A DNA stretch of 64,000 nucleotides. Source: Cloacibacterium rupense (GTDB taxonomy: Bacteria; Bacteroidota; Bacteroidia; Flavobacteriales; Weeksellaceae). Shown in pieces: positions 1 through 64,000 of this stretch. Position numbers and translations under genes: made by a program. Each line of letters opens with the position of its first letter. Position 1 is the stretch's first letter. The stretch covers positions 124,001 to 188,000 of the forward strand of contig NZ_BMLV01000004.1 in the NCBI RefSeq assembly GCF_014645495.1, written 5' to 3'. The notes below the pieces were generated by a model, which had not been told where the DNA came from, did no database searches, and saw only the letters and a program-made list of their open reading frames with translations.

Positions 1-707
1 ATAAAGTTTATCTTATCAATGACTTAGAATCTACAGCTTATGGCTTAGCAGAAGTAAACGAAGGTTATCTGGCAACCATTCACGAAGGCAATCCTTCTAT
101 TGGTGGTAATGTAGCTATTTTAGCACCTGGTACAGGTTTAGGTGAAGCTGGCTTATTCTGGGACGGACAGTATCTAAGACCTTTTGCTACAGAAGGTGGC
201 CATTCTGAGTTTTCACCAAGAAATAATATGGAAGTAGATTTTTATCAATACTTAAAACAAATTTATGGCATCGTAAGTTGGGAAACTGTAATCTCTGGCC
301 CAGGACTTTTCAATATTTATAGATTTTTGAGAGATGTCAAAAAGCACGAAGAACCGGCTTGGCTCACTCAACAATTCGAAAACGAAGACCCTTCTGCTGT
401 AATCAGTCATACCGCCATGAGAGAACTCAATATGACTTGTGTAATGGCGATGGAAATGTTTGTAGAATTTATTGCCAGAGAAGCCACCAGTTTGGTTCTA
501 AAACTGAAAGCAACGGGTGGTCTGTTACTAGGAGGAGGAATTCCACCGAAAATTTATAATTTCCTCAATAAATCTAAGTTTTATCAAAACTTCATCGTTA
601 GCGATAAAATGGAACACCTTCTTAAAGAAATTCCTATTCATTTAATCCTGAATAGTAAAACAGCTCTTCTGGGTGCCGCCTATTTTGGTGCGTTTTCAGA
701 AGACTAA
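1..707 (+). CDS. glk: Glucokinase, C-terminal part (5' end outside window)
   Basis: The reading frame is open from the window edge, with codons in phase from base 3. This is the C-terminal two thirds of a Glk-family (PF02685) glucokinase, the cytoplasmic enzyme that phosphorylates glucose with ATP at the entry to glycolysis. Visible motifs are INDLESTAYGLA, the phosphate-binding stretch LAPGTGLGEAG, the sugar-binding EGGHSEFSPRN and the late glycine-rich GGLLLGGGIPPK. An internal Met at 228 is not the start, because conserved motifs lie upstream of it. A strong terminator follows. ROK kinases are the alternative, but no ROK zinc motif is seen in this part. Confidence 0.9.
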   Translation, partial: KVYLINDLESTAYGLAEVNEGYLATIHEGNPSIGGNVAILAPGTGLGEAGLFWDGQYLRPFATEGGHSEFSPRNNMEVDFYQYLKQIYGIVSWETVISGPGLFNIYRFLRDVKKHEEPAWLTQQFENEDPSAVISHTAMRELNMTCVMAMEMFVEFIAREATSLVLKLKATGGLLLGGGIPPKIYNFLNKSKFYQNFIVSDKMEHLLKEIPIHLILNSKTALLGAAYFGAFSED

Positions 708-737
708 TATCATTTCATAATTTTTAAGTTTTTATAG

Positions 738-768
738 AAGACTTCGCTTTTTTTAGGCGAAGTCTTTT
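738..768 (+). terminator. Rho-independent terminator after glucokinase
   Basis: A 10-bp perfect stem (AAGACTTCGC / GCGAAGTCTT) with a T-rich 9-base loop is followed by TT. It lies 31 bases past the glucokinase stop and separates that gene from the YceI gene. Confidence 0.8.
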
Positions 769-842
769 GTTGATAGATTATATAAAATTAAAGAATTGTA
801 ATTTCTTAACATACATCAATGAGTTTTGTCTTCTCAGTATAC

Positions 843-850
843 TACATTTG
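843..850 (+). promoter_or_regulatory. Bacteroidetes -7 element upstream of the YceI gene
   Basis: TACATTTG matches the Bacteroidetes -7 consensus TAnnTTTG and sits 37 bases before the ATG at 888. A TTTG at 825-828 could be the -33 element, but the 14-base spacer is shorter than the usual 19 or so, so only the -7 box is called. Confidence 0.5.
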
Positions 851-887
851 CTCCGTTAAAAATGTTTAATTCTTAAAAATTATAAAA

Positions 888-1451
888 ATGACAAAAAACT
901 TAGCTTTATTATTTGTACTTGTAGTTGGTTTAGCATTCGGACAAACCAAAAAAGTAGCATCTTCTGACGTGCATTGGTGGGGATATAAACTAGCCAAAAC
1001 AGAAGCTTCTTCTCATGACGGAACTGTAAATGTAAAATCTGGTTCTGTAGTTCTTAAAGGAAATCAATTAGTAGGTGGTACTTTCGTATTAGATATGACT
1101 TCTATTAATGCTACAGATTTACAAGGCGAATACCAACAAAAACTAAACGGGCACCTTAAAAACGGTGACTTCTTCGAAGTTGATAAATTCCCAACTGCTA
1201 CCTTTAAAATTACTTCTGTGAAAAAAGGGGCTAATGGTAAAAGTGTAGTTTCTGGTACGCTTACTGCAAAAGGAAAAACCAATGCTGTTTCTTTTCCAGC
1301 TACTATTTCTGTAAATAAAGGTGCTGTAGAATTTACTTCTGATAAATTTTCTATTGATAGACAAAAATGGGGTATCGCATATCAGTCTACCATGAAAGAT
1401 GTTGTTATTAAAGACGATATAGATTTAGTTGTTAAGTTTACAGCTAACTAA
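888..1451 (+). CDS. YceI-family periplasmic lipid-binding protein
   Basis: This 187-residue protein has a signal peptide of about 18 residues ending in GLAFGQ, so it is exported. The rest is a YceI-like lipocalin-type barrel: VHWWGYKLAKTEASSHDGTV near the start, the central FPTATFKITSV strand, and the C-terminal DKFSIDRQKWGIAYQS followed by KDDIDLVVKF, all characteristic of the family. Members bind polyisoprenoid or amphiphilic lipids in the periplasm, and their physiological role is poorly defined. The gene stands alone between two terminators, with its own -7 box upstream. The ligand here is unknown. Confidence 0.93.
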   Translation: MTKNLALLFVLVVGLAFGQTKKVASSDVHWWGYKLAKTEASSHDGTVNVKSGSVVLKGNQLVGGTFVLDMTSINATDLQGEYQQKLNGHLKNGDFFEVDKFPTATFKITSVKKGANGKSVVSGTLTAKGKTNAVSFPATISVNKGAVEFTSDKFSIDRQKWGIAYQSTMKDVVIKDDIDLVVKFTAN

Positions 1452-1474
1452 ATTCATTTGTGTTTTTTAATAGG

Positions 1475-1501
1475 TCCCGAAGATTTTCTTCGGGATTTTT
1501 T
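1475..1501 (+). terminator. Rho-independent terminator after the YceI gene
   Basis: An 8-bp perfect stem TCCCGAAG / CTTCGGGA with a 5-base loop is followed by six T residues. It lies 23 bases past the YceI stop. Confidence 0.9.
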
Positions 1502-1560
1502 GTTTCTGCTTTGCTCTTGTAATTTATCCTTTGTATCTTAGCCTAACTAAGAAAATTTAC

Positions 1561-2205
1561 ATGAAACTCTACGTAATAAGCGGATTAGGTGCAGATAAAA
1601 CAGTTTTTGAAAATATCATATTTCCAAAGAATTTTTCAGAGATAATTTTTATAGATTGGCTTATTCCTGAAGCAGATGAAACTTTTGAACATTTTGTAAA
1701 GAGAATGGCTAAACCTATTGATATAAATGAAAAATTTTGCCTTCTTGGATACTCTTTCGGAGGAATAATGGTGCAAGAAATCAATAAATTAAAACCCGCT
1801 GAAAAAGTAGTCATTTTGGGTAGCATAAAATCTGAAAAGGAAATGTCGGTAACTTTTCACCTTGCCAAAAAATCGAGAATTTTTTCTAAAATCCCTGAAA
1901 CATATTTTGGTGAAAAAACCTTGAAATCTTACGCCTTTTTTAGAAAATTATTTGACCCCAAAAATCCCAAATTCTGGAAATACTTTGTAGTGAAAGATCC
2001 TCATTATCTAAAATGGAGCATCAATAAAATCTTAGATTGGAAATGCAATGAAAACCCAGACATAATACAGATTTTGGCGGATAAAGACATTGTTTTTCCG
2101 CCCAAAAATTCTAAACCTAATTATGTCATCAAAGGCGGAACTCATCTTTTCCCAGTAACCAAACACAAGGAAGTTTCTAGAATCTTAAACGAAGTTTTTT
2201 CCTGA
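1561..2205 (+). CDS. Alpha/beta hydrolase-fold protein
   Basis: This 214-residue cytoplasmic protein has no signal peptide. The nucleophile elbow is LLGYSFGGIM (G-x-S-x-G-G). A candidate acid lies in ILADKDIVFP, and the candidate catalytic His is in KGGTHLFPV near the C-terminus, in normal order for an alpha/beta hydrolase. The N-terminal KLYVISGLGADKTVF is the oxyanion-loop strand. I chose the ATG at 1561; the frame also has a TTG at 1531, but the ten residues it would add precede the first beta strand and look unnatural. The substrate cannot be told from sequence. Confidence 0.85.
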   Translation: MKLYVISGLGADKTVFENIIFPKNFSEIIFIDWLIPEADETFEHFVKRMAKPIDINEKFCLLGYSFGGIMVQEINKLKPAEKVVILGSIKSEKEMSVTFHLAKKSRIFSKIPETYFGEKTLKSYAFFRKLFDPKNPKFWKYFVVKDPHYLKWSINKILDWKCNENPDIIQILADKDIVFPPKNSKPNYVIKGGTHLFPVTKHKEVSRILNEVFS

Positions 2206-2311
2206 TATGCAAAAAAAGTATATTTGCATCCAACAGAATGTAGAAATTTCGGTTCATGTTATGATATTTAATCTTAAATCTCGAATCTCAAATCTCAAAT
2301 CGTAAAATAAT

Positions 2312-3730
2312 ATGGAGTCTATCTCAGTTTTTGAAATTATAAAAGTAGGTATTGGCCCATCATCTTCTCATACTATGGGACCTTGGAATGCTGCCGAAAT
2401 GTTTTTAGACGAAATAAAAAGAACCAATAGCTTACAAAATGTGAAAGAAGTTTTTGTAGAGTTTTTTGGCTCTTTGGCAAAAACTGGCGTTGGCCATGGG
2501 ACTGATATTGCCGCTATGTTAGGGCTTGCTGGAGAAAATTTCAAAGAAATAGATACTGATAAAATTGATGAAAAAATAGCTCACATCAAAAACACCTCAC
2601 AACTAAATCTTGGAGGAGAAAAGGTTTTACCTTTTGTTTATGGAGAAAATTTAATTCTAAATATGGATAAATCTCTAGATTTCCATCCCAACGGAATGAT
2701 TTTTAAAGCGGTTTTTAACAATGGAGAAATTCTAGAAAGAGACTATTATTCTGTAGGTGGTGGTTTTGTGGCGACCAAAGAAGATAATTCTATTAAAGAC
2801 AATTGCATCAGAACGGTTTATCCTTGTCATAAGGGGGAAGATATCATAAAATATTGCGAAAAATTGGGTGTCGAAAAATTTTCTGATTTAGTCTATATCA
2901 ATGAAGAAGCATGGCGAACCAAAGAAGAAACCAGAGCCGAAGCACTTTACATTTGGCAACAAATTAAAGAATGTATATATAAAGGGATTTCTAAAGAAGG
3001 AATTTTACCAGGCGGATTAAATGTAAGCCGAAGAGCAGCAGATTTTAATAGAAAATTATTAGGTGAAAAATCTTACCAAAATTTAGATGAATGGCTACAA
3101 GCAGTAAAAAATTCTGATAAAAATTTCAATCAAATTACCCGTTGGATTTCTTGTTTTGCATTGGCTGTAAATGAGGAAAATGCAAGCTTTGGTAGAATTA
3201 TTACCGCGCCTACTAATGGTGCAAGTGGTGTAATTCCTGCGGTGCTGATGTATTCTCAGACTTTTACAGAATTTAATACAGAAGAAGATATCGTAAAATT
3301 TATTTTAGTAGCTGGTGAAATAGGAACTCTTTTCAAAAAAAATGCTACCATTTCTGCGGCAATGGGCGGTTGCCAAGCTGAAATAGGCGTTTCTTCGGCA
3401 ATGGCTGCAGCGGGATTGACGGAAATTTCTGGCGGTACGCCTGCTCAAGTTTTAATGGCAGCAGAAATTGCGATGGAGCATCATCTGGGTCTAACTTGCG
3501 ACCCTATTGGTGGTTTAGTACAAATTCCGTGTATCGAAAGAAATTCTATGGGCGCTATGAAAGCAATTACCGCAGCCCATATTGCACTAGAAAGTGACCC
3601 TTCAAAAGCCAGAGTTTCCCTAGACCAAGTGATAAAATCGATGTGGGAAACCGCTCTTGATATGAACAACAAATACAAAGAAACTTCTGAAGGTGGATTG
3701 GCAGTTGCAGTAAATGTAGCGGAATGCTAA
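2312..3730 (+). CDS. sdaA: L-serine ammonia-lyase (iron-sulfur type, single chain)
   Basis: This 472-residue enzyme deaminates L-serine to pyruvate and ammonia in the cytoplasm. It has the single-chain layout of an N-terminal beta domain (about 1-155, with [12 protein letters not shown]) and a C-terminal alpha domain (about 185-465). Likely [4Fe-4S] cysteines are Cys354 (GGCQAEIG), Cys396 (LTCDPIGG) and Cys407 (QIPCIERN). The conserved [13 protein letters not shown] stretch is present. Length matches the bacterial family. The gene is preceded by about 100 bases with short ATCTCAAATC-type repeats and has no operon partner in phase. Identification is secure. Confidence 0.96.
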
Positions 3731-3896
3731 TTTTTGAAATATAAAGTTTCATCCACAGATAACTATCGTTGTTTTTTTTACATCTTTTAAATAATAATTA
3801 TTATCTAGTTGTTGTATCTAGATTTAATCACTTATTATTTGTTTTTACTTAAAAAATAATAAGAAAATTTCTATTATTGCTTATAAAATAAAATTG
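3731..3896. other. AT-rich intergenic stretch without a gene
   Basis: These 166 bases are very AT-rich. A small palindrome (AATAATAATTATTAT, about 3791-3805) is visible. I find no ORF, RNA gene or convincing terminator. Confidence 0.5.
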
Positions 3897-4985
3897 ATGA
3901 GAAGAGCAATATTCTATACGATAGTTCCTTTTTTAATGGCTTGTGGAAGAACAGATGATAACAATAATTCTAATGAAGTGCCCAATCCACAACCTACACC
4001 TACTAACTATACCTCTTACTTCGTGGGCAATAAAACAGATGCTAAAGTGTCTGCATTGGGAGGGATTTGCTTAATGGGTGGAGCTACAGAAGATGATAAT
4101 GCAATGAAATGGTTTTTGAATAGAGCCAATGGTGGTGATGTTTTGATTTTAAGAGCATCTGGTGCTGATGGATACAATAAATATTTTTATGCTGATTTGG
4201 GCGTAAAAGTGAATTCTGTAGAAACCATTGTTTTCAATGATAAGTCGGCAAGCAATGTGGCATATATTTTAGATAAAATAGAAAAATCTGAAGCGATTTG
4301 GTTTGCAGGAGGAGACCAATGGAAGTATATTGATTATTGGAGAAATACTCCCATTCAGACAAAAATAAATGAGGCTTTGAAGAGAAATGTAGTGATTGGG
4401 GGTACAAGTGCAGGTATGGCAATACAAGGGAAATATATTTTTTCCGCTCAAAAAGGTTCTGTGACCTCTTCTGAAGCTCTTGCCAATCCATACGATGAGA
4501 AAGTAACGGTAGACAATGCTCCTTTTATTGATAATTCAATCTTAAGCAATGTGATTACTGATACACATTTTGATAATCCCGACAGAAAGGGGAGGTTAAT
4601 GGCTTTTATGGCAAGAACACAGAAAGATAAAAATATCTTTATTAAAGCCATAGCCGCAGAAGAATATACAGCCGTGTGTATTTCCCCTGATGGAATTGCA
4701 AGTGTGTATGGTGATGAAGGTAAAGATGATTTCGCATACTTTGTGCAACACAATTGTGAGCTATCCAACCCATCACCTGAAAAAGTAGAAAATGCAAGTC
4801 CACTCATTTGGGATAGAGATAGCAAAGCACTCAAGGTTTATAAAATCAAAGGCACATCCACCGGAAACAATACGATAGACCTAAAAAATTGGAAAAATGT
4901 AAAAGGTGGAATTTGGGAAGATTGGAGTGTAAATAATAGTACAGTTAAAATAATTTCTAATACAACTTCGCCTAATTGTAAATAA
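3897..4985 (+). CDS. Cyanophycinase-like (S51 family) lipoprotein
   Basis: The 362-residue product has a lipoprotein signal with lipobox LMAC (Cys near residue 15) followed by a polar Asn/Pro-rich linker, so it is probably lipidated and anchored outside the inner membrane. The body matches cyanophycinase/S51 peptidases: GGICLMGGATEDDNAMKWF, WFAGGDQ, and the nucleophile motif GGTSAGM, which is the S51 serine elbow. THFDNPDRKGRL further on may carry the partner His. I chose the ATG at 3897 over the TTG at 3894. Cyanophycinases cut multi-L-arginyl-poly-aspartate; no cyanophycin synthetase is seen here, so scavenging of beta-linked or isopeptides outside the cell is an inference. Confidence 0.87.
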   Translation: MRRAIFYTIVPFLMACGRTDDNNNSNEVPNPQPTPTNYTSYFVGNKTDAKVSALGGICLMGGATEDDNAMKWFLNRANGGDVLILRASGADGYNKYFYADLGVKVNSVETIVFNDKSASNVAYILDKIEKSEAIWFAGGDQWKYIDYWRNTPIQTKINEALKRNVVIGGTSAGMAIQGKYIFSAQKGSVTSSEALANPYDEKVTVDNAPFIDNSILSNVITDTHFDNPDRKGRLMAFMARTQKDKNIFIKAIAAEEYTAVCISPDGIASVYGDEGKDDFAYFVQHNCELSNPSPEKVENASPLIWDRDSKALKVYKIKGTSTGNNTIDLKNWKNVKGGIWEDWSVNNSTVKIISNTTSPNCK

Positions 4986-4986
4986 C

Positions 4987-5014
4987 AAAAAAACTTCCAA
5001 TTTTGGAAGTTTTT
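4987..5014. terminator. Bidirectional terminator between convergent genes
   Basis: The stem AAACTTCC / GGAAGTTT with loop AATTTT is flanked by A-runs on the left and T-runs on the right, so it can act on both strands. It serves the cyanophycinase-like gene (+) and abuts the stop of tyrA (-), which ends at 5013. Confidence 0.85.
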
Positions 5015-5855
5015 ACTTTAATATACCCCTTATTTTATTAGCGTTTCTAATCAGGTCTTCTAGAAGCTCGTAGTTTTCTTTTTCTAGAGCTGCTTTAAAT
5101 TTTCTTAACTGCGTAATATGTTCATTGAGAACATCTAGCACGTTTTCTTTATTTTGTTTGAAAATAGGAACCCACATTTCTGGGTGAGATTTTGCCAAAC
5201 GAACAGTACTAGAAAAACCCGAACTTGCCAATTGAAAAATGGTGTCTTCTTCTCTTTCTTTTTCTAAAACGGTATTTGCCAAAGCATAAGACGTAATATG
5301 CGAAATGTGAGAAATATAAGCAGTATGTATGTCGTGCGCTTCAGAAGCCATAAAAATGGTGTTCATTTCTAAGGTATTTGCCACTTTTTCTACCAAAGAA
5401 AATGCATCTTCAGCAGAATCTTCTTTGTCACAAATTACAGCAGCTCTACCCGAAAAACTTTCTTTTTGAGCAGATTTTGGACCAGAATTTTCAGTTCCCC
5501 ACATTGGATGAAAAGCTACGTATCTGTGTCTTTTTGAGTGATTTTTAATGGCTGCTACAATTCCAGATTTGGTAGAACCTACATCCATCACAGTTTGATT
5601 TTCAGAAATTAAATCTAAAACTTGTGGCAAAATTTTCACTGTCGCATCTACAGGAATGGCTACTATGATGAGGTCTGCATTTTTAACTCCATTTTCTAGA
5701 TTTTCAGCTTTGTCGATAATGCCTAATTCTAGAGCTTCCTGAAGGTGGTTTTCAGATTTATCAATTCCTATAAATTCATTAGCAAAATTTTTCTCACGCA
5801 ATTTCAATGCGAGTGAACCGCCTATTAAACCTACACCTATTACTGCAACTTTCAT
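5013..5855 (-). CDS. tyrA: Prephenate dehydrogenase
   Basis: This 280-residue NAD(P)-dependent enzyme converts prephenate to 4-hydroxyphenylpyruvate in tyrosine synthesis. The Rossmann fingerprint GVGLIGGS is at residues 7-14. The substrate-site stretch HPMWGTENSGPKSA carries the catalytic His typical of the family, and SHISHITSYALAN matches the helical dimerisation region. There is no fused chorismate mutase and no ACT domain, so feedback control would have to lie elsewhere. The 3' end overlaps the bidirectional terminator. The next gene upstream on this strand ends only 3 bases away, so the two are probably co-transcribed. Confidence 0.94.
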   Translation of the reverse strand: MKVAVIGVGLIGGSLALKLREKNFANEFIGIDKSENHLQEALELGIIDKAENLENGVKNADLIIVAIPVDATVKILPQVLDLISENQTVMDVGSTKSGIVAAIKNHSKRHRYVAFHPMWGTENSGPKSAQKESFSGRAAVICDKEDSAEDAFSLVEKVANTLEMNTIFMASEAHDIHTAYISHISHITSYALANTVLEKEREEDTIFQLASSGFSSTVRLAKSHPEMWVPIFKQNKENVLDVLNEHITQLRKFKAALEKENYELLEDLIRNANKIRGILK

Positions 5856-5858
5856 TTT

Positions 5859-6230
5859 TTATTTTAGTTTCTTCAATGTTAAAAATTTAGCCTCGTTTTT
5901 ACATTTTTCAAAAGTAATTTCGTAATGAACATTTTGTTCAGTAGAAATCAATAAATATTCCGGACAAGGTTCTTGCTGTGCTTTGCTTTTGTCAAAATTA
6001 ATTTCTCCCTTTTTTAGAATATTTTCTTTCAAAAAATTTTCGTCTATTTTTAAAGATTGCATCTGAGTCTTAAATTCTTCAGAATAAGTAAATTCTTTAG
6101 AAAGCGTTTCTGCAATTACCCTAGAATTGGGAAGGTAACCACTACAACTAGCTCCTTTTTTATTCAAAATAAAAAATACAATAAGCAATCCAGGAATTAA
6201 TCCAATGAAATAAAATTTTAGTTTTCTCAT
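5859..6230 (-). CDS. Small membrane-anchored protein of unknown function
   Basis: I do not recognise this 123-residue protein with certainty. It begins MRKLKFYFIGLIPGLLIVFFI, an uncleaved membrane anchor or signal, followed by KKGASCSGYLPNSRVIAETL and a soluble domain. Three cysteines lie after the membrane segment (CSG, PCPEY, EKCKN), so a disulfide in the periplasm is possible. The stop is 3 bases before tyrA, so the two share a transcript. Similar small proteins with the CSGYLPNSRV motif occur beside tyrA and ald in related flavobacteria as far as I recall. No function is proposed. Confidence 0.8.
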   Translation of the reverse strand: MRKLKFYFIGLIPGLLIVFFILNKKGASCSGYLPNSRVIAETLSKEFTYSEEFKTQMQSLKIDENFLKENILKKGEINFDKSKAQQEPCPEYLLISTEQNVHYEITFEKCKNEAKFLTLKKLK

Positions 6231-6297
6231 TATTTGAAAAACCTTGTCAAAGAAGGTTACTCTAACAAGGTTGAATTATATTAAAAATTATCTTTAT

Positions 6298-7488
6298 TTA
6301 AAAAATCAACAAATTAATGTCGTGATAAGTTAAATCAAACTTGTCGCAAATTACCTTTTTGGTGTGTCTTCCTTTGTACATATAAAGCGATTGTTTCATC
6401 TCGTTTCTGCGAAGCAACATATTCTCGAAACCGCCCTCTTCGTCATAATTTAAAAGATAACTTAAGAAGAAATTAGAAATCGCTTTAGTGGTAGTTCTAG
6501 GCATTTTAGACGTTAAATTAGGTAAACCACAGTGCAAAACATCGTGCTTTATGATTACAGGATCTTCGTGAGAGGTAACTTCTGTGGTTTCTATACAACC
6601 GCCGTAATCTATCGTTAAATCTATAATTACGCTGCCTTTTTTCATCACTTTTACCATTTCTTCGGTTACTACAGGCGGCATATTAAGTCTAGGCAAAGCA
6701 CCTATAACCACATCTGCTCTTCTCAGGCTTTTTTTCAATTCTTTGGGGTCTATGATTGAGGTAGGCACTCTGCTGTCTATAATGGTGTGCAATCTTCTTA
6801 ATTTAGATAAAGAATTATCAAAAACCTTTACACTAGCGCCAAGACCAATGGCTGCTTTTGTAGCAAATTCTCCTACAATTCCTGCGCCTAGAATTACTAC
6901 TTCTGTAGGGCGAACTCCAGTGATTCCGCCGAGCATTAATCCGTTTGATTTTGCTAGCAATTCTGCGGCATATAAAATAGACATTCCGCCTGCAATTTCG
7001 CCAATTAATCTAATTAACGAAAGTTGACGGTATTCATCCATTATAAATTCAAAAGCAATAGCGTTTACTTTTTTTTCTGCTAGTTTTTTAAAATATTCTT
7101 TGTCTCTTAGATTAATCTGAAGTGCAGAAACCAAATAAGCATTAGGTTTCAGATATTCCATTTCTTCTTCCGTAGGTGGATTAATTTTAAGAACCAAATC
7201 TTGTCCATACACTTCTTTAGGGTCAGAAGTTATTTGAGCACCTGCTTCAGAAAATTGTAAATCTGTGAAAAAAGTGGGTGTTCCTGCGCCAGTTTCTATA
7301 ATAATATCGTGGCCGTGTTCTACTAAAACTTGCACAGCATCAGGAGTTATGCAGAGTCTTTTTTCGTTAAGACAAGTTTCCTTGGGAATCCCAATACTGA
7401 ATTTTTTACCCTTTTTCAGTACTTCTAGTTTTTCTTCCTTAGGAATTAATTGTTCATCCGTAAATGGAGTGAATATTGTAGAGCCCAT
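6298..7488 (-). CDS. ald: Alanine dehydrogenase-like NAD(P)-dependent enzyme, with an atypical active site
   Basis: This 396-residue protein belongs to the alanine dehydrogenase / transhydrogenase-alpha superfamily. The N-terminal domain has IGIPKETCLNEKRLCITPDAV (Arg44, equivalent to the pyruvate-binding Arg) and LVLKINPPT (Lys101). The Rossmann motif is VVILGAGIVGEFATKAA (about 197-213), and the acidic active-site motif LTIDYGG carries Asp294. An extension of about 30 residues precedes the usual start. In place of the YLHLA motif with its catalytic His, this protein has SALQINL with Gln124. The reaction may therefore differ from the classical alanine/pyruvate one, so the name describes the family. 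Confidence 0.8.
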   Translation of the reverse strand: MGSTIFTPFTDEQLIPKEEKLEVLKKGKKFSIGIPKETCLNEKRLCITPDAVQVLVEHGHDIIIETGAGTPTFFTDLQFSEAGAQITSDPKEVYGQDLVLKINPPTEEEMEYLKPNAYLVSALQINLRDKEYFKKLAEKKVNAIAFEFIMDEYRQLSLIRLIGEIAGGMSILYAAELLAKSNGLMLGGITGVRPTEVVILGAGIVGEFATKAAIGLGASVKVFDNSLSKLRRLHTIIDSRVPTSIIDPKELKKSLRRADVVIGALPRLNMPPVVTEEMVKVMKKGSVIIDLTIDYGGCIETTEVTSHEDPVIIKHDVLHCGLPNLTSKMPRTTTKAISNFFLSYLLNYDEEGGFENMLLRRNEMKQSLYMYKGRHTKKVICDKFDLTYHDINLLIF

Positions 7489-7550
7489 TTTAGCTTATTT
7501 TGAAAGTGCAAAGATACTAATTATTTAAGTTTCTGTATTCAAAATATTTA

Positions 7551-7964
7551 TCATCTAAAAACTACTTCTCTGTAATCTCCGTGATTGGTAATTTTCATTT
7601 CGTGGTGAGGTAAATCTGCCAGTTCTTCTTCATAGATTTCTGGCCATTCTATAATGCACAGAAAAGCATTGTCTAGATATTCTTCAATCCCAAAATCGTA
7701 GGCTTCTTCTATTTTTTTGAGACGATAAAGGTCAAAGTGAAAAACCTTTCCTTTTGGAGAATTATATTCATTGACAATGGCATAAGTTGGCGAAGAAACT
7801 TCGTCTGAGCTGCCAATATTCTTTAATAAAAACTGAGAAAAAGTGGTTTTTCCTGCTCCTAAATTACCTTTTAGCAAAAGGATATTGTGTTGTAAATTTG
7901 GCAAAATATCATCAACTACTTTCTGCCAATCTTCTATTTTTTCTATGTGGAATGTTTGAGACAT
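7551..7964 (-). CDS. tsaE: tRNA threonylcarbamoyladenosine biosynthesis ATPase TsaE
   Basis: This 137-residue P-loop protein carries Walker A LLKGNLGAGKTTFSQ, the family motif SSPTYAIVNEY and the Walker B region VFHFDLYRL, then FGIEEYLDNAFLCIIEWPE. TsaE is the small ATPase that powers the TsaBD complex making t6A37 in ANN-decoding tRNAs. I chose the ATG giving MSQTFHIEK; an in-frame ATG 21 bases further upstream (7985) is possible but adds residues before the conserved start. The partners tsaB and tsaD are not in this window. It is a stand-alone gene between ald and a small + gene. Confidence 0.93.
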   Translation of the reverse strand: MSQTFHIEKIEDWQKVVDDILPNLQHNILLLKGNLGAGKTTFSQFLLKNIGSSDEVSSPTYAIVNEYNSPKGKVFHFDLYRLKKIEEAYDFGIEEYLDNAFLCIIEWPEIYEEELADLPHHEMKITNHGDYREVVFR

Positions 7965-8134
7965 ATTTCGTGAAATATTTTTCAAAAATACAAAATAGGA
8001 AATAAAATTTAATTTGTGATGAAATTTTATAGTTAACTTTCTGTATTTCAGTTTTTTAAATTCTTTAATTTAGCAAATGTATTTTTACCTACTAATTCTT
8101 GTATTTTTTATATATAATTTTAAATTTTAATAAA

Positions 8135-8428
8135 ATGACAAAAGAAGAATTGTTAGAAATTGAATCAAAAGCTCATAATGAAATAAATGATTTCGTAAAT
8201 GGAAAAGATGATTTTCTTTTTGAAGTAACCAAGCTAGAGAATGGTTATGAATTAAAAAACAAAAACAAAGATTACTATTATCAAATTACTAATATTGGAT
8301 ATAAATGGTTACTTGTTGTTATTATGGAAAAGGAATATCGTTTTGATGGTAGTGCATTAATCAATAATATGCAAAGGCATTATGATGGCTGGAATGGATA
8401 TTTAGACGAAAAAATTAAAGAAGATTAG
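8135..8428 (+). CDS. Small protein of unknown function
   Basis: This 97-residue protein starts at the ATG at 8135 (MTKEELLEIESKAHNEIND). Upstream codons in the frame read as AT-rich noncoding sequence. It is hydrophilic with no signal peptide or membrane segment. Notable features are NKDYYYQITNIGYKWLLVVIMEKEYRF and the C-terminal RHYDGWNGYLDEKIKED. It resembles small immunity-like or phage-type cytoplasmic proteins in composition, but I cannot assign a family. It is a lone + gene flanked by - genes, which suggests an accessory gene inserted between tsaE and porX. Confidence 0.65.
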   Translation: MTKEELLEIESKAHNEINDFVNGKDDFLFEVTKLENGYELKNKNKDYYYQITNIGYKWLLVVIMEKEYRFDGSALINNMQRHYDGWNGYLDEKIKED

Positions 8429-8460
8429 AGTTAATTAATATAGAAAATCTCATAAATATT

Positions 8461-8494
8461 AAAAAAGCGGAAAAAATCTACAGATTTTTTCCGC
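8461..8494 (-). terminator. Rho-independent terminator after porX
   Basis: A 12-bp perfect stem GCGGAAAAAATC / GATTTTTTCCGC with a 4-base loop is followed, reading the minus strand, by a run of six T residues. It lies about 32 bases past the porX stop. Confidence 0.8.
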
Positions 8495-8526
8495 CCAATA
8501 CCTAAGCAAAATAAACTATGAAAAAA

Positions 8527-10068
8527 CTACTTAGGTTCTAAAATACTTATCGGGATTATCACTTCTTCTAGTGAAATTCCGCCGTGTTGGTAAGTGTCTT
8601 TGTAATAATTCACAAAGTGATTGTAATTTTTTGGGTACGCCAAAAAGATGTTGTTTTTTGCAAAAATATATTTGCTGCTCAAGTTGCCTTTTGGTAAAAA
8701 TATTTTTTCGGGATTGGTAATTGCCCAAACATCTTTTTCGTCATACGTGAGAGATTTCCCAGTTTTGTAACGAATGTTGGTGCTGGTTTCTCTGTCGCCA
8801 ACTACCTGAGACGGTTTTTTTACGTAAACCATTCCGTGGTCTGTGGTAATAACGAGTTTAAAACCATTTTCGGCGGCGAGTTTTATAATTTTTATCAGAG
8901 ACGAGTTTTCAAACCAATTGTAAGTAAGACTTCGGAAGGTTTTGTCGTCTCTAATTAATTGATCTACAATATGATTGTCGGTTTTGGCGTGAGATAAAAT
9001 ATCAATAAAATTATAGACGATTACCAGCAAATCGTTGTTTTTATGTTGATTAAAATCTTCTAAAATCTTACGTTCAAATTCCGCATTTAGAATTTTTAAA
9101 TATTTCATAGACTTGCTTTGCAGGCCTATTCTTTTCATTTGGTCTTCTAAAAAATCACGTTCGTGTTCGTTTTTATTGCCTTCTTCGTTATCATTAAACC
9201 ATTTGTCTGGGAAACGTTTTTCTATTTCCGAAGGCATCAAACCTGCAAAAAAGGAATTTCTGGCGTATTGGGTAGCTGTAGGTAAAATACTGAAATAGTA
9301 ATCTTCTGAAACTTTGTTGTAAAATTTTGCGAAAAGCGGTTCTACTACTTTCCACTGGTCATATCTCAAGTTATCTACCATTAGAAGAAGCACTTTGTCT
9401 TTTTCTAAAACTGGTTTCACTTTTTCTTTGAAAGCGGTATGAGACATGATTGGTTTTTCTGAAGAATTGAGCCAGTTTTCGTAATTTTTTTCAATAAATT
9501 TTGAAAATTGAATGTTGGCTTCTTCTTTTTGAGATTGCAGTAAGTCTGCAAATTCATTATCAAAAACTTTATCAAATTTAATTTCCCAAGCTAGAATTTT
9601 TTTGTAATATTCTGCCCAATCTTGGTAAGAATTCAGATAGCTAAGTTCCATTGATAGATTTCGGAAGCCTTGTTGGTATTCTAGTTTGGTTTTTTGTTCT
9701 ACCAAATCATCTTCTTGAAGATTTTTCTTGAGTGACAGCAAAACTTGATTAGGGTTTACAGGTTTCAAGATGTAATCAGAAATTTCAGAACCAATGGCTT
9801 GTTCCATAATGTGTTCTTCCTCGTTTTTGGTTACCATTACAATTTTAATAGAAGAATCAAGGTTTTTGAGCATAGGAATTGCTTCCAAGCCAGAAATTCC
9901 GGGCATATTTTCGTCTAGCAAAGCCAACTGAAATTTCTCTGCCTCAATCATTTCTAGAGCTTCGTTTACATTATTAACTGGAGTTACAGCATAACCTTTA
10001 TTTTCCAGGAAAACAATGTGTGGTTTTAGTAAATCTACTTCATCATCTATCCAAATTATTTTTGACAT
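8527..10068 (-). CDS. porX: PorX-like response regulator with PglZ phosphatase domain
   Basis: This 513-residue protein has a CheY-like receiver at about 1-120 (WIDDEVD, phospho-acceptor Asp52 in LLDENMPG, Lys103 in ILKPVNP) and a C-terminal alkaline-phosphatase-superfamily PglZ domain. That domain includes MVDNLRYDQW, the Thr-containing ATQYARNSFF and the metal motif VITTDHGMV. This is the layout of PorX, the regulator that with the sensor PorY controls type IX secretion in Porphyromonas and other Bacteroidetes; the phosphatase domain acts on oligonucleotides in characterised members. It ends in its own terminator. No other Por/Gld gene is present in the window. Confidence 0.9.
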   Translation of the reverse strand: MSKIIWIDDEVDLLKPHIVFLENKGYAVTPVNNVNEALEMIEAEKFQLALLDENMPGISGLEAIPMLKNLDSSIKIVMVTKNEEEHIMEQAIGSEISDYILKPVNPNQVLLSLKKNLQEDDLVEQKTKLEYQQGFRNLSMELSYLNSYQDWAEYYKKILAWEIKFDKVFDNEFADLLQSQKEEANIQFSKFIEKNYENWLNSSEKPIMSHTAFKEKVKPVLEKDKVLLLMVDNLRYDQWKVVEPLFAKFYNKVSEDYYFSILPTATQYARNSFFAGLMPSEIEKRFPDKWFNDNEEGNKNEHERDFLEDQMKRIGLQSKSMKYLKILNAEFERKILEDFNQHKNNDLLVIVYNFIDILSHAKTDNHIVDQLIRDDKTFRSLTYNWFENSSLIKIIKLAAENGFKLVITTDHGMVYVKKPSQVVGDRETSTNIRYKTGKSLTYDEKDVWAITNPEKIFLPKGNLSSKYIFAKNNIFLAYPKNYNHFVNYYKDTYQHGGISLEEVIIPISILEPK

Positions 10069-10104
10069 ACGAGTTTTTGTTTAAAGTTTAAATTGTTTGA
10101 TTAG

Positions 10105-10212
10105 GTTTGAAAAGTTTGAAAAGTTTGAAAAGTTTTGAAAAAATAGATTCATCATCCAACTTCTACCTTCCATCTTCCAACTTCCATCTTCCATCTTCCA
10201 TCTTCCATCATC
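10105..10212. repeat. Two short tandem repeats in the porX-HD gap
   Basis: In the 280-base gap between divergent genes, three to four copies of GTTTGAAAA occur at 10105-10140. They are followed at about 10150-10212 by a run of degenerate heptamers related to CTTCCAT. The copies are adjacent, without spacers, so this is not a CRISPR array. Such pyrimidine-rich heptamer runs look prone to slippage. The stretch contains no gene. Confidence 0.75.
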
Positions 10213-10348
10213 AAAACTATCAGTTCCAAAATTACGCCAAAAGTGTCTTAAATATTGTATAAAATAAATTGAAAATGGTTAAAAATCTGTTAAACTAAAT
10301 TTCCTTAATTTTGTAAAATCATTTATCAATCATCATTTATCAATTATA

Positions 10349-11563
10349 ATGAGCACCAACAAGCTGAAAATCATCAACGATCCTGTACACGGATTTATAA
10401 AAATTCCCCACGAAATTCTTTTTGATGTTATTGAGCATCGTTTTTTCCAGAGATTGCGCAGAATTTCGCAAACAGGTTTGTTGAGTTTGGTCTTTCCAGG
10501 AGCTACACACACCAGATTTCATCACGCAATTGGTGCTATGCATCTGATGTTTACAGCATTAGAAACTTTGAAACTAAAAGGAATAAAAATTTCTAAAGAA
10601 GAAGAAAAATCTGCGATGTTAGCTATTTTGTTGCACGATGTTGGGCACGGGCCGTTTTCTCATGCTTTAGAAAGTCTTCTGATGGAAGATTGGCATCACG
10701 AGAAACTTTCGATTTTGCTCATGAAAAAGATAAATGAAGAGTTTGGTGGAGAATTAACCATGGCTTTAGAAATGTTTCAAGGGAAATATCATAGAAAATT
10801 CTTTAACCAATTGATTTCATCGCAGTTAGATGTAGATAGGTTAGATTATCTGAAACGAGATAGTTTTTTTACGGGTGTTTCCGAAGGTAGTGTAAATACA
10901 CAGAGAATTATCTCGATGATGAATGTTTGTGATGATGAATTGGTAATTGATGAAAAAGGAGTTTATTCTATAGAAAATTTCCTTACAGCGAGAATGTTTA
11001 TGTATTGGCAAGTGTATTATCATAAAACTTCGGCTTTGGCAGAACATCTTTTGGTAAAAATTCTAAGCAGAGCAAAACAATTGATTTCCGAAGGAAAAAG
11101 CATAGAAGCTTACGGTAATCTAAAGTATTTTCTCTACAAAACAGACTTTGAAAAAGCTACGGAAGAAGATATCAAAAGATTTACTCAATTAGATGATACA
11201 GATGTGCTGTCTGCTATTAAAACTTGGCAAAATGACGATGATTTTGTGTTGAGTTATTTTTGTAAAGCGGTAGCACAAAGGAAATTTCCGAAAACAGTAT
11301 TTTCGTCTCATTCATTTGACCAAAATTTAATTGATGAAAAAATACAGAAAACCAATGATTTTTTTGGAATTACAAATGGAAATTTGTTGGTCGAACAAAT
11401 CAGCAGAACCTTGCTTCCTTATGACACCGAAAAACAGCCAATTTTTTTATTAAATAAAAATGGAGAAAAAATAAAGCTAGAAGATGCAGAAACGCAGATT
11501 CTATCGGCACACATTAATCAACCTACTACCAAGAATATTTTTTATTTTCCAAGAGAAATTTAA
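10349..11563 (+). CDS. HD-domain phosphohydrolase (SAMHD1/dGTPase-like)
   Basis: This 404-residue cytoplasmic protein begins INDPVHGFIKIPHEI, typical of the bacterial SAMHD1-like HD group. Metal-binding residues are visible as TRFHHAIG (His59), ILLHDVGHGPFSHAL (His96-Asp97) and the later Asp in SSQLDVDRLDYLKRDS. Related enzymes cleave dNTPs to nucleoside and triphosphate; others act on different phosphoesters, so the substrate here is open. The gene sits just upstream of the lipid A cluster on the same strand, but lpxD has its own -7 box, so a shared transcript is uncertain. The family call is secure, the substrate is inferred. Confidence 0.9.
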   Translation: MSTNKLKIINDPVHGFIKIPHEILFDVIEHRFFQRLRRISQTGLLSLVFPGATHTRFHHAIGAMHLMFTALETLKLKGIKISKEEEKSAMLAILLHDVGHGPFSHALESLLMEDWHHEKLSILLMKKINEEFGGELTMALEMFQGKYHRKFFNQLISSQLDVDRLDYLKRDSFFTGVSEGSVNTQRIISMMNVCDDELVIDEKGVYSIENFLTARMFMYWQVYYHKTSALAEHLLVKILSRAKQLISEGKSIEAYGNLKYFLYKTDFEKATEEDIKRFTQLDDTDVLSAIKTWQNDDDFVLSYFCKAVAQRKFPKTVFSSHSFDQNLIDEKIQKTNDFFGITNGNLLVEQISRTLLPYDTEKQPIFLLNKNGEKIKLEDAETQILSAHINQPTTKNIFYFPREI

Positions 11564-11620
11564 TGTCTTATGCAAGGCATCAAAATTGATTAAATTTTAT
11601 CTACTATTTGTAGAAATTCG

Positions 11621-11628
11621 TATCTTTG
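11621..11628 (+). promoter_or_regulatory. -7 element of the lipid A cluster
   Basis: TATCTTTG is a perfect TAnnTTTG box ending only 6 bases before the lpxD ATG at 11635. If used, transcription would begin at or next to the start codon, giving a nearly leaderless mRNA. No clear -33 TTTG at the usual spacing is seen. Confidence 0.5.
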
Positions 11629-11634
11629 CAAGAT

Positions 11635-12669
11635 ATGGAATTTACTGCAGCTCAAATTGCAAGTTTTATCAATGGGAAAATCATTGGAGACGAGAATGCT
11701 TCTATAAACGGCGTTTCACCTATCGAAAATGCTGAAAAAGGGCAACTTTCTTTTGTCTCTCAGGAGAAATTTGCAGATTATATTTTTTCATCAGACGCAT
11801 CTGTTATCATTGTTTCTGAGAAGTTTGTGAAAGAAGGAAATTATAAATCTACCCTTATTCTGGTGGAAGATGCTTATCTCTCTTTTCAGGTACTGATGAA
11901 TCTTTATCAGCAAATGAGAGAAGAAAAAAAATCAGGTATAGAGCAGCCTTCTACCATTTCTGATAGTGCTATACTTGGTGAAAATGTTTATGTAGGAGCA
12001 CATACTTATATTTCAGAAAAAGTAAAAATAGGGAAATCTACCCAAATTTATCCTCAGGTATATATTGGTAAAAATGTAAAAATCGGAGAAAATTGTACTA
12101 TCTACAGTGGTGCTAGAGTGTATGATTTTTGCGTGATAGGAGACAACTGCATCATTCATTCTAATACCGTAATTGGTAGTGATGGTTTTGGTTTTCAACC
12201 AACTAATGATGGTTACCAAAAAATTCCACAATTGGGAAATGTAGTCTTAGAAAATAATGTAGAAATAGGCTCTAATTGCAGTATAGATAGAGGAACTATA
12301 GGTTCTACCATTATAGGTGAAGGAACCAAAATTGATAATCTAATCCAAATTGCTCACAATGTAAAAATAGGTAAAAATAATGTTATTGCTGCGCAAGCAG
12401 GGATTGCTGGTTCTACCGTAATTGGAGATTGGAATATGATTGGCGGGCAAACAGGAATTGTAGGACATATAAAAATAGGTAATCAAGTTAGAATACAAGC
12501 ACAAAGTGGGGTAAACGCTAATGTAAATGATGGCGAAACTTTGTACGGCTCACCTGCCATTTCTGCTGGTGATTACAGAAGAAACTATGTACACTTCCGA
12601 AACTTGACCGAAATAGTAAAAAGAATTTCAGAATTAGAAAAAAAATCAAAAGAAGGTACTAATGACTGA
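11635..12669 (+). CDS. lpxD: UDP-3-O-acylglucosamine N-acyltransferase
   Basis: This 344-residue enzyme adds the N-linked hydroxyacyl chain in the third step of lipid A synthesis. It has the N-terminal uridine-binding domain (about 1-100), then a left-handed beta helix built of hexapeptide repeats (about 105-310). The catalytic His241 lies in NLIQIAHNVKIG, and the acyl-chain motif GSDGFGF is at 181-187. I chose the ATG at 11635 rather than the TTG at 11626. Its 3' end overlaps lpxC-fabZ by 8 bases, so the two are translationally coupled. Confidence 0.96.
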   Translation: MEFTAAQIASFINGKIIGDENASINGVSPIENAEKGQLSFVSQEKFADYIFSSDASVIIVSEKFVKEGNYKSTLILVEDAYLSFQVLMNLYQQMREEKKSGIEQPSTISDSAILGENVYVGAHTYISEKVKIGKSTQIYPQVYIGKNVKIGENCTIYSGARVYDFCVIGDNCIIHSNTVIGSDGFGFQPTNDGYQKIPQLGNVVLENNVEIGSNCSIDRGTIGSTIIGEGTKIDNLIQIAHNVKIGKNNVIAAQAGIAGSTVIGDWNMIGGQTGIVGHIKIGNQVRIQAQSGVNANVNDGETLYGSPAISAGDYRRNYVHFRNLTEIVKRISELEKKSKEGTND

Positions 12670-14062
12670 TAAGCAGAAAACCCTTGGAGGTGAAGTTTCA
12701 CTTTCTGGGATTGGACTTCATACAGGCAAAGAAGTTCATCTTACCATAAAACCTGCCAAAGAAAATACAGGTTTTGTTTTTGTTAGAACAGATCTAGAAG
12801 GAAAACCTCAGGTAGAAGCAGATGTAAACTACGTTACTACCACAGAAAGAGGAACAACTTTAGAAAAATTAGGCGTAAAAATTCATACTTGTGAGCATCT
12901 TTTGGCTGCATTAGTTGGGATGGATGTAGATAATGCCATCTTAGAAATGGATAGCGCAGAACCACCAATTATGGATGGATCTTCTAAATTTTTTGTTGAA
13001 GCTATAGAAACCGTAGGTGTAGTAGAACAAGAACAATTAAGAGAATATTTGGTAATAAAAGAAGTAATGAACTATGTAGATCCTAATACTGGTTCAGAAA
13101 TTACCATAATCCCATCAGAAAACTACGAAATTACCACCATGGTAGATTTTGGTACAAAAATTTTGGGAACTCAGAATGCTTCTCTTAAAAATATTTCAGA
13201 TTTCAAAGAAGAAATTTCATCTGCTAGAACTTTCAGCTTCTTGCACGAACTAGAAATGCTTCTAGATAATGGCTTAATAAAAGGTGGAGACATCTCAAAC
13301 GCTATTGTTTATGTAGATAAAGAACTTACCCCAGAAACGGCTGAAAAACTGAAAAAAGCTTTTGGTAAAGACGAAGTTTCTATGAGACCCAATGGTATCT
13401 TAGATAATCTTACTCTTAATTTCCCGAATGAAGCTGCACGTCACAAATTACTAGATGTGATTGGAGATTTGGCGCTTACTGGAGTTAAAATTAAAGGAAA
13501 AGTTATTGCCAATAAACCAGGACATTTTGTAAACACACAGTTTGCCAAAAAACTAAACAGACAGTGGAAATTGCACAAAAAGAAAAACGTGCCAGACTTT
13601 GATTTGAAGGCAGAACCCGTTTTTGATATCAATGGTATTATGAAACTGCTTCCGCATAGACCACCGTTTTTATTGATTGACAAAATTTTAGAATTGTCAG
13701 AATCTCATGTGGTGGGTCTTAAAAACGTGTCTATGAACGAACCGTTTTTTGTGGGACACTTCCCTAAAGAACCTGTAATGCCAGGTGTTTTACAGATTGA
13801 AGCAATGGCACAAACTGGTGGTATTTTAGTTTTGGCCAATGTACCAGACCCAGAAAATTATTCTACTTATTTTGTAAAAATAGATAAAGTAAAATTCAAG
13901 AAAAAAGTAATCCCTGGTGATACTTTAATCTTTAAAATAGAATTAATAGAGCCTATTAGAAGAGGCATTGTTCATATGCAAGGATTCGGTTATGTAGGAG
14001 ATAGCGTAGTGGTTGAAGCAGAACTGATGGCTCAAGTTGCTAAAACAAAAACAGAAGTATGA
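12662..14062 (+). CDS. lpxC-fabZ: Fused LpxC deacetylase / FabZ dehydratase
   Basis: This 466-residue bifunctional protein joins two enzymes. Residues about 1-310 are LpxC, the zinc deacetylase that commits UDP-acyl-GlcNAc to lipid A: zinc ligands appear in HTCEHLLAAL and in HKLLDVIGDL, and the catalytic His in NKPGHFVNTQ. Residues about 320-466 are FabZ, the beta-hydroxyacyl-ACP dehydratase: LPHRPPFLLIDKI and GHFPKEPVMPGVLQIEAMAQ with the catalytic His and Glu. The fusion is typical of Bacteroidetes. The start overlaps lpxD, and the stop overlaps lpxA as ATGA. One protein thus serves both lipid A and fatty-acid elongation. Confidence 0.97.
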   Translation: MTDKQKTLGGEVSLSGIGLHTGKEVHLTIKPAKENTGFVFVRTDLEGKPQVEADVNYVTTTERGTTLEKLGVKIHTCEHLLAALVGMDVDNAILEMDSAEPPIMDGSSKFFVEAIETVGVVEQEQLREYLVIKEVMNYVDPNTGSEITIIPSENYEITTMVDFGTKILGTQNASLKNISDFKEEISSARTFSFLHELEMLLDNGLIKGGDISNAIVYVDKELTPETAEKLKKAFGKDEVSMRPNGILDNLTLNFPNEAARHKLLDVIGDLALTGVKIKGKVIANKPGHFVNTQFAKKLNRQWKLHKKKNVPDFDLKAEPVFDINGIMKLLPHRPPFLLIDKILELSESHVVGLKNVSMNEPFFVGHFPKEPVMPGVLQIEAMAQTGGILVLANVPDPENYSTYFVKIDKVKFKKKVIPGDTLIFKIELIEPIRRGIVHMQGFGYVGDSVVVEAELMAQVAKTKTEV

Positions 14063-14847
14063 TTCATCAATTAGCTGCAGTAGACAGACGTGCTAAAATT
14101 GGCAAAGATGTTACCATAGAACCATTTACTACCATTGCTGGCGATGTAGAAATAGGAGACGGAACTTGGATTGGCCCAAACGTAACCATTATGGATGGTG
14201 CTAGAATTGGAAAAAATTGTAGAATTTTTCCCGGAACTGTAATTTCTGCTATTCCTCAAGATTTAAAATTTGATGGCGAAGATACCCAAACCATCGTAGG
14301 AGATAGAACTACCATTAGAGAATGTGTAACCATCAACCGTGGAACTAAGGCATTAGGCTACACCAAAATCGGAAATGATTGCCTTATTATGGCTACCAGT
14401 CACATTGCCCACGATTGTGTCTTAGGCAATAATGTAATTATTGTAAATGGTTGTGGCATTGCAGGGCACGTAGAAATTGGTGATTTTACTGTAATGGGAG
14501 GCCTCTCTGCAGTACACCAATTTGGGAAAATTGGTAAACATGTGATGATTTCCGGAGGTACATTAGTAAGAAAGGATATTCCTCCTTATGTAAAAGTTGC
14601 CCGAGAACCTATGTCATACGCGGGAATTAATTCTGTAGGTCTTAGAAGAAGAGGTTTTAGTAATGATAGAATCTTTGAAATTCAAAAAATTTATAGAGCG
14701 GTATTCCAAATGAAAATGAATATTTCACAATCATTAAGTTTCATAGAAAAAGAACTACCTCCTACTGAAGATAGAGACGAAATCCTAGAATTTATCAAAA
14801 ACTCTCCGAGAGGTATTGTAAAAGGTTATGGCTCAGGAAAAGAATAG
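14059..14847 (+). CDS. lpxA: UDP-N-acetylglucosamine O-acyltransferase
   Basis: This 262-residue hexapeptide-repeat enzyme catalyses the first step of lipid A synthesis, moving a 3-hydroxyacyl chain from ACP to UDP-GlcNAc. The left-handed beta helix spans about 1-190, with INRGT and the catalytic His in SHIAHDCVLGNNV. The C-terminal helical domain contains YAGINSVGLRRRGFS. Its ATG overlaps the lpxC-fabZ stop by 4 bases, so it is translationally coupled. Length matches the family. efp follows 63 bases downstream without a terminator between, so it may be read on the same transcript. Confidence 0.97.
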   Translation: MIHQLAAVDRRAKIGKDVTIEPFTTIAGDVEIGDGTWIGPNVTIMDGARIGKNCRIFPGTVISAIPQDLKFDGEDTQTIVGDRTTIRECVTINRGTKALGYTKIGNDCLIMATSHIAHDCVLGNNVIIVNGCGIAGHVEIGDFTVMGGLSAVHQFGKIGKHVMISGGTLVRKDIPPYVKVAREPMSYAGINSVGLRRRGFSNDRIFEIQKIYRAVFQMKMNISQSLSFIEKELPPTEDRDEILEFIKNSPRGIVKGYGSGKE

Positions 14848-14910
14848 AGTTATTTAATTTAGTAGCATTAAATCTTATCAAATAAAAAAATTCAAAATAA
14901 TATATTTTTA

Positions 14911-15474
14911 ATGGCAACAAGCAATGATATTAAAAAAGGACTTTGTATAGAATATAGTAATGACATTTACAAAGTAATTGAGTTTCTACACGTAAAACCA
15001 GGTAAAGGGCCTGCTTTCGTAAGAACTAAACTAAAATCTGTAACCAACGGAAAAGTGATTGATAATACTTTCTCAGCTGGTCATAAAATAGACGAAGTAA
15101 AAGTAATTACTCGTAAATTTCAATATTTATATGATGATGAAAATGGTTATCATTTTATGAATAATGAAGATTTCTCTCAGATGTATCTTAACAAAGAAAT
15201 GATTGAGAATGCTCAATTTATGAAAGCTGGTGAAGAAGTAACCATCATCATGAAAGAAGCAGACGAAACGCCTCTTTCAGCTGAAATTCCACCTACAGTT
15301 TATCTAGAAGTCATAGAAGCTGACCCAGGTGTAAAAGGAAATACAGCCACCAATGCTCTTAAAAATGCAATTGTAGAAACAGGAGCTAGAGTTTTAGTGC
15401 CTCTTTTCATTGAAGCTGGTGATAAAATTAAGGTGAATACTGAAGACGGTTCTTACTTAGAAAGAGTTAAATAA
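14911..15474 (+). CDS. efp: Elongation factor P
   Basis: This 187-residue translation factor relieves stalling at polyproline. It has the KOW-like N-domain and two OB domains. The tip loop reads VKPGKGPAFVR, with Lys32 as the residue that is post-translationally modified in many bacteria. No modifying enzyme gene (epmA/B, ymfI-like or earP) is seen in the window. Length matches the family. A terminator follows directly, closing the lpx-efp transcription unit. Confidence 0.97.
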   Translation: MATSNDIKKGLCIEYSNDIYKVIEFLHVKPGKGPAFVRTKLKSVTNGKVIDNTFSAGHKIDEVKVITRKFQYLYDDENGYHFMNNEDFSQMYLNKEMIENAQFMKAGEEVTIIMKEADETPLSAEIPPTVYLEVIEADPGVKGNTATNALKNAIVETGARVLVPLFIEAGDKIKVNTEDGSYLERVK

Positions 15475-15490
15475 TTTTTTTACAAAAAAT

Positions 15491-15530
15491 ATACAAAGCT
15501 GGAGGTTATATTTCTTCCAGCTTTTGTATT
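15491..15530 (+). terminator. Terminator after efp
   Basis: The stem AAAGCTGGA / TCCAGCTTT is extended by flanking ATAC/GTAT with one bulge, and ends in TTTTGTATTTTT. It lies 17 bases past the efp stop. Confidence 0.8.
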
Positions 15531-15569
15531 TTTACACCATTATTTAAATAAAATTATTCCCAAAATAAA

Positions 15570-16472
15570 ATGAGATTTCAATCCCCACAATCCCTTGCAA
15601 CAATTGCAGAACTTATAGATGCAAAGTTTATAGGAAATCCTGATTTCCAAGTATTAGGTACTAATGAAATCCACCGAGTAAAAGCGGGCGAAATTGTTTT
15701 CGTAAATCACCCAAAATACTACGATAAAGCACTCAATTCAGACGCAACTATTATTCTTATAGATAAAGAAGTTGATTGTCCTGAAGGTAAGGCGCTTATA
15801 ATTTCAGATGATCCTTTCAGAGATTTTAATAAAATTAATGAACATTATCAAGGAATTCAAACTTTTGAAACTACCAATCAAAATGTGAAAATTGGTAAAA
15901 ATTGTAAAATACACCCTTCGGTAATTATAGGAAATGATGTAACTATTGGTGATAATTGTATGATTTTCCCTAATGTTGTAATTGGAGATAGAACCATAAT
16001 TGGCAACAACTGCATTATACAATCTGGTACTGTTTTAGGAGGAGATGCATTTTATTATAACAAAAATTCTGAAGGATATAGAAAAATGCTCTCTGTAGGA
16101 AATGTAATTCTTGAAGACCATGTAGAAATAGGTGTGAATTGCTGCATTGATAGAGGAGTTACAGATTCTACCATCATAAAAAAAGGTTCTAAACTCGATA
16201 ATTTAATTCAGGTAGGTCATGATACGGTTCTTGGTGAAAGAACTTTGGTGGCATCTGGTACTATGATAGCTGGCTGTTGTATTGTAGAAGATGATGTACA
16301 AATTTGGGGACAAGTAGGCATAGCATCTGGCAAAAGAGTAGGAAAAGGGGCAGTACTTCTTGGGAAGACAGGGGTAAATAAAGATTTAGAAGGTGGTAAA
16401 ACTTATTTCGGTAGTTTAGCAGAAGAATTTAGAGAATATTTAAAAAAAGAAGTGAAGCTTAAAAATTTATAA
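15570..16472 (+). CDS. Second LpxD-like acyltransferase, divergent paralogue
   Basis: This 300-residue protein shares the LpxD plan: an N-terminal domain (about 1-100, with ELIDAKFIGNPDFQV and AGEIVFVNHPKYY), then a hexapeptide beta helix (about 105-285). The presumed catalytic His217 is kept in NLIQVGHDTVLG. The acyl-pocket motif GSDGFGF of the true LpxD is replaced by GGDAFYYNKNSEGYRKM, and the C-terminal helix is shorter. It follows efp after a terminator, so it is probably transcribed separately. It may acylate or acetylate a different sugar nucleotide; the substrate is unknown. The family is clear, the function is inferred. Confidence 0.85.
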   Translation: MRFQSPQSLATIAELIDAKFIGNPDFQVLGTNEIHRVKAGEIVFVNHPKYYDKALNSDATIILIDKEVDCPEGKALIISDDPFRDFNKINEHYQGIQTFETTNQNVKIGKNCKIHPSVIIGNDVTIGDNCMIFPNVVIGDRTIIGNNCIIQSGTVLGGDAFYYNKNSEGYRKMLSVGNVILEDHVEIGVNCCIDRGVTDSTIIKKGSKLDNLIQVGHDTVLGERTLVASGTMIAGCCIVEDDVQIWGQVGIASGKRVGKGAVLLGKTGVNKDLEGGKTYFGSLAEEFREYLKKEVKLKNL

Positions 16473-16532
16473 TGAATTTACTTTGCTCAAAAACTTAAAA
16501 AATACTATTTTTACAAAAATTAAAAAAATAAA

Positions 16533-17405
16533 ATGTCAGTATTAGTAAACAAAGATTCAAAAGTAATCGTACAAGGATTTACAGGTAACGAAGGAACTTT
16601 CCACGCAAGCCAAATGATAGAATACGGTACTAACGTAGTAGGTGGTGTAACCCCAGGAAAAGGCGGCACAGAACACCTTGGCAAACCAGTTTTTAATACA
16701 GTTGCAGATGCTGTAGCAAAAGCTGGAGCTAATGTAAGTATCATTTTCGTGCCACCAGCATTTGCCGCAGATGCAGTAATGGAAGCTGCAGAAGCTGGAA
16801 TTAAAGTAATCGTTTGTATTACAGAGGGTATTCCTGTTGCTGATATGGTAAAAGTAAAAGAATACATCAAAGATAAAGGAGCTAGATTAATAGGGCCTAA
16901 CTGCCCAGGAATCATTACTTCAGACGAAGCAAAAATTGGTATTATGCCTGGTTTTGTTTTCAAGAAAGGTAAAGTCGGTATTGTTTCTAAATCTGGTACA
17001 CTTACTTATGAAGCAGCAGACCAAGTAGTAAGAGCTGGTTATGGTGTTTCTACCGCTATTGGTATTGGAGGAGACCCAATTATTGGCACTACTACCAAAG
17101 AAGCTTTAGAATTATTTATTAATGACCCAGAAACTGAAGCAGTAGTGATGATTGGTGAAATTGGTGGTTCTCTAGAAGCTGAAGCTGCTAGATGGTACAA
17201 AGCAAGTGGTTCTACTAAACCAGTAGTTGGTTTTATTGCAGGGCAAACTGCTCCTAAAGGTAGAACTATGGGACATGCTGGTGCTATTGTAGGTGGTGCA
17301 GAAGATACAGCACAAGCCAAAATGGCAATTATGAGAGAAAACGGAATAAATGTGGTAGATTCTCCTGCGGATATTGGTAAAACTGTTGCCAAAGTATTAG
17401 GATAA
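16533..17405 (+). CDS. sucD: Succinate-CoA ligase, alpha subunit
   Basis: This 290-residue subunit binds CoA and carries the phosphohistidine of the TCA-cycle enzyme that converts succinyl-CoA to succinate with NTP formation. Visible are the CoA-binding N-domain [25 protein letters not shown], and [21 protein letters not shown]. The active-site His lies in [13 protein letters not shown]. The beta subunit (sucC) is not adjacent, which is common in Flavobacteriia. A long-stem terminator follows. Confidence 0.97.
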
Positions 17406-17430
17406 TTTTCTATATTTGAATATAATTTAT

Positions 17431-17468
17431 AAAACTTCATAATACATTCTATTATGAAGTTTTATTTT
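17431..17468 (+). terminator. Terminator after sucD
   Basis: A 14-bp perfect stem AAAACTTCATAATA / TATTATGAAGTTTT with a 5-base loop (CATTC) is followed by further T residues. Confidence 0.85.
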
Positions 17469-17482
17469 AAATAAAACACACA

Positions 17483-18115
17483 ATGAAAAATTCTGTTAAA
17501 AAAAGTGCACTTGTCTTGTCTATTCTAGCTTATTATTTAGGTTTTGCACAGATAGATTTCAGTTCTACTAGGTTTGGAGTAACTGCTGGGCCCACTTATT
17601 CTAGAGTACAAAATGCTCACAATCCTTCTTCTGCTAGAGTTAATTTCTTTGCAGGCGCATTTGCAATAATCCCTATAGGTGGAGATGATATGTTTTACTT
17701 ACAACCAGGAGTGGAGTATCTTGGTGCTGGTGAAAACGGACAAGGATCTGCTAAATATGGTAGCAATTATATAAGCGTTCCTCTTTATTTTAAAGCTTAT
17801 TTTTCTGAAGCAGAATCAGAGTTTTTTGGTCAATTGGGACCTAGATTTGGTTTTTTGTTGAGTCAGTCTATTAAAAATCCTACTAAATCGATTTATAATG
17901 AACAAGAATATGGCAAAGCAGCTGGGTTTGATTTTGCAGTGTCTGCAGGTCTAGGTTTTAGTTTTAAAAGAAAATTAGAAATTTTCACAAGATTTGATTA
18001 TGGAATTACAGATAATTTACCTGACTTAAAAGGAAAAGAACCATTTGACGCTTCAAGTTTTAAAACTAAAAAACAACACGTACTTTCAGCTGGAATTTCT
18101 TATATTTTTGATTAA
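17483..18115 (+). CDS. Outer-membrane beta-barrel protein (PorT/OMP_b-brl type)
   Basis: This 210-residue protein has a signal peptide ending in YLGFAQ. Alternating hydrophobic strands follow (FGVTAGPTYSRVQ, FFAGAFAIIPIG, YLQPGVEYLGAG, YISVPLYFKAYF, FFGQLGPRFGFLLSQ), and the C-terminal strand is AGISYIF. This matches the small eight-stranded outer-membrane barrels common in Bacteroidetes. Substrate or partner is unknown. It starts 77 bases past sucD behind a terminator, and a bidirectional terminator follows. Confidence 0.85.
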   Translation: MKNSVKKSALVLSILAYYLGFAQIDFSSTRFGVTAGPTYSRVQNAHNPSSARVNFFAGAFAIIPIGGDDMFYLQPGVEYLGAGENGQGSAKYGSNYISVPLYFKAYFSEAESEFFGQLGPRFGFLLSQSIKNPTKSIYNEQEYGKAAGFDFAVSAGLGFSFKRKLEIFTRFDYGITDNLPDLKGKEPFDASSFKTKKQHVLSAGISYIFD

Positions 18116-18176
18116 ATGTAAGAAATTGATGATAAAATTTAAAGATTTCTTTAAAATTGGATCTCTATCAATAAGT

Positions 18177-18207
18177 AAAAACTCAAGAAATTTTTCTTGA
18201 GTTTTTT
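18177..18207. terminator. Bidirectional terminator between convergent genes
   Basis: A 13-bp stem AAAAACTCAAGAA / TTCTTGAGTTTTT with loop ATTT. A-rich and T-rich flanks allow action in both directions, ending the barrel gene (+) and the DUF1304 gene (-). Confidence 0.85.
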
Positions 18208-18571
18208 ATTGTAATAATACTGCTATCAATGCCAAAATTGCAGGTAAAGCTTGCACAAAAAATATCTTTTTAGAAGCAGAAACAGCGCCGTAAACTCCAG
18301 CTGCAATTACACAACCCAAAAAGAAAATTTGAATATTGGTTTTCCATTCTGGGTTTTCTATCAAAAAACTCCAGATTAATCCTGCGGATAAAAAACCATT
18401 GTATAATCCTTGGTTGGCTGCCAGTTTTTTGGTGGGTTTAAAGAGTTCATCTGGCAAAGAACCTTTAAATGTTTTCTTGCCCAAAGTTTCCCAAGCAAAC
18501 ATTTCCATATACAAAATATAAAGATGTTCTAGAGCAACAAGTGAAACGAGGATAGTGGCTAAGATTTGCAT
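18206..18571 (-). CDS. DUF1304 membrane protein
   Basis: This 121-residue protein has about four hydrophobic segments. The N-terminal LVALEHLYILYMEMFAWET, LAANQGLYNGFLSAGLIWSF and the late VIAAGVYGAVS match the DUF1304 family of small inner-membrane proteins. No biochemical function is established for the family. It is a single gene with its 3' end in a bidirectional terminator. The upstream gap (18572-18670) holds the terminator of the ABC operon. Confidence 0.88.
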   Translation of the reverse strand: MQILATILVSLVALEHLYILYMEMFAWETLGKKTFKGSLPDELFKPTKKLAANQGLYNGFLSAGLIWSFLIENPEWKTNIQIFFLGCVIAAGVYGAVSASKKIFFVQALPAILALIAVLLQ

Positions 18572-18608
18572 AATTTTTTTAATATTAATATAATTTTCTA
18601 CTAATTTA

Positions 18609-18641
18609 ACAAAAAAATCGCTACATCACTGCAACGATTTT
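18609..18641 (-). terminator. Terminator after the ABC-2 operon
   Basis: Reading the minus strand, AAAATCGTTGCA pairs with TGTAGCGATTTT (two G-T wobbles) around a GTGA loop, then a run of T. It lies 30 bases past the permease stop. Confidence 0.7.
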
Positions 18642-18670
18642 AATTGATTAATTTCTTTAATTTTTAATTC

Positions 18671-19978
18671 CTAACTCGTTCTTATCCATTTCCAAAGTTC
18701 CTTAAAAGTAGCTTTGTTTCCGTACATCAAAATTCCTACTCTGTAGATTTTTGCAGCTATGTACACCATTCCTAAAGTAAAAACAACCAACAAAAATATA
18801 GAAAGTACAATCTGCCAAACGGGTACTCCAAAAGGTATTCTGGCCACCATAGCAACTGGCGATGTAAGCGGTATTATAGATAACCAAAACGCCATAGGTC
18901 CTTCAGGATTATTCATAATACTAAAGCTTCCGTACATTCCTAAAATAAGCGGTAAAATCCCAAAAATGGTAAATTGTTGGGTTTCAGTTTCGTTATCTAC
19001 GGCTGAACCAATAGCTGCATACATAGAACTGTAAAAAATATAACCTAAGAAAAAGAAGGCAATAAATACAAAAATAATCATTCCGTAATTTAAGCTTAAT
19101 AAATTATGGAAAACTAAAGTCAGCATTTCTTTTATTCCACCAATTTTTGCCATCGGATTATCTGCATTTTGGGCAATAGCAGGCGTATAATTATTGTTAA
19201 AAATACTGGCAGCAACCACAGACATGGTAATCCAAATTGCAAATTGTGTAAGCGCCACCAAAGTTACTCCTAAGATTTTGCCCATCATCAATTCAAATGG
19301 TTTTACCGATGAAATCAATATTTCTACAACACGGTTGTTTTTTTCTTCTAGCACGCTGCGCATTACACGTACACCGTATATCATAATAAACATAAAAATA
19401 ATGTACATTAGAGACATACTCATCACAGATTTTACTCCAAAAGCAAAATTATCATCTTGTTTGGCTTTATCTACCACGTTTTCTGTGGCAATCATAAATT
19501 TTTGGTCTAATGCTAAAAGTTGCCCTTCTGTAAGACCTAATTTTTTAATTTTTTCTTTTTTGATGACCTCAGAAAGTTGAGAAGAAATTTTGGACTGAGC
19601 ATCAAAACCTATTTTTTTATTGATGTAGAGTTTGCTGTTTTTTTCTAAAATATCAAGATTATTATCTGTATTTGTAGGAATTACGAGAACTCCGTCCATA
19701 TCTTCTACATTTTTGAGAGCAACTAATAGAGATTTCTCTGTTTCGGAAGGAACAAAGGTATATTTTATGTCTTTGTCAGATTTTAGTTGAGTGCGGAAAA
19801 TCCCAGATTTATCTATTACGCTCAGTTTGGTCTGCGTTTCATTAGCCTTAAACATAAAGGTAATTAATGCAATAAAACCTGCCAATAAAAGTGGAGCAAG
19901 CATCGTGAGAATGAGGAAAGATTTTTTCTTAACTTGAGTAAGGTATTCTCTTTTGGTGATAATGAAGATGTTTTTCAT
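18671..19978 (-). CDS. ABC-2 type transporter permease (NatB-like)
   Basis: This 435-residue membrane protein begins IITKREYLTQVKKKSFLILTMLAPLLLAGFI, the typical cytoplasmic start and first helix of NatB/ABC-2 permeases. A large extracytoplasmic domain (about 45-175) follows, then five or so further membrane helices, with EEKNNRVVEILISSVKPFELMMGKILGV as the family coupling motif. The ATPase gene lies 35 bases upstream on the same strand, so they form an exporter operon. The substrate is unknown; Na+ export and bacteriocin or lipid export are among roles of relatives. Confidence 0.92.
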   Translation of the reverse strand: MKNIFIITKREYLTQVKKKSFLILTMLAPLLLAGFIALITFMFKANETQTKLSVIDKSGIFRTQLKSDKDIKYTFVPSETEKSLLVALKNVEDMDGVLVIPTNTDNNLDILEKNSKLYINKKIGFDAQSKISSQLSEVIKKEKIKKLGLTEGQLLALDQKFMIATENVVDKAKQDDNFAFGVKSVMSMSLMYIIFMFIMIYGVRVMRSVLEEKNNRVVEILISSVKPFELMMGKILGVTLVALTQFAIWITMSVVAASIFNNNYTPAIAQNADNPMAKIGGIKEMLTLVFHNLLSLNYGMIIFVFIAFFFLGYIFYSSMYAAIGSAVDNETETQQFTIFGILPLILGMYGSFSIMNNPEGPMAFWLSIIPLTSPVAMVARIPFGVPVWQIVLSIFLLVVFTLGMVYIAAKIYRVGILMYGNKATFKELWKWIRTS

Positions 19979-20013
19979 TTTGTAGGATGTTGGGTGATGG
20001 ATGTTTGATGAAA

Positions 20014-20931
20014 TTAACTTTGTGCTTGTGAAGTTACTGCCGTAATGAAAACTTCGTTCATACTTGGGATTTTTTCATCGAAGCTTCTAATCTTTCCGAC
20101 TTTCATCAGATCATTTAAGAGAAGATTTTGATCTTCGTTATAACTCAAATCAAAGGAGATAAGTCCGTGTTTGTCTGTTACATCTCCGAAATTGTATTTA
20201 TTTTTTAAAGCGTCAAGTTGTTCAAAATTTACTTCAGACAAAACAATATTATATAAATTTTGTTTGAATTTTTCTCTTACCTCAAAAATTTTTCCATCTA
20301 GAATTTTTTTAGAATTATTGATGAGCGCTACGCTGTCGCACATTTCTTCTACGCTTTCCATGCGGTGTGTAGAGAGAATGATTGTAGTGCCTTGCTCTTT
20401 TAATTTCAAAATTTGGTCTTTTACCAAGTTGGCATTTACAGGGTCAAAACCAGAAAAAGGTTCATCTAAAATTAATAATTTGGGTTGATGAAGTACAGTT
20501 ACCACAAACTGTATTTTCTGTGCCATTCCTTTAGAAAGTTCAGATAATTTTTTCTTCCACCAGTGGTCTATTTCCAATTGGTCAAACCAATATTTAGCTT
20601 GTTCTAGTGCGTGATTTTTAGACATTCCTTTTAGCTCTCCGAAGTAGAGGAGTTGGTCACCCACCGTCATATTTTTATAAAGACCTCTTTCTTCGGGCAT
20701 ATAACCAATGTCTTTAATATGATTAGGATTAAGTTTTTCTCCGTTAATGAAAATTTCGCCAGTATCAGCTTGTGTAATCTGATTGATGATGCGGATGAAA
20801 CTGGTTTTTCCGGCTCCATTCGGGCCAAGAAGTCCGTAAACCGAACCAGCAGGAACTTCTATACTGAAATCTTGTAGCGCTATTTTCTTTCCAGCGTTAT
20901 ACGTTTTAGAAACATTTTTAGCTTGTAGCAT
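20014..20931 (-). CDS. ABC transporter ATP-binding protein (NatA-like)
   Basis: This 305-residue ATPase has Walker A GLLGPNGAGKTS, signature LSKGMAQKIQF, Walker B LLILDEPFSGFDP and switch His in LSTHRMESVEE. A C-terminal tail of about 80 residues matches the DUF4162 extension often found in NatA-type subunits. It is the first gene of a two-gene operon with the permease that follows. The MEEMCD-like stretch (MESVEEMCDSVALI) is typical of this exporter group. Transport substrate is unknown. Confidence 0.94.
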   Translation of the reverse strand: MLQAKNVSKTYNAGKKIALQDFSIEVPAGSVYGLLGPNGAGKTSFIRIINQITQADTGEIFINGEKLNPNHIKDIGYMPEERGLYKNMTVGDQLLYFGELKGMSKNHALEQAKYWFDQLEIDHWWKKKLSELSKGMAQKIQFVVTVLHQPKLLILDEPFSGFDPVNANLVKDQILKLKEQGTTIILSTHRMESVEEMCDSVALINNSKKILDGKIFEVREKFKQNLYNIVLSEVNFEQLDALKNKYNFGDVTDKHGLISFDLSYNEDQNLLLNDLMKVGKIRSFDEKIPSMNEVFITAVTSQAQS

Positions 20932-21020
20932 TTTCTTTATTTTTCTCTAAAGTTAGTTGCTAAATTACGGAAATGTTACATAAAAAGTGATTGAAATTTT
21001 TTATTTATAGAATTTATGAG

Positions 21021-21620
21021 TCATAAACTATTTTCATATTTATAAATATCTAATTTTTGAAGTTCTGCATTAATTCTATCTAACCATTCTTTTTGTTTTG
21101 GGTTTTTTCTAAAAAGAATTTCTTTGTCAAGGACTAAAAAAGAATCCTCATTTTCTGCATCAAACTGGTCATTTGTCTTTTGTTTTTTCTTTTCCCAATG
21201 TTCTACGATATTTCTATAGGTTTGCAGATTGGTTACGTTTTTTCTGGCAAGGCTGTCTGCAGATTTTCTGATTTTTCTGGCATACAATTCAGAAATGTTA
21301 AAATGAATTTGCTCGTGTTGTAATACATAGGCATTTTTTACCATCATCCAAGATTGGTCTTTGTGGAAATAGTTTTTTACCACCATTTTCGGTGCGGTTA
21401 ATTTATTTTTTTGCGTGGTAAGAACTTCGAAGGAAATAGAACTAATAGCACCTAAAAATTTTTTGCCACCAATTTTTACGGTATCTTTTTGTATGGCTTT
21501 AAAGTCATTGATTTGTAATGAATTGTTGTTTTCCCAAAGGATTAAATCATCAGTCTTATTCATAAAGTTTAAGAATAAAACCAAAGCGAAAAATGAGATT
21601 ATTTTGAAAAGAGATTTCAT
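21021..21620 (-). CDS. Secreted DUF922-like protein with HExxH-type motif
   Basis: This 199-residue protein has an N-terminal hydrophobic signal (LFKIISFFALVLFLNFM). The central VLQHEQIHFNISELYARK carries H-E-Q-I-H, the HExxH zinc-protease signature with a downstream Glu, as in DUF922 proteins that are proposed zinc peptidases. The C-terminal half is rich in Lys, Glu and Asp and ends with a helical stretch. It stands alone between the dnaJ terminator and the ABC operon. Protease activity is inferred from the motif only. Confidence 0.75.
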   Translation of the reverse strand: MKSLFKIISFFALVLFLNFMNKTDDLILWENNNSLQINDFKAIQKDTVKIGGKKFLGAISSISFEVLTTQKNKLTAPKMVVKNYFHKDQSWMMVKNAYVLQHEQIHFNISELYARKIRKSADSLARKNVTNLQTYRNIVEHWEKKKQKTNDQFDAENEDSFLVLDKEILFRKNPKQKEWLDRINAELQKLDIYKYENSL

Positions 21621-21654
21621 ACTCTAAAAACTAAATATTTTCAGAAATATTATG

Positions 21655-21688
21655 AAAAAGCCATTCCAAAAATATTGAAATGGCTTTT
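21655..21688 (-). terminator. Terminator after dnaJ
   Basis: The stem AAAAGCCATT / AATGGCTTTT flanks a 13-base loop. On the minus strand T residues follow. It lies about 30 bases past the dnaJ stop. Confidence 0.75.
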
Positions 21689-21718
21689 ATATCATTTATA
21701 AATAGCAAAAACTGATTG

Positions 21719-22852
21719 CTAATTAAACATATCTCTTACTTTATCAAAAAAAGATTTTTCTTTACCAGATGGTTCTGCCTGCATTTCTCCTTTTGTAATT
21801 GCATTTTCGAAGAATTCTTTTTGTTCTTTTGTCAATTTTTGAGGAGTCCAAACATTTACGTGAATAAACATATCACCTTTACCATAAGAATCTATGCTTG
21901 GTAAGCCTTTGCCAGCTAATCTTAAGATTTTGCCAGATTGTGTACCTGCATCTATTTTAATTTTCACTTTTCCGCCTACAGTATTAATTTCTTTAGTTGT
22001 TCCTAGAGCAGCTTCTGCAAAAGAAATGTATAATTCTTGGTGTAGGTTATCACCTTCACGTTTTATATTTTGGTCTTGTTCTTCTTCTATAACCACCAAT
22101 AAATCTCCTGGAATTCCGCCGAAAGGGGCATCATTTCCTTTTCCTCTTACATTGAGCTGAATGCCATCTCTAGCACCAGCAGGAATATTGATGCTCACTT
22201 CTTCGTCTGTTTTTACAAGACCTTCTGCATTGGCACCAGCAGGTATTTTATCTGCTACTTTTCCTAGTCCGCCACAAGTTCCGCAAGTAGTTTGTGTTTG
22301 CATTTGCCCAAACATAGTATTCATTACTTTAATCTGAGCGCCGCTTCCGTGACAAGTAGGACAGGTTTTAGAAGTAACACCTGGAGCTAGTTTTAGACGT
22401 TTTACTTTAATGGTTTTGGTAGTACCATTTACCATTTCTTCTAAGTTCAGTTTAATTCTTACTCTTAGGTTAGAACCTTTAATTTGTTGTTGTCTTCCGC
22501 CACCGCCGAAACCACCAAATCCGCCACCAAAATGACCGCCGAAAATATCTCCGAATTGTGAGAAAATATCTTCCATACTCATTCCGCCGCCGAAACCACC
22601 ACCACCGAAACCGCCGCCAGCAGCTCCGCCTACACCAGCGTGCCCGAATTGGTCGTATCTAGCGCGTTTGTCATTATCACTTAGTATTTCATAAGCTTCT
22701 GCAGCTTCTTTAAATTTTTCTTCAGCAGATTTATCTCCCGGATTTTTGTCTGGGTGAAATTTGATGGCTAACTTACGGTAAGCCTTCTTTATTTCGTCTG
22801 CGCTGGCTGATTTAGAAACGCCTAATATTTCGTAATAATCTCTTTTTGACAT
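21719..22852 (-). CDS. dnaJ: Chaperone DnaJ with a reduced zinc-binding region
   Basis: This 377-residue Hsp40 has the J domain (1-70, with the HPD motif in FHPDKNPGD), then a long Gly/Phe-rich linker (about 73-118) and two C-terminal substrate-binding beta domains. The zinc region holds only two C-x-x-C-x-G-x-G motifs (CPTCHGSG and CGTCGGLG) instead of four. From their position they correspond to motifs 1 and 4, so only one zinc site can form. grpE lies 73 bases upstream on the same strand, and a stress operon is likely. DnaK is not in the window. Confidence 0.96.
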
Positions 22853-22925
22853 TTTTATAATTGATTTTAGATAATTGATAATTGATAAAATGCATCATTC
22901 ATCAATTATTATTCATCATTTATGA

Positions 22926-23465
22926 TTAATTTCCCGTAACTACTTTTGCAAATCTTATCACTCTATCGTGCAGTTGATAGCCTGTTTCTACTACATCTAC
23001 GATTTTACCTTTTAATTCTTCTGTAGGAGCAGGTATTTGGGTAATTGCTTCGTGGAAATCAACATTGAAATCGTCTCCTGCATTTACTTCTAAAGGTTTT
23101 AACCCTTTTTCTGCTAATTTATTTTTGAATTTTTGGTAAATTAATTCTATCCCTTTTAGGTCGGCTTCGTTGCCATTTTTAGCAATTTCTTTGATGGCTC
23201 TTTCGAAATCATCTAGTACAGCTAGCATAGAAATCATCATTTCTGTATTGGCATACTGAGCAAATTCCATTTTCTCACGGATGGTTCTTTTTTTGAAATT
23301 TTCGAACTCTGCATAAAGACGAATATAACGGTCTTTTTCTTCTGCCAAAAGTTCCTCTGTGGTAGGTTCTTTTGTCACATTTTCTGCAATATTTTCTTCA
23401 GTTTGCTGAGTTTCTTGTTCTGTAGTATTTAGATTTTCTTCGTGTAGTTCTTTGTTCTCTTCCAT
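22926..23465 (-). CDS. grpE: Nucleotide exchange factor GrpE
   Basis: This 179-residue protein releases ADP from DnaK. The first 45 residues are a Glu/Thr/Gln-rich tail (EENLNTTEQETQQTEENIAE), then the long dimer helix (RYIRLYAEFENFKKRTIREK) and the beta domain ending FHEAITQIPAP and GYQLHDRVIRFAKVVTG, all diagnostic. It is the first gene of a grpE-dnaJ unit. A perfect inverted repeat GGCAAA-GTA-TTTGCC lies 27-41 bases upstream and may be regulatory. Confidence 0.96.
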   Translation of the reverse strand: MEENKELHEENLNTTEQETQQTEENIAENVTKEPTTEELLAEEKDRYIRLYAEFENFKKRTIREKMEFAQYANTEMMISMLAVLDDFERAIKEIAKNGNEADLKGIELIYQKFKNKLAEKGLKPLEVNAGDDFNVDFHEAITQIPAPTEELKGKIVDVVETGYQLHDRVIRFAKVVTGN

Positions 23466-23491
23466 TTTGCTAAATTTTTCTATTGTTTTAA

Positions 23492-23506
23492 GGCAAAGTA
23501 TTTGCC
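23492..23506 (-). promoter_or_regulatory. Inverted repeat upstream of grpE
   Basis: GGCAAA-3-TTTGCC is perfectly symmetrical and centred about 34 bases before the grpE start. Position suits an operator or part of a promoter, but it does not match the CIRCE element. Its regulator is unknown. Confidence 0.35.
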
Positions 23507-23574
23507 AAAAATGATTTTAGGAAATATTGGCAGAAAAAGTTTTAAACTTAATGTCTAAAGTTCTTAGTTTTTTA

Positions 23575-23625
23575 CAGAGAGGTGGCTGAGCGAAGCAAAG
23601 TGTGGGGTCAAAACAATTAATTTTT
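23575..23625. repeat. Flavobacterial intergenic repeat fragment
   Basis: The stretch GAGGTGGCTGAGCGAAGC and the following GTGTGGGGTC resemble the GAGCGAAGCGAGTGTC / GGGGTGG / ACGGGGTAG phrases found again at 52.5-52.64 kb. Both look like degenerate copies of a dispersed element. The 317-base gap 23466-23782 otherwise holds the grpE inverted repeat and the structured element, and no gene. Confidence 0.5.
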
Positions 23626-23680
23626 ATATGAACTAAATTTCTATTTTATTCTAAGTTTTCTTAAAATACTTGATTGTAAC

Positions 23681-23772
23681 TAGCCCTGATTACAGCGGTT
23701 ACCCCGCAGTAAGCGTTGGCTTTTATGAAAGCGATGGAACGAGGAGTAATAGCGGAAAGCAGGTTCTCGGCT
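23681..23772 (+). ncRNA. Candidate structured RNA element, copy A
   Basis: The order is TAGC-CCTG-ATTAC-AGCGG, a variable hairpin, then GTAAT-AGCGGAAAG-CAGG and GGCT. CCTG (23685-23688) pairs with CAGG (23760-23763). TTAC pairs with GTAA and CC with GG inside; AGCC (23682) pairs with GGCT (23769). Copy B at 52.68 kb shares AGCGG and AGCGAAAG but has CACG/CGTG in the outer helix. From memory this resembles a recurrent flavobacterial intergenic motif, possibly Flavo-1 RNA, but I could not check. The strand is chosen from that motif; the gap lies between two minus genes. Confidence 0.5.
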
Positions 23773-23782
23773 TCTAATAATT

Positions 23783-24517
23783 TTATGGAAAAAGTTTAAT
23801 GCGATAAGAAATTCCAAGAGAAATAAAATATTTGGCAGATGTCTCAGAAAGCCCGATTCCAGCGGAGGTGTCGACCATAAAATCGTTATTCACAAGATAG
23901 GTGAAACCGCCATTTATTCTGTGGTCTGCAGGTTGATCAGGACTAATAAAACCGTACATTTCTACAAAATAATTGAGTTGAGGTGTGATGGTTTTTCCTA
24001 AAGCAAAGGTGTAGAGATATGTTTCTTGTAAATTTTCATTCCAAAACATTCCGAGATTGTACCCAAGCGAAGTTTTGTCATTGATATTATTTTGGAAAGT
24101 GAATCTAAAAGCAGGGGTAATGGTTTTTCTCTGCAAGATTTCACTTTTTCTAAGTTCTGCTTTCCCGATGAAAGAAATTTTTGGGATGATGCCTTTTTCT
24201 TCTATCAATGCGGTTTTAAAGCCTAAACTTATAGGCTGTAATTGATAAACATTCTCAGAATTGGTAATGGTTTTAGAGAATTCTGTGATTACTCTTAGTT
24301 CTACTTTATCATTTAGACCGTACTTCCAGAGGACTGTTGGTAGGTGAAAATGCTTGTCTGTTTCATTAGTCTTTTCGTACATGAAGCCCGATTCTATTTG
24401 TAGAAAATTCTTTGGGACTACAAAAACCGTTTCTGTTTGGTCTGGTCTATCAAGTTGAATAACTTCTTGAGAATACAAAAATTTTGAAAATAATAAGAAG
24501 ATAAGAGCTTTTTTCAT
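23783..24517 (-). CDS. Outer-membrane transporter-like protein, coupled to Nramp
   Basis: This 244-residue protein has a signal peptide (ALIFLLFSKFLYSQ) followed by VIQLDRPDQTETVFVVPKNFLQIESGF, the hallmark start of Phenol_MetA_deg-type (PF13557) outer-membrane barrels. Amphipathic strands run to the C-terminal ISLGISYRIKLFP. The ATG directly follows the Nramp stop codon (TAAATG), so the two are translationally coupled. An outer-membrane pore serving metal uptake with Nramp is an inference from that arrangement; family members have been linked to aromatic compounds, without firm proof. Confidence 0.85.
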   Translation of the reverse strand: MKKALIFLLFSKFLYSQEVIQLDRPDQTETVFVVPKNFLQIESGFMYEKTNETDKHFHLPTVLWKYGLNDKVELRVITEFSKTITNSENVYQLQPISLGFKTALIEEKGIIPKISFIGKAELRKSEILQRKTITPAFRFTFQNNINDKTSLGYNLGMFWNENLQETYLYTFALGKTITPQLNYFVEMYGFISPDQPADHRINGGFTYLVNNDFMVDTSAGIGLSETSAKYFISLGISYRIKLFP

Positions 24518-25840
24518 TTATTTTTCTGTAAAAGTTTGGTAGAGTAAATAAAGATTTAGAATAATAATGATAGCAGAAATGACCCATGCAATGATTTTGA
24601 GGGTGGTTTTATTCACAAATTCTCCCATTTTTAGTTTGTCACTCGTGAACATAACTAACGGAATTACGGCAAAACTCAATTGCATAGATAAAATCACTTG
24701 GCTGAGAACCAATAATTCTGCTGTTCCTTTTTCGCCATACCAGAGAGCTACGAAAAATGCAGGAATAACTGCTATGAGTCTGGTGATTAATCTTCTGAAC
24801 CAAGGTTTTAATTTGATGTTGAGGAAGCCTTCCATCACGATTTGTCCTGCCAAAGTACCGGTTAAAGTAGAATTTTGGCCAGATGCCAAAAGAGCAACTG
24901 CAAATACGATACTAGCTAAACTTGTTCCTAAAATAGGAGCAAGCATTTTATGAGCATCATGAATATCTGCTATATCGTGATAACCCGAAGTGTGGAAAGT
25001 TGCCGCTGCAACGATAAGAATGGCAGCATTGATAAAAAAAGCCAGAAATAGAGAAAATGTACTATCAATAGTAGCAAATTTAATGGCTTCTTTTTTCCCA
25101 TCCGTGGTTCTGGCGTAATTTCTGGTTTGGACAATGCTGCTATGCAAATAAAGATTGTGAGGCATGACTGTAGCACCTAAAATACCGATGGCAATATACA
25201 GCATAGAAGGATTAGTAATTACTTCTTTTTGAGGTACTAAACCTTTTAGAATAGGAAATATATCTGGTTTAGAAATAATAATTTCGTAAGCAAAACATGA
25301 CAGAATGATAAAAATAAGTCCAGCTACTATGCTTTCTATCCATCTGAAGCCTTTAGCCTGAAGCATTAATATAAGTAAAACATCTGCTACGGTAATCGCT
25401 ATACCCCAAGTTAATGGAATGCCGAAGAGTAAATTTAAAGCAATAGCAGAACCAATGACTTCGGCCAAATCCATAGCTGCAATGGCAATTTCACAAAAAA
25501 TCCATAGAAAAAAATTTATGACAGGATGAAAATGGTCTCTACATGCTTGTGCTAAGTCTCTTTCTGCGACAACGCCTAATTTTACAGCCAAATGTTGCAA
25601 AATCATGGCAAAAATATTAGAAATTAAAATAACAGAGAGTAGTGTATAACCAAATTTGGCACCACCAGCAATATCAGTTGCCCAATTTCCAGGGTCCATA
25701 TATCCCACAGCAACCATTAATCCTGGACCTGTAAAAGCCAAAAGTTTTTTCCAAAAACTGCCACTAGTGGGTACGTTAATAGAAGAAAATACTTCTGGAA
25801 GAGAATTAAGATGACGTTCTTTTTGCCAAGGTTTTTTCAT
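24518..25840 (-). CDS. mntH: Nramp-family divalent metal transporter
   Basis: This 440-residue inner-membrane protein has about 11 helices. Helix 1 carries the metal-site motif GYMDPGNWATDIAGG (Asp49-Pro-Gly-Asn52), and helix 6 carries ATVMPHNLYLHSS with the metal-selective Met and the His. These are the hallmarks of proton-coupled Mn2+/Fe2+ importers. A perfect inverted repeat overlaps its -7 box, consistent with metal-dependent repression. The outer-membrane gene follows without a gap. Mn versus Fe preference cannot be told. Confidence 0.95.
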   Translation of the reverse strand: MKKPWQKERHLNSLPEVFSSINVPTSGSFWKKLLAFTGPGLMVAVGYMDPGNWATDIAGGAKFGYTLLSVILISNIFAMILQHLAVKLGVVAERDLAQACRDHFHPVINFFLWIFCEIAIAAMDLAEVIGSAIALNLLFGIPLTWGIAITVADVLLILMLQAKGFRWIESIVAGLIFIILSCFAYEIIISKPDIFPILKGLVPQKEVITNPSMLYIAIGILGATVMPHNLYLHSSIVQTRNYARTTDGKKEAIKFATIDSTFSLFLAFFINAAILIVAAATFHTSGYHDIADIHDAHKMLAPILGTSLASIVFAVALLASGQNSTLTGTLAGQIVMEGFLNIKLKPWFRRLITRLIAVIPAFFVALWYGEKGTAELLVLSQVILSMQLSFAVIPLVMFTSDKLKMGEFVNKTTLKIIAWVISAIIIILNLYLLYQTFTEK

Positions 25841-25852
25841 TTTTTTCTTAAA

Positions 25853-25870
25853 TGTTAGTTTGGTCTAACA
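25853..25870. promoter_or_regulatory. Candidate operator on the Nramp promoter
   Basis: TGTTAG-6-CTAACA is a perfect interrupted palindrome. It begins 12 bases before the mntH ATG, and its far half overlaps the -7 box by two bases. The TTAG/CTAA core recalls DtxR/MntR-family sites. A repressor bound here would block transcription start. Confidence 0.5.
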
Positions 25871-25898
25871 AATATAGTTAAATATTTCTTATTTCAAA
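25869..25898 (-). promoter_or_regulatory. Promoter of the mntH operon
   Basis: On the minus strand TTTG (25895-25898), an 18-base spacer and TATATTTG (25869-25876) match the Bacteroidetes -33/-7 consensus very well. Confidence 0.75.
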
Positions 25899-25907
25899 AA
25901 ATACAAC

Positions 25908-25935
25908 AAAAAAACCGCTTCAAAATGAAGCGGTT
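25908..25935 (-). terminator. Terminator after the DUF937-OmpA gene
   Basis: The 10-bp stem AACCGCTTCA / TGAAGCGGTT is followed on the minus strand by a run of seven T. It sits between this gene and the mntH promoter. Confidence 0.85.
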
Positions 25936-25956
25936 GATTAGATAATAAACCTAATT

Positions 25957-27225
25957 TTATTTTGCGAATCTGATAGCCATTTTTCTGTCTACAGCTCTTT
26001 CTTCATTAGAAGCTTCTGCAGGAACAGTTGCAAACTGACTTCCGTAACCTTCTGCGCTTAGAACTTGTGCTCCAACTCCAGCTTTAGTTAAAGCCGCTTT
26101 TATGAATTCTGCTCTTGCCTGAGAAAGTTTCACATTTTCTGCTTCATTTCCTGTTTTGTCGGTATAACCACCAATCTTAATTTTTACATCAGGATATGCT
26201 TTTAAAATAGCCACTAGGTTATCAATTTGTACTTGTGATCCATCTTCTAATTGGTCAGATTTTCCTATTTTGAAATTTACTTTATCAAAACTGTACCATT
26301 TATCTTTCAATGCATTATCATCTTTGGCATTTTTGTATCCATCAGTTTTTAGGAAACTGATTAATTGGTCTTCCATTCCGCCCAGATATCCTTTTAATTT
26401 TAAACCATTTAAATCAATATCAGTATCTGTTTTGGCTTCAGTTATTACAGCAGCCATAGAATCATCGGCGGCTACAGCCATAGAGTCTACAGTTGGAACA
26501 ATGTTTGTTGAGCTATCTTTTTTCTCACATTGTTTCCATAAAAACCAAGCAACTAAACCAAGTAATAATAAAGGCAATAACCATTTCCAGAAACCGCCAC
26601 CATTATCATTATTATCATTAGAGTAGGTAGGGGTAGTTTTTGGGATTTCTTTTTTTATATCAGAAAAGGTGTCTGCAACTTTAGTGGCAGTAGCAGAAAC
26701 TTCTTGTTTAGCTTCTCCAAAAAGATTACCAAGGCCTAAAGAACCAAGTGATAAGCCTGCAGGAAGTAAAGAAGAAATCAATCCTTTTTGTTCACCTAAT
26801 AAATCAGAAATACCAGATGTAGTTAAATTGTGTTTTTGGGCATAACCGCCTACTGAGCCAAGTGTGGCACCAGTTACTAAATTTAATAAGGAGCCTACAG
26901 AAGAATTACTAACTCCTGAGTGTCCAGAGATAAGACTTAATAATCCATTTAGTTTATCACCAAAAATTGCAGAAATTACAGATGTAATGAGTGAATTATT
27001 TGATGTGTTTCCCAATAAATTGTTTAAAATTCCCGAAGAATTTGCTCCCAAAATTGCATCCAAGACCGTTGGATTTTTAGAATTACTAGCTAAACCACCA
27101 ATTACAGCTGGTAGTAAACCGCTTATGGCTTTAGAGATTCCTGATTCGCTTTCACCTAGTTGTGATGCGGCATTCGTGATAAGTTCAGGACTTAATTGTC
27201 CTTTAATTAATTCAATAATTGACAT
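25957..27225 (-). CDS. DUF937-OmpA fusion protein
   Basis: This 422-residue protein has three parts. Residues about 1-190 are Gly/Ser/Leu-rich DUF937 (IIELIKGQLSPELITNAASQLG, LPAVIGGLASNSKNPTVLDAIL). A Thr/Lys linker leads to a single membrane helix, FWKWLLPLLLLGLVAWFLW (about 211-230). The C-terminal 110 residues are an OmpA peptidoglycan-binding domain with IGGYTDKTGNEAENVKLSQARAE and AEGYGSQF. No signal peptide is present, so the helix probably places the OmpA domain in the periplasm and DUF937 in the cytoplasm. Single-gene unit with terminator. Function is unknown. Confidence 0.88.
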   Translation of the reverse strand: MSIIELIKGQLSPELITNAASQLGESESGISKAISGLLPAVIGGLASNSKNPTVLDAILGANSSGILNNLLGNTSNNSLITSVISAIFGDKLNGLLSLISGHSGVSNSSVGSLLNLVTGATLGSVGGYAQKHNLTTSGISDLLGEQKGLISSLLPAGLSLGSLGLGNLFGEAKQEVSATATKVADTFSDIKKEIPKTTPTYSNDNNDNGGGFWKWLLPLLLLGLVAWFLWKQCEKKDSSTNIVPTVDSMAVAADDSMAAVITEAKTDTDIDLNGLKLKGYLGGMEDQLISFLKTDGYKNAKDDNALKDKWYSFDKVNFKIGKSDQLEDGSQVQIDNLVAILKAYPDVKIKIGGYTDKTGNEAENVKLSQARAEFIKAALTKAGVGAQVLSAEGYGSQFATVPAEASNEERAVDRKMAIRFAK

Positions 27226-27304
27226 AATAATTTGATTTTTGGTTATTTTACTAAAGATAATAAATAATTCTGAAAATCAAGTAAATAGCCTAATTATTTT
27301 AATT

Positions 27305-27358
27305 AAAAAAAATCCTCAATCCTTAAAAAAAATGAAATTTTCTTTGAGGATCGAGGAT
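27305..27358 (-). terminator. Terminator after proS
   Basis: On the minus strand ATCCTCGATCCT pairs with AGGATTGAGGAT (one wobble) around an A/T-rich loop, then eight T residues follow. Confidence 0.8.
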
Positions 27359-27380
27359 AAGAGAAATTATTTATAAGTAA

Positions 27381-28856
27381 TTAATATGCTTTCGCGAAAA
27401 GAACTCTCTTGTCAGAAGGTTTTCCAGTGATAAGAGAAACTCCTTGTTCTTCTTCTGCATCTAGAGGAATACATCTTATGGTCGCTTTGGTTTCTTCTTT
27501 TATTTGTTCTTCTTCTTCGGCAGTTCCGTCCCAATGCGCAGAGATGAAACCTCCTTTTTCTTCTAAGACTTTTTTAAATTCTTCGTAAGATTCTACTTTG
27601 GTAATATGCTCGTTTCTGTAAGTTTCTGCTTTCTTGTAAATGTCATTTTGAACAGTTATCAATAGTTCTTCGATATAATCTTCTATGTTTTCTAGAGAAC
27701 GAACTTCTTTAGTTAAATTATCCCTTCTTGCAATTTCTACGGTTTTATTTTCTAAATCTCTTGCGCCCATTGCTATTCTTAATGGTACCCCTTTTAGTTC
27801 ATACTCTGCAAATTTCCAACCTGGTTTGTATTCTGTTCTGTCATCATATTTTACAGAAATTCCTTTTGCTTTCAATTTATCGAAAATATCGTTGGCTACT
27901 TTTGAAATCTCAGCTAATTGTTCTTCTCCTTTAAAAATAGGAACAATAACTACCTGAATTGGAGCTAATTTCGGAGGAAGTACCAATCCGAAATCATCAG
28001 AATGCGTCATAATTAAAGCACCCATTAATCTGGTAGAAACTCCCCAAGAAGTAGCCCATGCAAATTCTTGTTTTCCTTCTCTATTGGTGAATTTTACGTC
28101 AAATGCTTTAGCGAAATTCTGTCCAAGGAAGTGAGAGGTTCCTGCTTGTAGCGCTTTTCCATCTTGCATCATGGCTTCAATACAGTAAGTTTCGTCTGCA
28201 CCAGCAAATCTTTCGGTTGGGGTTTTAAGCCCTTTGATTACAGGAATAGCCATGAAATTTTCTACCACATCAGCATAAACTTCTAACATTTTTTCGGTTT
28301 CTTCTACAGCTTCTTCTCTAGTAGCGTGTGCAGTATGCCCTTCTTGCCATAGAAATTCTGCGGTTCTTAGGAAAAGTCTGGTTCTCATTTCCCATCTTAC
28401 TACGTTTGCCCATTGGTTGATAAGAATGGGTAAATCACGGTAAGATTGTATCCAAGATTTATAAGTATTCCAGATGATTGCTTCAGAAGTAGGTCTTACA
28501 ATAAGTTCTTCTTCTAATTTAGCTTCAGGGTCTACAATTAATTTATGAGGATTGTTTGGGTCAGTTTTTAATCTGTAATGCGTTACTACAGCACATTCTT
28601 TGGCAAAACCTTCTGCGTTTTTTTCTTCTGCTTCAAATAGACTTTTCGGGACGAAGAGTGGGAAGTAAGCATTTTGGTGACCTGTTTCTTTGAATTTTTT
28701 GTCTAATTCTGCTTGAATTTTTTCCCAAATTGCATAACCGTAGGGTTTAATCACCATACTACCTCTAACCCCTGAGTTTTCTGCTAAATCTGCTTTTACT
28801 ACAAGTTCGTTATACCATTTACTGTAATCTTCATTCCTTGTTGTTAATTTTGCCAT
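27381..28856 (-). CDS. proS: Prolyl-tRNA synthetase (short, archaeal/eukaryotic-like type)
   Basis: This 491-residue class II synthetase charges tRNA-Pro. Motif 2 is visible around [27 protein letters not shown], and motif 3 around [39 protein letters not shown] matches the proline pocket. There is no YbaK-like editing insert. The C-terminal domain ends [16 protein letters not shown]. The length and lack of insert fit the ProS3 form used by Bacteroidetes. The gene stands alone. Confidence 0.97.
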
Positions 28857-29000
28857 GTTTTAATTAAATTTTAACTTTTTATTTGCTAGTCAATCTAATG
28901 ATAAATTGTATTTTTGGTTAAATTTTTATTACTAAAAGCATTTGGTATACTTTTGGTATTAATATTTGCAAAGATATAAATAAACTTAATCACATCTATC

Positions 29001-29981
29001 ATGAAAAATTCTACTTATAAAAACTTACTAAAGATTTTTAAATCAAAAGGTGTTTTAGCTGCTTCTGGTGGCTTGCTTTTGATTTCTTGTGGAGCGCAAA
29101 TGGGAGGATACACAGAAACAGATGGTGTTTACTATGATCCAAACAAAGATGTAATACCTGTGAGTGTTACTATACAAGATGATAATGTAGTAGGGGAGGA
29201 TTATTCTTATACTGACAATTCTACTAGCATTATAGAACAAAATCAACAAAATTTACAGGCTCAGAAAAATAAGTATCAAGATTGGAATAATACTTCTCAG
29301 TCTGATTGGGGACAATTTGCGGGTACAGAAACCAATTATAATAGTTGGGGCTGGAACGGCGGTATGTGGGGATGGGGAAATCCTTGGGGTATGGGATTCG
29401 GTTGGAACTCATGGAATTGGGGTCTAGGTTGGAATTCTTGGTATCCAGGTTGGAGCATGGGTTGGAACGTAGGTTTTGGCTGGGGCTGGAATGCAGGATG
29501 GAATTGGGGATATCCTTGGTATGGTTATAATCCTTATTGGGATCCGTTTTGGGGTGGTTACTATCCAGGATGGGGTGCTGGTTATCCTGGTTATTGGGGA
29601 AGACCAGCTAATTTTAAAAGAAGTGGTGCTGATTCTATAGTTAGAAATAACAATAGTTTTAACAATAATGGAAATAGAAACGGCTTCACAAGACCAGCTC
29701 CAAGTAACAATTCAAATAATCAAAACTCTATTAATAACAGTGGTTTTAGAAAAACTGGATTTGGAACTCCTAATTCTAATAGACCTTCTAATAATCAAAC
29801 TCAGCCTAATAGAAGTTTCAGAAGAACCGAAAATAATACACCTTCTCAGCAACCATCTTATTCACCACCTAGAAATGATGGTTTCAGAAATTCTGGAGGT
29901 TTCGGCGGAGGAAGCAGTTCTGGTGGCGGCATGAGAAGTTCTGGCGGCGGTGGCGGTTTCAGATCTGGCGGTTTTAGATAA
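29001..29981 (+). CDS. Trp/Gly/Asn-rich lipoprotein
   Basis: The 326-residue product has a long lipoprotein signal with lipobox LLISC (Cys30). Residues 95-199 hold 23 tryptophans among Gly, Asn, Tyr and Pro, as in GMWGWGNPWGMGFGWNSWNW. The tail (205-326) is Asn/Ser/Arg-rich, ending in glycine-serine repeats. It probably forms a low-complexity, aromatic-rich surface or periplasmic layer. Genes of this kind near proS are sometimes misnamed prolyl-tRNA synthetase; nothing here supports that. A FadL-like porin follows 33 bases downstream, so they are likely co-transcribed. Function unknown. Confidence 0.85.
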   Translation: MKNSTYKNLLKIFKSKGVLAASGGLLLISCGAQMGGYTETDGVYYDPNKDVIPVSVTIQDDNVVGEDYSYTDNSTSIIEQNQQNLQAQKNKYQDWNNTSQSDWGQFAGTETNYNSWGWNGGMWGWGNPWGMGFGWNSWNWGLGWNSWYPGWSMGWNVGFGWGWNAGWNWGYPWYGYNPYWDPFWGGYYPGWGAGYPGYWGRPANFKRSGADSIVRNNNSFNNNGNRNGFTRPAPSNNSNNQNSINNSGFRKTGFGTPNSNRPSNNQTQPNRSFRRTENNTPSQQPSYSPPRNDGFRNSGGFGGGSSSGGGMRSSGGGGGFRSGGFR

Positions 29982-30014
29982 AAGAAATATGTTTAATAAC
30001 TTTATATTATAAAT

Positions 30015-31451
30015 ATGATCAATAAAATTTCTTTACTTGCATTTTTATCTATAGGAGCTATATATTATGCTCAAGATGCATCTGTAATTAAAAATACTGC
30101 CGAAGTATATTCTGGTTCTAATTTCGGAGGAACTGCAAAATTTAATTCGATGGCTGGTTCTATGGGAGCTTTAGGAGGTGATTTATCTGCAATTACAGTA
30201 AACCCAGCAGGAACAGGAGTTTTTATTACAGGGGATGTGTCTGCAACACTAGCTGTGCAAGGAAATAAAAATAATTCTAATCTTTTTGGAAATAGTTTTG
30301 AGTCGTCTTATAACAATACCAATCTAGGACAGGCAGGTGGTGTAGTTTCTTTTGAAACGCAAAATAATTCTCCTTGGAAGTTTGTAAACTTAGCTTTTAA
30401 TTATAGTACAAAAAATATAGAAGATTATGTACAAACGCCTGGCAATAGTAATATAAAAGATGCCGTACAATATTCTGATTCTAATGGCAATACTGTAGAT
30501 GATTTCTTAGTTTACAATGGTCACGCTTATGATAGAACAGGTACTGTTTCGAATCTTAATGTTTCCTTGGGAGGCAATTATGATAACAGAATTTATCTAG
30601 GAGCAGGATTAAATTTCAAAAGTGCAGAACTAGACCAGTCTGATTTTTTCCAATTGCAATTACAAAATTTAGGAGAATATGCTTACTACAACAAGCAATA
30701 TACACCTTACAGAGAGGCTTCTAATGGTTTTTCTGCATCTGTTGGGGTTATTGGTAAACTCAATAATAATATAAGATTAGGAGCTGCAATAGAGTCACCT
30801 ACATTTTGGAACTTAACTAGAACCTATGTCGAGTATGGCTTTAATACTAATAATAGTGTAGTTTCTGAAGTTTTTGATGAAACTAGAAAATTAACCACCC
30901 CAATGAAACTTACCTTAAGTGGTGCTTTAGTCGCAAGCAAAAATTTTGCGGTGAATGTTGACTATACTTTGGGACTTACCAAGCCAAAATATAAAGTACA
31001 AGGCCCAGCCGAAGATCAATTAAATGATTATTTTTCTTCTGATTACAAGAATATTTCAGATTTGAGAATTGGAGCAGAGTACAGACTTGGCGGATTTAGA
31101 TTAAGAGGTGGTTATGGTATAGAAGGTAATCCTTTTGATACTGGTTCTCTTCAATCTTTTAACTCTGCTGGAACTTCGGGTTCTAATTCCTATAATTCAC
31201 TTTTTATAGGAAAAAGACAAACTTTGGCAGGTGGTTTAGGTTATGATTTCAAATCATTTTATGTAGATGCAGGTGTACAAAGCATTACTGCAACTTATGA
31301 TAATCCTTTCTTCGGAGGCGATTATGCAGTAACTATTGATAATGGATTTTCTGTAACTGATGGTGACGGAATCAATAATTCTACAAGTATAGTTTCTGAA
31401 GTGAAAAATACAAGAACCAATTTCTTTGTAACTGTAGGTTGGAAATTCTAA
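30015..31451 (+). CDS. FadL/OMPP1-like outer-membrane transporter
   Basis: This 478-residue protein has a signal peptide ending YYAQ. The N-terminal plug and first strands read FNSMAGSMGALGGDLSAITVNPAGTGVF, the hallmark of FadL/TodX-like hydrophobic-compound channels. Many amphipathic strands follow, with the C-terminal TRTNFFVTVGWKF. Members take up long-chain fatty acids or aromatic hydrocarbons. It follows the Trp-rich lipoprotein closely, and the two may work together at the outer membrane. The substrate is unknown. Confidence 0.9.
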   Translation: MINKISLLAFLSIGAIYYAQDASVIKNTAEVYSGSNFGGTAKFNSMAGSMGALGGDLSAITVNPAGTGVFITGDVSATLAVQGNKNNSNLFGNSFESSYNNTNLGQAGGVVSFETQNNSPWKFVNLAFNYSTKNIEDYVQTPGNSNIKDAVQYSDSNGNTVDDFLVYNGHAYDRTGTVSNLNVSLGGNYDNRIYLGAGLNFKSAELDQSDFFQLQLQNLGEYAYYNKQYTPYREASNGFSASVGVIGKLNNNIRLGAAIESPTFWNLTRTYVEYGFNTNNSVVSEVFDETRKLTTPMKLTLSGALVASKNFAVNVDYTLGLTKPKYKVQGPAEDQLNDYFSSDYKNISDLRIGAEYRLGGFRLRGGYGIEGNPFDTGSLQSFNSAGTSGSNSYNSLFIGKRQTLAGGLGYDFKSFYVDAGVQSITATYDNPFFGGDYAVTIDNGFSVTDGDGINNSTSIVSEVKNTRTNFFVTVGWKF

Positions 31452-31478
31452 TCACTTTAACATTGTAATAAAATAATA

Positions 31479-31506
31479 AAACTCCTGAATTTTTTCAGGA
31501 GTTTTT
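31479..31506. terminator. Bidirectional terminator between convergent genes
   Basis: An 11-bp stem AAACTCCTGAA / TTCAGGAGTTT with a TTTT loop, flanked by A and T runs, between the FadL-like gene (+) and the ZIP gene (-). Confidence 0.85.
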
Positions 31507-31522
31507 GCTTTTAAATGTTTTT

Positions 31523-32215
31523 CTAATGCCCATGGAAAAAATGATTGATTAATGCGAGACCAACTCCCGCAATGACCAGTGATATCTTCATCCAATCCAT
31601 TTTGTGGTTCTTATTGCTTTCAAAAATGATTACTGAAGAAATATGTAAAAAAATACCGCCTACCAAAGCTAGAAAGTAATTCTGTAAATTCGGATTGAAA
31701 TAATCCCCAAATAGCATTCCGAGTGGTGATGCTAAAGCAAAGATAGAAACAATGATCCAAGATGTTTTGGTAGAATTTTTCTGACCTAATAAAAATGCGC
31801 CTAAAATAAACGAAATGGGCAAGTTGTGAAATACAATACCTAATAAATAGGGAGAACTAACTTGATTGATATTCGCCAATGGTATTCCCTCTAAAAACGC
31901 ATGAATAAACATTCCAAACATCAGTGCTATTGGTAAAATGCTTTTTTCTTCATGATGATGATGGAAATGCCCATGCTCAAAACCTTTGGTTAGACTTTCT
32001 AAAATCATCTGAAGTAAAACCCCTGCAATAATCCAAATTCCAATATTATGGTCTGAAGAAGAATAAACTTCAGGAAAGACTTCTATTACACAAACTGCAA
32101 TCAGAAATCCGGCGCTTAGAATCAATAGATTTTTAGCAAATTTCTCGTTTCCTCCGAAGTATTTCCCCAGAAAAACACCAATAATTACACTTAATATGAG
32201 TAGCGTGATAATCAT
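31523..32215 (-). CDS. ZIP-family metal transporter
   Basis: This 230-residue protein has eight predicted helices. A His-rich loop (FEHGHFHHHHEE, about 78-90) precedes helix 4 IHAFLEGIPLAN and helix 5 IVFHNLPISFILGAFLL, the two helices that carry the metal site in ZIP proteins. It probably imports zinc or another divalent metal into the cytoplasm. A methyltransferase gene ends 33 bases upstream on the same strand. No operator like that of mntH is seen. Confidence 0.93.
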   Translation of the reverse strand: MIITLLILSVIIGVFLGKYFGGNEKFAKNLLILSAGFLIAVCVIEVFPEVYSSSDHNIGIWIIAGVLLQMILESLTKGFEHGHFHHHHEEKSILPIALMFGMFIHAFLEGIPLANINQVSSPYLLGIVFHNLPISFILGAFLLGQKNSTKTSWIIVSIFALASPLGMLFGDYFNPNLQNYFLALVGGIFLHISSVIIFESNKNHKMDWMKISLVIAGVGLALINHFFHGH

Positions 32216-32248
32216 TTTTAGATTTATGATTTCAAATTTGAGATTTAA

Positions 32249-33001
32249 TTATTTAGTTTTATATTTAAACTGAAAAATACATCTTGGTGATGTTTCTCTA
32301 TCAAAACTGTCGAGATTATAATTTCCCCATATTTTGATGACTTCAAAACCACAATTTTCTGCTAATGCTTTTATTTGTTCTAAAGTACTTAGTTTTACCT
32401 TCTCAAAATAGTGAAAATCTTTTCCTTCATCTTCGAAGTAGATATCCTTAATCACATAATTTTCTTCAATTCTTTTTTTGATTTTAAAATCTAGGTCACC
32501 TTTTTTTACATCGGTTTCAGGAATTAAAGTGTTTTTTACAAATTTTTCATTCAAAAAATCTAAAATGAAAATTCCATCTTTTTTTAAGACATTTTTTACC
32601 GATTGGAAAACTTTTTTATCCTCTTCCTCATCATCAAAATAGCCAAAACTGGTAAAAAGATTAAAAACAGCATCTACTTTTTCTGCACAAATTTCAGGGT
32701 AGAGTTCGTTTCTCATATCATGAACTTTAAAGGTCAAACTGTGTGGAGTAGAAGTTTCAAACTTTTTATTATGTAGAATACTTTCTTCTGATAAATCTAC
32801 GCCCAAAACTTCATAACCTAATTGATGCAGGAAAACAGAATGTCTCCCTTTGCCACAAGCCAAATCTATAATTTTTGATTCGTTAGGTAGTTGTAACTCT
32901 TTGGTAAGATGTGTAATGAAATTTTCTGCTTCTACAAAGTCTCTATCTTTGTATAAAATATGATAATATGGCGTATTAAACCAGTCTTCGAACCAACTCA
33001 T
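32249..33001 (-). CDS. Class I SAM-dependent methyltransferase
   Basis: The 250-residue protein begins MSWFEDWFNTPYYHILYKDRD, typical of a bacterial methyltransferase group of unknown substrate. Motif I is KIIDLACGKGRHSVFL, followed by an acidic residue in VLGVDLSEESI, and the motif IV region is DAVFNLFTSFGYF. Substrate cannot be assigned; small-molecule or lipid methylation is possible. It precedes the ZIP gene on the same strand, with a gap of 33 bases, and follows a glycosyltransferase. Confidence 0.9.
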   Translation of the reverse strand: MSWFEDWFNTPYYHILYKDRDFVEAENFITHLTKELQLPNESKIIDLACGKGRHSVFLHQLGYEVLGVDLSEESILHNKKFETSTPHSLTFKVHDMRNELYPEICAEKVDAVFNLFTSFGYFDDEEEDKKVFQSVKNVLKKDGIFILDFLNEKFVKNTLIPETDVKKGDLDFKIKKRIEENYVIKDIYFEDEGKDFHYFEKVKLSTLEQIKALAENCGFEVIKIWGNYNLDSFDRETSPRCIFQFKYKTK

Positions 33002-33050
33002 ATTGCAAAATTAGGTATTTTTATTGAATGAAAAGTGAATGATAGAAAAA

Positions 33051-34055
33051 TTACTTTTGATGAAAATGCTTCGGGAAAGCATCTTCTGGTTTCATTTTAA
33101 GAATGTTGAGCTTAACCCATGATTCTAAAAATCCGTATCCATAAGAAAACATTTGGATGTATGTAGTAATAATGGCTTGTGCCGCAATTGCTAGATTCTT
33201 AGTCAAATACAAAGCGTGGAAAAAAATAACCACAGTGTAAAAGCCGTAACAAGCCAAAACAAAACCTTTGTGAAGCAGAAAATATTCTAAAATTCCTGCC
33301 ACATATCCCAATAAAAATAACGTAGGAAACCAAAAAGTAGGCTTCACGTAATTAGGATGTCTTTGGTTAAGAATAGGTCTTGCACAACCAAATTGATAAA
33401 CTTGTTTTGAGAATTTTCCTAAATCTGTACGGCGCTTGTGATAAACACCAATGTTATCAAAAAAAGCTGTTTGATAGCCGTTTTCCCAAATTGTCATTGA
33501 TAAATCTGGATCTTCGCCAATTCTCATTTCAGAGAAACCGCCAATTTTTAAGAAAATTTCTTTGTTCACTCCCATGTTGAAGCTTCTTGGCTGAAATCTT
33601 GTCACTGCTTTTTTACTGCCTCTAATTCCGCCAGTGGTAAAAACCGAAGTCATAGAGTAGGAGATGGCTTTTTGTAAAATATTGAACCCTTTGTGTGCTT
33701 TATCTGCACCTCCAAAAGCTGCACAATCTGTATTTTCTAGATTTTTTTTGATATTTTCTATGTAATCTTTTTCTACAATCACATCAGAATCTACAAAAAC
33801 CAACCAATCATTTTTGGCACGTTTTGCACCATAATTTCTAGAAAGTCCAGGTCCAGAATTTGTTTTTTTGAAATACTGAATATTTAGCATTTCCTTGAAA
33901 GTTTCTACCGTTGGTAATAAATCTACAGAAGAACCGTCATCTACAATAATCACTTCAAAATCTTTATCGGTTTGAGCAATCAAAGAGTTCAAAAGCTCGA
34001 ATAATTCGTCTTTTCTGTTGAATATTGCGATGATGATAGAGATGGTTTTTTGCAT
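33051..34055 (-). CDS. Family 2 glycosyltransferase
   Basis: This 334-residue membrane-associated enzyme has the GT-A domain at about 1-235: ISIIIAIFNRKDEL, IIVDDGSS, the metal-binding VFVDSDVIVEKDY and GGFSEMRIGEDPDLSMTIWENGY with the ED catalytic motif. Two or three membrane helices follow (WFPTLFLLGYVAGILEYFLL, VLACYGFYTVVIFFHALYL). It probably transfers a sugar to a cell-envelope polysaccharide or glycolipid on the cytoplasmic face. Acceptor and donor are unknown. Confidence 0.92.
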   Translation of the reverse strand: MQKTISIIIAIFNRKDELFELLNSLIAQTDKDFEVIIVDDGSSVDLLPTVETFKEMLNIQYFKKTNSGPGLSRNYGAKRAKNDWLVFVDSDVIVEKDYIENIKKNLENTDCAAFGGADKAHKGFNILQKAISYSMTSVFTTGGIRGSKKAVTRFQPRSFNMGVNKEIFLKIGGFSEMRIGEDPDLSMTIWENGYQTAFFDNIGVYHKRRTDLGKFSKQVYQFGCARPILNQRHPNYVKPTFWFPTLFLLGYVAGILEYFLLHKGFVLACYGFYTVVIFFHALYLTKNLAIAAQAIITTYIQMFSYGYGFLESWVKLNILKMKPEDAFPKHFHQK

Positions 34056-34111
34056 GTCACAAAAATAGTAGTTTCAAAATGATTTGAATCAATTTAGACC
34101 AAGAAATTCTA

Positions 34112-34119
34112 TAAATTTG
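34112..34119 (+). promoter_or_regulatory. -7 element of folP
   Basis: TAAATTTG is a perfect TAnnTTTG box ending 4 bases before the folP ATG, so the mRNA would be leaderless or nearly so. No -33 box at ideal spacing is seen. Confidence 0.5.
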
Positions 34120-34123
34120 CAGA

Positions 34124-34963
34124 ATGAATCATCAATCATCAAGCATTAATTATCATTCTATAAATTGTAGAGGAAAACTCATTGATTTATCTACACCAAA
34201 AATCATGGGGATTCTAAATCTGACACCAGATTCTTTTTCTGACGGTGGAAAATTTAATGATGAAAAAGCTGCACTTTTGCAAGCCGAAAAAATGATCAAA
34301 GAAGGTGCTGATTTTATTGATATTGGTGCTCAATCTACTCGTCCGAATGCAGAATTTCTTTCTGCTAAAGAAGAAATTTTGAGAATTGGAAAAACAATTT
34401 CTTTAATTAAAAAAGAATTCCCAGAAACATTGATTTCTTTAGATACTTTTTATTCAGAAGTTGTGAAATTTGGTTTTGATGAAGGAATTGATGTGGTGAA
34501 TGATATTTCTGGAGGTGATTTTGATGAAAATTTATTAAAAACGGTTGCGGAAACTAAACTTCCGTATATTTTAATGCACAGCAATTCTTCTTACGAAAAG
34601 ATGCACGAAAAAATTCAATACGAAGATATCATCATGAGTTTGAACTTTGAATTTCCAAAAAAAATCAATGAATTGAGAAAACTAGGAATAAATGATGTGA
34701 TTGTAGACCCAGGTTTTGGTTTCGGGAAAACTATTGAAAACCAATATCAAATGATTGATGAAGTAGAACATATCGGTTTCGGAGAATTTCCTTTGTTAAT
34801 CGGAATTTCTAGAAAGTCTTTTATTTATAAACCTTTAGGGAAACTCCCAACAGAAATTAACGAAGAAACGCAAAGCCTTCACCGAAAAGTTTTAGAAAAA
34901 GGTGCGAAAATTTTAAGAGTTCATGACGTTGCTGAAGCTAGAAATTTAGTGGGAGAGTTGTAG
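34124..34963 (+). CDS. folP: Dihydropteroate synthase
   Basis: This 279-residue TIM-barrel enzyme condenses p-aminobenzoate with dihydropterin pyrophosphate in folate synthesis and is the target of sulfonamides. Signature regions are MGILNLTPDSFSDGGKF, FIDIGAQSTRPNAE, VNDISGGDFD, VDPGFGFGK and LLIGISRKSFI. The stop codon TAG lies inside the left GTTGTAGA repeat that borders the next cassette. Single gene on the + strand between two minus-strand groups. Confidence 0.96.
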   Translation: MNHQSSSINYHSINCRGKLIDLSTPKIMGILNLTPDSFSDGGKFNDEKAALLQAEKMIKEGADFIDIGAQSTRPNAEFLSAKEEILRIGKTISLIKKEFPETLISLDTFYSEVVKFGFDEGIDVVNDISGGDFDENLLKTVAETKLPYILMHSNSSYEKMHEKIQYEDIIMSLNFEFPKKINELRKLGINDVIVDPGFGFGKTIENQYQMIDEVEHIGFGEFPLLIGISRKSFIYKPLGKLPTEINEETQSLHRKVLEKGAKILRVHDVAEARNLVGEL

Positions 34964-34988
34964 AGTTGTAGAGTTGTAGAATGGGAGA
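34954..34988 (+). repeat. Left arm of inverted repeats around the four-helix-bundle gene
   Basis: Three tandem copies of AGAGTTGT / TAGAGTTG-type octamers followed by AATGGGAGA. Its reverse complement matches 35413-35440 imperfectly. Confidence 0.7.
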
Positions 34989-34995
34989 TTTTTTA

Positions 34996-35382
34996 TTATT
35001 TTGAGGTGAAGTTTGTCCATTTTTCTACATTGTTAATCATATAAACTATCATTGCAATGATTTCGTTGTATTTTTCATTAAATATTCTAAATTGTTCTTC
35101 TGTAATATAGTTACAATGAAATGAATATTCCAGCCAAGTTTGTGTTTCTCTTGCTTCTCCTTCTGCATCTGTTAATTTTGAAACAAATGATTTAGGGTAT
35201 CTCCTTTTTCCCCAAGATTCTGATATATTTGCAGAAACAGAACGAGAAGAGCGCCTAATTTGATCGGTTAGTGAATATTTTTCTTCAATTGGAAATTTAA
35301 AGGAAATCTTAAAAATTTCCATTGCAACATCAAAAGATTTTTGATAAACTTTTAATTCAGTATGATATTTTATAATAGCCAT
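34996..35382 (-). CDS. Four-helix-bundle protein (23S rRNA IVS / Avd-like)
   Basis: This 128-residue protein matches the small four-helix-bundle family often encoded by intervening sequences in 23S rRNA genes: YHTELKVYQKSFDVAMEIF at the start, then EEKYSLTDQIRRSSRSVSANISESWGKR, the family signature, and AEGEARETQTWLEYSF. Here it lies in intergenic DNA between folP and an M28 peptidase gene, not in an rRNA gene. Imperfect inverted repeats of TCTACAACTCTAC type flank it. Members form pentamers or oligomers and may bind nucleic acid; the role is unknown. Confidence 0.9.
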   Translation of the reverse strand: MAIIKYHTELKVYQKSFDVAMEIFKISFKFPIEEKYSLTDQIRRSSRSVSANISESWGKRRYPKSFVSKLTDAEGEARETQTWLEYSFHCNYITEEQFRIFNEKYNEIIAMIVYMINNVEKWTNFTSK

Positions 35383-35412
35383 ATTCTCATATAATTAAAA
35401 CTTTCTACAATA

Positions 35413-35459
35413 ATTCTCCTACTCTACAACTCTACCATTCTCTCATTCTCCAATTCTCA
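35413..35459 (+). repeat. Right arm of inverted repeats around the four-helix-bundle gene
   Basis: The stretch has CTCTACAACTCTACC followed by ATTCTC octamer-like units. It is inverted relative to the left arm at 34954-34988. Confidence 0.7.
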
Positions 35460-35469
35460 CATTTAGGAA

Positions 35470-36939
35470 TTATCTCTCTAATTTAAAATCTTTAATCAAC
35501 TTCGGTCTTTCTGTTTCATTGGCTACTTTCCAAGAAGTTCTATACATCCATTCTGTCATTTTGTATAATTTTTTGAAATTGATGTTTTCAGATTCATCTT
35601 GCGGTGTGTGATACTGAAAATGGAGAACGCTGGTGAAAAATAACGCTGGGATTCCCGCTTTTGCATATGGAAGATGATCACTTCTAAAATAGAAATATTC
35701 TGGATGTTCTGGTAAATCCCAAGCTTTCAAAAATTTGAATTTCGTACTTTCATTATTCGCATCAAGAGCCAATTTTACTAATTCTTCGGAATTTTTGTGA
35801 GGAGCGTCGCTTCCTAAAAGAGCGGCTTCATTATTATCATTTCTACCAATCATATCACCGTTTAGAACCGCCACAATGCTCTCTTTCGGAACTACAGGAT
35901 GTGCAGCGTGCCAACGTGAACCAAGCAAGCCTCTCTCTTCTGCACCGTGAATTACGAATAAAATACTGCGTTTAGAAGGTTGTTTTTTGTATGCTCTTGC
36001 CATTGCCAAAATTGCTACACAAGTACTGGCGTTATCATCTGCACCGTTATAAATGGTGTCATTTTTTACAGGATGACGAATTCCGTCGTGATCCTGATGT
36101 CCGCTCAAAAGAACATATTCGTTTTTTAGTTTAGGATCTGTTCCTTCAATTTTTCCGATGATGTTTACTGATGGATATTTATAGGTTTCGGTTTGGATGT
36201 TTAATGTAATTTCAGGATTGTTTTTTACCCAATTTTCGTTTTCTTGTTTTATCCAAAAAACAGGAATTCCTACATCTACTTTTTCTCTCAATCCTTCTAC
36301 ACCGTAGGTTCCTCTGGTCATTTGTGGCAGAACTTCTATCCAACTTTTGTCTGAAATATCATCAGTAATAAATATAATTCCTTTTGCACCTAATTGAGAA
36401 ATAGTTTTGTAATATTTGGTTCTAATAAAACCAGGATATCTTCTTTCAAAAAGCGTCATTTCTTTAGAAACGTTGAGGTCTGAAGCTTTAAGTGCAACTA
36501 CTTTTCCTGCAATGTTTTTAGAAGCTAAATCTTGTGGTTCTATTTTTCCTAAATACAAAATTGGAGCGGTGAAATTATTATCTGTAACATCTTGCACCAA
36601 AATATCTTTCCATATTTTTAGATTTTTGTCGCCAATTTTTACAGAACTCTGTGGCGAAACTTGATGACGATACATATCAAAAAACTGAAAAAACGTTCCG
36701 TTATCACCAGCTGGTTTCATACCAGCATCTTTCATTTTGTCGGCAAACCACATCGAAACTTTTAGTTCGTCTAAAGTTCCTGCTTCTCTTCCCCAAAATT
36801 GATCTGCTGCCATTTGATACATATCTGTTTTGAGGTCAGATTCTTTAATGGCAGAAACTAAGGGTTTTTTGTATGATTGTGCGTTGAGGATATTAAGAGT
36901 TAGGATACTTAATATTAGAAAAGATTTCTTTAAATTCAT
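35470..36939 (-). CDS. Secreted M28-family metallopeptidase
   Basis: The 489-residue protein has a signal peptide (SFLILSILTLNILNAQ). A PA-type insert lies in the middle, and the catalytic M28 domain carries the zinc residues in order: VLLSGHQDHDG, YNGADDNAST, FVIHGAEERGLLG, LNGDMIGRND and the late His in FQYHTPQDES. It is probably a co-catalytic two-zinc aminopeptidase active in the periplasm or outside the cell. No T9SS C-terminal domain is seen. Single gene. Confidence 0.93.
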   Translation of the reverse strand: MNLKKSFLILSILTLNILNAQSYKKPLVSAIKESDLKTDMYQMAADQFWGREAGTLDELKVSMWFADKMKDAGMKPAGDNGTFFQFFDMYRHQVSPQSSVKIGDKNLKIWKDILVQDVTDNNFTAPILYLGKIEPQDLASKNIAGKVVALKASDLNVSKEMTLFERRYPGFIRTKYYKTISQLGAKGIIFITDDISDKSWIEVLPQMTRGTYGVEGLREKVDVGIPVFWIKQENENWVKNNPEITLNIQTETYKYPSVNIIGKIEGTDPKLKNEYVLLSGHQDHDGIRHPVKNDTIYNGADDNASTCVAILAMARAYKKQPSKRSILFVIHGAEERGLLGSRWHAAHPVVPKESIVAVLNGDMIGRNDNNEAALLGSDAPHKNSEELVKLALDANNESTKFKFLKAWDLPEHPEYFYFRSDHLPYAKAGIPALFFTSVLHFQYHTPQDESENINFKKLYKMTEWMYRTSWKVANETERPKLIKDFKLER

Positions 36940-37033
36940 AGTGGTAAGTTTTTACGAATTTAAAGAATTAATTTTGAAAAAACATTATCTAAGAATGTGA
37001 TGGTGGTAAAAGAGAAAATGTTTTTATAGATGG

Positions 37034-37059
37034 TGCGCTCCGTAGGAGCGCAATGTTTT
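37034..37059 (+). other. Strong hairpin with T tract
   Basis: TGCGCTCC-GTA-GGAGCGCA is a perfect 8-bp hairpin followed by ATG and a T run. No + gene ends upstream, so it may be a dispersed palindrome. On the minus strand it lies downstream of the small gene at 37061-37297. Confidence 0.55.
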
Positions 37060-37060
37060 T

Positions 37061-37297
37061 TTAATTCAAATTAGAAATTTTATCTGCATATTCTTTAGCA
37101 AAAGTCTTCCTATCTTCTTCTAATTTTTCTAAATTTTTTGGAAGAATATAAGAAAAAAGCACCTTTTCTTCTTCGTCTAAAAAAATGATTTCTTTTTCTT
37201 CGCCATCTATCATTTGTGAAAAAATTTCCCACATTGAAGTGTCTTTTAGTTTTATCAATTCAAAAAAATCTTTGGCTTTTATTTGTATAGTTTTCAT
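37061..37297 (-). CDS. Small hypothetical protein
   Basis: This 78-residue acidic-basic protein begins MKTIQIKAKDFFELIKLKDTSMWEIF. It contains an EEKEIIFLDEEEKVLFSYILP strand-like core and a Lys/Glu helical end. No signal, membrane segment or known motif is visible. A clpP-side terminator lies just upstream at 37307-37337. The layout of one beta hairpin plus helices could fit a small regulatory or toxin-antitoxin-type protein, but I make no assignment. Confidence 0.6.
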   Translation of the reverse strand: MKTIQIKAKDFFELIKLKDTSMWEIFSQMIDGEEKEIIFLDEEEKVLFSYILPKNLEKLEEDRKTFAKEYADKISNLN

Positions 37298-37306
37298 TCT
37301 ACAAAA

Positions 37307-37337
37307 ATAAAAAGAACGTACTAAAAAGCACGTTCTT
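37307..37337 (-). terminator. Terminator after clpP
   Basis: AAGAACGTGC pairs with GTACGTTCTT around an A/T loop (one mismatch), with T residues following on the minus strand. It lies 24 bases past the clpP stop. Confidence 0.7.
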
Positions 37338-37360
37338 AAGTAAATTTTTTTTCTAAAATT

Positions 37361-38038
37361 TTAAGACTTTTTCTCTAAAACTTCGTCTACCATTCCGAAT
37401 TCTTTTGCTTCTGTAGAAGTCATCCAGTAATCTCTGTCTGAAGCTTTTTCTACCCACTCGTAAGTTTGTCCGGAATGTGCAGAAATGATGTCATACAACT
37501 CTTTTTTAAGTTTTAGCATTTCTCTCAAATTAATTTCCATATCGCTGGCGACACCTTGTGCGCCACCGCTTGGTTGGTGAATCATTACGCGAGAATGTTT
37601 GAGAGCTGAACGTTTTCCTTTTTCACCGGCAACTAACAAAACTGCTCCCATACTTGCAGCCATTCCTGTACAAATAGTGGCAACATCTGGTTTGATGATT
37701 TGCATCGTGTCATAAATTCCTAAACCTGCATAAACGCTTCCACCAGGAGAATTAATGTAAATTTGGATGTCTTTAGAAGGGTCTGAACTTTCTAAAAATA
37801 ATAATTGTGCGGTAACGATGTTGGCAACTTGGTCATCAATCCCAGTACCTAAGAAAATGATTCTATCCATCATGAGACGAGAAAAAACGTCCATCTGAGC
37901 TACGTTCATTCTGCGTTCTTCCATAATGTAAGGCGTAAGATTAGTTGGGTTGAAAGTTCCCATATATTTATCAGTTGCTAATCCGCTGTTTCCTAAATGT
38001 TTTACAGAGAAATCTCTGAAATCTTTTTTAATATCCAT
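37361..38038 (-). CDS. clpP: ATP-dependent Clp protease proteolytic subunit
   Basis: This 225-residue serine peptidase forms the ClpP chamber. The nucleophile Ser129 lies in CTGMAASMGA and the catalytic His154 in SRVMIHQPSGG; the acidic partner is in DRDYWMTSTEA. The N-terminus is about 30 residues longer than the mature enzyme, consistent with a removable propeptide. The chaperone partner clpX/clpA is not adjacent. dnaG lies upstream on the same strand, ending 71 bases away. Confidence 0.96.
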   Translation of the reverse strand: MDIKKDFRDFSVKHLGNSGLATDKYMGTFNPTNLTPYIMEERRMNVAQMDVFSRLMMDRIIFLGTGIDDQVANIVTAQLLFLESSDPSKDIQIYINSPGGSVYAGLGIYDTMQIIKPDVATICTGMAASMGAVLLVAGEKGKRSALKHSRVMIHQPSGGAQGVASDMEINLREMLKLKKELYDIISAHSGQTYEWVEKASDRDYWMTSTEAKEFGMVDEVLEKKS

Positions 38039-38068
38039 ATGTAATATTTTATTCTTAATTATATTGAA

Positions 38069-38083
38069 ACAGACAAAGTCTGT
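38069..38083. other. Perfect palindrome between clpP and dnaG
   Basis: ACAGAC-AAA-GTCTGT could be a weak terminator for dnaG or an operator for clpP, starting 31 bases before its ATG. There is no strong T tract. Confidence 0.4.
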
Positions 38084-38109
38084 ACCTTTTTACAAATTTA
38101 GCCAAAGTG

Positions 38110-40026
38110 TCACAAAATACGATATAATTTTTGGTCTATTTTATTTTTTAATTGAGTGAGATTGATGATTTTTTTGTAAGATTCTTCACTATTTTCTTCG
38201 CTGATTTGTTGTTTTAAATCATTGATAATCTTGATGATGTATTCTCTTTTGTATCTTATCACGACATCTTTTACAATTCTATCTACCAATTCTTCTTCTT
38301 TGCTGAAATAAATATTGTGTTTTTCCCAATTGCTTAATTCATAAGGGTTTACTAAAGCGTCGGCAGTTTTGGTGACAATGTTTTCGTCCATCAAAGTCAT
38401 AAAAAAATTACCAGAACGAAGTTCGCTTTGTGCAATTCCTAATTTTATTTCTTCAATAATTTTTTGATTGATAGGTGAAATAATTTCGCATTGATCTTCC
38501 TCTAAATGATTGATGATTTCTTCAATTACCGAGATTTGATATGCTTCGTTTTCGGGTGTTTTTCTGTCGAGAACGTAATCTCCGTATTTCAGCATCAGTT
38601 CCACCAATTTTTCTTCTAAAACCAAAAGCGGATTTATATTTTCTAAAACTTCCGGTACTTTTTCGAGTTTTACAATTGAAGTTTCCTTTTTTTCTTTCGG
38701 TTGATTTTGCTGAACAATCTGTTTCTGAACGCCCAATTCATTAAAAAGTGATTGCTCTGAAAGTTCAAAATTGGTTGAAATTTCTTTGATGAAAATCTCT
38801 TGTTTCAAAGCATTGCTCACAAAACCGATAGATTTTACAATATCGCGTATGGCCTCAGCTTTTTTTATCGGATCATTTTGCGCTTCTTTCAGCAGGATTT
38901 CAGCTTTAAAATCTATAAAATCTTTAGCTTCGGTTTTTATGAAATTTTCTACAAAATCTCTCGGGTGTTTTCTGGCAAAAGAATCTGGATCATCACCATC
39001 AGGAAAGAGTGCAACTCTTATGTTCATACCTTCTGCAAGAAGCATATCAATACTTCTAAAACTCGCTTTAATTCCTGCAGCGTCACCGTCAAAAAGAATG
39101 GTTACGTTTTCGGTGAGACGTTTTATAAGCTTAATTTGTTCTGTTGTAAGCGCGGTTCCAGAACTGGCAACTACGTTTTCAATTCCGCTTTGATGGAGCG
39201 AAATTACGTCCATATAACCTTCTACCAAAAGACACAAGTTTTCTTTAGTAATAGCTTGTTTACTTTGGTTTAAACCATATAAAACGTTGGATTTATGGTA
39301 AATTTCGGTTTCTGGTGAATTGAGATATTTCGCAGTTTTTACGTTAGATTTCAGAATTCTTGCACCAAACCCCAAAACTCTTCCCGAAAAACTATGAATC
39401 GGGAAAATGACCCGTTCTCTGAACCTATCAACACCAGTTGGTGTGTTTTCTGGAAAAATAGAAATTCCAGATTTTTCTAAAATTTCTTTTTCGTAGCCTT
39501 TTTCTAAAGCATATTTGGTAAAAGCATCTTTTTGTTCGGGAGAATAACCGAGTTGAAATTTTTTGATGATGTCATCGTGCAGCTCACGTTCTTTGAAGTA
39601 GGAGAGTCCGATTGCTTTGCCTTCTTCGTTTTCCCAAAGAATTTCTTGGAAAAAAGTATTGGCAACTTCGTGAATTTTGTAGAGCAATTCTCTTTCGGTT
39701 TGCGCTTTTTTCTGCTCTTCAGAATATTCTACTTTGTCTTCTTCAATTTCAATTCCGTACTTTTTGGCGGCGTGACGAAGTGCTTCTGGATAAGTGAAAT
39801 TTTCTATTTCCATCAAAAAAGTGATGGCGCTTCCACCTTTTCCAGAGGAGAAATCTTTCCAAATTTGCTTGCTCGGAGAAACCACAAAACTCGGCGTTTT
39901 TTCATCGTGAAAAGGGCTCAAACCTTTGAAGTTAGAGCCAGCACGTTTTAATTGAACATATTCGCCAATAATTTCTTCAACTCTAATGGTTGAAAATATT
40001 TGGTCTATGGTTTTCTGAGAAATCAT
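38110..40026 (-). CDS. dnaG: DNA primase with a zinc-binding domain lacking three zinc ligands
   Basis: This 638-residue enzyme makes RNA primers for replication. It has the N-terminal zinc-domain fold (1-100), the RNAP core with GRVLGFGARIL, VEGYMDVISL (TOPRIM Glu) and LFDGDAAGIKA (TOPRIM DxD region), and a C-terminal helicase-binding part. In the zinc domain, CPFH becomes SPFH (Ser37, His40) and the later CFGC becomes DFSS (Asp58, Ser61), so a normal zinc site cannot form. The fold around it is otherwise intact. No rpoD or rpsU neighbours are present. Confidence 0.95.
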   Translation of the reverse strand: MISQKTIDQIFSTIRVEEIIGEYVQLKRAGSNFKGLSPFHDEKTPSFVVSPSKQIWKDFSSGKGGSAITFLMEIENFTYPEALRHAAKKYGIEIEEDKVEYSEEQKKAQTERELLYKIHEVANTFFQEILWENEEGKAIGLSYFKERELHDDIIKKFQLGYSPEQKDAFTKYALEKGYEKEILEKSGISIFPENTPTGVDRFRERVIFPIHSFSGRVLGFGARILKSNVKTAKYLNSPETEIYHKSNVLYGLNQSKQAITKENLCLLVEGYMDVISLHQSGIENVVASSGTALTTEQIKLIKRLTENVTILFDGDAAGIKASFRSIDMLLAEGMNIRVALFPDGDDPDSFARKHPRDFVENFIKTEAKDFIDFKAEILLKEAQNDPIKKAEAIRDIVKSIGFVSNALKQEIFIKEISTNFELSEQSLFNELGVQKQIVQQNQPKEKKETSIVKLEKVPEVLENINPLLVLEEKLVELMLKYGDYVLDRKTPENEAYQISVIEEIINHLEEDQCEIISPINQKIIEEIKLGIAQSELRSGNFFMTLMDENIVTKTADALVNPYELSNWEKHNIYFSKEEELVDRIVKDVVIRYKREYIIKIINDLKQQISEENSEESYKKIINLTQLKNKIDQKLYRIL

Positions 40027-40132
40027 TCTGTAAAATTACAAAAATTGTTTAATCTAAAATCGCTAAAAGCACTAGATATATTTCTAAACCATCATTATTT
40101 TATTTAAATTTGAATAATTAATTCAAAACTAC

Positions 40133-41302
40133 ATGAAAACCAAATTTCTAGCCTTATTAGTCCTTACTTTTTCTCAATTTGCATTTTGTATTGATGGTAT
40201 TTTATTAAAAACTACAGATTATAGTTTTAGAGATAAATGGGACAATACTTTCGGTAAAACAGTGCCTAAAATTTTTGAAACAGATGTTGTTTACAGAGGA
40301 CAAAATTTGTTTTTACCAGTTATTTCTATGGATTTTGCTCTGAAAGATGGTGCAGCGAAAGCGAAATACTCTATACAAATTAAAAAGCCTGACCAATCTA
40401 TTTATATGTCTGAGGATAACTTAGACTTTATAGATAGAAAAATCATTAATAAAGACTATTTGCAAATGAGTACTTCTGTGGTAAGAATCAGTTTTACTGA
40501 TAAAGATGTTTTAGGAAAATATGCGATACAAGTAACTATTAATGATTTGTATTCAAACAAAACAAAAGTTATTACTTCTGAAATAGAGTTAAAACCTTTG
40601 GTCCCATATCAAGATAAAGTCTTTAGTGATGACAATGATTTTTCTAGATGGTTATCAGAATATTATATTCAGCCTAAGCCTACAGAAGCCGTAGCAGCAT
40701 ATCTTTATTACACAAAAAGTAAGTTCTCTGAAGATGATAAAGTTTTTTTGTCTATTTTTTCTGAATTTTTAGAAATTACCAGAAATAATACTTTCATTTT
40801 GCCACAAATTTTAGAAGCATTTAAAAAAGAGGACGATAAATACAGAATTTTCTTACTTTATCTTTTGTATCCAAATTTCGAAGAAAAAGACTACATTCAT
40901 TTGCTTAATGATAAAGAAAAAGGAGCACTAGAAAAAGTGAAAGAAATGAAAATTCCTGATATTTATGGTGAAGTTTATAGCGGAGAGCAGCTAGATATGC
41001 TGTGGTCTACATTTATGGGAAGTGGAGCATACAAACCTATTTTAAAACTGGTGGAGACTTTAGATTATGCAAAGTACAAAGGTGATTTAGAAAAGTATAA
41101 AACATCTAGTAAAACAGAAGAAGATAAGAAAAAAGCTATTAAAAATGCGGTTTATGATGCATTGGTATGGTCTCTAGAAAGCAATAGTAAACAACATGAA
41201 TTGGTGCTGAATTATTGCAATTGGATTCTGAAATATGAAAATCTCAATCCAACGCAGAAAAGTGAATTAGAAGAAATTCTGAAAAAAGTTGGCAATAATT
41301 AA
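40133..41302 (+). CDS. Secreted protein of unknown function
   Basis: I do not recognise this 389-residue protein. It has a signal peptide (FLALLVLTFSQFAFC, cleavage near residue 20), then a beta-rich half (about 20-160; VVYRGQNLFLPVISMDFALKDG, KYAIQVTINDLYS) that may be an immunoglobulin-like domain, and a helical half (170-389) rich in Lys, Glu and Leu. It starts a + group with the two DedA genes, 62 bases upstream of the first. Periplasmic location is likely. No catalytic motif is visible. Confidence 0.8.
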   Translation: MKTKFLALLVLTFSQFAFCIDGILLKTTDYSFRDKWDNTFGKTVPKIFETDVVYRGQNLFLPVISMDFALKDGAAKAKYSIQIKKPDQSIYMSEDNLDFIDRKIINKDYLQMSTSVVRISFTDKDVLGKYAIQVTINDLYSNKTKVITSEIELKPLVPYQDKVFSDDNDFSRWLSEYYIQPKPTEAVAAYLYYTKSKFSEDDKVFLSIFSEFLEITRNNTFILPQILEAFKKEDDKYRIFLLYLLYPNFEEKDYIHLLNDKEKGALEKVKEMKIPDIYGEVYSGEQLDMLWSTFMGSGAYKPILKLVETLDYAKYKGDLEKYKTSSKTEEDKKKAIKNAVYDALVWSLESNSKQHELVLNYCNWILKYENLNPTQKSELEEILKKVGNN

Positions 41303-41336
41303 CATTTGGCATTTTATGAATTTTAATTTATTGCAT

Positions 41337-41344
41337 TATCTTTG
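41337..41344 (+). promoter_or_regulatory. -7 element of the dedA pair
   Basis: TATCTTTG, a perfect TAnnTTTG box, ends 19 bases before the first dedA ATG at 41364. It suggests the pair has its own promoter. Confidence 0.5.
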
Positions 41345-41363
41345 TCAAAATATAGATGAATAG

Positions 41364-41999
41364 ATGGATTTAATACATTATTTCCTTGAATTTTTAGGAA
41401 ATCCTTTACTTGTACTCACGCAGATTATTAGAGATTACGGAGTATATATTTACTTATTTTTATTTCTTGTCATTTTTGTAGAAACTGGTGTGGTAGTAAT
41501 GCCTTTGTTGCCAGGAGATTCGCTACTTTTTGCGGTGGGTTTAATTGCCGCAACTACTGGGCAAATCGATATTTATACCGTAATTCCTTTGCTAATTTTG
41601 GCAGCACTTTTAGGAGATAATGTCAATTATTTTATTGGAAGAAAGTTTGGAGATTTTATTCAATCTAAAGAAAAAATTTTATTTCTTAAAAAATCTCATA
41701 TCGAAGAAACGGAAAGATATTTCGAAGAAAATGGTGGTAAAACAGTCATTTTAGCTAGATTTATTCCTATCGTTAGAACCATAGCACCCTTTGTAGCAGG
41801 AGCTGGCGAAATGAAATACAAAACTTATATTATGTATTGTATTTCTGGAGCGATACTTTGGGTAACGTCTATCACTTTATTAGGCTATTTTTTAGGCAAT
41901 ATAGAATGGGTGAAGGTGAATTTTGAAAAATTCGTTTTAGGAATTGTATTTATTTCAGTTTTACCTATTATCTTTAAAGCACTAAAAAGAAAGAAATAA
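41364..41999 (+). CDS. DedA-family membrane protein 1
   Basis: This 211-residue inner-membrane protein has the DedA core: FVETGVVVMPLLPGDSLLFAVG, then GDNVNYFIGRKFG and the conserved KFIPIVRTIAPFVAGAGEM-like loop (ARFIPIVRTIAPFVAGAG) with the essential Arg. DedA proteins are half-transporter lipid flippases; some recycle undecaprenyl phosphate, others affect membrane potential. The partner paralogue starts 3 bases downstream, so both are translated from one message. Confidence 0.93.
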   Translation: MDLIHYFLEFLGNPLLVLTQIIRDYGVYIYLFLFLVIFVETGVVVMPLLPGDSLLFAVGLIAATTGQIDIYTVIPLLILAALLGDNVNYFIGRKFGDFIQSKEKILFLKKSHIEETERYFEENGGKTVILARFIPIVRTIAPFVAGAGEMKYKTYIMYCISGAILWVTSITLLGYFLGNIEWVKVNFEKFVLGIVFISVLPIIFKALKRKK

Positions 42000-42002
42000 A
42001 AT

Positions 42003-42662
42003 ATGTTAGAAAGCATATGGAATTTTATTATAGATTTTGTCTCAAAGCCTGATCAAGTATTAATTTCAATCATAGAAAAATACAACAATTGGGTTTATGT
42101 CTTTCTATTTGTGGTTATTTTTGCTGAAACTGGTCTTATTGTAGCCTCTTTTTTAATGCCTTTTTTGCCTGGTGATGCTTTGATATTCACTATTGGACTT
42201 CTAGCTCAAGAAGAATCACTAAATATTTATGTGATTATTCCACTTCTCATGTTTGCTGCTGTTTTAGGAGATAATGTCAATTACTACGTAGGAAAACGCT
42301 TCGGAGATTACATTATGAACAGTGAAAAAGATCGATTTATCAAAAAAAGTCATATAGAAAAAGCGAAGATTTTTTTCGATAAGAATGGTAAAAATTCTAT
42401 TATTATTGCACGTTTTGTACCAGTTGTAAGAACAATAGTTCCTTTTCTTTGTGGTTCTACCAGAGTGAAATATCCTACATTTCTTACTTTTAGTATAATT
42501 GGTGCTTTTCTTTGGGTGGGTGTAATTGGTTTATTAGGCTATAATCTTGGTAAAATTCAGTGGGTGAAAGATAACTTAGAATATATGATTTGGGGAATTA
42601 TTATTTTGGCAAATATTCCGCTAATCAAACAAATATTTTTTTCAAAGAAAAAGGAAGTTTAA
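42003..42662 (+). CDS. DedA-family membrane protein 2
   Basis: This 219-residue paralogue shares FAETGLIVASFLMPFLPGDALIFTIG, GDNVNYYVGKRFG and ARFVPVVRTIVPFLCGSTRV with the first DedA protein. It has a slightly longer N-terminal amphipathic helix, and Cys replaces Ala in the loop after the Arg. Tandem duplication is the likely origin. The pair may form a heteromer or serve two lipid substrates. A bidirectional terminator follows. Confidence 0.93.
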   Translation: MLESIWNFIIDFVSKPDQVLISIIEKYNNWVYVFLFVVIFAETGLIVASFLMPFLPGDALIFTIGLLAQEESLNIYVIIPLLMFAAVLGDNVNYYVGKRFGDYIMNSEKDRFIKKSHIEKAKIFFDKNGKNSIIIARFVPVVRTIVPFLCGSTRVKYPTFLTFSIIGAFLWVGVIGLLGYNLGKIQWVKDNLEYMIWGIIILANIPLIKQIFFSKKKEV

Positions 42663-42685
42663 TAATGTAAACTTCCTTTTTTATT
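42648..42685. terminator. Bidirectional terminator between dedA2 and prfB
   Basis: A 14-bp perfect stem AAAAAGGAAGTTTA / TAAACTTCCTTTTT, overlapping the last codons and the stop of dedA2. T tracts lie on both strands. Confidence 0.85.
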
Positions 42686-42693
42686 TCTGTAAA

Positions 42694-43806
42694 TTACAAA
42701 TCAAAATCATCATCAGTAACCGCTGTACCTTCATTCATTAAAAATGCTTTCAGGAATGGAGTAAGATTTCCGTTCATTACGCCATCTACATCAGAAGTTT
42801 CGTGACCAGAACGCACATCTTTTACCAATTTGTAAGGATGCATTACGTAATTTCTAATTTGGCTTCCCCACTCAATTTTCATTTTATTGGCTTCTATCTC
42901 GTTTCTAGCTTTCATTCTTTCTTCTAATTCTATTTCGTAAAGGCGAGATTTCAAGAGTTGCATTGCTTTTTCTTTATTTTGAAGCTGAGAACGAGATTCA
43001 GAATTTTCAATAATAATTCCTGTTGGAGCGTGACGAAGACGAACCGCAGTTTCTACTTTGTTTACGTTTTGTCCACCTGCGCCAGAACTTCTCATAGTTT
43101 CAAAAGAAATATCTGCAGGATTGATGTTGATTTCTATAGAATCATCTACCAAAGGATAAACATACACCGAAACAAAACTAGTGTGTCGTTTTGCGTTGCT
43201 ATCGAAAGGTGAAATTCTAACCAATCTGTGAACGCCGTTTTCGCCTTTTAGATAACCAAAAGCGTACTCTCCGTCAATTTCAAGTGTTACGGTTTTTACA
43301 CCAGCTACATCACCTTCTTGGTAGTTCAGTTCACGGATTTTGTAGCCTTGTTTTTCGCTCCACATTTGGTACATTCTCATCAGCATAGAAGCCCAATCAC
43401 AAGATTCTGTTCCGCCAGCGCCTGCTGTAATTTGCAGAACTGCCGAAAGTTCATCACCTTCGTTAGAAAGCATATTTTTGAATTCTAGATTTTCTATTTT
43501 TTCTACCAATTCTGGGAATTGTTCGTCGAGTTCTTTTTCAGAATCAGCGTCTTCTTTGGCAAATTCTACCAAAACTTGCAAATCTTCGAAATGGGTGTTG
43601 ATTTCTTCATAATCTTCTACCCATTTTTTTTTGGAACGAAGTTGTTTAAGGAAACTTTCAGCGGCTTTTGGGTTGTCCCAAAATTCTGGAGCTGCCGTTT
43701 TTTCGTCATCATTAGTGATTTCTAGTTTCTTCTTTTCAATTTGAAGAAATTTATACAAATCTTCGATGCGTTTTTGTGTATCTTTAAGTTGGTCTGTTGT
43801 AATCAA
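42694..43806 (-). CDS. prfB: Peptide chain release factor 2, without programmed frameshift
   Basis: This 370-residue factor ends translation at UGA and UAA. It has the GGQ loop ([14 protein letters not shown]), the SPF anticodon-like tripeptide in [13 protein letters not shown], and the expected coiled N-domain. The reading frame is continuous from the ATG. In E. coli a CUU-UGA frameshift lies near codon 25; here the corresponding N-terminal stretch reads [17 protein letters not shown] without it, and appears shorter by about 7 residues. Autoregulation by frameshift is therefore absent. Confidence 0.96.
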
Positions 43807-43826
43807 AACTAAAATCTTTAGATTTG

Positions 43827-43834
43827 CAAAAATA
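43827..43834 (-). promoter_or_regulatory. -7 element of prfB
   Basis: On the minus strand TATTTTTG matches TAnnTTTG, and ends 20 bases before the prfB ATG. Confidence 0.45.
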
Positions 43835-43844
43835 GTTTATTTCA

Positions 43845-43912
43845 ACGCAAAGACGCAATATTTTAATTTTAAAATTAGAATGTGTTTAAGACGCAAAAAT
43901 TGTCTTTGGCAA
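43845..43912. repeat. CGCAAAGACGCAA-type dispersed repeat
   Basis: CAACGCAAAGACGCAATA and AAGACGCAAAAATTGTC occur twice here. A related GCAAAGTCGCAAA stretch lies at 54186. These phrases recur in intergenic DNA of many Bacteroidetes, as far as I recall. Confidence 0.55.
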
Positions 43913-43922
43913 ATTGATATTT

Positions 43923-44402
43923 ATGAGATTGAAATTTTTAAAAATAGTTTTACTTTTTTTAGTTGTAATGTTGAACGCTCAACTAAAAGAAAATACATTC
44001 TACAAGGTTTCTAAAATTTCAGATGGCGATACTTTTTATGTGAAAATCAAAAAATTTGAAGAAATTAAAATTAGATTAATTGGCATAGATGCACCAGAAT
44101 CTAGAAATGTAGGCATAAAAGTTCGAAAAGAATATTTCGGGAAAGAAGCGAAATTTTTTGTAACCAATCTTCTTAAAAACAAAAAAGTAAAGTTGACTTT
44201 TGATGTTCAAAAAACCGACCGATATGGTAGAGTTTTGGCATATGTTTATTTGGAAAATGGCGTTTTCCTCAATCAATATTTGGTAGAAAAAGGAATTGCG
44301 GTAGTTTCTACTTTCCCACCAAATGTGAAATTTGTAGAAGTTTTTATCAAAGCTGAAAAATTGGCGAGAAATAATAGATTAGGATTGTGGAAGGATTATT
44401 AG
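43923..44402 (+). CDS. Secreted staphylococcal-nuclease-like protein
   Basis: This 159-residue protein has a signal peptide ending VVMLNAQ and an SNase OB-fold: ISDGDTFYVKI, IRLIGIDAPESRNVG with the active-site Arg and Asp, then DRYGRVLAYVYLENGVFLNQYLVEKGIA and RLGLWKDY. It is probably a calcium-dependent exported nuclease that degrades extracellular or periplasmic DNA or RNA. I chose the ATG at 43923; a TTG at 43914 adds three residues. Short single gene between prfB and an oxidoreductase. Confidence 0.92.
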   Translation: MRLKFLKIVLLFLVVMLNAQLKENTFYKVSKISDGDTFYVKIKKFEEIKIRLIGIDAPESRNVGIKVRKEYFGKEAKFFVTNLLKNKKVKLTFDVQKTDRYGRVLAYVYLENGVFLNQYLVEKGIAVVSTFPPNVKFVEVFIKAEKLARNNRLGLWKDY

Positions 44403-44422
44403 TGTTTATGATAGATTACTTC

Positions 44423-45550
44423 CTACTCCGAACTTCTGGCTTCCAGTAAATCAGCTACCATTTCTCCGATTTTTGGAGCTAAAGCTACGCCCATTCCGGA
44501 AAGACGAGCAGCGAGAATTTGCCTTTGCGATATTTTTTCTACAATCGGCGATTTTTCTTTTCCCATTGCCATAATTCCGCTCCAACGATGAGTGATTTTT
44601 ATGTTTTTTTCTTCTGGAATAATGACGGTTTTCAAGAAATTTTCTAATTCATTTTGTAGAAATTCGGTGGTAGAAAAATCTGTAGTTTCTTCTTCTGTAA
44701 AAGCTTTGTTTCTTGCGCCTCCCAACAAAACTCTGTTTCCTAAATTTCTAAAATAACAATAACCTTCATCAAAATGAAAAGTTCCCTTTAATTTTAAATT
44801 TTCAATGGGTTCTGTTACCAAAACTTGTCCACGAGCTGGAACCAAATCTAAATTCGGAAAGAAATTTTTAGTAAAAGCATTGGTTGAATACACTAATTTT
44901 TCAGTTGAAATTTCAGCATTTTTTGTCTTTATCAAAACTTCAAATTCTTTTTCTACAACTTTCAAGATTTCAGTTCCGAATAGAAATTCTATACCTAGAT
45001 TTTGTGCTTTTTTCAAAAGTATATTCAATAATTTAGCACTGTGAAGACTTCCCTCTAAAGGGTTTTCAATTAAAAATTGAGCATTTCCTAAGCCAAATTC
45101 AGCAATTTTTTGATTCTGAACAGAATAGGTTTTTTCTAAACCAGTAATGGGTTTTAGTTTTTTATTGACCTCGTCTATTTTTTGCAGTGGTTTTTCATTG
45201 TTTAAAATTTCGAAACCTCCCACTTCTTCGTAATCAATTTCTTCGGGTTTAAAATAATTTCTGATTTTTTGTAAACCATCAAAGCGAAGTTTTACTAAAT
45301 TCAAAGTTTTTTCCCAACCCATTTTTTCGGAATCTGCAATAAGTTCTGTCAAACTTCCGAAGCAAGAAAAACCTGCGTTTCTGGTGGAAGCACCCGTAGG
45401 AATGGATTCTTTTTCAATAATCAGAACAGATTTTTCGGGATATTTTTCTTTGATGGAAATAGCACTCCAGAGTCCTGTAAATCCAGAACCGATAATGATT
45501 ATGTCTCGATTTCTGTAAAAAGTTTCAATCTCCCAAATGCTATTTTCCAT
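44423..45550 (-). CDS. FAD-dependent oxidoreductase (DAO family)
   Basis: This 375-residue flavoprotein has the dinucleotide-binding motif DIIIIGSGFTGLWSAIS (about 15-31) followed by the acidic IEKESIPTGASTRNAGFS, the DAO signature. Later motifs are VYSTNAFTKNFFP, PARGQVLVTEPI and HRWSGIMAMG near the end. Members oxidise glycine, sarcosine, D-amino acids or gamma-glutamylputrescine; the substrate here is not evident. Cytoplasmic, single gene. Confidence 0.92.
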   Translation of the reverse strand: MENSIWEIETFYRNRDIIIIGSGFTGLWSAISIKEKYPEKSVLIIEKESIPTGASTRNAGFSCFGSLTELIADSEKMGWEKTLNLVKLRFDGLQKIRNYFKPEEIDYEEVGGFEILNNEKPLQKIDEVNKKLKPITGLEKTYSVQNQKIAEFGLGNAQFLIENPLEGSLHSAKLLNILLKKAQNLGIEFLFGTEILKVVEKEFEVLIKTKNAEISTEKLVYSTNAFTKNFFPNLDLVPARGQVLVTEPIENLKLKGTFHFDEGYCYFRNLGNRVLLGGARNKAFTEEETTDFSTTEFLQNELENFLKTVIIPEEKNIKITHRWSGIMAMGKEKSPIVEKISQRQILAARLSGMGVALAPKIGEMVADLLEARSSE

Positions 45551-45604
45551 AATTTGTTAAGGGTTGGTGTTGTGTGATTAAAATTATGAAAATTTACTTA
45601 TAGT

Positions 45605-48064
45605 TTAAAATCCGCCCAATCTGACTTGCAATCCGAAATTATCTTTAAATTCTGAAGTTTGATAATAGCCTAATCTGTAAGAAAATCCTACGTCAAACCT
45701 TCTTCCTAAAAATTTGTTCCAGATGAGACCAACTTCTTGATAATTATGGTCTAAAACTCGGAAATTAAATTGATGATTTTCTGGATTTTTGAAATTTCCT
45801 ACAGCAGATTTGTACTCTAATTCTATGTTTGAATAGGTTTTGCCAATCGTTTTGAACCTGAAAGGTAAATATTGAGAGACGTGTAATCCTACAAATTTAT
45901 CGGCATAGAAAGTTCCCGAAGGCATTGTTACAAATCCTAAATTAGAAGGTGTATTGATTTTTGAAGTCCATTGTTCTGACGAACCATCAGTTTGCCCAGT
46001 AATTTCAAAATTTTTCCAAATAGGAGAGTTTCCAGAAGAGATTCCACCGAAAAATTTAAAATTGGTAACCCCTAATTTGCTTCTGAATTGATGAATTGCC
46101 AAAACATCTAATCTATGATAATTGAGTTCGCCATCAAATATTTTGCTTCCCATTTCATAATTCAAATAAAATTGTGGAAATTTCTTTTCATAAGTCAATT
46201 TTCCACCTGGAGTCATCATATTCTTATCGTTTGGAGAATATTTCAAAGATAGAGTAGTGCTCACATTTTTGAACTGATTTCCTAAATTTTGGTATTGGTA
46301 ATCAAAAAGTGCTCTTTGATTTTCGTGGTTTAAAGCAATTTTTGCTGTCAAACTATTAGAAACATCATATAAAAAAGAAGCTCCAAATTTTTTACTTTGA
46401 TAAAAATTAACATTGTGTAAATCAATGGCTAAGTCTTTCAATTTCATTGGGTTGTCCCAAAGTGTGGTGTTGATTCTACCAGCTGCAAATACGTCATCAG
46501 AATAATCTATTCTGAAAATAGAAGTTCTTTTGTCTGAAAGTTTCACATCTAAACCAGCACCATATTTCCAAGCGTGGTCTCTAAAACCATACCCAAAATA
46601 AGCGTCAGGTGAAAAAGTTTTGCTAAATTTTTCGTTGAATTTTGCACCAATTCCTAATCTTACGCCTTGATATTTATCGTAATTAAAAATTTTAGTAAGG
46701 TCGAAATCAACCATTTTATAGCGGAAATTTCCTTTCAATAAATTGGTAAAAAGGCTTACTTTTTTGTCAAAATCATATTTTTTGACTAAGCTGTCAATTT
46801 TTACATAAGTTCCTTTTTCTCTGGTGGTTAAACTATCTGTTCTGTATTTTTGTAGCTGACTACCGTCCGAATTTTTTACTTCTAGTGCATAGCCTTTAAA
46901 ATCGGCTGATTTTTGTTCTTTGTTAATTTCAAAATCGAAATATTGATTTTTAACAAAAAGGTAATTTCCGAAGGATTTTTTGTTCATTTTGGGCTTTTGA
47001 CCTGCTTTTACGCTATCTTTTGATACTCCTGTGGTAAATGTTTGGTCGCCCATTCTTATTTTTAGATTTTCATAATCTAGAAACCATTTGTTGTTGATGG
47101 GTTTCCACACCGAAATACCATTTCCTTCGCTTGCTTTTTTGCTGCTGCTTTCAATTTTTTTGAGAGCAAAATTTTCGGCATCTACATAGATTTTACCATT
47201 GAATTTTCTAGGATTTTGCTTGCCTTTGTTGTTAACTTCTTTGAATTTAATGACAAAAGTTTTTCTGTTTTCTAGTGTAATGGTATCAGAAAGATAATAG
47301 TTGTAAATCTTTCTATTCTCAGGTCTTATTTGCCTCGGAATTCTGTTAAGATTTGAAATGTTTAATGCCAATGCTTCATAAATTGGATTGGGAAAACCGG
47401 ACATTCTGTTGTCTATAATATTGGTTTTTTCTCCAAATTTCTGAGAATATTTATATTCCGAAACTTTTTCCCAAAGAAAATATTGGTTGTTTTGAACGGT
47501 ACCAATCAAGTCATTTTCTGCAAGAGAATCTTTTTTCTTTTTTTCGGTTTGTTTTTTCAGATTTCTATTTTCTATTTTTTTGATAGAATCATTTCTTTTA
47601 GCAATAAAATCCTGATATGCAGTAATAGAATCTTTATCAAAATCAATAGAAATTTTACTGTAAGATTTAAAATCGTAAGATTCTAGCGCTTTCGGACTGT
47701 TTTCTTTGTATCTTTTCAACAGTTCGTCTAACATTTTTAGCGCTTTCGGGTCGCTTTTGTCACTCAAAACAATTCTTTCAATGTTTCCTGTTTTTTCAGA
47801 AGATGGTTTTAGAGAAATTTGCATTTCTTTTTTTACTTCTATCTCTTTTTCTTCAAAATTATTGGCTAGAACATCTACTTTTTTGCACTTCGTTTTAAAA
47901 GTCAAATTTCCATTGCTATCTGTTTTCCCAAGAAGATTATCATCACAATAGACAGAAGCGTTGTAAATAGGTTTTTGGTTTTTAGAATTAATCACTTTCA
48001 ATTGAGTCTGACTGAAAGAAATGGCGAAAATCAATAAAAATAAAGAGGATAAAGTTTGTTTCAT
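45605..48064 (-). CDS. DUF5686 outer-membrane protein with carboxypeptidase-like regulatory domain
   Basis: This 819-residue protein has a signal peptide (LSSLFLLIFAISFSQ), an N-terminal carboxypeptidase-D regulatory-like beta-sandwich (about 20-90; KVINSKNQKPIYNASVYCDDN, ending in a strand), then a long region and a C-terminal beta barrel (about 430-819) ending in DVGFSYRLGYYQ and VRLGGF. That matches the DUF5686 family of Bacteroidetes, which has been tied to outer-membrane assembly or glycan uptake without clear proof. It is a lone gene with a weak -7 box upstream. Confidence 0.88.
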   Translation of the reverse strand: MKQTLSSLFLLIFAISFSQTQLKVINSKNQKPIYNASVYCDDNLLGKTDSNGNLTFKTKCKKVDVLANNFEEKEIEVKKEMQISLKPSSEKTGNIERIVLSDKSDPKALKMLDELLKRYKENSPKALESYDFKSYSKISIDFDKDSITAYQDFIAKRNDSIKKIENRNLKKQTEKKKKDSLAENDLIGTVQNNQYFLWEKVSEYKYSQKFGEKTNIIDNRMSGFPNPIYEALALNISNLNRIPRQIRPENRKIYNYYLSDTITLENRKTFVIKFKEVNNKGKQNPRKFNGKIYVDAENFALKKIESSSKKASEGNGISVWKPINNKWFLDYENLKIRMGDQTFTTGVSKDSVKAGQKPKMNKKSFGNYLFVKNQYFDFEINKEQKSADFKGYALEVKNSDGSQLQKYRTDSLTTREKGTYVKIDSLVKKYDFDKKVSLFTNLLKGNFRYKMVDFDLTKIFNYDKYQGVRLGIGAKFNEKFSKTFSPDAYFGYGFRDHAWKYGAGLDVKLSDKRTSIFRIDYSDDVFAAGRINTTLWDNPMKLKDLAIDLHNVNFYQSKKFGASFLYDVSNSLTAKIALNHENQRALFDYQYQNLGNQFKNVSTTLSLKYSPNDKNMMTPGGKLTYEKKFPQFYLNYEMGSKIFDGELNYHRLDVLAIHQFRSKLGVTNFKFFGGISSGNSPIWKNFEITGQTDGSSEQWTSKINTPSNLGFVTMPSGTFYADKFVGLHVSQYLPFRFKTIGKTYSNIELEYKSAVGNFKNPENHQFNFRVLDHNYQEVGLIWNKFLGRRFDVGFSYRLGYYQTSEFKDNFGLQVRLGGF

Positions 48065-48083
48065 TTGGTCTTTTTTAATAAGA

Positions 48084-48091
48084 CAAAACTA
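48084..48091 (-). promoter_or_regulatory. -7 element of the DUF5686 gene
   Basis: On the minus strand TAGTTTTG matches TAnnTTTG, 19 bases before the ATG. A TTTG lies 15 bases upstream of it, closer than the consensus spacing. Confidence 0.45.
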
Positions 48092-48137
48092 TTGATAAGA
48101 ATGTTACAAAAAATACAAGAAAAATGTAATTTTTTGT

Positions 48138-48171
48138 TAAAAAAAATCCCTATCAAATTCAATGAAAGGGA
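48138..48171 (-). terminator. Terminator after the small lipoprotein gene
   Basis: TCCCT-t-TCA and TGA-t-AGGGA form a stem with one internal mismatch; on the minus strand eight T residues follow. It lies 17 bases past the stop. Confidence 0.8.
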
Positions 48172-48187
48172 CTATATATTTTGATTT

Positions 48188-48706
48188 CTAATTTTTAATA
48201 TATTGAAATTCCAAACTGACTCTTTTCAAAATTTTGTGACCAGAACTATCTTCAATTACTAAATTTGCAGAATTAAAATTTGAGTACAAAATATTTAAGT
48301 CTTTTTTGTAAAATGTAAGATTGTCTCCCCATTCTGTATATACTGATATGTTGTTTTCAAAATTTTTAAAAATAGCATTATAAATAGGTGATTCACATTC
48401 AGGAGTTTCATAACTTATCATGTATCCTGTTCCCATTTCCATAGAATAATTTGCTATATTAATATTAATTGAAGGATATTTCATTGTTCCATCATTACTA
48501 ATAATAAGTTTTGGAGCACATGAAAAATAATTTGTAACATCTGTTTCAAAAATTCCATCGGCATTATAATCTACAGGTTCACTTACAGTAATTCTTAATA
48601 ATTTATAATTTCCAGAAATCTGATTAATTGTTGTTTGATCAGAATCACTTCTACAATTAATTAGTATAAATAGTAATAGAAAAGAAAAAATTCTTATAGT
48701 TTTCAT
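48188..48706 (-). CDS. Lipoprotein of unknown function (lipocalin-like candidate)
   Basis: This 172-residue protein has a lipobox LINC (Cys near residue 18) then a Ser/Asp/Thr linker. The body (QISGNYKLLRITVSEPVDYNAD and later alternating strands) resembles the lipocalin-like domains common in Bacteroidetes lipoproteins, with SCAP and ECES cysteines. No catalytic motif is visible. It follows alaS on the minus strand (13 bases away) and may be co-transcribed. It is probably anchored in the outer membrane. Composition is more AT-rich than that of its neighbours. Confidence 0.75.
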   Translation of the reverse strand: MKTIRIFSFLLLFILINCRSDSDQTTINQISGNYKLLRITVSEPVDYNADGIFETDVTNYFSCAPKLIISNDGTMKYPSININIANYSMEMGTGYMISYETPECESPIYNAIFKNFENNISVYTEWGDNLTFYKKDLNILYSNFNSANLVIEDSSGHKILKRVSLEFQYIKN

Positions 48707-48719
48707 TTATTTATAAATT

Positions 48720-51323
48720 TTAAATCTCCAATGCTTTCTCCAAAGCATTTTCAATTCCTGCCAAATTTTTACCACCTGCAGTTGCAAAACCAGGGTTTCC
48801 ACCACCGCCACCTTGTATTTCTTTGGCGAGTTCTTTTACGATGTTTCCAGCGTGATAAGTGTTTTCTAAATCTGCAGAAACACCAACCGTAATCATTGGT
48901 TTTTCGCCCGCATCAGAAATAATGATGGTTACAGAATTTGGGATTTCTTTTTTTAGTTGGAACACTAAATCTTTCACCGAACCTGCATCAAGGGAAGTGC
49001 GTTTTACCAATAATTGTTTATCGCCTTTTTGTACGAAAGCATTTTTCCAATCATTGATTTCGCCTTTTGCTTTTTCTTTTTTCAGAGCTTCAACTTCGGA
49101 TTTTAAAGCAGCATTTTCTTCTAATAATTTCTCAATAGATTTTACTAAATCTTTAGATTTTAATAAAGAAGAAACTTCTTTTAATTGATTTTCTAAATTT
49201 TTAAAATATTCTGTTGCTTTATCACCAGAAATCGCTTCTATTCTTCTAATTCCAGCTGCGGTAGAACTTTCTGCCATCAACTTGAAATGTCCAATTTCAC
49301 CGGTAGATTTTACGTGAGTTCCGCCACATAATTCTTTAGAACTACCAAACTGAATCATTCTTACTTTGTCACCATATTTCTCCCCGAAAAGCATCATTGC
49401 GCCTTTTTCTGTAGCTTCTGCAATGGGTAAATCTCGGTATTCTTGCAATGGCAAATTCTCCTTGATTTTAGCATTCACTTTTTCTTCTACTAAAGCCAAT
49501 TCTTCTTCGTTCATTTTAGAGAAATGCGAGAAATCAAAGCGCAAATAGTCTGGACCAACATAAGAACCTTTTTGCTCAACGTGAGTTCCCAAAACATCTC
49601 TTAATGCTTCGTGTAACAAGTGTGTAACAGAGTGATTGGCTTGTGAATTTTTTCTGTCAGAATTGTTCACTTTTGCAGTGAAATTCCCTGAAATATTTTG
49701 CGGTAAATCTTTAATTAAAGAAATCACTAAACCGTTTTCTTTTTTAGTTTCTAAAACTTCAAAAGTTCCTTCGTTATTTTCAAGTGTTCCTTTATCACCA
49801 ACTTGACCGCCACCTTCTGGATAAAATGGCGTTTCATTTAAAACAATTTGATAAAATTCTCCGTCTTTATTTTCTACTTTTCTGTAACGCGTGATTTTAA
49901 CTTCGTTTTCGGTTTTATCATAACCCACGAAATTTTCTGGTAATTCTGCCACAACTTCCCAATCGTAAACTTTCTGTGCAGACGATTTTTTGGAACGTTG
50001 TTTTTGCTTTTCCATTTCTTCGTCAAAGCCTTTTTCATCAACGGTTAACTGCTTTTCTTCAGCAATAATTCTAGATAAATCGGCGGGGAAACCATAAGTG
50101 TCGTACAATTCAAAAACTTCAGCTCCAGGAAGCACTTTTTCGTTTTTAGAAATGGTATCTTTTATAATATGGTCGAGACGAACTAAACCGTGTTCAATGG
50201 TTTTCAAAAAAGAATTTTCTTCTTCTTTGATGACTTCGGTTACCAATTTTTCTTGCTTCACAATTTCTGGGAAAAATACGCCCATTTGATTTTTCAAAAC
50301 AGCAACCAACTCAAAAAGGAAAGGTTCTTTCATATCTAAAAATCGATAAGAATATGAAATGGCTCTTCTTAAAATTCTTCTGATAACATAACCAGCACCA
50401 CCGTTTGAAGGCAATTGTCCGTCTGCAATCGCAAAAGAAACAGCGCGAATGTGATCAACTACAACTCTAATGGCAATATCTTTTTCGTCTTCTAAAATTG
50501 CTGTATATGTTGCGCCAGAAAGTTCTTCTACTTTTGCAATTAAAGGCGTAAAAACATCGGTATCGTAATTAGAAGATTTTTGTTGAAGCGCCATACAAAG
50601 ACGTTCAAAACCCATTCCTGTATCAATATGCTTTGCAGGAAGATTTTCTAGCGAACCATCAGCTTTTCTGTTATATTGCATGAAAACCAAGTTCCAAATT
50701 TCTACCACTTGAGGATGGTCGTTATTCACCAAATCTAATCCAGAAACTTTTGCTTTTTCTTCGGGAGTTCTTAAATCAACGTGAATTTCAGAACACGGTC
50801 CGCAAGGTCCAGATTCGCCCATTTCCCAGAAATTATCTTTCTTGTTTCCGTTGATGATTCTGTCTTCAGAAACGTGAGTTTTCCAAAAATCGTAGGCTTC
50901 TGTATCTCTTGCTAAATTTTCCTTTTCGTCTCCTTCAAAAATGGTTACGTACAGATTTTCCTTTGGAATTTTGTATACATCCGTCAATAATTCCCAAGCC
51001 CAATCTATGGCTTCTTTTTTAAAATAATTGCCAAAACTCCAGTTTCCGAGCATTTCGAACATTGTGTGGTGGTATGTATCACGGCCTACATCGTCTAAAT
51101 CATTGTGTTTTCCGGAAACTCTCAAACATTTTTGAGTATCGGCAATTCTGTGAGATTTCGGCTCTTTATACCCAAGAAAATAATCCTTAAATTGTGTCAT
51201 TCCAGAGTTGGAGAACATCAGAGTTGGGTCATCTTTCAAAACGATGGGAGCAGAAGGAACGATGAGGTGTTCTTTGCTTTTAAAAAAATCTAAAAACTGT
51301 TGGCGTATTTCTTGTGAAGTCAT
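48720..51323 (-). CDS. alaS: Alanyl-tRNA synthetase
   Basis: This 867-residue class II synthetase has the catalytic domain (about 1-250; [41 protein letters not shown]), the tRNA-recognition domain and the editing domain. The editing zinc ligands are retained: [12 protein letters not shown] and [10 protein letters not shown]. The C-Ala domain ends [16 protein letters not shown]. Length fits the family. A separate -7 box is upstream. The small lipoprotein gene follows closely. Confidence 0.97.
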
Positions 51324-51371
51324 ATTTTGGTTGTCGGTTGCCCGTTGTTAGTTGATGGATTTGTAAGATTG

Positions 51372-51379
51372 CAAATTTA
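51372..51379 (-). promoter_or_regulatory. -7 element of alaS
   Basis: On the minus strand TAAATTTG matches TAnnTTTG, 48 bases before the ATG. No -33 box at ideal spacing is seen. Confidence 0.4.
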
Positions 51380-51404
51380 AGGATTTTGGATATGATGTGA
51401 AAAT

Positions 51405-51436
51405 AAAAAACGTTCAAACTCAGTTGAACGTTTTTC
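51405..51436 (-). terminator. Terminator after prmA
   Basis: AAAAACGTTCAA pairs with TTGAACGTTTTT around loop ACTCAG, with T runs on both sides. It lies 8 bases past the prmA stop. Confidence 0.85.
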
Positions 51437-51443
51437 TAAATTT

Positions 51444-52271
51444 TTATTTCTCCAAAAGCAAACTGCACCATTCTTCGCGCTGTTGTTTGTTTTTGAGTTT
51501 CAAACCTTGTTCTGTGCAAACTTCTAAAATATCTTCTACATCAAAGAAACATAAACCAGAAAGTAATAATTCGCTGCCTTGGTTCATATCTTTTACGTAA
51601 GTTGGGATGTCCGAAATTAGGATATTTCTATTGATATTTGCTAAAATAATGTCAAATTTTTCTTTGCCTAAATTTTCGGCAGTTCCTAATTCTATGCGAA
51701 GTTCTACATTGTTTCTTTCGGCGTTTTCTTTAGAATTTTCTACCGACCATTCGTCGATATCAATCGCGAGAACATCTTTTGCGCCTTTCATTTTGGCATA
51801 AATCGCTAGAACAGAAGTTCCGCAACCCATATCCAAAACTTTTTTGTCTTTGAAATCCATTTCCAGCATTTGCTGAATCATTAAATGTGTGGTAGGATGA
51901 TGTCCAGTTCCGAAAGACATTTTCGGTTGAATAATGATTTCTTCCATTGCAGGATTGGCTTCGTGGAATTCTGCACGAATCAAAACTTTGTCTTCAACAT
52001 TAATCGGGGAGAAGTTTTTTTCCCATTCTTCGTTCCAATTAATGTTGGGCATTTCTTGGAAGGTGTAAGAAATTTTCACGTTTTCGTTATTGAAAATTTC
52101 TAGATTTTTGAAATTTTCTTCATTCACTAAATCTGTTGGAATATAAGCTAAAATGCCTTCTAATTCTTCGGTGAAACTATCAAAACCTATTTCGATGAGT
52201 TCTGCCATTAAGATTTCGTTCCAAGGTTCTAGTGGTTGTATTTTGAAGTTGAATTCTGTATAGTTTTGCAT
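51444..52271 (-). CDS. prmA: Ribosomal protein L11 methyltransferase
   Basis: This 275-residue enzyme trimethylates L11. The N-terminal substrate-binding domain (about 1-90) precedes the SAM domain: SFGTGHHPTTHLMIQQML, motif I VLDMGCGTSVLAIYA, AIDIDEWSVENSKENAERN and the catalytic-pocket motif DIILANINRNILI. Single gene closed by its own terminator. Confidence 0.95.
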   Translation of the reverse strand: MQNYTEFNFKIQPLEPWNEILMAELIEIGFDSFTEELEGILAYIPTDLVNEENFKNLEIFNNENVKISYTFQEMPNINWNEEWEKNFSPINVEDKVLIRAEFHEANPAMEEIIIQPKMSFGTGHHPTTHLMIQQMLEMDFKDKKVLDMGCGTSVLAIYAKMKGAKDVLAIDIDEWSVENSKENAERNNVELRIELGTAENLGKEKFDIILANINRNILISDIPTYVKDMNQGSELLLSGLCFFDVEDILEVCTEQGLKLKNKQQREEWCSLLLEK

Positions 52272-52337
52272 TTGATGATTATTTCGAGTTACTAGATTTG
52301 CAAATTTACGGAATTTGTTTTACGAAATGGTGGAAAG

Positions 52338-52535
52338 TTTTTGTAACACAAAGTTCTCGGAGATTTTCACAAAGTTCACAAGGTTTTTTAAGATTTTTGA
52401 GAGGCTTTGCTTTTGGGAGTTTTCTGTTTTCAAAATGAATGATTCTTTTTGTAACACAAAGTTCTCAGAGATTTTCACAAATTCACAAAGAGTTTTAAGA
52501 TTTTTGAGAGGCTTCGCTTTTGGAAGTTTTTTGGC
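52338..52535. repeat. Two direct repeats of about 90 bases
   Basis: Copy 1 (52338-52424) and copy 2 (52446-52535) share TTTTTGTAACACAAAGTTCT, GAGATTTTCACAAA, TTTTAAGATTTTTGAGAGGC and TTTTGG-AGTTTT. They are roughly 90% identical, separated by 21 bases. No gene is supported in them; one minus frame stays open across both, giving a repeated low-complexity peptide that I treat as chance. Confidence 0.85.
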
Positions 52536-52660
52536 GCGAGCGAAGCGAGTGTCGATTGTTTTCAAAGTTTGGAACGTTCACAAAATTCCTCTTCTTTGAA
52601 GGGGTGGATTCAAAAATTTATAATTTTTGAAGACGGGGTAGTTTAGAAAAGTGAAAAGAA
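52530..52660. repeat. Dispersed flavobacterial repeat fragments
   Basis: GAGCGAAGCGAGTGTCGATT at about 52542 recalls the 23.58 kb phrase. CCTCTTCTTTGAAGGGGTGG, then GACGGGGTAG, follow, with an AT-rich palindrome (AAAATTTATAATTTTT) between. The gap 52272-52922 (651 bases) consists of these repeats, structured element B and the tpiA terminator; I see no gene. Confidence 0.55.
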
Positions 52661-52678
52661 AAACTGCCCGTGAATTTT

Positions 52679-52780
52679 AGCCACGATTGAGCGGCGTGTT
52701 TGAATATTTTTATAAATTTTTGTTGGATTAAGCAAAGGAAAATTTATAAAAATATGAGTAGCGAAAGCGTGTCTGAAAGT
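52679..52780 (+). ncRNA. Candidate structured RNA element, copy B
   Basis: TAGC-CACG-ATTG-AGCGG is followed by a 17-bp perfect inverted repeat (ATATTTTTATAAATTTT at 52704-52720 with its complement at 52739-52755), then GAGT-AGCGAAAG-CGTG-TCTG. CACG (52682-52685) pairs with CGTG (52768-52771). The frame of conserved blocks is the same as in copy A at 23.68 kb, while the outer helix differs by compensating bases. Confidence 0.5.
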
Positions 52781-52863
52781 AAAAGTAATCCCAAAACGTG
52801 TGCTTCTAAAACTACACCGTCAAAAATTTATAAAATTTTTGCCATCCCTTCTAAAAGAAGGGG

Positions 52864-52900
52864 AATAAAAAAAGAGCTGAAATTTTATTTTCAACTCTTT
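52864..52900 (-). terminator. Terminator after tpiA
   Basis: AAAGAGTTGAAA pairs with TTTCAGCTCTTT (one G-T wobble) around an A/T loop, with T runs following on the minus strand. It lies 23 bases past the tpiA stop. Confidence 0.8.
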
Positions 52901-52922
52901 CTTAATTTTTAATTTTTATTTC

Positions 52923-53684
52923 TTAATTATTAAAACCTTCAATAATTTTAGAAAAATCTTCTAGTTTAAGAGCAGCACCGCCAATTAAACCACCGTCTAT
53001 ATCTGGTTGAGAGAAAATTTCTTTCGCATTGTCTGGTTTTACAGAACCGCCATAAAGAATAGAAATTTCGTTGGCCACTTCTTGTCCGTATTTTGCGGCG
53101 ATAAGACTTCTGATGTGCGCGTGAATTTCTTGCGCTTGTTCTGGAGTAGCAGTTTCGCCAGTTCCGATTGCCCAAACTGGCTCGTAAGCGATCACCACTT
53201 TTTTAATTTCTTCGGCAGAAAGCGTGAAAAGTGCAACTTCGGTTTGGTTTTTTACTACTTCTAAATGTTGTCCAGATTTTCTTTGTTCTAAAGTTTCGCC
53301 GTTGCAATAGATTGGAGTTAAACCTTTGTCTAAAGCCAATTTTACTTTTCTATTGCAGTGAGAATCGGTTTCGCCGTGATATTGTCTTCTTTCGCTGTGT
53401 CCGATGATAGAACCGTCTGCTTCGATAGATTGCAACATATCTGCAGAAATTTCACCTGTGTAAGCGCCACTTTCGTATTCGCTCATATCTTGTGAAAAAA
53501 CGCCGATTTCATTGTTTTCAAAAATATCTCTTGCCATCATTAAATATAATGAAGGAGGAGCAATCCACACTTCGCAATTGGTGGTATTTGCTTTTTTATA
53601 TTCTAGTAATTGAGCCATCAATTGTTGAGCGTCAATTACGTTTTTGTTCATTTTCCAGTTTCCTGCTACGATGTTTTTTCTCAT
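52923..53684 (-). CDS. tpiA: Triosephosphate isomerase
   Basis: This 253-residue TIM barrel interconverts dihydroxyacetone phosphate and glyceraldehyde 3-phosphate. It has NWKMNK with the active Lys, IIGHSERRQYHGE with the catalytic His, VIAYEPVWAIGTGETATPEQ with the catalytic Glu, and the phosphate loop ILYGGSVKPDN and GGLIGGAAL. Single gene downstream of the TerB-like gene, with its own terminator. Confidence 0.98.
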   Translation of the reverse strand: MRKNIVAGNWKMNKNVIDAQQLMAQLLEYKKANTTNCEVWIAPPSLYLMMARDIFENNEIGVFSQDMSEYESGAYTGEISADMLQSIEADGSIIGHSERRQYHGETDSHCNRKVKLALDKGLTPIYCNGETLEQRKSGQHLEVVKNQTEVALFTLSAEEIKKVVIAYEPVWAIGTGETATPEQAQEIHAHIRSLIAAKYGQEVANEISILYGGSVKPDNAKEIFSQPDIDGGLIGGAALKLEDFSKIIEGFNN

Positions 53685-53818
53685 TTCTATAAAGTGTTGA
53701 GGTTAAATTTAATATTTGCAAATTTCTGAAATTTTCAAGATTTACAGAAATATTATGGTATGAATTGCATCAGTTTTGTAATTTTTTCTCGTTGATTTAG
53801 CTAATTGCTAGTAGCCAA

Positions 53819-54166
53819 TTACATTTTCCAAATAGACTTCATAATAGAGTAGAAGTCGTGTTCTTCTTCTGAAACTACATTATTTGCTTTGATGAGTTTT
53901 TTTGCAAATTTCTTGAATTCTTCTCTTTCTTTTTCGATGGAATCATCATAGAAACATTGTGCTTGAAACTCGAAATGTGGTTTCCATTCTTCTGGCTTTA
54001 GAGAAGCAATTTGGTCAATTTCGTTGTCAAAATTAATGGGTAATGGAAATTCTTCTTCCAAATATTCTCTAATTACTCTTTCTTCGTCTGAATGAAATTT
54101 ATAATCTACAGCAGAAAGTATCATTAGTAAATGAAATCCTGCGATGGATTTGTTGGTTTTTCTCAT
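53819..54166 (-). CDS. TerB-like small helical protein
   Basis: This 115-residue helical protein (GFHLLMILSAVDYKFHSDEERVIREYLEEEF) resembles TerB-family domains: the acidic D-x-K-x-x-x-x-E-E helix and an aromatic-rich end. TerB proteins are linked to tellurite resistance and stress, often by metal binding. No other ter gene is present, so the role is open. It starts a minus group ahead of tpiA. The gap upstream holds a GCAAAGTCGCAAA repeat. Confidence 0.65.
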   Translation of the reverse strand: MRKTNKSIAGFHLLMILSAVDYKFHSDEERVIREYLEEEFPLPINFDNEIDQIASLKPEEWKPHFEFQAQCFYDDSIEKEREEFKKFAKKLIKANNVVSEEEHDFYSIMKSIWKM

Positions 54167-54182
54167 GTTATTTATTATTTTT

Positions 54183-54232
54183 TTTCATGCAAAGTCGCAA
54201 ATTTTTTCGCAATGAGCGCAATGTTTTTATTA
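54183..54232. repeat. GCAAAGTCGCAAA-type repeat
   Basis: CATGCAAAGTCGCAAATTTT and GCAATGAGCGCAATG resemble the phrases at 43.85 kb. Short and degenerate. Confidence 0.45.
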
Positions 54233-54237
54233 AATTT

Positions 54238-55332
54238 TTAATGCTTTAAAAAATCTTTCACACTTTTCTTTTCTTTAATTATCCCGTTTTCTAAAACCAA
54301 AACAAATGGATTGCTTCTTGCAATGGTTTTTATGGCGGTTCCGTCCATTGTTAAATGTGTAAAGCCTAATAAATCATTTTTTTCTGTTGATATTTCGTAA
54401 ACTGTAAAAGAGTTAAGCTTTTTTTGAATGTCTTCTTCTAATTCTTCTGAAGAATGTGCAGCTTGCAATACTTCATTTGGTTTATAGCTAAAAACCAAAT
54501 ACACTTTCGGCAGATGCAAAATTTGATCTGTAACATCATTTCCTTTGGCATCTTCTAGTTTAAAATGGTCAATTGCAGATTTATAACCTTGTTTTACCAA
54601 AACAGAAACTTCTTTACCCGACTGAATTTGCCAAGGTGTTCCTTCTTCCCAATATTGTTTTTGGTTCACGTAATCGTCTTGTCCAACTACTTTTTCTTCG
54701 CCTGTTTTAGAATTTTTTAAAGTATAAGAGGTTTTGTATTCTGAAGGATTGGCTGCAATTTTTTGTTTTTCTACATTCATATCAACGCCAATTTTATAAT
54801 CTCTGAAATCAATCAAAGGTTCGTGAGCAATTCCGTGATAGATAATGTAAGCAGAAGCCAAAATTCCTAACCAAAGAAAAGGCATTTTCAGACAACCTTT
54901 TTCGTTGGTTAAAGTTTCAGATTTTTTATTCAAAAACCATAAAATAAGCAAACCAAAAAGCAATACCATATCTTTCCAAAAGCTTTGCCAAGGTGTGAAT
55001 TTTATTGCATCACCGAAACAACCACAATCCGTAACTTTATTAAAATACGCCGAATAAAACGTAAGAAATGCAAAGAAAACACACAATGCAATCAACGAAA
55101 GTAGTGTAGTTTTCAGTTTTACTTTCATTAAAAGCATTAATCCTAAAACTAGTTCTAATGCTACCACAAAAACAGCGATTTCTAAAGTGTATTTTTCTAA
55201 AAATGGTAAATTAAAAACATCTGGCGAAAAATATTCTTCGAGTTTAAAGGAAAAACCTTTCACATCAACTGCTTTTACGAAGCCAGAAATAATGAAGATG
55301 ATGGCAATGATGTAGCGTAAGATTCTTTTCAT
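54238..55332 (-). CDS. BT_3928-family (DoxX/MauE-like) membrane protein
   Basis: This 364-residue protein starts MKRILRYIIAIIFIISGFVKAVD. It has four helices of DoxX/MauE type in the first 165 residues, with VTDCGCFGDAIKFTPWQSFWKDM as the Cys-containing MauE-like motif, then a further helix and a C-terminal domain (about 210-364) of thioredoxin-like look: PKVYLVFSYKPNEVL and NPFVLVLENG. I chose this start; the frame is open 123 bases further up, but that part overlaps the next gene. The partner may be a thiol-redox system. Function unknown. Confidence 0.82.
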   Translation of the reverse strand: MKRILRYIIAIIFIISGFVKAVDVKGFSFKLEEYFSPDVFNLPFLEKYTLEIAVFVVALELVLGLMLLMKVKLKTTLLSLIALCVFFAFLTFYSAYFNKVTDCGCFGDAIKFTPWQSFWKDMVLLFGLLILWFLNKKSETLTNEKGCLKMPFLWLGILASAYIIYHGIAHEPLIDFRDYKIGVDMNVEKQKIAANPSEYKTSYTLKNSKTGEEKVVGQDDYVNQKQYWEEGTPWQIQSGKEVSVLVKQGYKSAIDHFKLEDAKGNDVTDQILHLPKVYLVFSYKPNEVLQAAHSSEELEEDIQKKLNSFTVYEISTEKNDLLGFTHLTMDGTAIKTIARSNPFVLVLENGIIKEKKSVKDFLKH

Positions 55333-55357
55333 TTTTTTAAGTTTGGAAGTTGGAAGA

Positions 55358-55732
55358 TTATTTTCCGTGAGTAATTCTTTTAATTTCACCAGTTCTGTCA
55401 TCAATAATAATTTGGAAAACTCCTCCTTTAAAACCTTCTTGTAAAGTTCCTTCAATTAGCCAAAAATTATTAATTCTATAGGTTTTATAAGGTTTTTGTC
55501 TTAAAATATTTTCTTTTCCATAAATTTGAAAAAGTGTGGCTTCAGCAATTTTTATTATCGTTTGTTTTTCTAATAGGTGTTGTGAAGTTTTTTTAACAAT
55601 AACATTATGAGCAGTTTTGTTATTCAAACTTTCTTCAACAAACTTTCTTGCCTCTTCTAAATCTGAATTTTTTGATTGAGCAAAAGAAGCTGAAAAAAAT
55701 AAAATTAATAATATTTGTATAATTTTTTTCAT
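55358..55732 (-). CDS. NTF2-fold immunity-like protein (YbbC/YhhH type), secreted
   Basis: This 124-residue protein has a signal peptide (IIQILLILFFSASFAQ). The body AEATLFQIYGKENILRQKPYKTY followed by NFWLIEGTLQEGFKGGVFQIIIDDRTGEIKRITHG matches the NTF2-fold immunity family often found with polymorphic toxins. No toxin gene lies beside it, so it is an orphan, or protects against an external toxin. It lies 25 bases upstream of the BT_3928-like gene on the same strand. Family call from the YGKENI and GTL-GGV pattern. Confidence 0.7.
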   Translation of the reverse strand: MKKIIQILLILFFSASFAQSKNSDLEEARKFVEESLNNKTAHNVIVKKTSQHLLEKQTIIKIAEATLFQIYGKENILRQKPYKTYRINNFWLIEGTLQEGFKGGVFQIIIDDRTGEIKRITHGK

Positions 55733-55797
55733 TAAGTAAATTCCTACGGAATGACAAACTAGGTGGTTACTATTTAATTTTCAAATTAGTGCTTTTT

Positions 55798-56343
55798 TTA
55801 ATTTTTTTCTTCCGAAAACTTTATCAAACAAAATGCTGCATAATTCAACATATCATAATAATTAGCGTCAATTCCTTCTGAAGCTACCGTTTTCCCTTGA
55901 TTATCCTCAATTTGTTTGGTGCGCAAAACTTTTTGATAAATTAAATCTGTGATAGATGAAATTCTCATTTCACGCCAAGCTTCACCGTAATCGTGGTTTT
56001 TACGAAGCATTAAATCTTTGGCTTTTTGAGCGTAATCGTCATATAATTTCAGAATTTCGGTTTTGTCTTCGTCTAAATTTTCAGAAAAACCTTTCTCTAA
56101 TTGTATTAAACCAATGATAGAGTAGTTTACAATCGCTATGAATTCATCTTCTTCGTGTTCATCTACCATTTTTACATCAGTCATCTGTAAAGTACGGATT
56201 CTATTGACTTTAATGTAAATTTGATCGGTAATAGAACTTGGTCTTAAAACACGCCAAGCTGCACCATAATCTTGTAATTTTTTAGAAAACAAATCACGAC
56301 ATTGATGGATAACTTCGCTAAATTGTAAAGCTGTATTTTGCAT
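55798..56343 (-). CDS. DUF1599 protein with internal duplication
   Basis: This 181-residue protein is two copies of one helical unit. Copy 1 has LQDYGAAWRVLRPSSITDQIYIKV (about 23-46), copy 2 has NHDYGEAWREMRISSITDLIYQKV (116-139). This is DUF1599, likely related to nucleotide pyrophosphatase-type folds, but no catalytic function is proven. Cytoplasmic. The gene stands alone, with a small membrane ORF upstream. Confidence 0.88.
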   Translation of the reverse strand: MQNTALQFSEVIHQCRDLFSKKLQDYGAAWRVLRPSSITDQIYIKVNRIRTLQMTDVKMVDEHEEDEFIAIVNYSIIGLIQLEKGFSENLDEDKTEILKLYDDYAQKAKDLMLRKNHDYGEAWREMRISSITDLIYQKVLRTKQIEDNQGKTVASEGIDANYYDMLNYAAFCLIKFSEEKN

Positions 56344-56398
56344 TGAATTTTTTAGAATTGAGTTGTAAAGATATTAAATAATTAAAAAAAATATTATT

Positions 56399-56551
56399 CT
56401 ATTTACCTTTAAATAAATAAAAAATTAAAAGTGAAATGAATATTATTAAAATTAAGATAAGTGAAATTTTAAATATTTGCATAAACTTACTATCATCCTT
56501 ACTAGGAAGTATATTGAATAAATTTAAAAGCATATCAATAAAATCAAACAT
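56399..56551 (-). CDS. Candidate 50-residue single-pass membrane protein
   Basis: In the 236-base gap between DUF1599 and the RNA methyltransferase gene, an ORF reads MFDFIDMLLNLFNILPSKDD then SKFMQIFK and a 20-residue run of Ile, Leu and Phe (ISLILILIIFISLLIFYLF) before GK. The membrane helix with a short polar N-part gives it the look of a real small membrane protein. It has no homology I can name. It is below usual length cut-offs, and AT-rich DNA can make hydrophobic ORFs by chance, so this is tentative. Confidence 0.4.
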   Translation of the reverse strand: MFDFIDMLLNLFNILPSKDDSKFMQIFKISLILILIIFISLLIFYLFKGK

Positions 56552-56579
56552 TTCTTTTGTCTCTTTTGTGGTTAAAAAA

Positions 56580-57740
56580 TTATTTTTCTAATTTATGAAC
56601 TTTCTTCGTGCCTTCATACATTTCATATTGCAAGAAACGGCATTCTAATTTTCCGTTGAAGAGTTTTATTTTTCTGGAAGGTCTTAAACCTACATTTTTC
56701 ACGCCTTCTAAATCAGAAGAAATCATCCAAGCCAAAGTATTGGGATATTTTTGTTTGAAAGTATCCCCGATTTTTTTGTAAAAATCCGGGTCATTAATCG
56801 TAATTCTCTCATCATAAGGCGGATTGAAAACCATCAACAACGGAAACATATCTTTTTCAGATTCAAAGAAATTTTGTTTTTTTACTTCTATTACATCTTC
56901 CATTTCAGCGGCTTCTATGTTGATTTTGGCAGCATTTAGCATTCTTGCATCGATGTCGTAACCTACAATTTTCCCTGAAAATTCTTTCACTCTATTGATT
57001 CTAAATTCTTTGATTTTGGTAAATAATTCCGCATCATAATTTTTCCAATTTTGGAACGCAAATTTCTTTCTAAAAATCTGTGCTGGTAAATCCATCGCCA
57101 ACATTGCAGCTTCAATCAAAAGCGTTCCACTTCCGCACATTGGATCAAGGAAATTGCCTTTTCCGTCCCAACCTGCCAATTGCAACATCCCTGAAGCGAG
57201 AACTTCATTAATCGGCGCTTCTCCTTGTTCTTTTCGGTAACCACGCTTAAATAAAGGATCTCCCGAAGAATCCATAGAAATCGTTACCAATTCTCTATCA
57301 ATATGAAGATGGAATTTGATGTCAGGATTTTTCGGGTCAACATCTGGTCTGCGTCTTTCTTTCATCACAAAATAATCACAAATGGCGTCTTTCATTTTCA
57401 AAGCTACAAATTGTGAATGTTTGAATGTTTCAGAATAAACCGTTGAATCTATTGCAAAAGTTTGATTGACGTTCATCACGGTTTCCCAAGGAAAATCGAA
57501 AATTTTGTCGTACAATTTATTCTCATTCCAAGCTTTAAAAGTAGCAATTGGAACTAAAATTTTCACAGCGGTTCTTGCAGAATAATTGATTTTGTAGAGA
57601 AAACCAAGGTCGCCTTCACAGTTTACGGCGCGGTTTTTAATTTCTACTTTTCTACCTCCAAGTTTTTTGATTTCTTCGGCCAGAATTTCTTCTAAACCGA
57701 AAAATGTTTTTATCTGAATTTGTAAATTTTCTGTATCCAT
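56580..57740 (-). CDS. THUMP-domain RNA methyltransferase (RlmL-type)
   Basis: This 386-residue enzyme has an N-terminal THUMP domain (about 1-160; QIQIKTFFGLEEILAEEIKKLGG) and a Rossmann domain with LDPMCGSGTLLIEAAMLA (motif I), VGYDIDARMLNAAKINIEAAE and the catalytic NPPYDERI. It probably makes N2-methylguanosine in 23S rRNA. I chose the ATG giving MDTENLQIQ; an ATG 18 bases upstream adds MPSEKP. Single gene. Confidence 0.92.
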   Translation of the reverse strand: MDTENLQIQIKTFFGLEEILAEEIKKLGGRKVEIKNRAVNCEGDLGFLYKINYSARTAVKILVPIATFKAWNENKLYDKIFDFPWETVMNVNQTFAIDSTVYSETFKHSQFVALKMKDAICDYFVMKERRRPDVDPKNPDIKFHLHIDRELVTISMDSSGDPLFKRGYRKEQGEAPINEVLASGMLQLAGWDGKGNFLDPMCGSGTLLIEAAMLAMDLPAQIFRKKFAFQNWKNYDAELFTKIKEFRINRVKEFSGKIVGYDIDARMLNAAKINIEAAEMEDVIEVKKQNFFESEKDMFPLLMVFNPPYDERITINDPDFYKKIGDTFKQKYPNTLAWMISSDLEGVKNVGLRPSRKIKLFNGKLECRFLQYEMYEGTKKVHKLEK

Positions 57741-57826
57741 AGGTTTTTCTGAAGGCATTTTTGCCTCATTTGAAATGAAAGTGTAAAAATACGGAAACTA
57801 AAAGAAATAAAAGTGAAGAATTATAA

Positions 57827-59047
57827 TTATTGATTTTTAGAGTTCTTTTCCTCAATCCATTTACTTAAATATTTAGTGCTTTGCAAAGTATGATGTTGAA
57901 GAATTTGTCCTAGAAAATTAGCATTTCGGTGTTCGTTCAAATGTTCTAAAATCCAATTTATTTTTTCATTAAAATCACTTTCAAAAAGTTCTTTTTTAAA
58001 TAAATTTTTAGCAATTAGATAGCCGTTTTCTTGTGATTTTTGCCAAATGTTTTCGTCTTGATAGAGTAGTATTGCTTTTTCTACAAATTCCGTTTCGTTA
58101 TCAGTGATCGAACCATTCCAATCGAAATTTCCGTACATAGCTTCTGCTCCGATTGTAGAAGTTACGTTCGGCAAACCAAATTGCATACTTTCTAGCAATT
58201 TCCCTTTAATCCCAGCTCCGAAAGGAATTGGTGCAAGTAGAACTTTAGCTTGATTGAAAGTAGTTTTTACATTTTCTGCTCTTCCTTTGATGATGAAACC
58301 TTCTTTTTGTTTGTGCAATTGGAAGACTTTTTCCGTAGCATAAGCTCCATAAATATGAATTTCGGCTTCTGGAAGTTGTTTTTTGATGTTTTTCCAAATT
58401 TTCTTGAGTTGAAGAACGGTTTGCCAGTTCGGTTCGTGCAAGAAATTTCCGATGCTTACAAAGTTTCTTCTTTCAGAAAATTGAGTTTCAGATTTCTTAA
58501 TTTCAGCAAAAAGTGGAAGGTAAAAGAGGATTTTCTCATCAATTCTGAATTGATTTTTGAGCATATTCATCTCAAATTCAGATATAATGAGCGATAAATC
58601 ACATCTTAAAATAGAAGCTATTTCTCTTTTGAAAACTTCATTGATTAAATCTAAGTGTTCTATGTTTTTATTTTGTTTAAAGGCTTTTTCTCTAGCACTT
58701 CTTAAAAAATGTAAATCTTCGGTATCAAGAATTTTTACCGCATCAGGAACTTGTTCTGAAACTCTCCAACCAAATTGTTCTTCTGTGGTGAATCTATCAA
58801 AAATGACAATTTCAGGATTGATTTTTTTAATGAGTTCGTCAAAACTATTATCATTGAGTACAATGTTTTGAAATTGAATGTTTTTTGAGTTTAAATCAAA
58901 ACTATTTTCTGAAATAGAAGCGGTAGAAAGAAAGGTGATTTGATAATTCTGAGCCAGAAATAAGTCCATCAACTGAAGCATTCTAGAACCAGCCGCTGTA
59001 GAATGAGGTTCGGGAAAAACCTTACCAATAATTACCAAATTTTTCAT
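57827..59047 (-). CDS. GT4-like glycosyltransferase
   Basis: This 406-residue GT-B enzyme begins MKNLVIIGKVFPEPHSTAAGSRM, typical of GT4 nucleotide-sugar transferases. The C-terminal domain has the nucleotide-binding region NVKTTFNQAKVLLAPIPFGAGIKGKLLESMQFGLPNV, with the acidic Glu of the E-x7-E type motif. Acceptor is unknown. No further sugar genes sit beside it; the tRNA operon follows upstream on the same strand. A cytoplasmic role in surface glycan or protein glycosylation is inferred. Confidence 0.88.
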   Translation of the reverse strand: MKNLVIIGKVFPEPHSTAAGSRMLQLMDLFLAQNYQITFLSTASISENSFDLNSKNIQFQNIVLNDNSFDELIKKINPEIVIFDRFTTEEQFGWRVSEQVPDAVKILDTEDLHFLRSAREKAFKQNKNIEHLDLINEVFKREIASILRCDLSLIISEFEMNMLKNQFRIDEKILFYLPLFAEIKKSETQFSERRNFVSIGNFLHEPNWQTVLQLKKIWKNIKKQLPEAEIHIYGAYATEKVFQLHKQKEGFIIKGRAENVKTTFNQAKVLLAPIPFGAGIKGKLLESMQFGLPNVTSTIGAEAMYGNFDWNGSITDNETEFVEKAILLYQDENIWQKSQENGYLIAKNLFKKELFESDFNEKINWILEHLNEHRNANFLGQILQHHTLQSTKYLSKWIEEKNSKNQ

Positions 59048-59082
59048 TTTTCAAAAATATTGAAAACATTCTTGATACAAAA

Positions 59083-59114
59083 CAAAAAAGAGAAACCATT
59101 TCTGATTTCTCTTT
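59083..59114 (-). terminator. Terminator after the tRNA operon
   Basis: The stem AAAGAGAAA / TTTCTCTTT with a 10-base loop is followed on the minus strand by T residues; it starts 3 bases past tRNA-Arg. Confidence 0.8.
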
Positions 59115-59116
59115 CG

Positions 59117-59190
59117 TGAGCGCGACAGGATTCGAACCTGTGACCGTCTGCTTAGAAGGCAGATGCTCTATCCAGCTGAGCTACGCACCC
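59117..59190 (-). tRNA. tRNA-Arg (anticodon TCT)
   Basis: A complete 74-base cloverleaf. Acceptor strands GGGTGCG / CGCGCTC pair with two G-T wobbles, the D arm is GTAGCTCAGCTGGATAGAGC, and the anticodon loop CTTCTAA gives TCT. The T arm is ACAGGTTCGAATCCTGT. CCA is not encoded. Last gene of the operon. Confidence 0.96.
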
Positions 59191-59212
59191 TTGTTTTTTT
59201 AGTGATTTTCTC

Positions 59213-59268
59213 ACCTGTGACCGTTCCAATTTGAGTCGGAATGCTCTATCCAGCTGAGCTACGCACCT
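59213..59268 (-). pseudogene. Truncated tRNA relic related to tRNA-Arg
   Basis: Reading the minus strand it begins GGTGCGTAGCTCAGCTGGAT, the same acceptor and D arm as the neighbouring tRNA-Arg. It then shows a different anticodon arm (TTCCGACTCAAATTGGAA) and the variable loop plus the first T-stem bases CACAGGT, then breaks off into unrelated sequence. There is no T loop and no 3' acceptor strand, so it cannot be a functional tRNA. It lies 22 bases upstream of tRNA-Arg and 43 downstream of tRNA-Pro. Confidence 0.85.
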
Positions 59269-59311
59269 TAAATTTTTAAACTAAAAAATTCCCGAAGGAA
59301 TTTGTTTTTTG

Positions 59312-59386
59312 TCGGGGTGGCAGGATTCGAACCTGCGACCTCCTGGTCCCAAACCAGGCGCGATGACCGGACTACGCTACACCCCG
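59312..59386 (-). tRNA. tRNA-Pro (anticodon TGG)
   Basis: A complete 75-base cloverleaf with acceptor CGGGGTG / CACCCCG. The anticodon arm CCTGGTTTGGGACCAGG gives TGG. The T arm is GCAGGTTCGAATCCTGC. CCA is not encoded. Middle gene of the operon. Confidence 0.97.
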
Positions 59387-59399
59387 AAATTCTCAGTTG

Positions 59400-59484
59400 C
59401 GGAGGGTAAGGGATTCGAACCCTTGCGACACTTTCGCGTCGACAGTTTAGCAAACTGCTCCGTTAACCACTCCGGCAACCCTCC
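59400..59484 (-). tRNA. tRNA-Ser (anticodon GCT)
   Basis: A complete 85-base class II tRNA: acceptor GGAGGGT / ACCCTCC, anticodon arm CAGTTTGCTAAACTG giving GCT, long variable arm GACGCGAAAGTGTC, and T arm AAGGGTTCGAATCCCTT. First gene of the operon. Confidence 0.97.
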
Positions 59485-59525
59485 TTGCAAATTCTTTAAG
59501 AACTTCTATTCCGTAATTGCGAGTG

Positions 59526-59557
59526 CAAATATAGGACAGTTTTCGTTAATAACCAAA
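59526..59557 (-). promoter_or_regulatory. Promoter of the tRNA operon
   Basis: On the minus strand TTTG (59554-59557), a 20-base spacer and TATATTTG (59526-59533) match the -33/-7 consensus fully. It ends 41 bases before tRNA-Ser. Confidence 0.8.
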
Positions 59558-59579
59558 AAAAAATGATAAAAAATTTTTG

Positions 59580-59587
59580 TATTTTTG
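59580..59587 (+). promoter_or_regulatory. -7 element of the amidase gene
   Basis: TATTTTTG matches TAnnTTTG and ends 29 bases before the ATG at 59617. Confidence 0.5.
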
Positions 59588-59616
59588 ACTTTATAAACAT
59601 TAATAAATAAAGGAAA

Positions 59617-60624
59617 ATGCGTAATTCATTATATCTCATAGGTTTAGCTTTTTTAATAATTTCTTGTGGTTCACAAAAAGAAGTTGCGAAAACTGTTGTT
59701 TTGCCTAAATCAGTGTCTTCAAAACCAGAAGGTACTCCCAAACCACAGATTAGAAAGGATATTCAGGGCGGAGAATATTACACTGTAAATATTGCTGACC
59801 CTACAAAAAATGATAACACCATAAGTTATGGTTCTATAGTAAGTGCAAATCCTAAAGGATATGCCATTGCTAAGGTTTATTTTCCTGCAATTGCCCAGAA
59901 TTTTAGACAAAAATATGTCATTTTACACTACACAGCTATAGATCATGATAAATCTGTAAAAGTACTCACTACACAATCTGTAAGTGCTCATTATTTGGTA
60001 AATGATTTAGATAATTCTGAAATTTATCAATTGGTAGATGAGAATAAGAGAGCTTATCATGCAGGAATTAGTGAATGGAGAAAAGATACTGGTCTTAATG
60101 ATATCTCTATCGGGATAGAAATTGTAAATAATGGTTTCACTGAACAAGCAGGAAAAAAAGTCTTTGTTCCGTATCCAAATTATCAAGTGAAAAAAGTAGC
60201 AGAGTTGGTAAAAGATTTGGTTGCTCGATATCAAATTCCGCCAACCAATGTTTTAGGCCATTCTGATGTTGCCCCAACTAGAAAACAAGACCCAGGTCCA
60301 CTATTTCCTTGGAAAAAATTGTATGATGAATATGGGATTGGAATGTGGTATGATGAAGCTACAAAGCAAACTTTCCTTAGCCAGATTGTTCCAGAAGAGT
60401 TTACAGCAAAGTTTAATGATGCTGCTTTTGTAATGGGAGTTCAGATTGAATTAAAGAAATTTGGTTACAGTTCTTTGCCAGAATCAGGCGTTTGGGATAA
60501 AGCAACACAAACTACAATTGAGGCTTTGCAGTACCATTTCCGACCAGAAAATTATGACGGAAAATTGGATATGGAAACTTGGGCTATTTTACAAGCACTG
60601 AATCAAAAATATTCAACAAAATAG
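59617..60624 (+). CDS. N-acetylmuramoyl-L-alanine amidase lipoprotein (AmiD-like)
   Basis: This 335-residue lipoprotein has lipobox LIISC (Cys near 21). The amidase_2 domain (about 105-255) carries zinc ligands in VILHYTAIDHD (His) and NVLGHSDVAPTRKQDPGPLFPW (His and Asp region), with GIEIVNNGF containing the catalytic Glu. The C-terminal 70 residues resemble a peptidoglycan-binding domain (SLPESGVWDKATQTTIEALQYHF). It cleaves the MurNAc-L-Ala bond in cell-wall turnover, probably at the outer membrane. A hairpin terminator follows. Confidence 0.95.
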   Translation: MRNSLYLIGLAFLIISCGSQKEVAKTVVLPKSVSSKPEGTPKPQIRKDIQGGEYYTVNIADPTKNDNTISYGSIVSANPKGYAIAKVYFPAIAQNFRQKYVILHYTAIDHDKSVKVLTTQSVSAHYLVNDLDNSEIYQLVDENKRAYHAGISEWRKDTGLNDISIGIEIVNNGFTEQAGKKVFVPYPNYQVKKVAELVKDLVARYQIPPTNVLGHSDVAPTRKQDPGPLFPWKKLYDEYGIGMWYDEATKQTFLSQIVPEEFTAKFNDAAFVMGVQIELKKFGYSSLPESGVWDKATQTTIEALQYHFRPENYDGKLDMETWAILQALNQKYSTK

Positions 60625-60646
60625 ATATTAATTATCAAAAGAAATT

Positions 60647-60690
60647 GACTTCGGCAAGCTATTTTCAGTAAGTTTGTCGAAGTTTTTTTA
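60647..60690 (+). terminator. Terminator after the amidase gene
   Basis: ACTTCGGCAA pairs with TTTGTCGAAGT around a long loop, with a T run following; 23 bases past the stop. Confidence 0.7.
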
Positions 60691-60699
60691 ATTTACAAT

Positions 60700-63579
60700 A
60701 TGATGCAGACGATGATTGAAAATCAATACACAACACAAAATTTAACAGATAAAAGCGGATACTCTTACCTGCAAGTTCAGAATGATGAAAATGGTGTAAG
60801 AATTTATACTTTAAAAAACGGATTAAAGGTTTATTTGGCTCAAAATAATGATGCTCCTAGAATTCAAACCTATATTCCTGTGAAGACTGGAAGTAATAAT
60901 GATCCAGCTGATAATACAGGATTAGCGCATTATTTAGAACACATGATGTTCAAAGGAACTTCTAAATTAGGAACATTAGATTGGGGAAAAGAAAAAGAGT
61001 TGCTCGGCCAAATTTCTGATTTGTATGAACAGCACAAAGCCGAACAAAATCCCGATAAAAAGAACGAGATTTACAAAAAAATAGATGAAATTTCTCAAGA
61101 AGCTTCCAAATATGCTATTGCCAATGAATATGACAAAGCTATTTCTTCGCTGGGTGCATCGGGAACAAATGCGCACACTTGGCTAGACGAAACGGTTTAC
61201 AAGAATAATATTCCGAATAACGAATTAGAAAAATGGCTTAAAATCGAAAAAGAACGTTTTTCTGATTTGGTTTTGAGATTGTTTCATACTGAATTAGAAT
61301 CGGTTTATGAGGAATTTAATAGAGCTCAAGATAATGATGGCAGATTGGTACATTATGCTTTGATGGAAGAACTTTTCCCAAAACATCCTAATGGTCAACA
61401 AACCACTCTCGGGAAATCTGAGCATTTGAAAAATCCTTCTATGAAGGCAATTCACCAATATTTTAATGATTTTTATGTGCCTAATAATATGGCAATGGTT
61501 TTGGTGGGTGATTTAGATTTTGAAGCAACGATTCTTTTAATCGACCAATATTTCGGGAAATTTGAATACAAAGAACTCCCGAAAAAGAATAAAATAATAG
61601 AAGAACCTTTAACCAAAGTAGTAGAAAAAACGGTGAAAAGTCCTTCTGCACCACGATTGCACATGGCGTGGAGAACAGATTCTTACGGAACACAAGAAGA
61701 AAGATTGGCGGAAGTGGTGGCGCAAATTCTTTCTAATTCTGGGGAAGCTGGTTTGCTGGATTTAAACATTAATCAAAACCAAAAAGCATTGCGTGCGGTA
61801 GCTTATCAATCTGGTTTTAAGCAATACGGAATGTTTACTATGGTGATAATTCCAAAGGAAAATCAAACGTTAGATGAAGCTAAAAATTTGCTTTTAGAAC
61901 AAATAGATTTGGTGAAAAAAGGAGAGTTTCCAGATTGGTTAATTCCTGCCATTATCAATGAAATGAAACTTCAAAAACTGAAAAATTTAGAAACAGCAGA
62001 TGGTTTGGCAACGGTTCTTTATGGTGCATTTATCAGTGAAAGAACTTGGGAAGAAGAATTGAATGAAATCTCAGAATGCGAAAAAATAACGAAAGACGAG
62101 GTAGTAAATTTTGCACAAAATTTCTTTAAAGACAATTATGTTGCCATCAAAAAAGAAAGAGGAGCCAATGAAGATCTCATCAGAGTAGAAAATCCTGGGA
62201 TTACACCGATTAAAATCAACAGAGAGGTTCAATCTGAGTTTTTGACTGAAATTCTTAACGAAAAGTCATCGGAGATTAAACCTCAATTCATTGATTATCA
62301 AAATGAAATAGAAGTAGCCGATGTGAAAGATAAAAAAGTGAGTTTTGTAAAAAATAAGTACAACAACATTGCACAAGTTCACTTGATTTACAAAATGGGA
62401 ACAGACCACGACAAAGAACTTTCCTTAGCAATAGATGTTTTGCAGTTTTTGGGAACAGAAGAATTGCTTCCACATCAATTAAAAGAGGAATTTTATAAAA
62501 TTGGTATCAGCTATAATTTTTATACTTCGGCAGATATTTTCAGAATTTCACTCAGTGGTTTAGAAGAAAATATAGTAAAAGGTTTAGGTTTAATGAAACA
62601 TTGGCTTACTTCCGTGAGACCAGATTCTGAAGTCTATGAAGGAACGGTGGACTTGATTTTAGAAAGCAGAGAAGTAGCCAAAAAAGACAAAAATAAAATA
62701 ATGTCTGCACTCACTCAATATGCCAAATTTGGTGAAAATTCTAGATTAAGAGACGTAATTTCAGAGGCAAGGCTTAAGGAAATTCAAGTAGAAGAATTGA
62801 CGGATAAAATTAAAAATTTAGTCAATTTTCCTTACGAAATTTTCTTTTATGGTAAAGATTTTAATGGGTTTAAAGCGATTGCAGATGATTATATAGAAGT
62901 TTCAATATTAGATATTCCCGAAGCGAGAATTTTCCCAGAGCTTGAAACTCAAGGAAAGGTATTTTTTATCGATTATGATATGGTACAAGTAGAAATGAGC
63001 AAAATTGGTAGAGCTAACGAAATTAATACGTCTAATTTTGGAAAAATTAATGTTTTTAATGAATATTTCGGACGAGGATTGTCTTCTGTGGTTTTTCAGG
63101 AGCTGAGAGAAAGCAAGAGTTTGGCGTATTCAGCGTATGTAAATTATGCCAACGCTAATGCGATAGGAAAACGTAATTATGTAGCTGCTTACATCGGAAC
63201 TCAGGCAAATAAATTACATTTGGCGGTAGATGCTATGGATGATTTGATGAAAGATTTGCCTAGAATTTCTGCGCAGTTCGAAAATGCTAAAAATTCTGCT
63301 TTGAAACAAATTGCTTCTACCAGAATTACTAGAACTAATATTTTCTTCAATTATTTGAATTTGAATAAACTAGATATTTATCACGACATTAGAAAAGATA
63401 TCTACCACGAAATAGAATGTCTAACGATAGATGATTTGGCAGCGTTTTATCATCAAGAAATAAAACCTGTTCAGTATAATGTAGCACTAATTGGTAAAAA
63501 GGAAAATCTTGATATGAAAGCTATTGAGAATCTCGGCGAGTTTCAAGAAGTGACTTTGGAAGAAATTTTTGGGTATTAA
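60700..63579 (+). CDS. M16-family metallopeptidase (two-lobe, insulinase-like)
   Basis: This 959-residue protein has two M16 halves. The inverted zinc motif is HYLEH (His77-Glu80-His81) in NTGLAHYLEHMMFKGTSKLG, and the distal Glu is in LESVYEEFNRAQD. The second half (from about 500) is inactive, as in pitrilysin/insulinase types. No signal peptide is visible, so it may be cytoplasmic, or export may occur by another route. The start is at either of two adjacent ATGs (60700, 60703). Its last 50 bases recur at the window end. Confidence 0.93.
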   Translation: MMQTMIENQYTTQNLTDKSGYSYLQVQNDENGVRIYTLKNGLKVYLAQNNDAPRIQTYIPVKTGSNNDPADNTGLAHYLEHMMFKGTSKLGTLDWGKEKELLGQISDLYEQHKAEQNPDKKNEIYKKIDEISQEASKYAIANEYDKAISSLGASGTNAHTWLDETVYKNNIPNNELEKWLKIEKERFSDLVLRLFHTELESVYEEFNRAQDNDGRLVHYALMEELFPKHPNGQQTTLGKSEHLKNPSMKAIHQYFNDFYVPNNMAMVLVGDLDFEATILLIDQYFGKFEYKELPKKNKIIEEPLTKVVEKTVKSPSAPRLHMAWRTDSYGTQEERLAEVVAQILSNSGEAGLLDLNINQNQKALRAVAYQSGFKQYGMFTMVIIPKENQTLDEAKNLLLEQIDLVKKGEFPDWLIPAIINEMKLQKLKNLETADGLATVLYGAFISERTWEEELNEISECEKITKDEVVNFAQNFFKDNYVAIKKERGANEDLIRVENPGITPIKINREVQSEFLTEILNEKSSEIKPQFIDYQNEIEVADVKDKKVSFVKNKYNNIAQVHLIYKMGTDHDKELSLAIDVLQFLGTEELLPHQLKEEFYKIGISYNFYTSADIFRISLSGLEENIVKGLGLMKHWLTSVRPDSEVYEGTVDLILESREVAKKDKNKIMSALTQYAKFGENSRLRDVISEARLKEIQVEELTDKIKNLVNFPYEIFFYGKDFNGFKAIADDYIEVSILDIPEARIFPELETQGKVFFIDYDMVQVEMSKIGRANEINTSNFGKINVFNEYFGRGLSSVVFQELRESKSLAYSAYVNYANANAIGKRNYVAAYIGTQANKLHLAVDAMDDLMKDLPRISAQFENAKNSALKQIASTRITRTNIFFNYLNLNKLDIYHDIRKDIYHEIECLTIDDLAAFYHQEIKPVQYNVALIGKKENLDMKAIENLGEFQEVTLEEIFGY

Positions 63580-63599
63580 TTGATAATGAGTAAAGAAAT

Positions 63600-63950
63600 A
63601 TGAAAAATTTAATTTTAGGATTATTTTTGATGGTGTCTATCAAAAATTTTTCGCAAGAAAACCAAGAAGGGCAAAAATTCAGATTGTCGCCTGAACAAAA
63701 ACAAAAATCCATCGAAATTCATAAAAAATTTGATGCAGATTTGCTAAAACTTAAAACCAAGCAAGAAAATCAACTCGCCAAAACTAAAAGCGAAAGAAAA
63801 ATTAATAGGTTAAAAAAAATTCATAAAAAACAAATAGATAGTTTGCACGAAGCTCACGAAAAAGAAACCGAACAAATCTATACACCAGAACAATTGGAAC
63901 GTATAAAAAATATGAAAAAGAAAAGACTAGAAAAAAGAAAATCTAGTTAG
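63600..63950 (+). CDS. Small Lys/Glu-rich secreted protein
   Basis: This 116-residue protein has a short signal peptide (LILGLFLMVSIKNFSQ) followed by a highly charged helical region (residues 25-116, rich in Lys, Glu and Gln) with LSPEQKQKSIEIHKKFDADL and a YTPEQLERIKNM motif. The pattern of two helices with a PEQ motif recalls periplasmic Spy/CpxP-like chaperones, but the LTxxQ hallmark is only partly present. It starts 20 bases past the M16 stop, so a shared message is likely. Function inferred only. Confidence 0.75.
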   Translation: MKNLILGLFLMVSIKNFSQENQEGQKFRLSPEQKQKSIEIHKKFDADLLKLKTKQENQLAKTKSERKINRLKKIHKKQIDSLHEAHEKETEQIYTPEQLERIKNMKKKRLEKRKSS

Positions 63951-64000
63951 AAAGCTATTGAGCATCTCTGCGAGTTTCAAGGATTGACTTTAGAAGAGAT
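63951..64000 (+). pseudogene. Degenerate second copy of the M16 gene 3' end, running off the window
   Basis: The last 50 bases match 63517-63566 at 44 of 50 positions and in the same reading phase (KAIE-L-EFQ--TLEE versus KAIENLGEFQEVTLEE). This looks like the tail of a duplicated M16 gene. Whether more lies beyond cannot be told here. Confidence 0.7.

Follow-up and report, generated by a model that had tools for sequence, protein, structure and literature searches.

Two intergenic elements, A and B, in the window (the whole 64,000-nucleotide stretch of Cloacibacterium rupense DNA analysed here) are divergent members of Flavo-1 (Rfam RF01705), and we put at roughly 60% the probability that Flavo-1 is a REP-like, non-autonomous folded repeat, with a folded strand that would be the substrate of a host factor, and not an independent small-RNA gene. 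The REP-like repeat is preferred to a discrete sRNA gene because the copies show neither a conserved promoter nor a conserved terminator and take no overall direction relative to genes, and because they are kept at orthologous sites while their flanks and tips change. The two elements and their parts lie in the window as follows.

23681..23777, + strand: copy A, complete element, from its TAGCC through the GCTTCTAA tail (cmscan with RF01705, G004 ortholog, paralog boundaries)
23682..23684, + strand: closing helix P1 of A, 5' strand AGC (P1 covariation across copies; sequence reading)
23770..23772, + strand: closing helix P1 of A, 3' strand GCT, then TCTAA (P1 covariation; sequence reading)
23685..23763, + strand: arm P2 of A (sequence reading and cmscan alignment)
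23685-23688 / 23760-23763, + strand: outer helix of A's P2, CCTG/CAGG
T23690-A23758, T23691-A23757, G23695-C23753 and C23696-G23752, + strand: further pairs of A's P2
52678..52809, + strand: copy B, complete element, from its TAGCC through the GCTTCTAA tail (cmscan with RF01705; orthologs below tpiA in G002, G005 and G006)
52679..52681, + strand: closing helix P1 of B, 5' strand AGC (sequence reading; P1 covariation)
52802..52804, + strand: closing helix P1 of B, 3' strand GCT (sequence reading; ortholog comparison)
52682..52771, + strand: arm P2 of B, with a long A+T-rich tip hairpin (sequence reading; z -3.56 for the folded strand)
52682-52685 / 52768-52771, + strand: outer helix of B's P2, CACG/CGTG
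52772..52801, + strand: variable second segment of B between P2 and the 3' strand of P1 (P3 position)

The original prediction had paired A and B on common blocks in the same order (TAGC, ATT, AGCGG and AGCG-AAAG), on a compensatory change of the outer helix and on unlike inner hairpins, and had guessed at Flavo-1. The sequences and block order are as described; two of the four outer pairs (CCTG/CAGG in A, CACG/CGTG in B) are changed on both sides, and the inner hairpins differ in both sequence and length, that of A having the inner helix TTACCCC...GGAGTAA. The Flavo-1 guess proved well placed, as RF01705 is the best match of either stretch at the E-value level, although both scores lie under the Rfam gathering cut-off of 42 bits: copy A reached 32.4 bits over 23678-23770 (E 2.3e-5 by cmscan of the short stretch; E 7e-5 when the entire C. 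rupense genome was searched), and copy B reached 23.5 bits over 52675-52778 (E 0.0066, short stretch). A gathering-level Rfam scan of the window returned tRNAs only. The ends needed correction, since the elements run on to near 23777 (A) and near 52809 (B), where the 3' strand of the closing helix and a CCTAAAA-type tail are found.

The alignments and pair counts place the conserved Flavo-1 core with its P2 pairing in both copies. As B's ortholog in G006 (63.1 bits) and L017, an own-genome paralog with A's inner subtype (46.0 bits), pass the cut-off, A and B are best regarded as divergent Flavo-1 members rather than catalogued ones. Copy B is borderline by its own score and is secured by the G006 ortholog. 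At its site below tpiA, four of the seven species of the genus compared carry an element (own genome G000, G002, G005 and G006) and three are without it (G001, G003 and G004). The outer sequence of the tpiA-site elements is common to them (TTTTAGCCACGAT or TTTCAGCCACGAT ... GCGTGT ... ACGTGTGCT), and the inner P2 comes in three different subtypes; together with the G006 score, this makes B a true Flavo-1 element with an exchanged inner arm. The ortholog of A is near-identical in G004 and is missing from G005 and G006, A's neighbour gene having been located in all three. That A and B resemble each other by chance, as A+T-rich intergenic hairpins might, deserves practically no credence: B alone reaches only 23.5 bits, and A by itself folds no better than its shuffles in the free-energy test (z +0.95, an uninformative value; z -3.56 for the folded strand of B), but this is already refuted by the B orthologs and the same-subtype A paralogs, and the family search also stands against it.

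Two sets of smaller repeats were observed around copy B. The palindrome GGCGCGAGCGAAGCGAGCG lies beside it (window 52533-52555) and recurs in intergenic DNA and in Flavo-1 tips (L011, L027, L262); GATTGCTTCACTTCGTTCGCAATGACA is likewise found within Flavo-1 tips, so that repeats are nested in repeats. In addition, a direct repeat, GTGAAAAgaaac..gaaagcgt, flanks one Flavo-1 subtype in the own genus, 5' of TAGCC and within the P3 segment (window 52640-52669 and 52777-52801; flanks of L058, L040 and L036).

Considered as a family, the Flavo-1 unit is intergenic, chromosomal and about 85-130 bases long. The Rfam model, of 76 positions, appears to cover one arm only, the full element being larger. 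Comparison of flanks placed a closing helix, P1, just outside the model; AGC/GCT is its common form, GCAGC/GCTGC, GCGTG/CACGC, GCAAT/ATTGC and GCGCC/GGCGC are among the other forms, and CCTAAAA or CCCAAAT comes next. In 53 of the 89 copies that lack TAGCC, the helix pairs with the 3' strand of the same copy over four or more bases; with shuffled partners the number never exceeded 34 in 500 rounds. Some subtypes have a second arm between P2 and P1. P2 itself contains an A-G mismatch and purine-rich internal loops edged by G and A (GNA facing GGA); its tip differs between copies and sometimes holds other repeats.

Covariation within the arm was analysed in 115 copies from named flavobacteria, one per record stretch. 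Pairs 10-67, 14-63, 18-59 and 19-58 are Watson-Crick in 113, 114, 113 and 109 copies, with shuffle maxima of 59, 55, 81 and 82 of 115, and these four variable pairs reassort in at least 30 combinations. On the Rfam strand, exceptions to Watson-Crick pairing are G-T rather than A-C by 73:14 overall (core 15:2, tips 58:12), and by 35 to 4 in the tips of named species alone. G-T and A-C would be equally frequent in a cruciform or in a palindrome undergoing decay; the asymmetry shows that a single strand, in the Rfam orientation, is selected to fold, and it rules out a symmetric cruciform. G-T pairs are still rare, at 2-3% of variable pairs (7/67 in a small tRNA control). Since RNA and single-stranded DNA both tolerate G-T, the excess fits either equally well and does not separate the two. 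DNA exposed at replication or in transposition has, in our estimate, about an even chance of being the strand concerned; RNA within whatever transcript covers the element is possible but the less probable of the two.

The mechanism that we propose starts from this fold. Selection acts on one strand to form the closing helix P1, the main arm P2 with its freely varying tip and, in some subtypes, the second arm, and the folded single strand may then serve as substrate of a host factor. The outer part would be recognised, and the tip would merely close the arm.

The distribution of the copies is that of a multi-copy flavobacterial family. A search of the C. rupense genome gave 38 matches to Flavo-1 at E<=1 (19 of them above the cut-off), and the seven genomes of the genus (G000-G006) have 24, 9, 29, 30, 31, 24 and 28 matches at E<=0.001. 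Other members of the order range from 0 to at least 89 at the same threshold, with none in many relatives, and no match at E<=0.001 was found in 14 control genomes; single-genome searches gave 110 matches in G014 (E<=0.01) and 123 in G055 (E<=0.001). A pattern scan fixing the 5' side only returned at least 80 stretches among the matches listed, from hosts that include, again among the matches listed, Flavobacterium, Chryseobacterium, Epilithonimonas, Halpernia, Kaistella, Polaribacter and others. Plasmid, phage and viral collections yielded no Flavo-1 match with the queries used, and spread via plasmids or phages was rejected on that ground.

Within G014, an identity of 90% or more is reached by 49 pairs of copies, and identical 19-base tips are present at five sites. 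Near-identical copies resemble each other no more than background once the left end is passed, and the same holds 8-12 bases beyond the right end of the model; because similarity is lost at the element ends, these comparisons show that the unit was copied as a block. Alignments at the A, B and DHH loci gave no clean target-site duplication or empty site. One further arrangement was seen in this genome (G014:C1:1445083-1445305), where a head-to-head pair of Flavo-1 copies, of different subtypes and separated by 32 bases, resembles a composite BIME.

Persistence is best seen at a DHH-family gene locus, compared in 23 species of G014's genus. The element occupies the corresponding position in many of them (L394 is without it), despite divergence of the left flank and the exchange of tips and pair states. 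Flavo-1 copies persist at orthologous sites over long periods; other flavobacteria lack the element. Such long retention suggests either selection or continued replacement by conversion.

Transcription signals bear directly on the possibility that Flavo-1 copies are independent trans-acting small-RNA genes, as the Rfam type 'Gene; sRNA' implies. Besides that label, the strand-specific fold with its G-T tolerance and the strong covariation agree with such genes. Against them, a flavobacterial-type promoter was found upstream of 0/99 copies from named species and a terminator-like site downstream of 2/99, and some genomes have more than 100 copies. Moreover, in the published transcriptome of F. 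psychrophilum, Flavo-1 matches are sense and antisense to transcripts, with many outside any, so that no consistent transcript strand emerges (PMC9723704). We consider independent sRNA genes quite improbable. Of the folded RNA originally predicted, selection of the fold on one strand is upheld by the covariation and the G-T excess; the discrete RNA is not, given the missing promoter and terminator and the even orientation.

Gene context and orientation were also informative. Gene contexts in the broad sample do not differ from the local baseline, divergent pairs included, and orientation between tandem genes is even (33:29). No neighbour gene recurs apart from those of orthologous housekeeping loci, and an association with particular genes was rejected for this reason. 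In the own genus (G000; 20:5, counts that include some orthologous copies) and in G014 (46:23), most copies have their Rfam strand antisense to the tandem genes around them. A general antisense rule drawn from the own genus failed in the broad sample; the antisense bias in the own genus and in G014 is a hint of some effect connected with transcription there. Such a bias, the asymmetry of G-T over A-C and the frequent position of copies 10-50 bases from a stop codon are what one would expect of a cis-acting RNA in mRNA untranslated regions, acting in stability, processing or termination. The even orientation and baseline contexts of the broad sample count against it, as does the lack of a U-run after either strand, and we regard a cis-acting RNA as unlikely, though it is the strongest of the competing explanations. 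A flavobacterial transcription terminator, for which stable hairpins near stop codons could be cited, is very improbable: no strong T-run follows the element on either strand, the copies lie between divergent genes as often as intergenic regions in general do, and where tpiA has the element, a separate classical terminator precedes it.

Copies also occur in strand blocks along two chromosomes. On G014:C1, 79/109 copies fit two arcs (0/500 shuffles), with 72-78/109 across skew-based choices of origin and terminus, and gene orientation contributes to this fit; on G055:C1, 86/123 fit two arcs (4/500 shuffles), which do not lie clearly on replichores with sparse GC-skew sampling. A replication-strand bias was not accepted, given the unclear arcs of G055 and the contribution of gene orientation in G014. 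In G055, copies are sparse from 2.1 to 3.2 Mb.

The repeat reading invites comparison with several known systems. As catalogued (Weinberg et al. 2010, PMC2864571), Flavo-1 shares with A and B the core UAGCC..GAU..AGCGG and AGCGGAAAGCGG, the P2 pairs, the intergenic location and the flavobacterial host range; A and B differ in their scores below the cut-off, in having P1 and some second arms outside the 76-position model and in giving no sign of a discrete sRNA gene. REP/REPIN sequences with their RAYT proteins are likewise short, intergenic, imperfect palindromes with internal loops, dispersed as units in about 10 to more than 100 copies. However, Flavo-1 is larger, is closed by a helix and carries a tip that varies; neither a GTAG nor a CGTC tag was recognised, and C. 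rupense and G014 have no RAYT-length gene, nor does one stand beside the copies. Their Y1 proteins number one each, of IS200 length, and none of 20 Y1 loci scanned has Flavo-1 alongside; from Y1 length and the lack of adjoining Flavo-1, RAYT linkage was rejected for both genomes. MITEs and ERIC- and BOX-type repeats resemble Flavo-1 as non-coding, structured, intergenic sequences dispersed in one bacterial lineage, but the strict compensatory change of the core sets Flavo-1 apart, and no conventional terminal inverted repeats or target duplications emerged from the comparisons. In the attC sites of integrons, too, the outer part of a folded strand is conserved and the inner hairpin is free to vary, whereas Flavo-1 copies, with no recurrent neighbour gene, are single between ordinary genes and apparently not in cassette arrays. 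It is also conceivable, though rather improbable, that Flavo-1 represents a class of mobile repeats in flavobacteria whose moving form is a folded single strand, closed by the terminal helix of the element. Such a repeat would have neither a RAYT nor an IS200/IS605 partner, and would either use an unrecognised mobilising enzyme or spread through its folded RNA in the manner of a bacterial SINE.

The scan of Y1 loci touched on a second Rfam family. Matches to Acido-Lenti-1 (RF01687) below its cut-off (31-35 bits; cut-off 37) stand beside IS200-type Y1 transposase genes, at L218:1369-1416 and 1956-2003 (on both sides of the gene), L213:1944-1988 and L219:1343-1390 (own genome, G000 C2, near 438 kb). 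This suggests that the Acido-Lenti-1 'sRNA' of Rfam is the end structure of an IS200/IS605-type element.

The Flavo-1 family was already known. To it this analysis adds a closing helix and a tail beyond the limits of the Rfam model, the identity of the strand that folds, the boundaries of the unit and the absence of sRNA-gene features. The function of Flavo-1 has been blank since 2010, and a 2022 review counts it among the most abundant sRNA families (PMC9029176). If Flavo-1 is a dispersed folded repeat, thousands of flavobacterial 'sRNA' annotations would be misleading; with the fuller structure, the strand that folds and the limits of the unit defined here, the question becomes testable.
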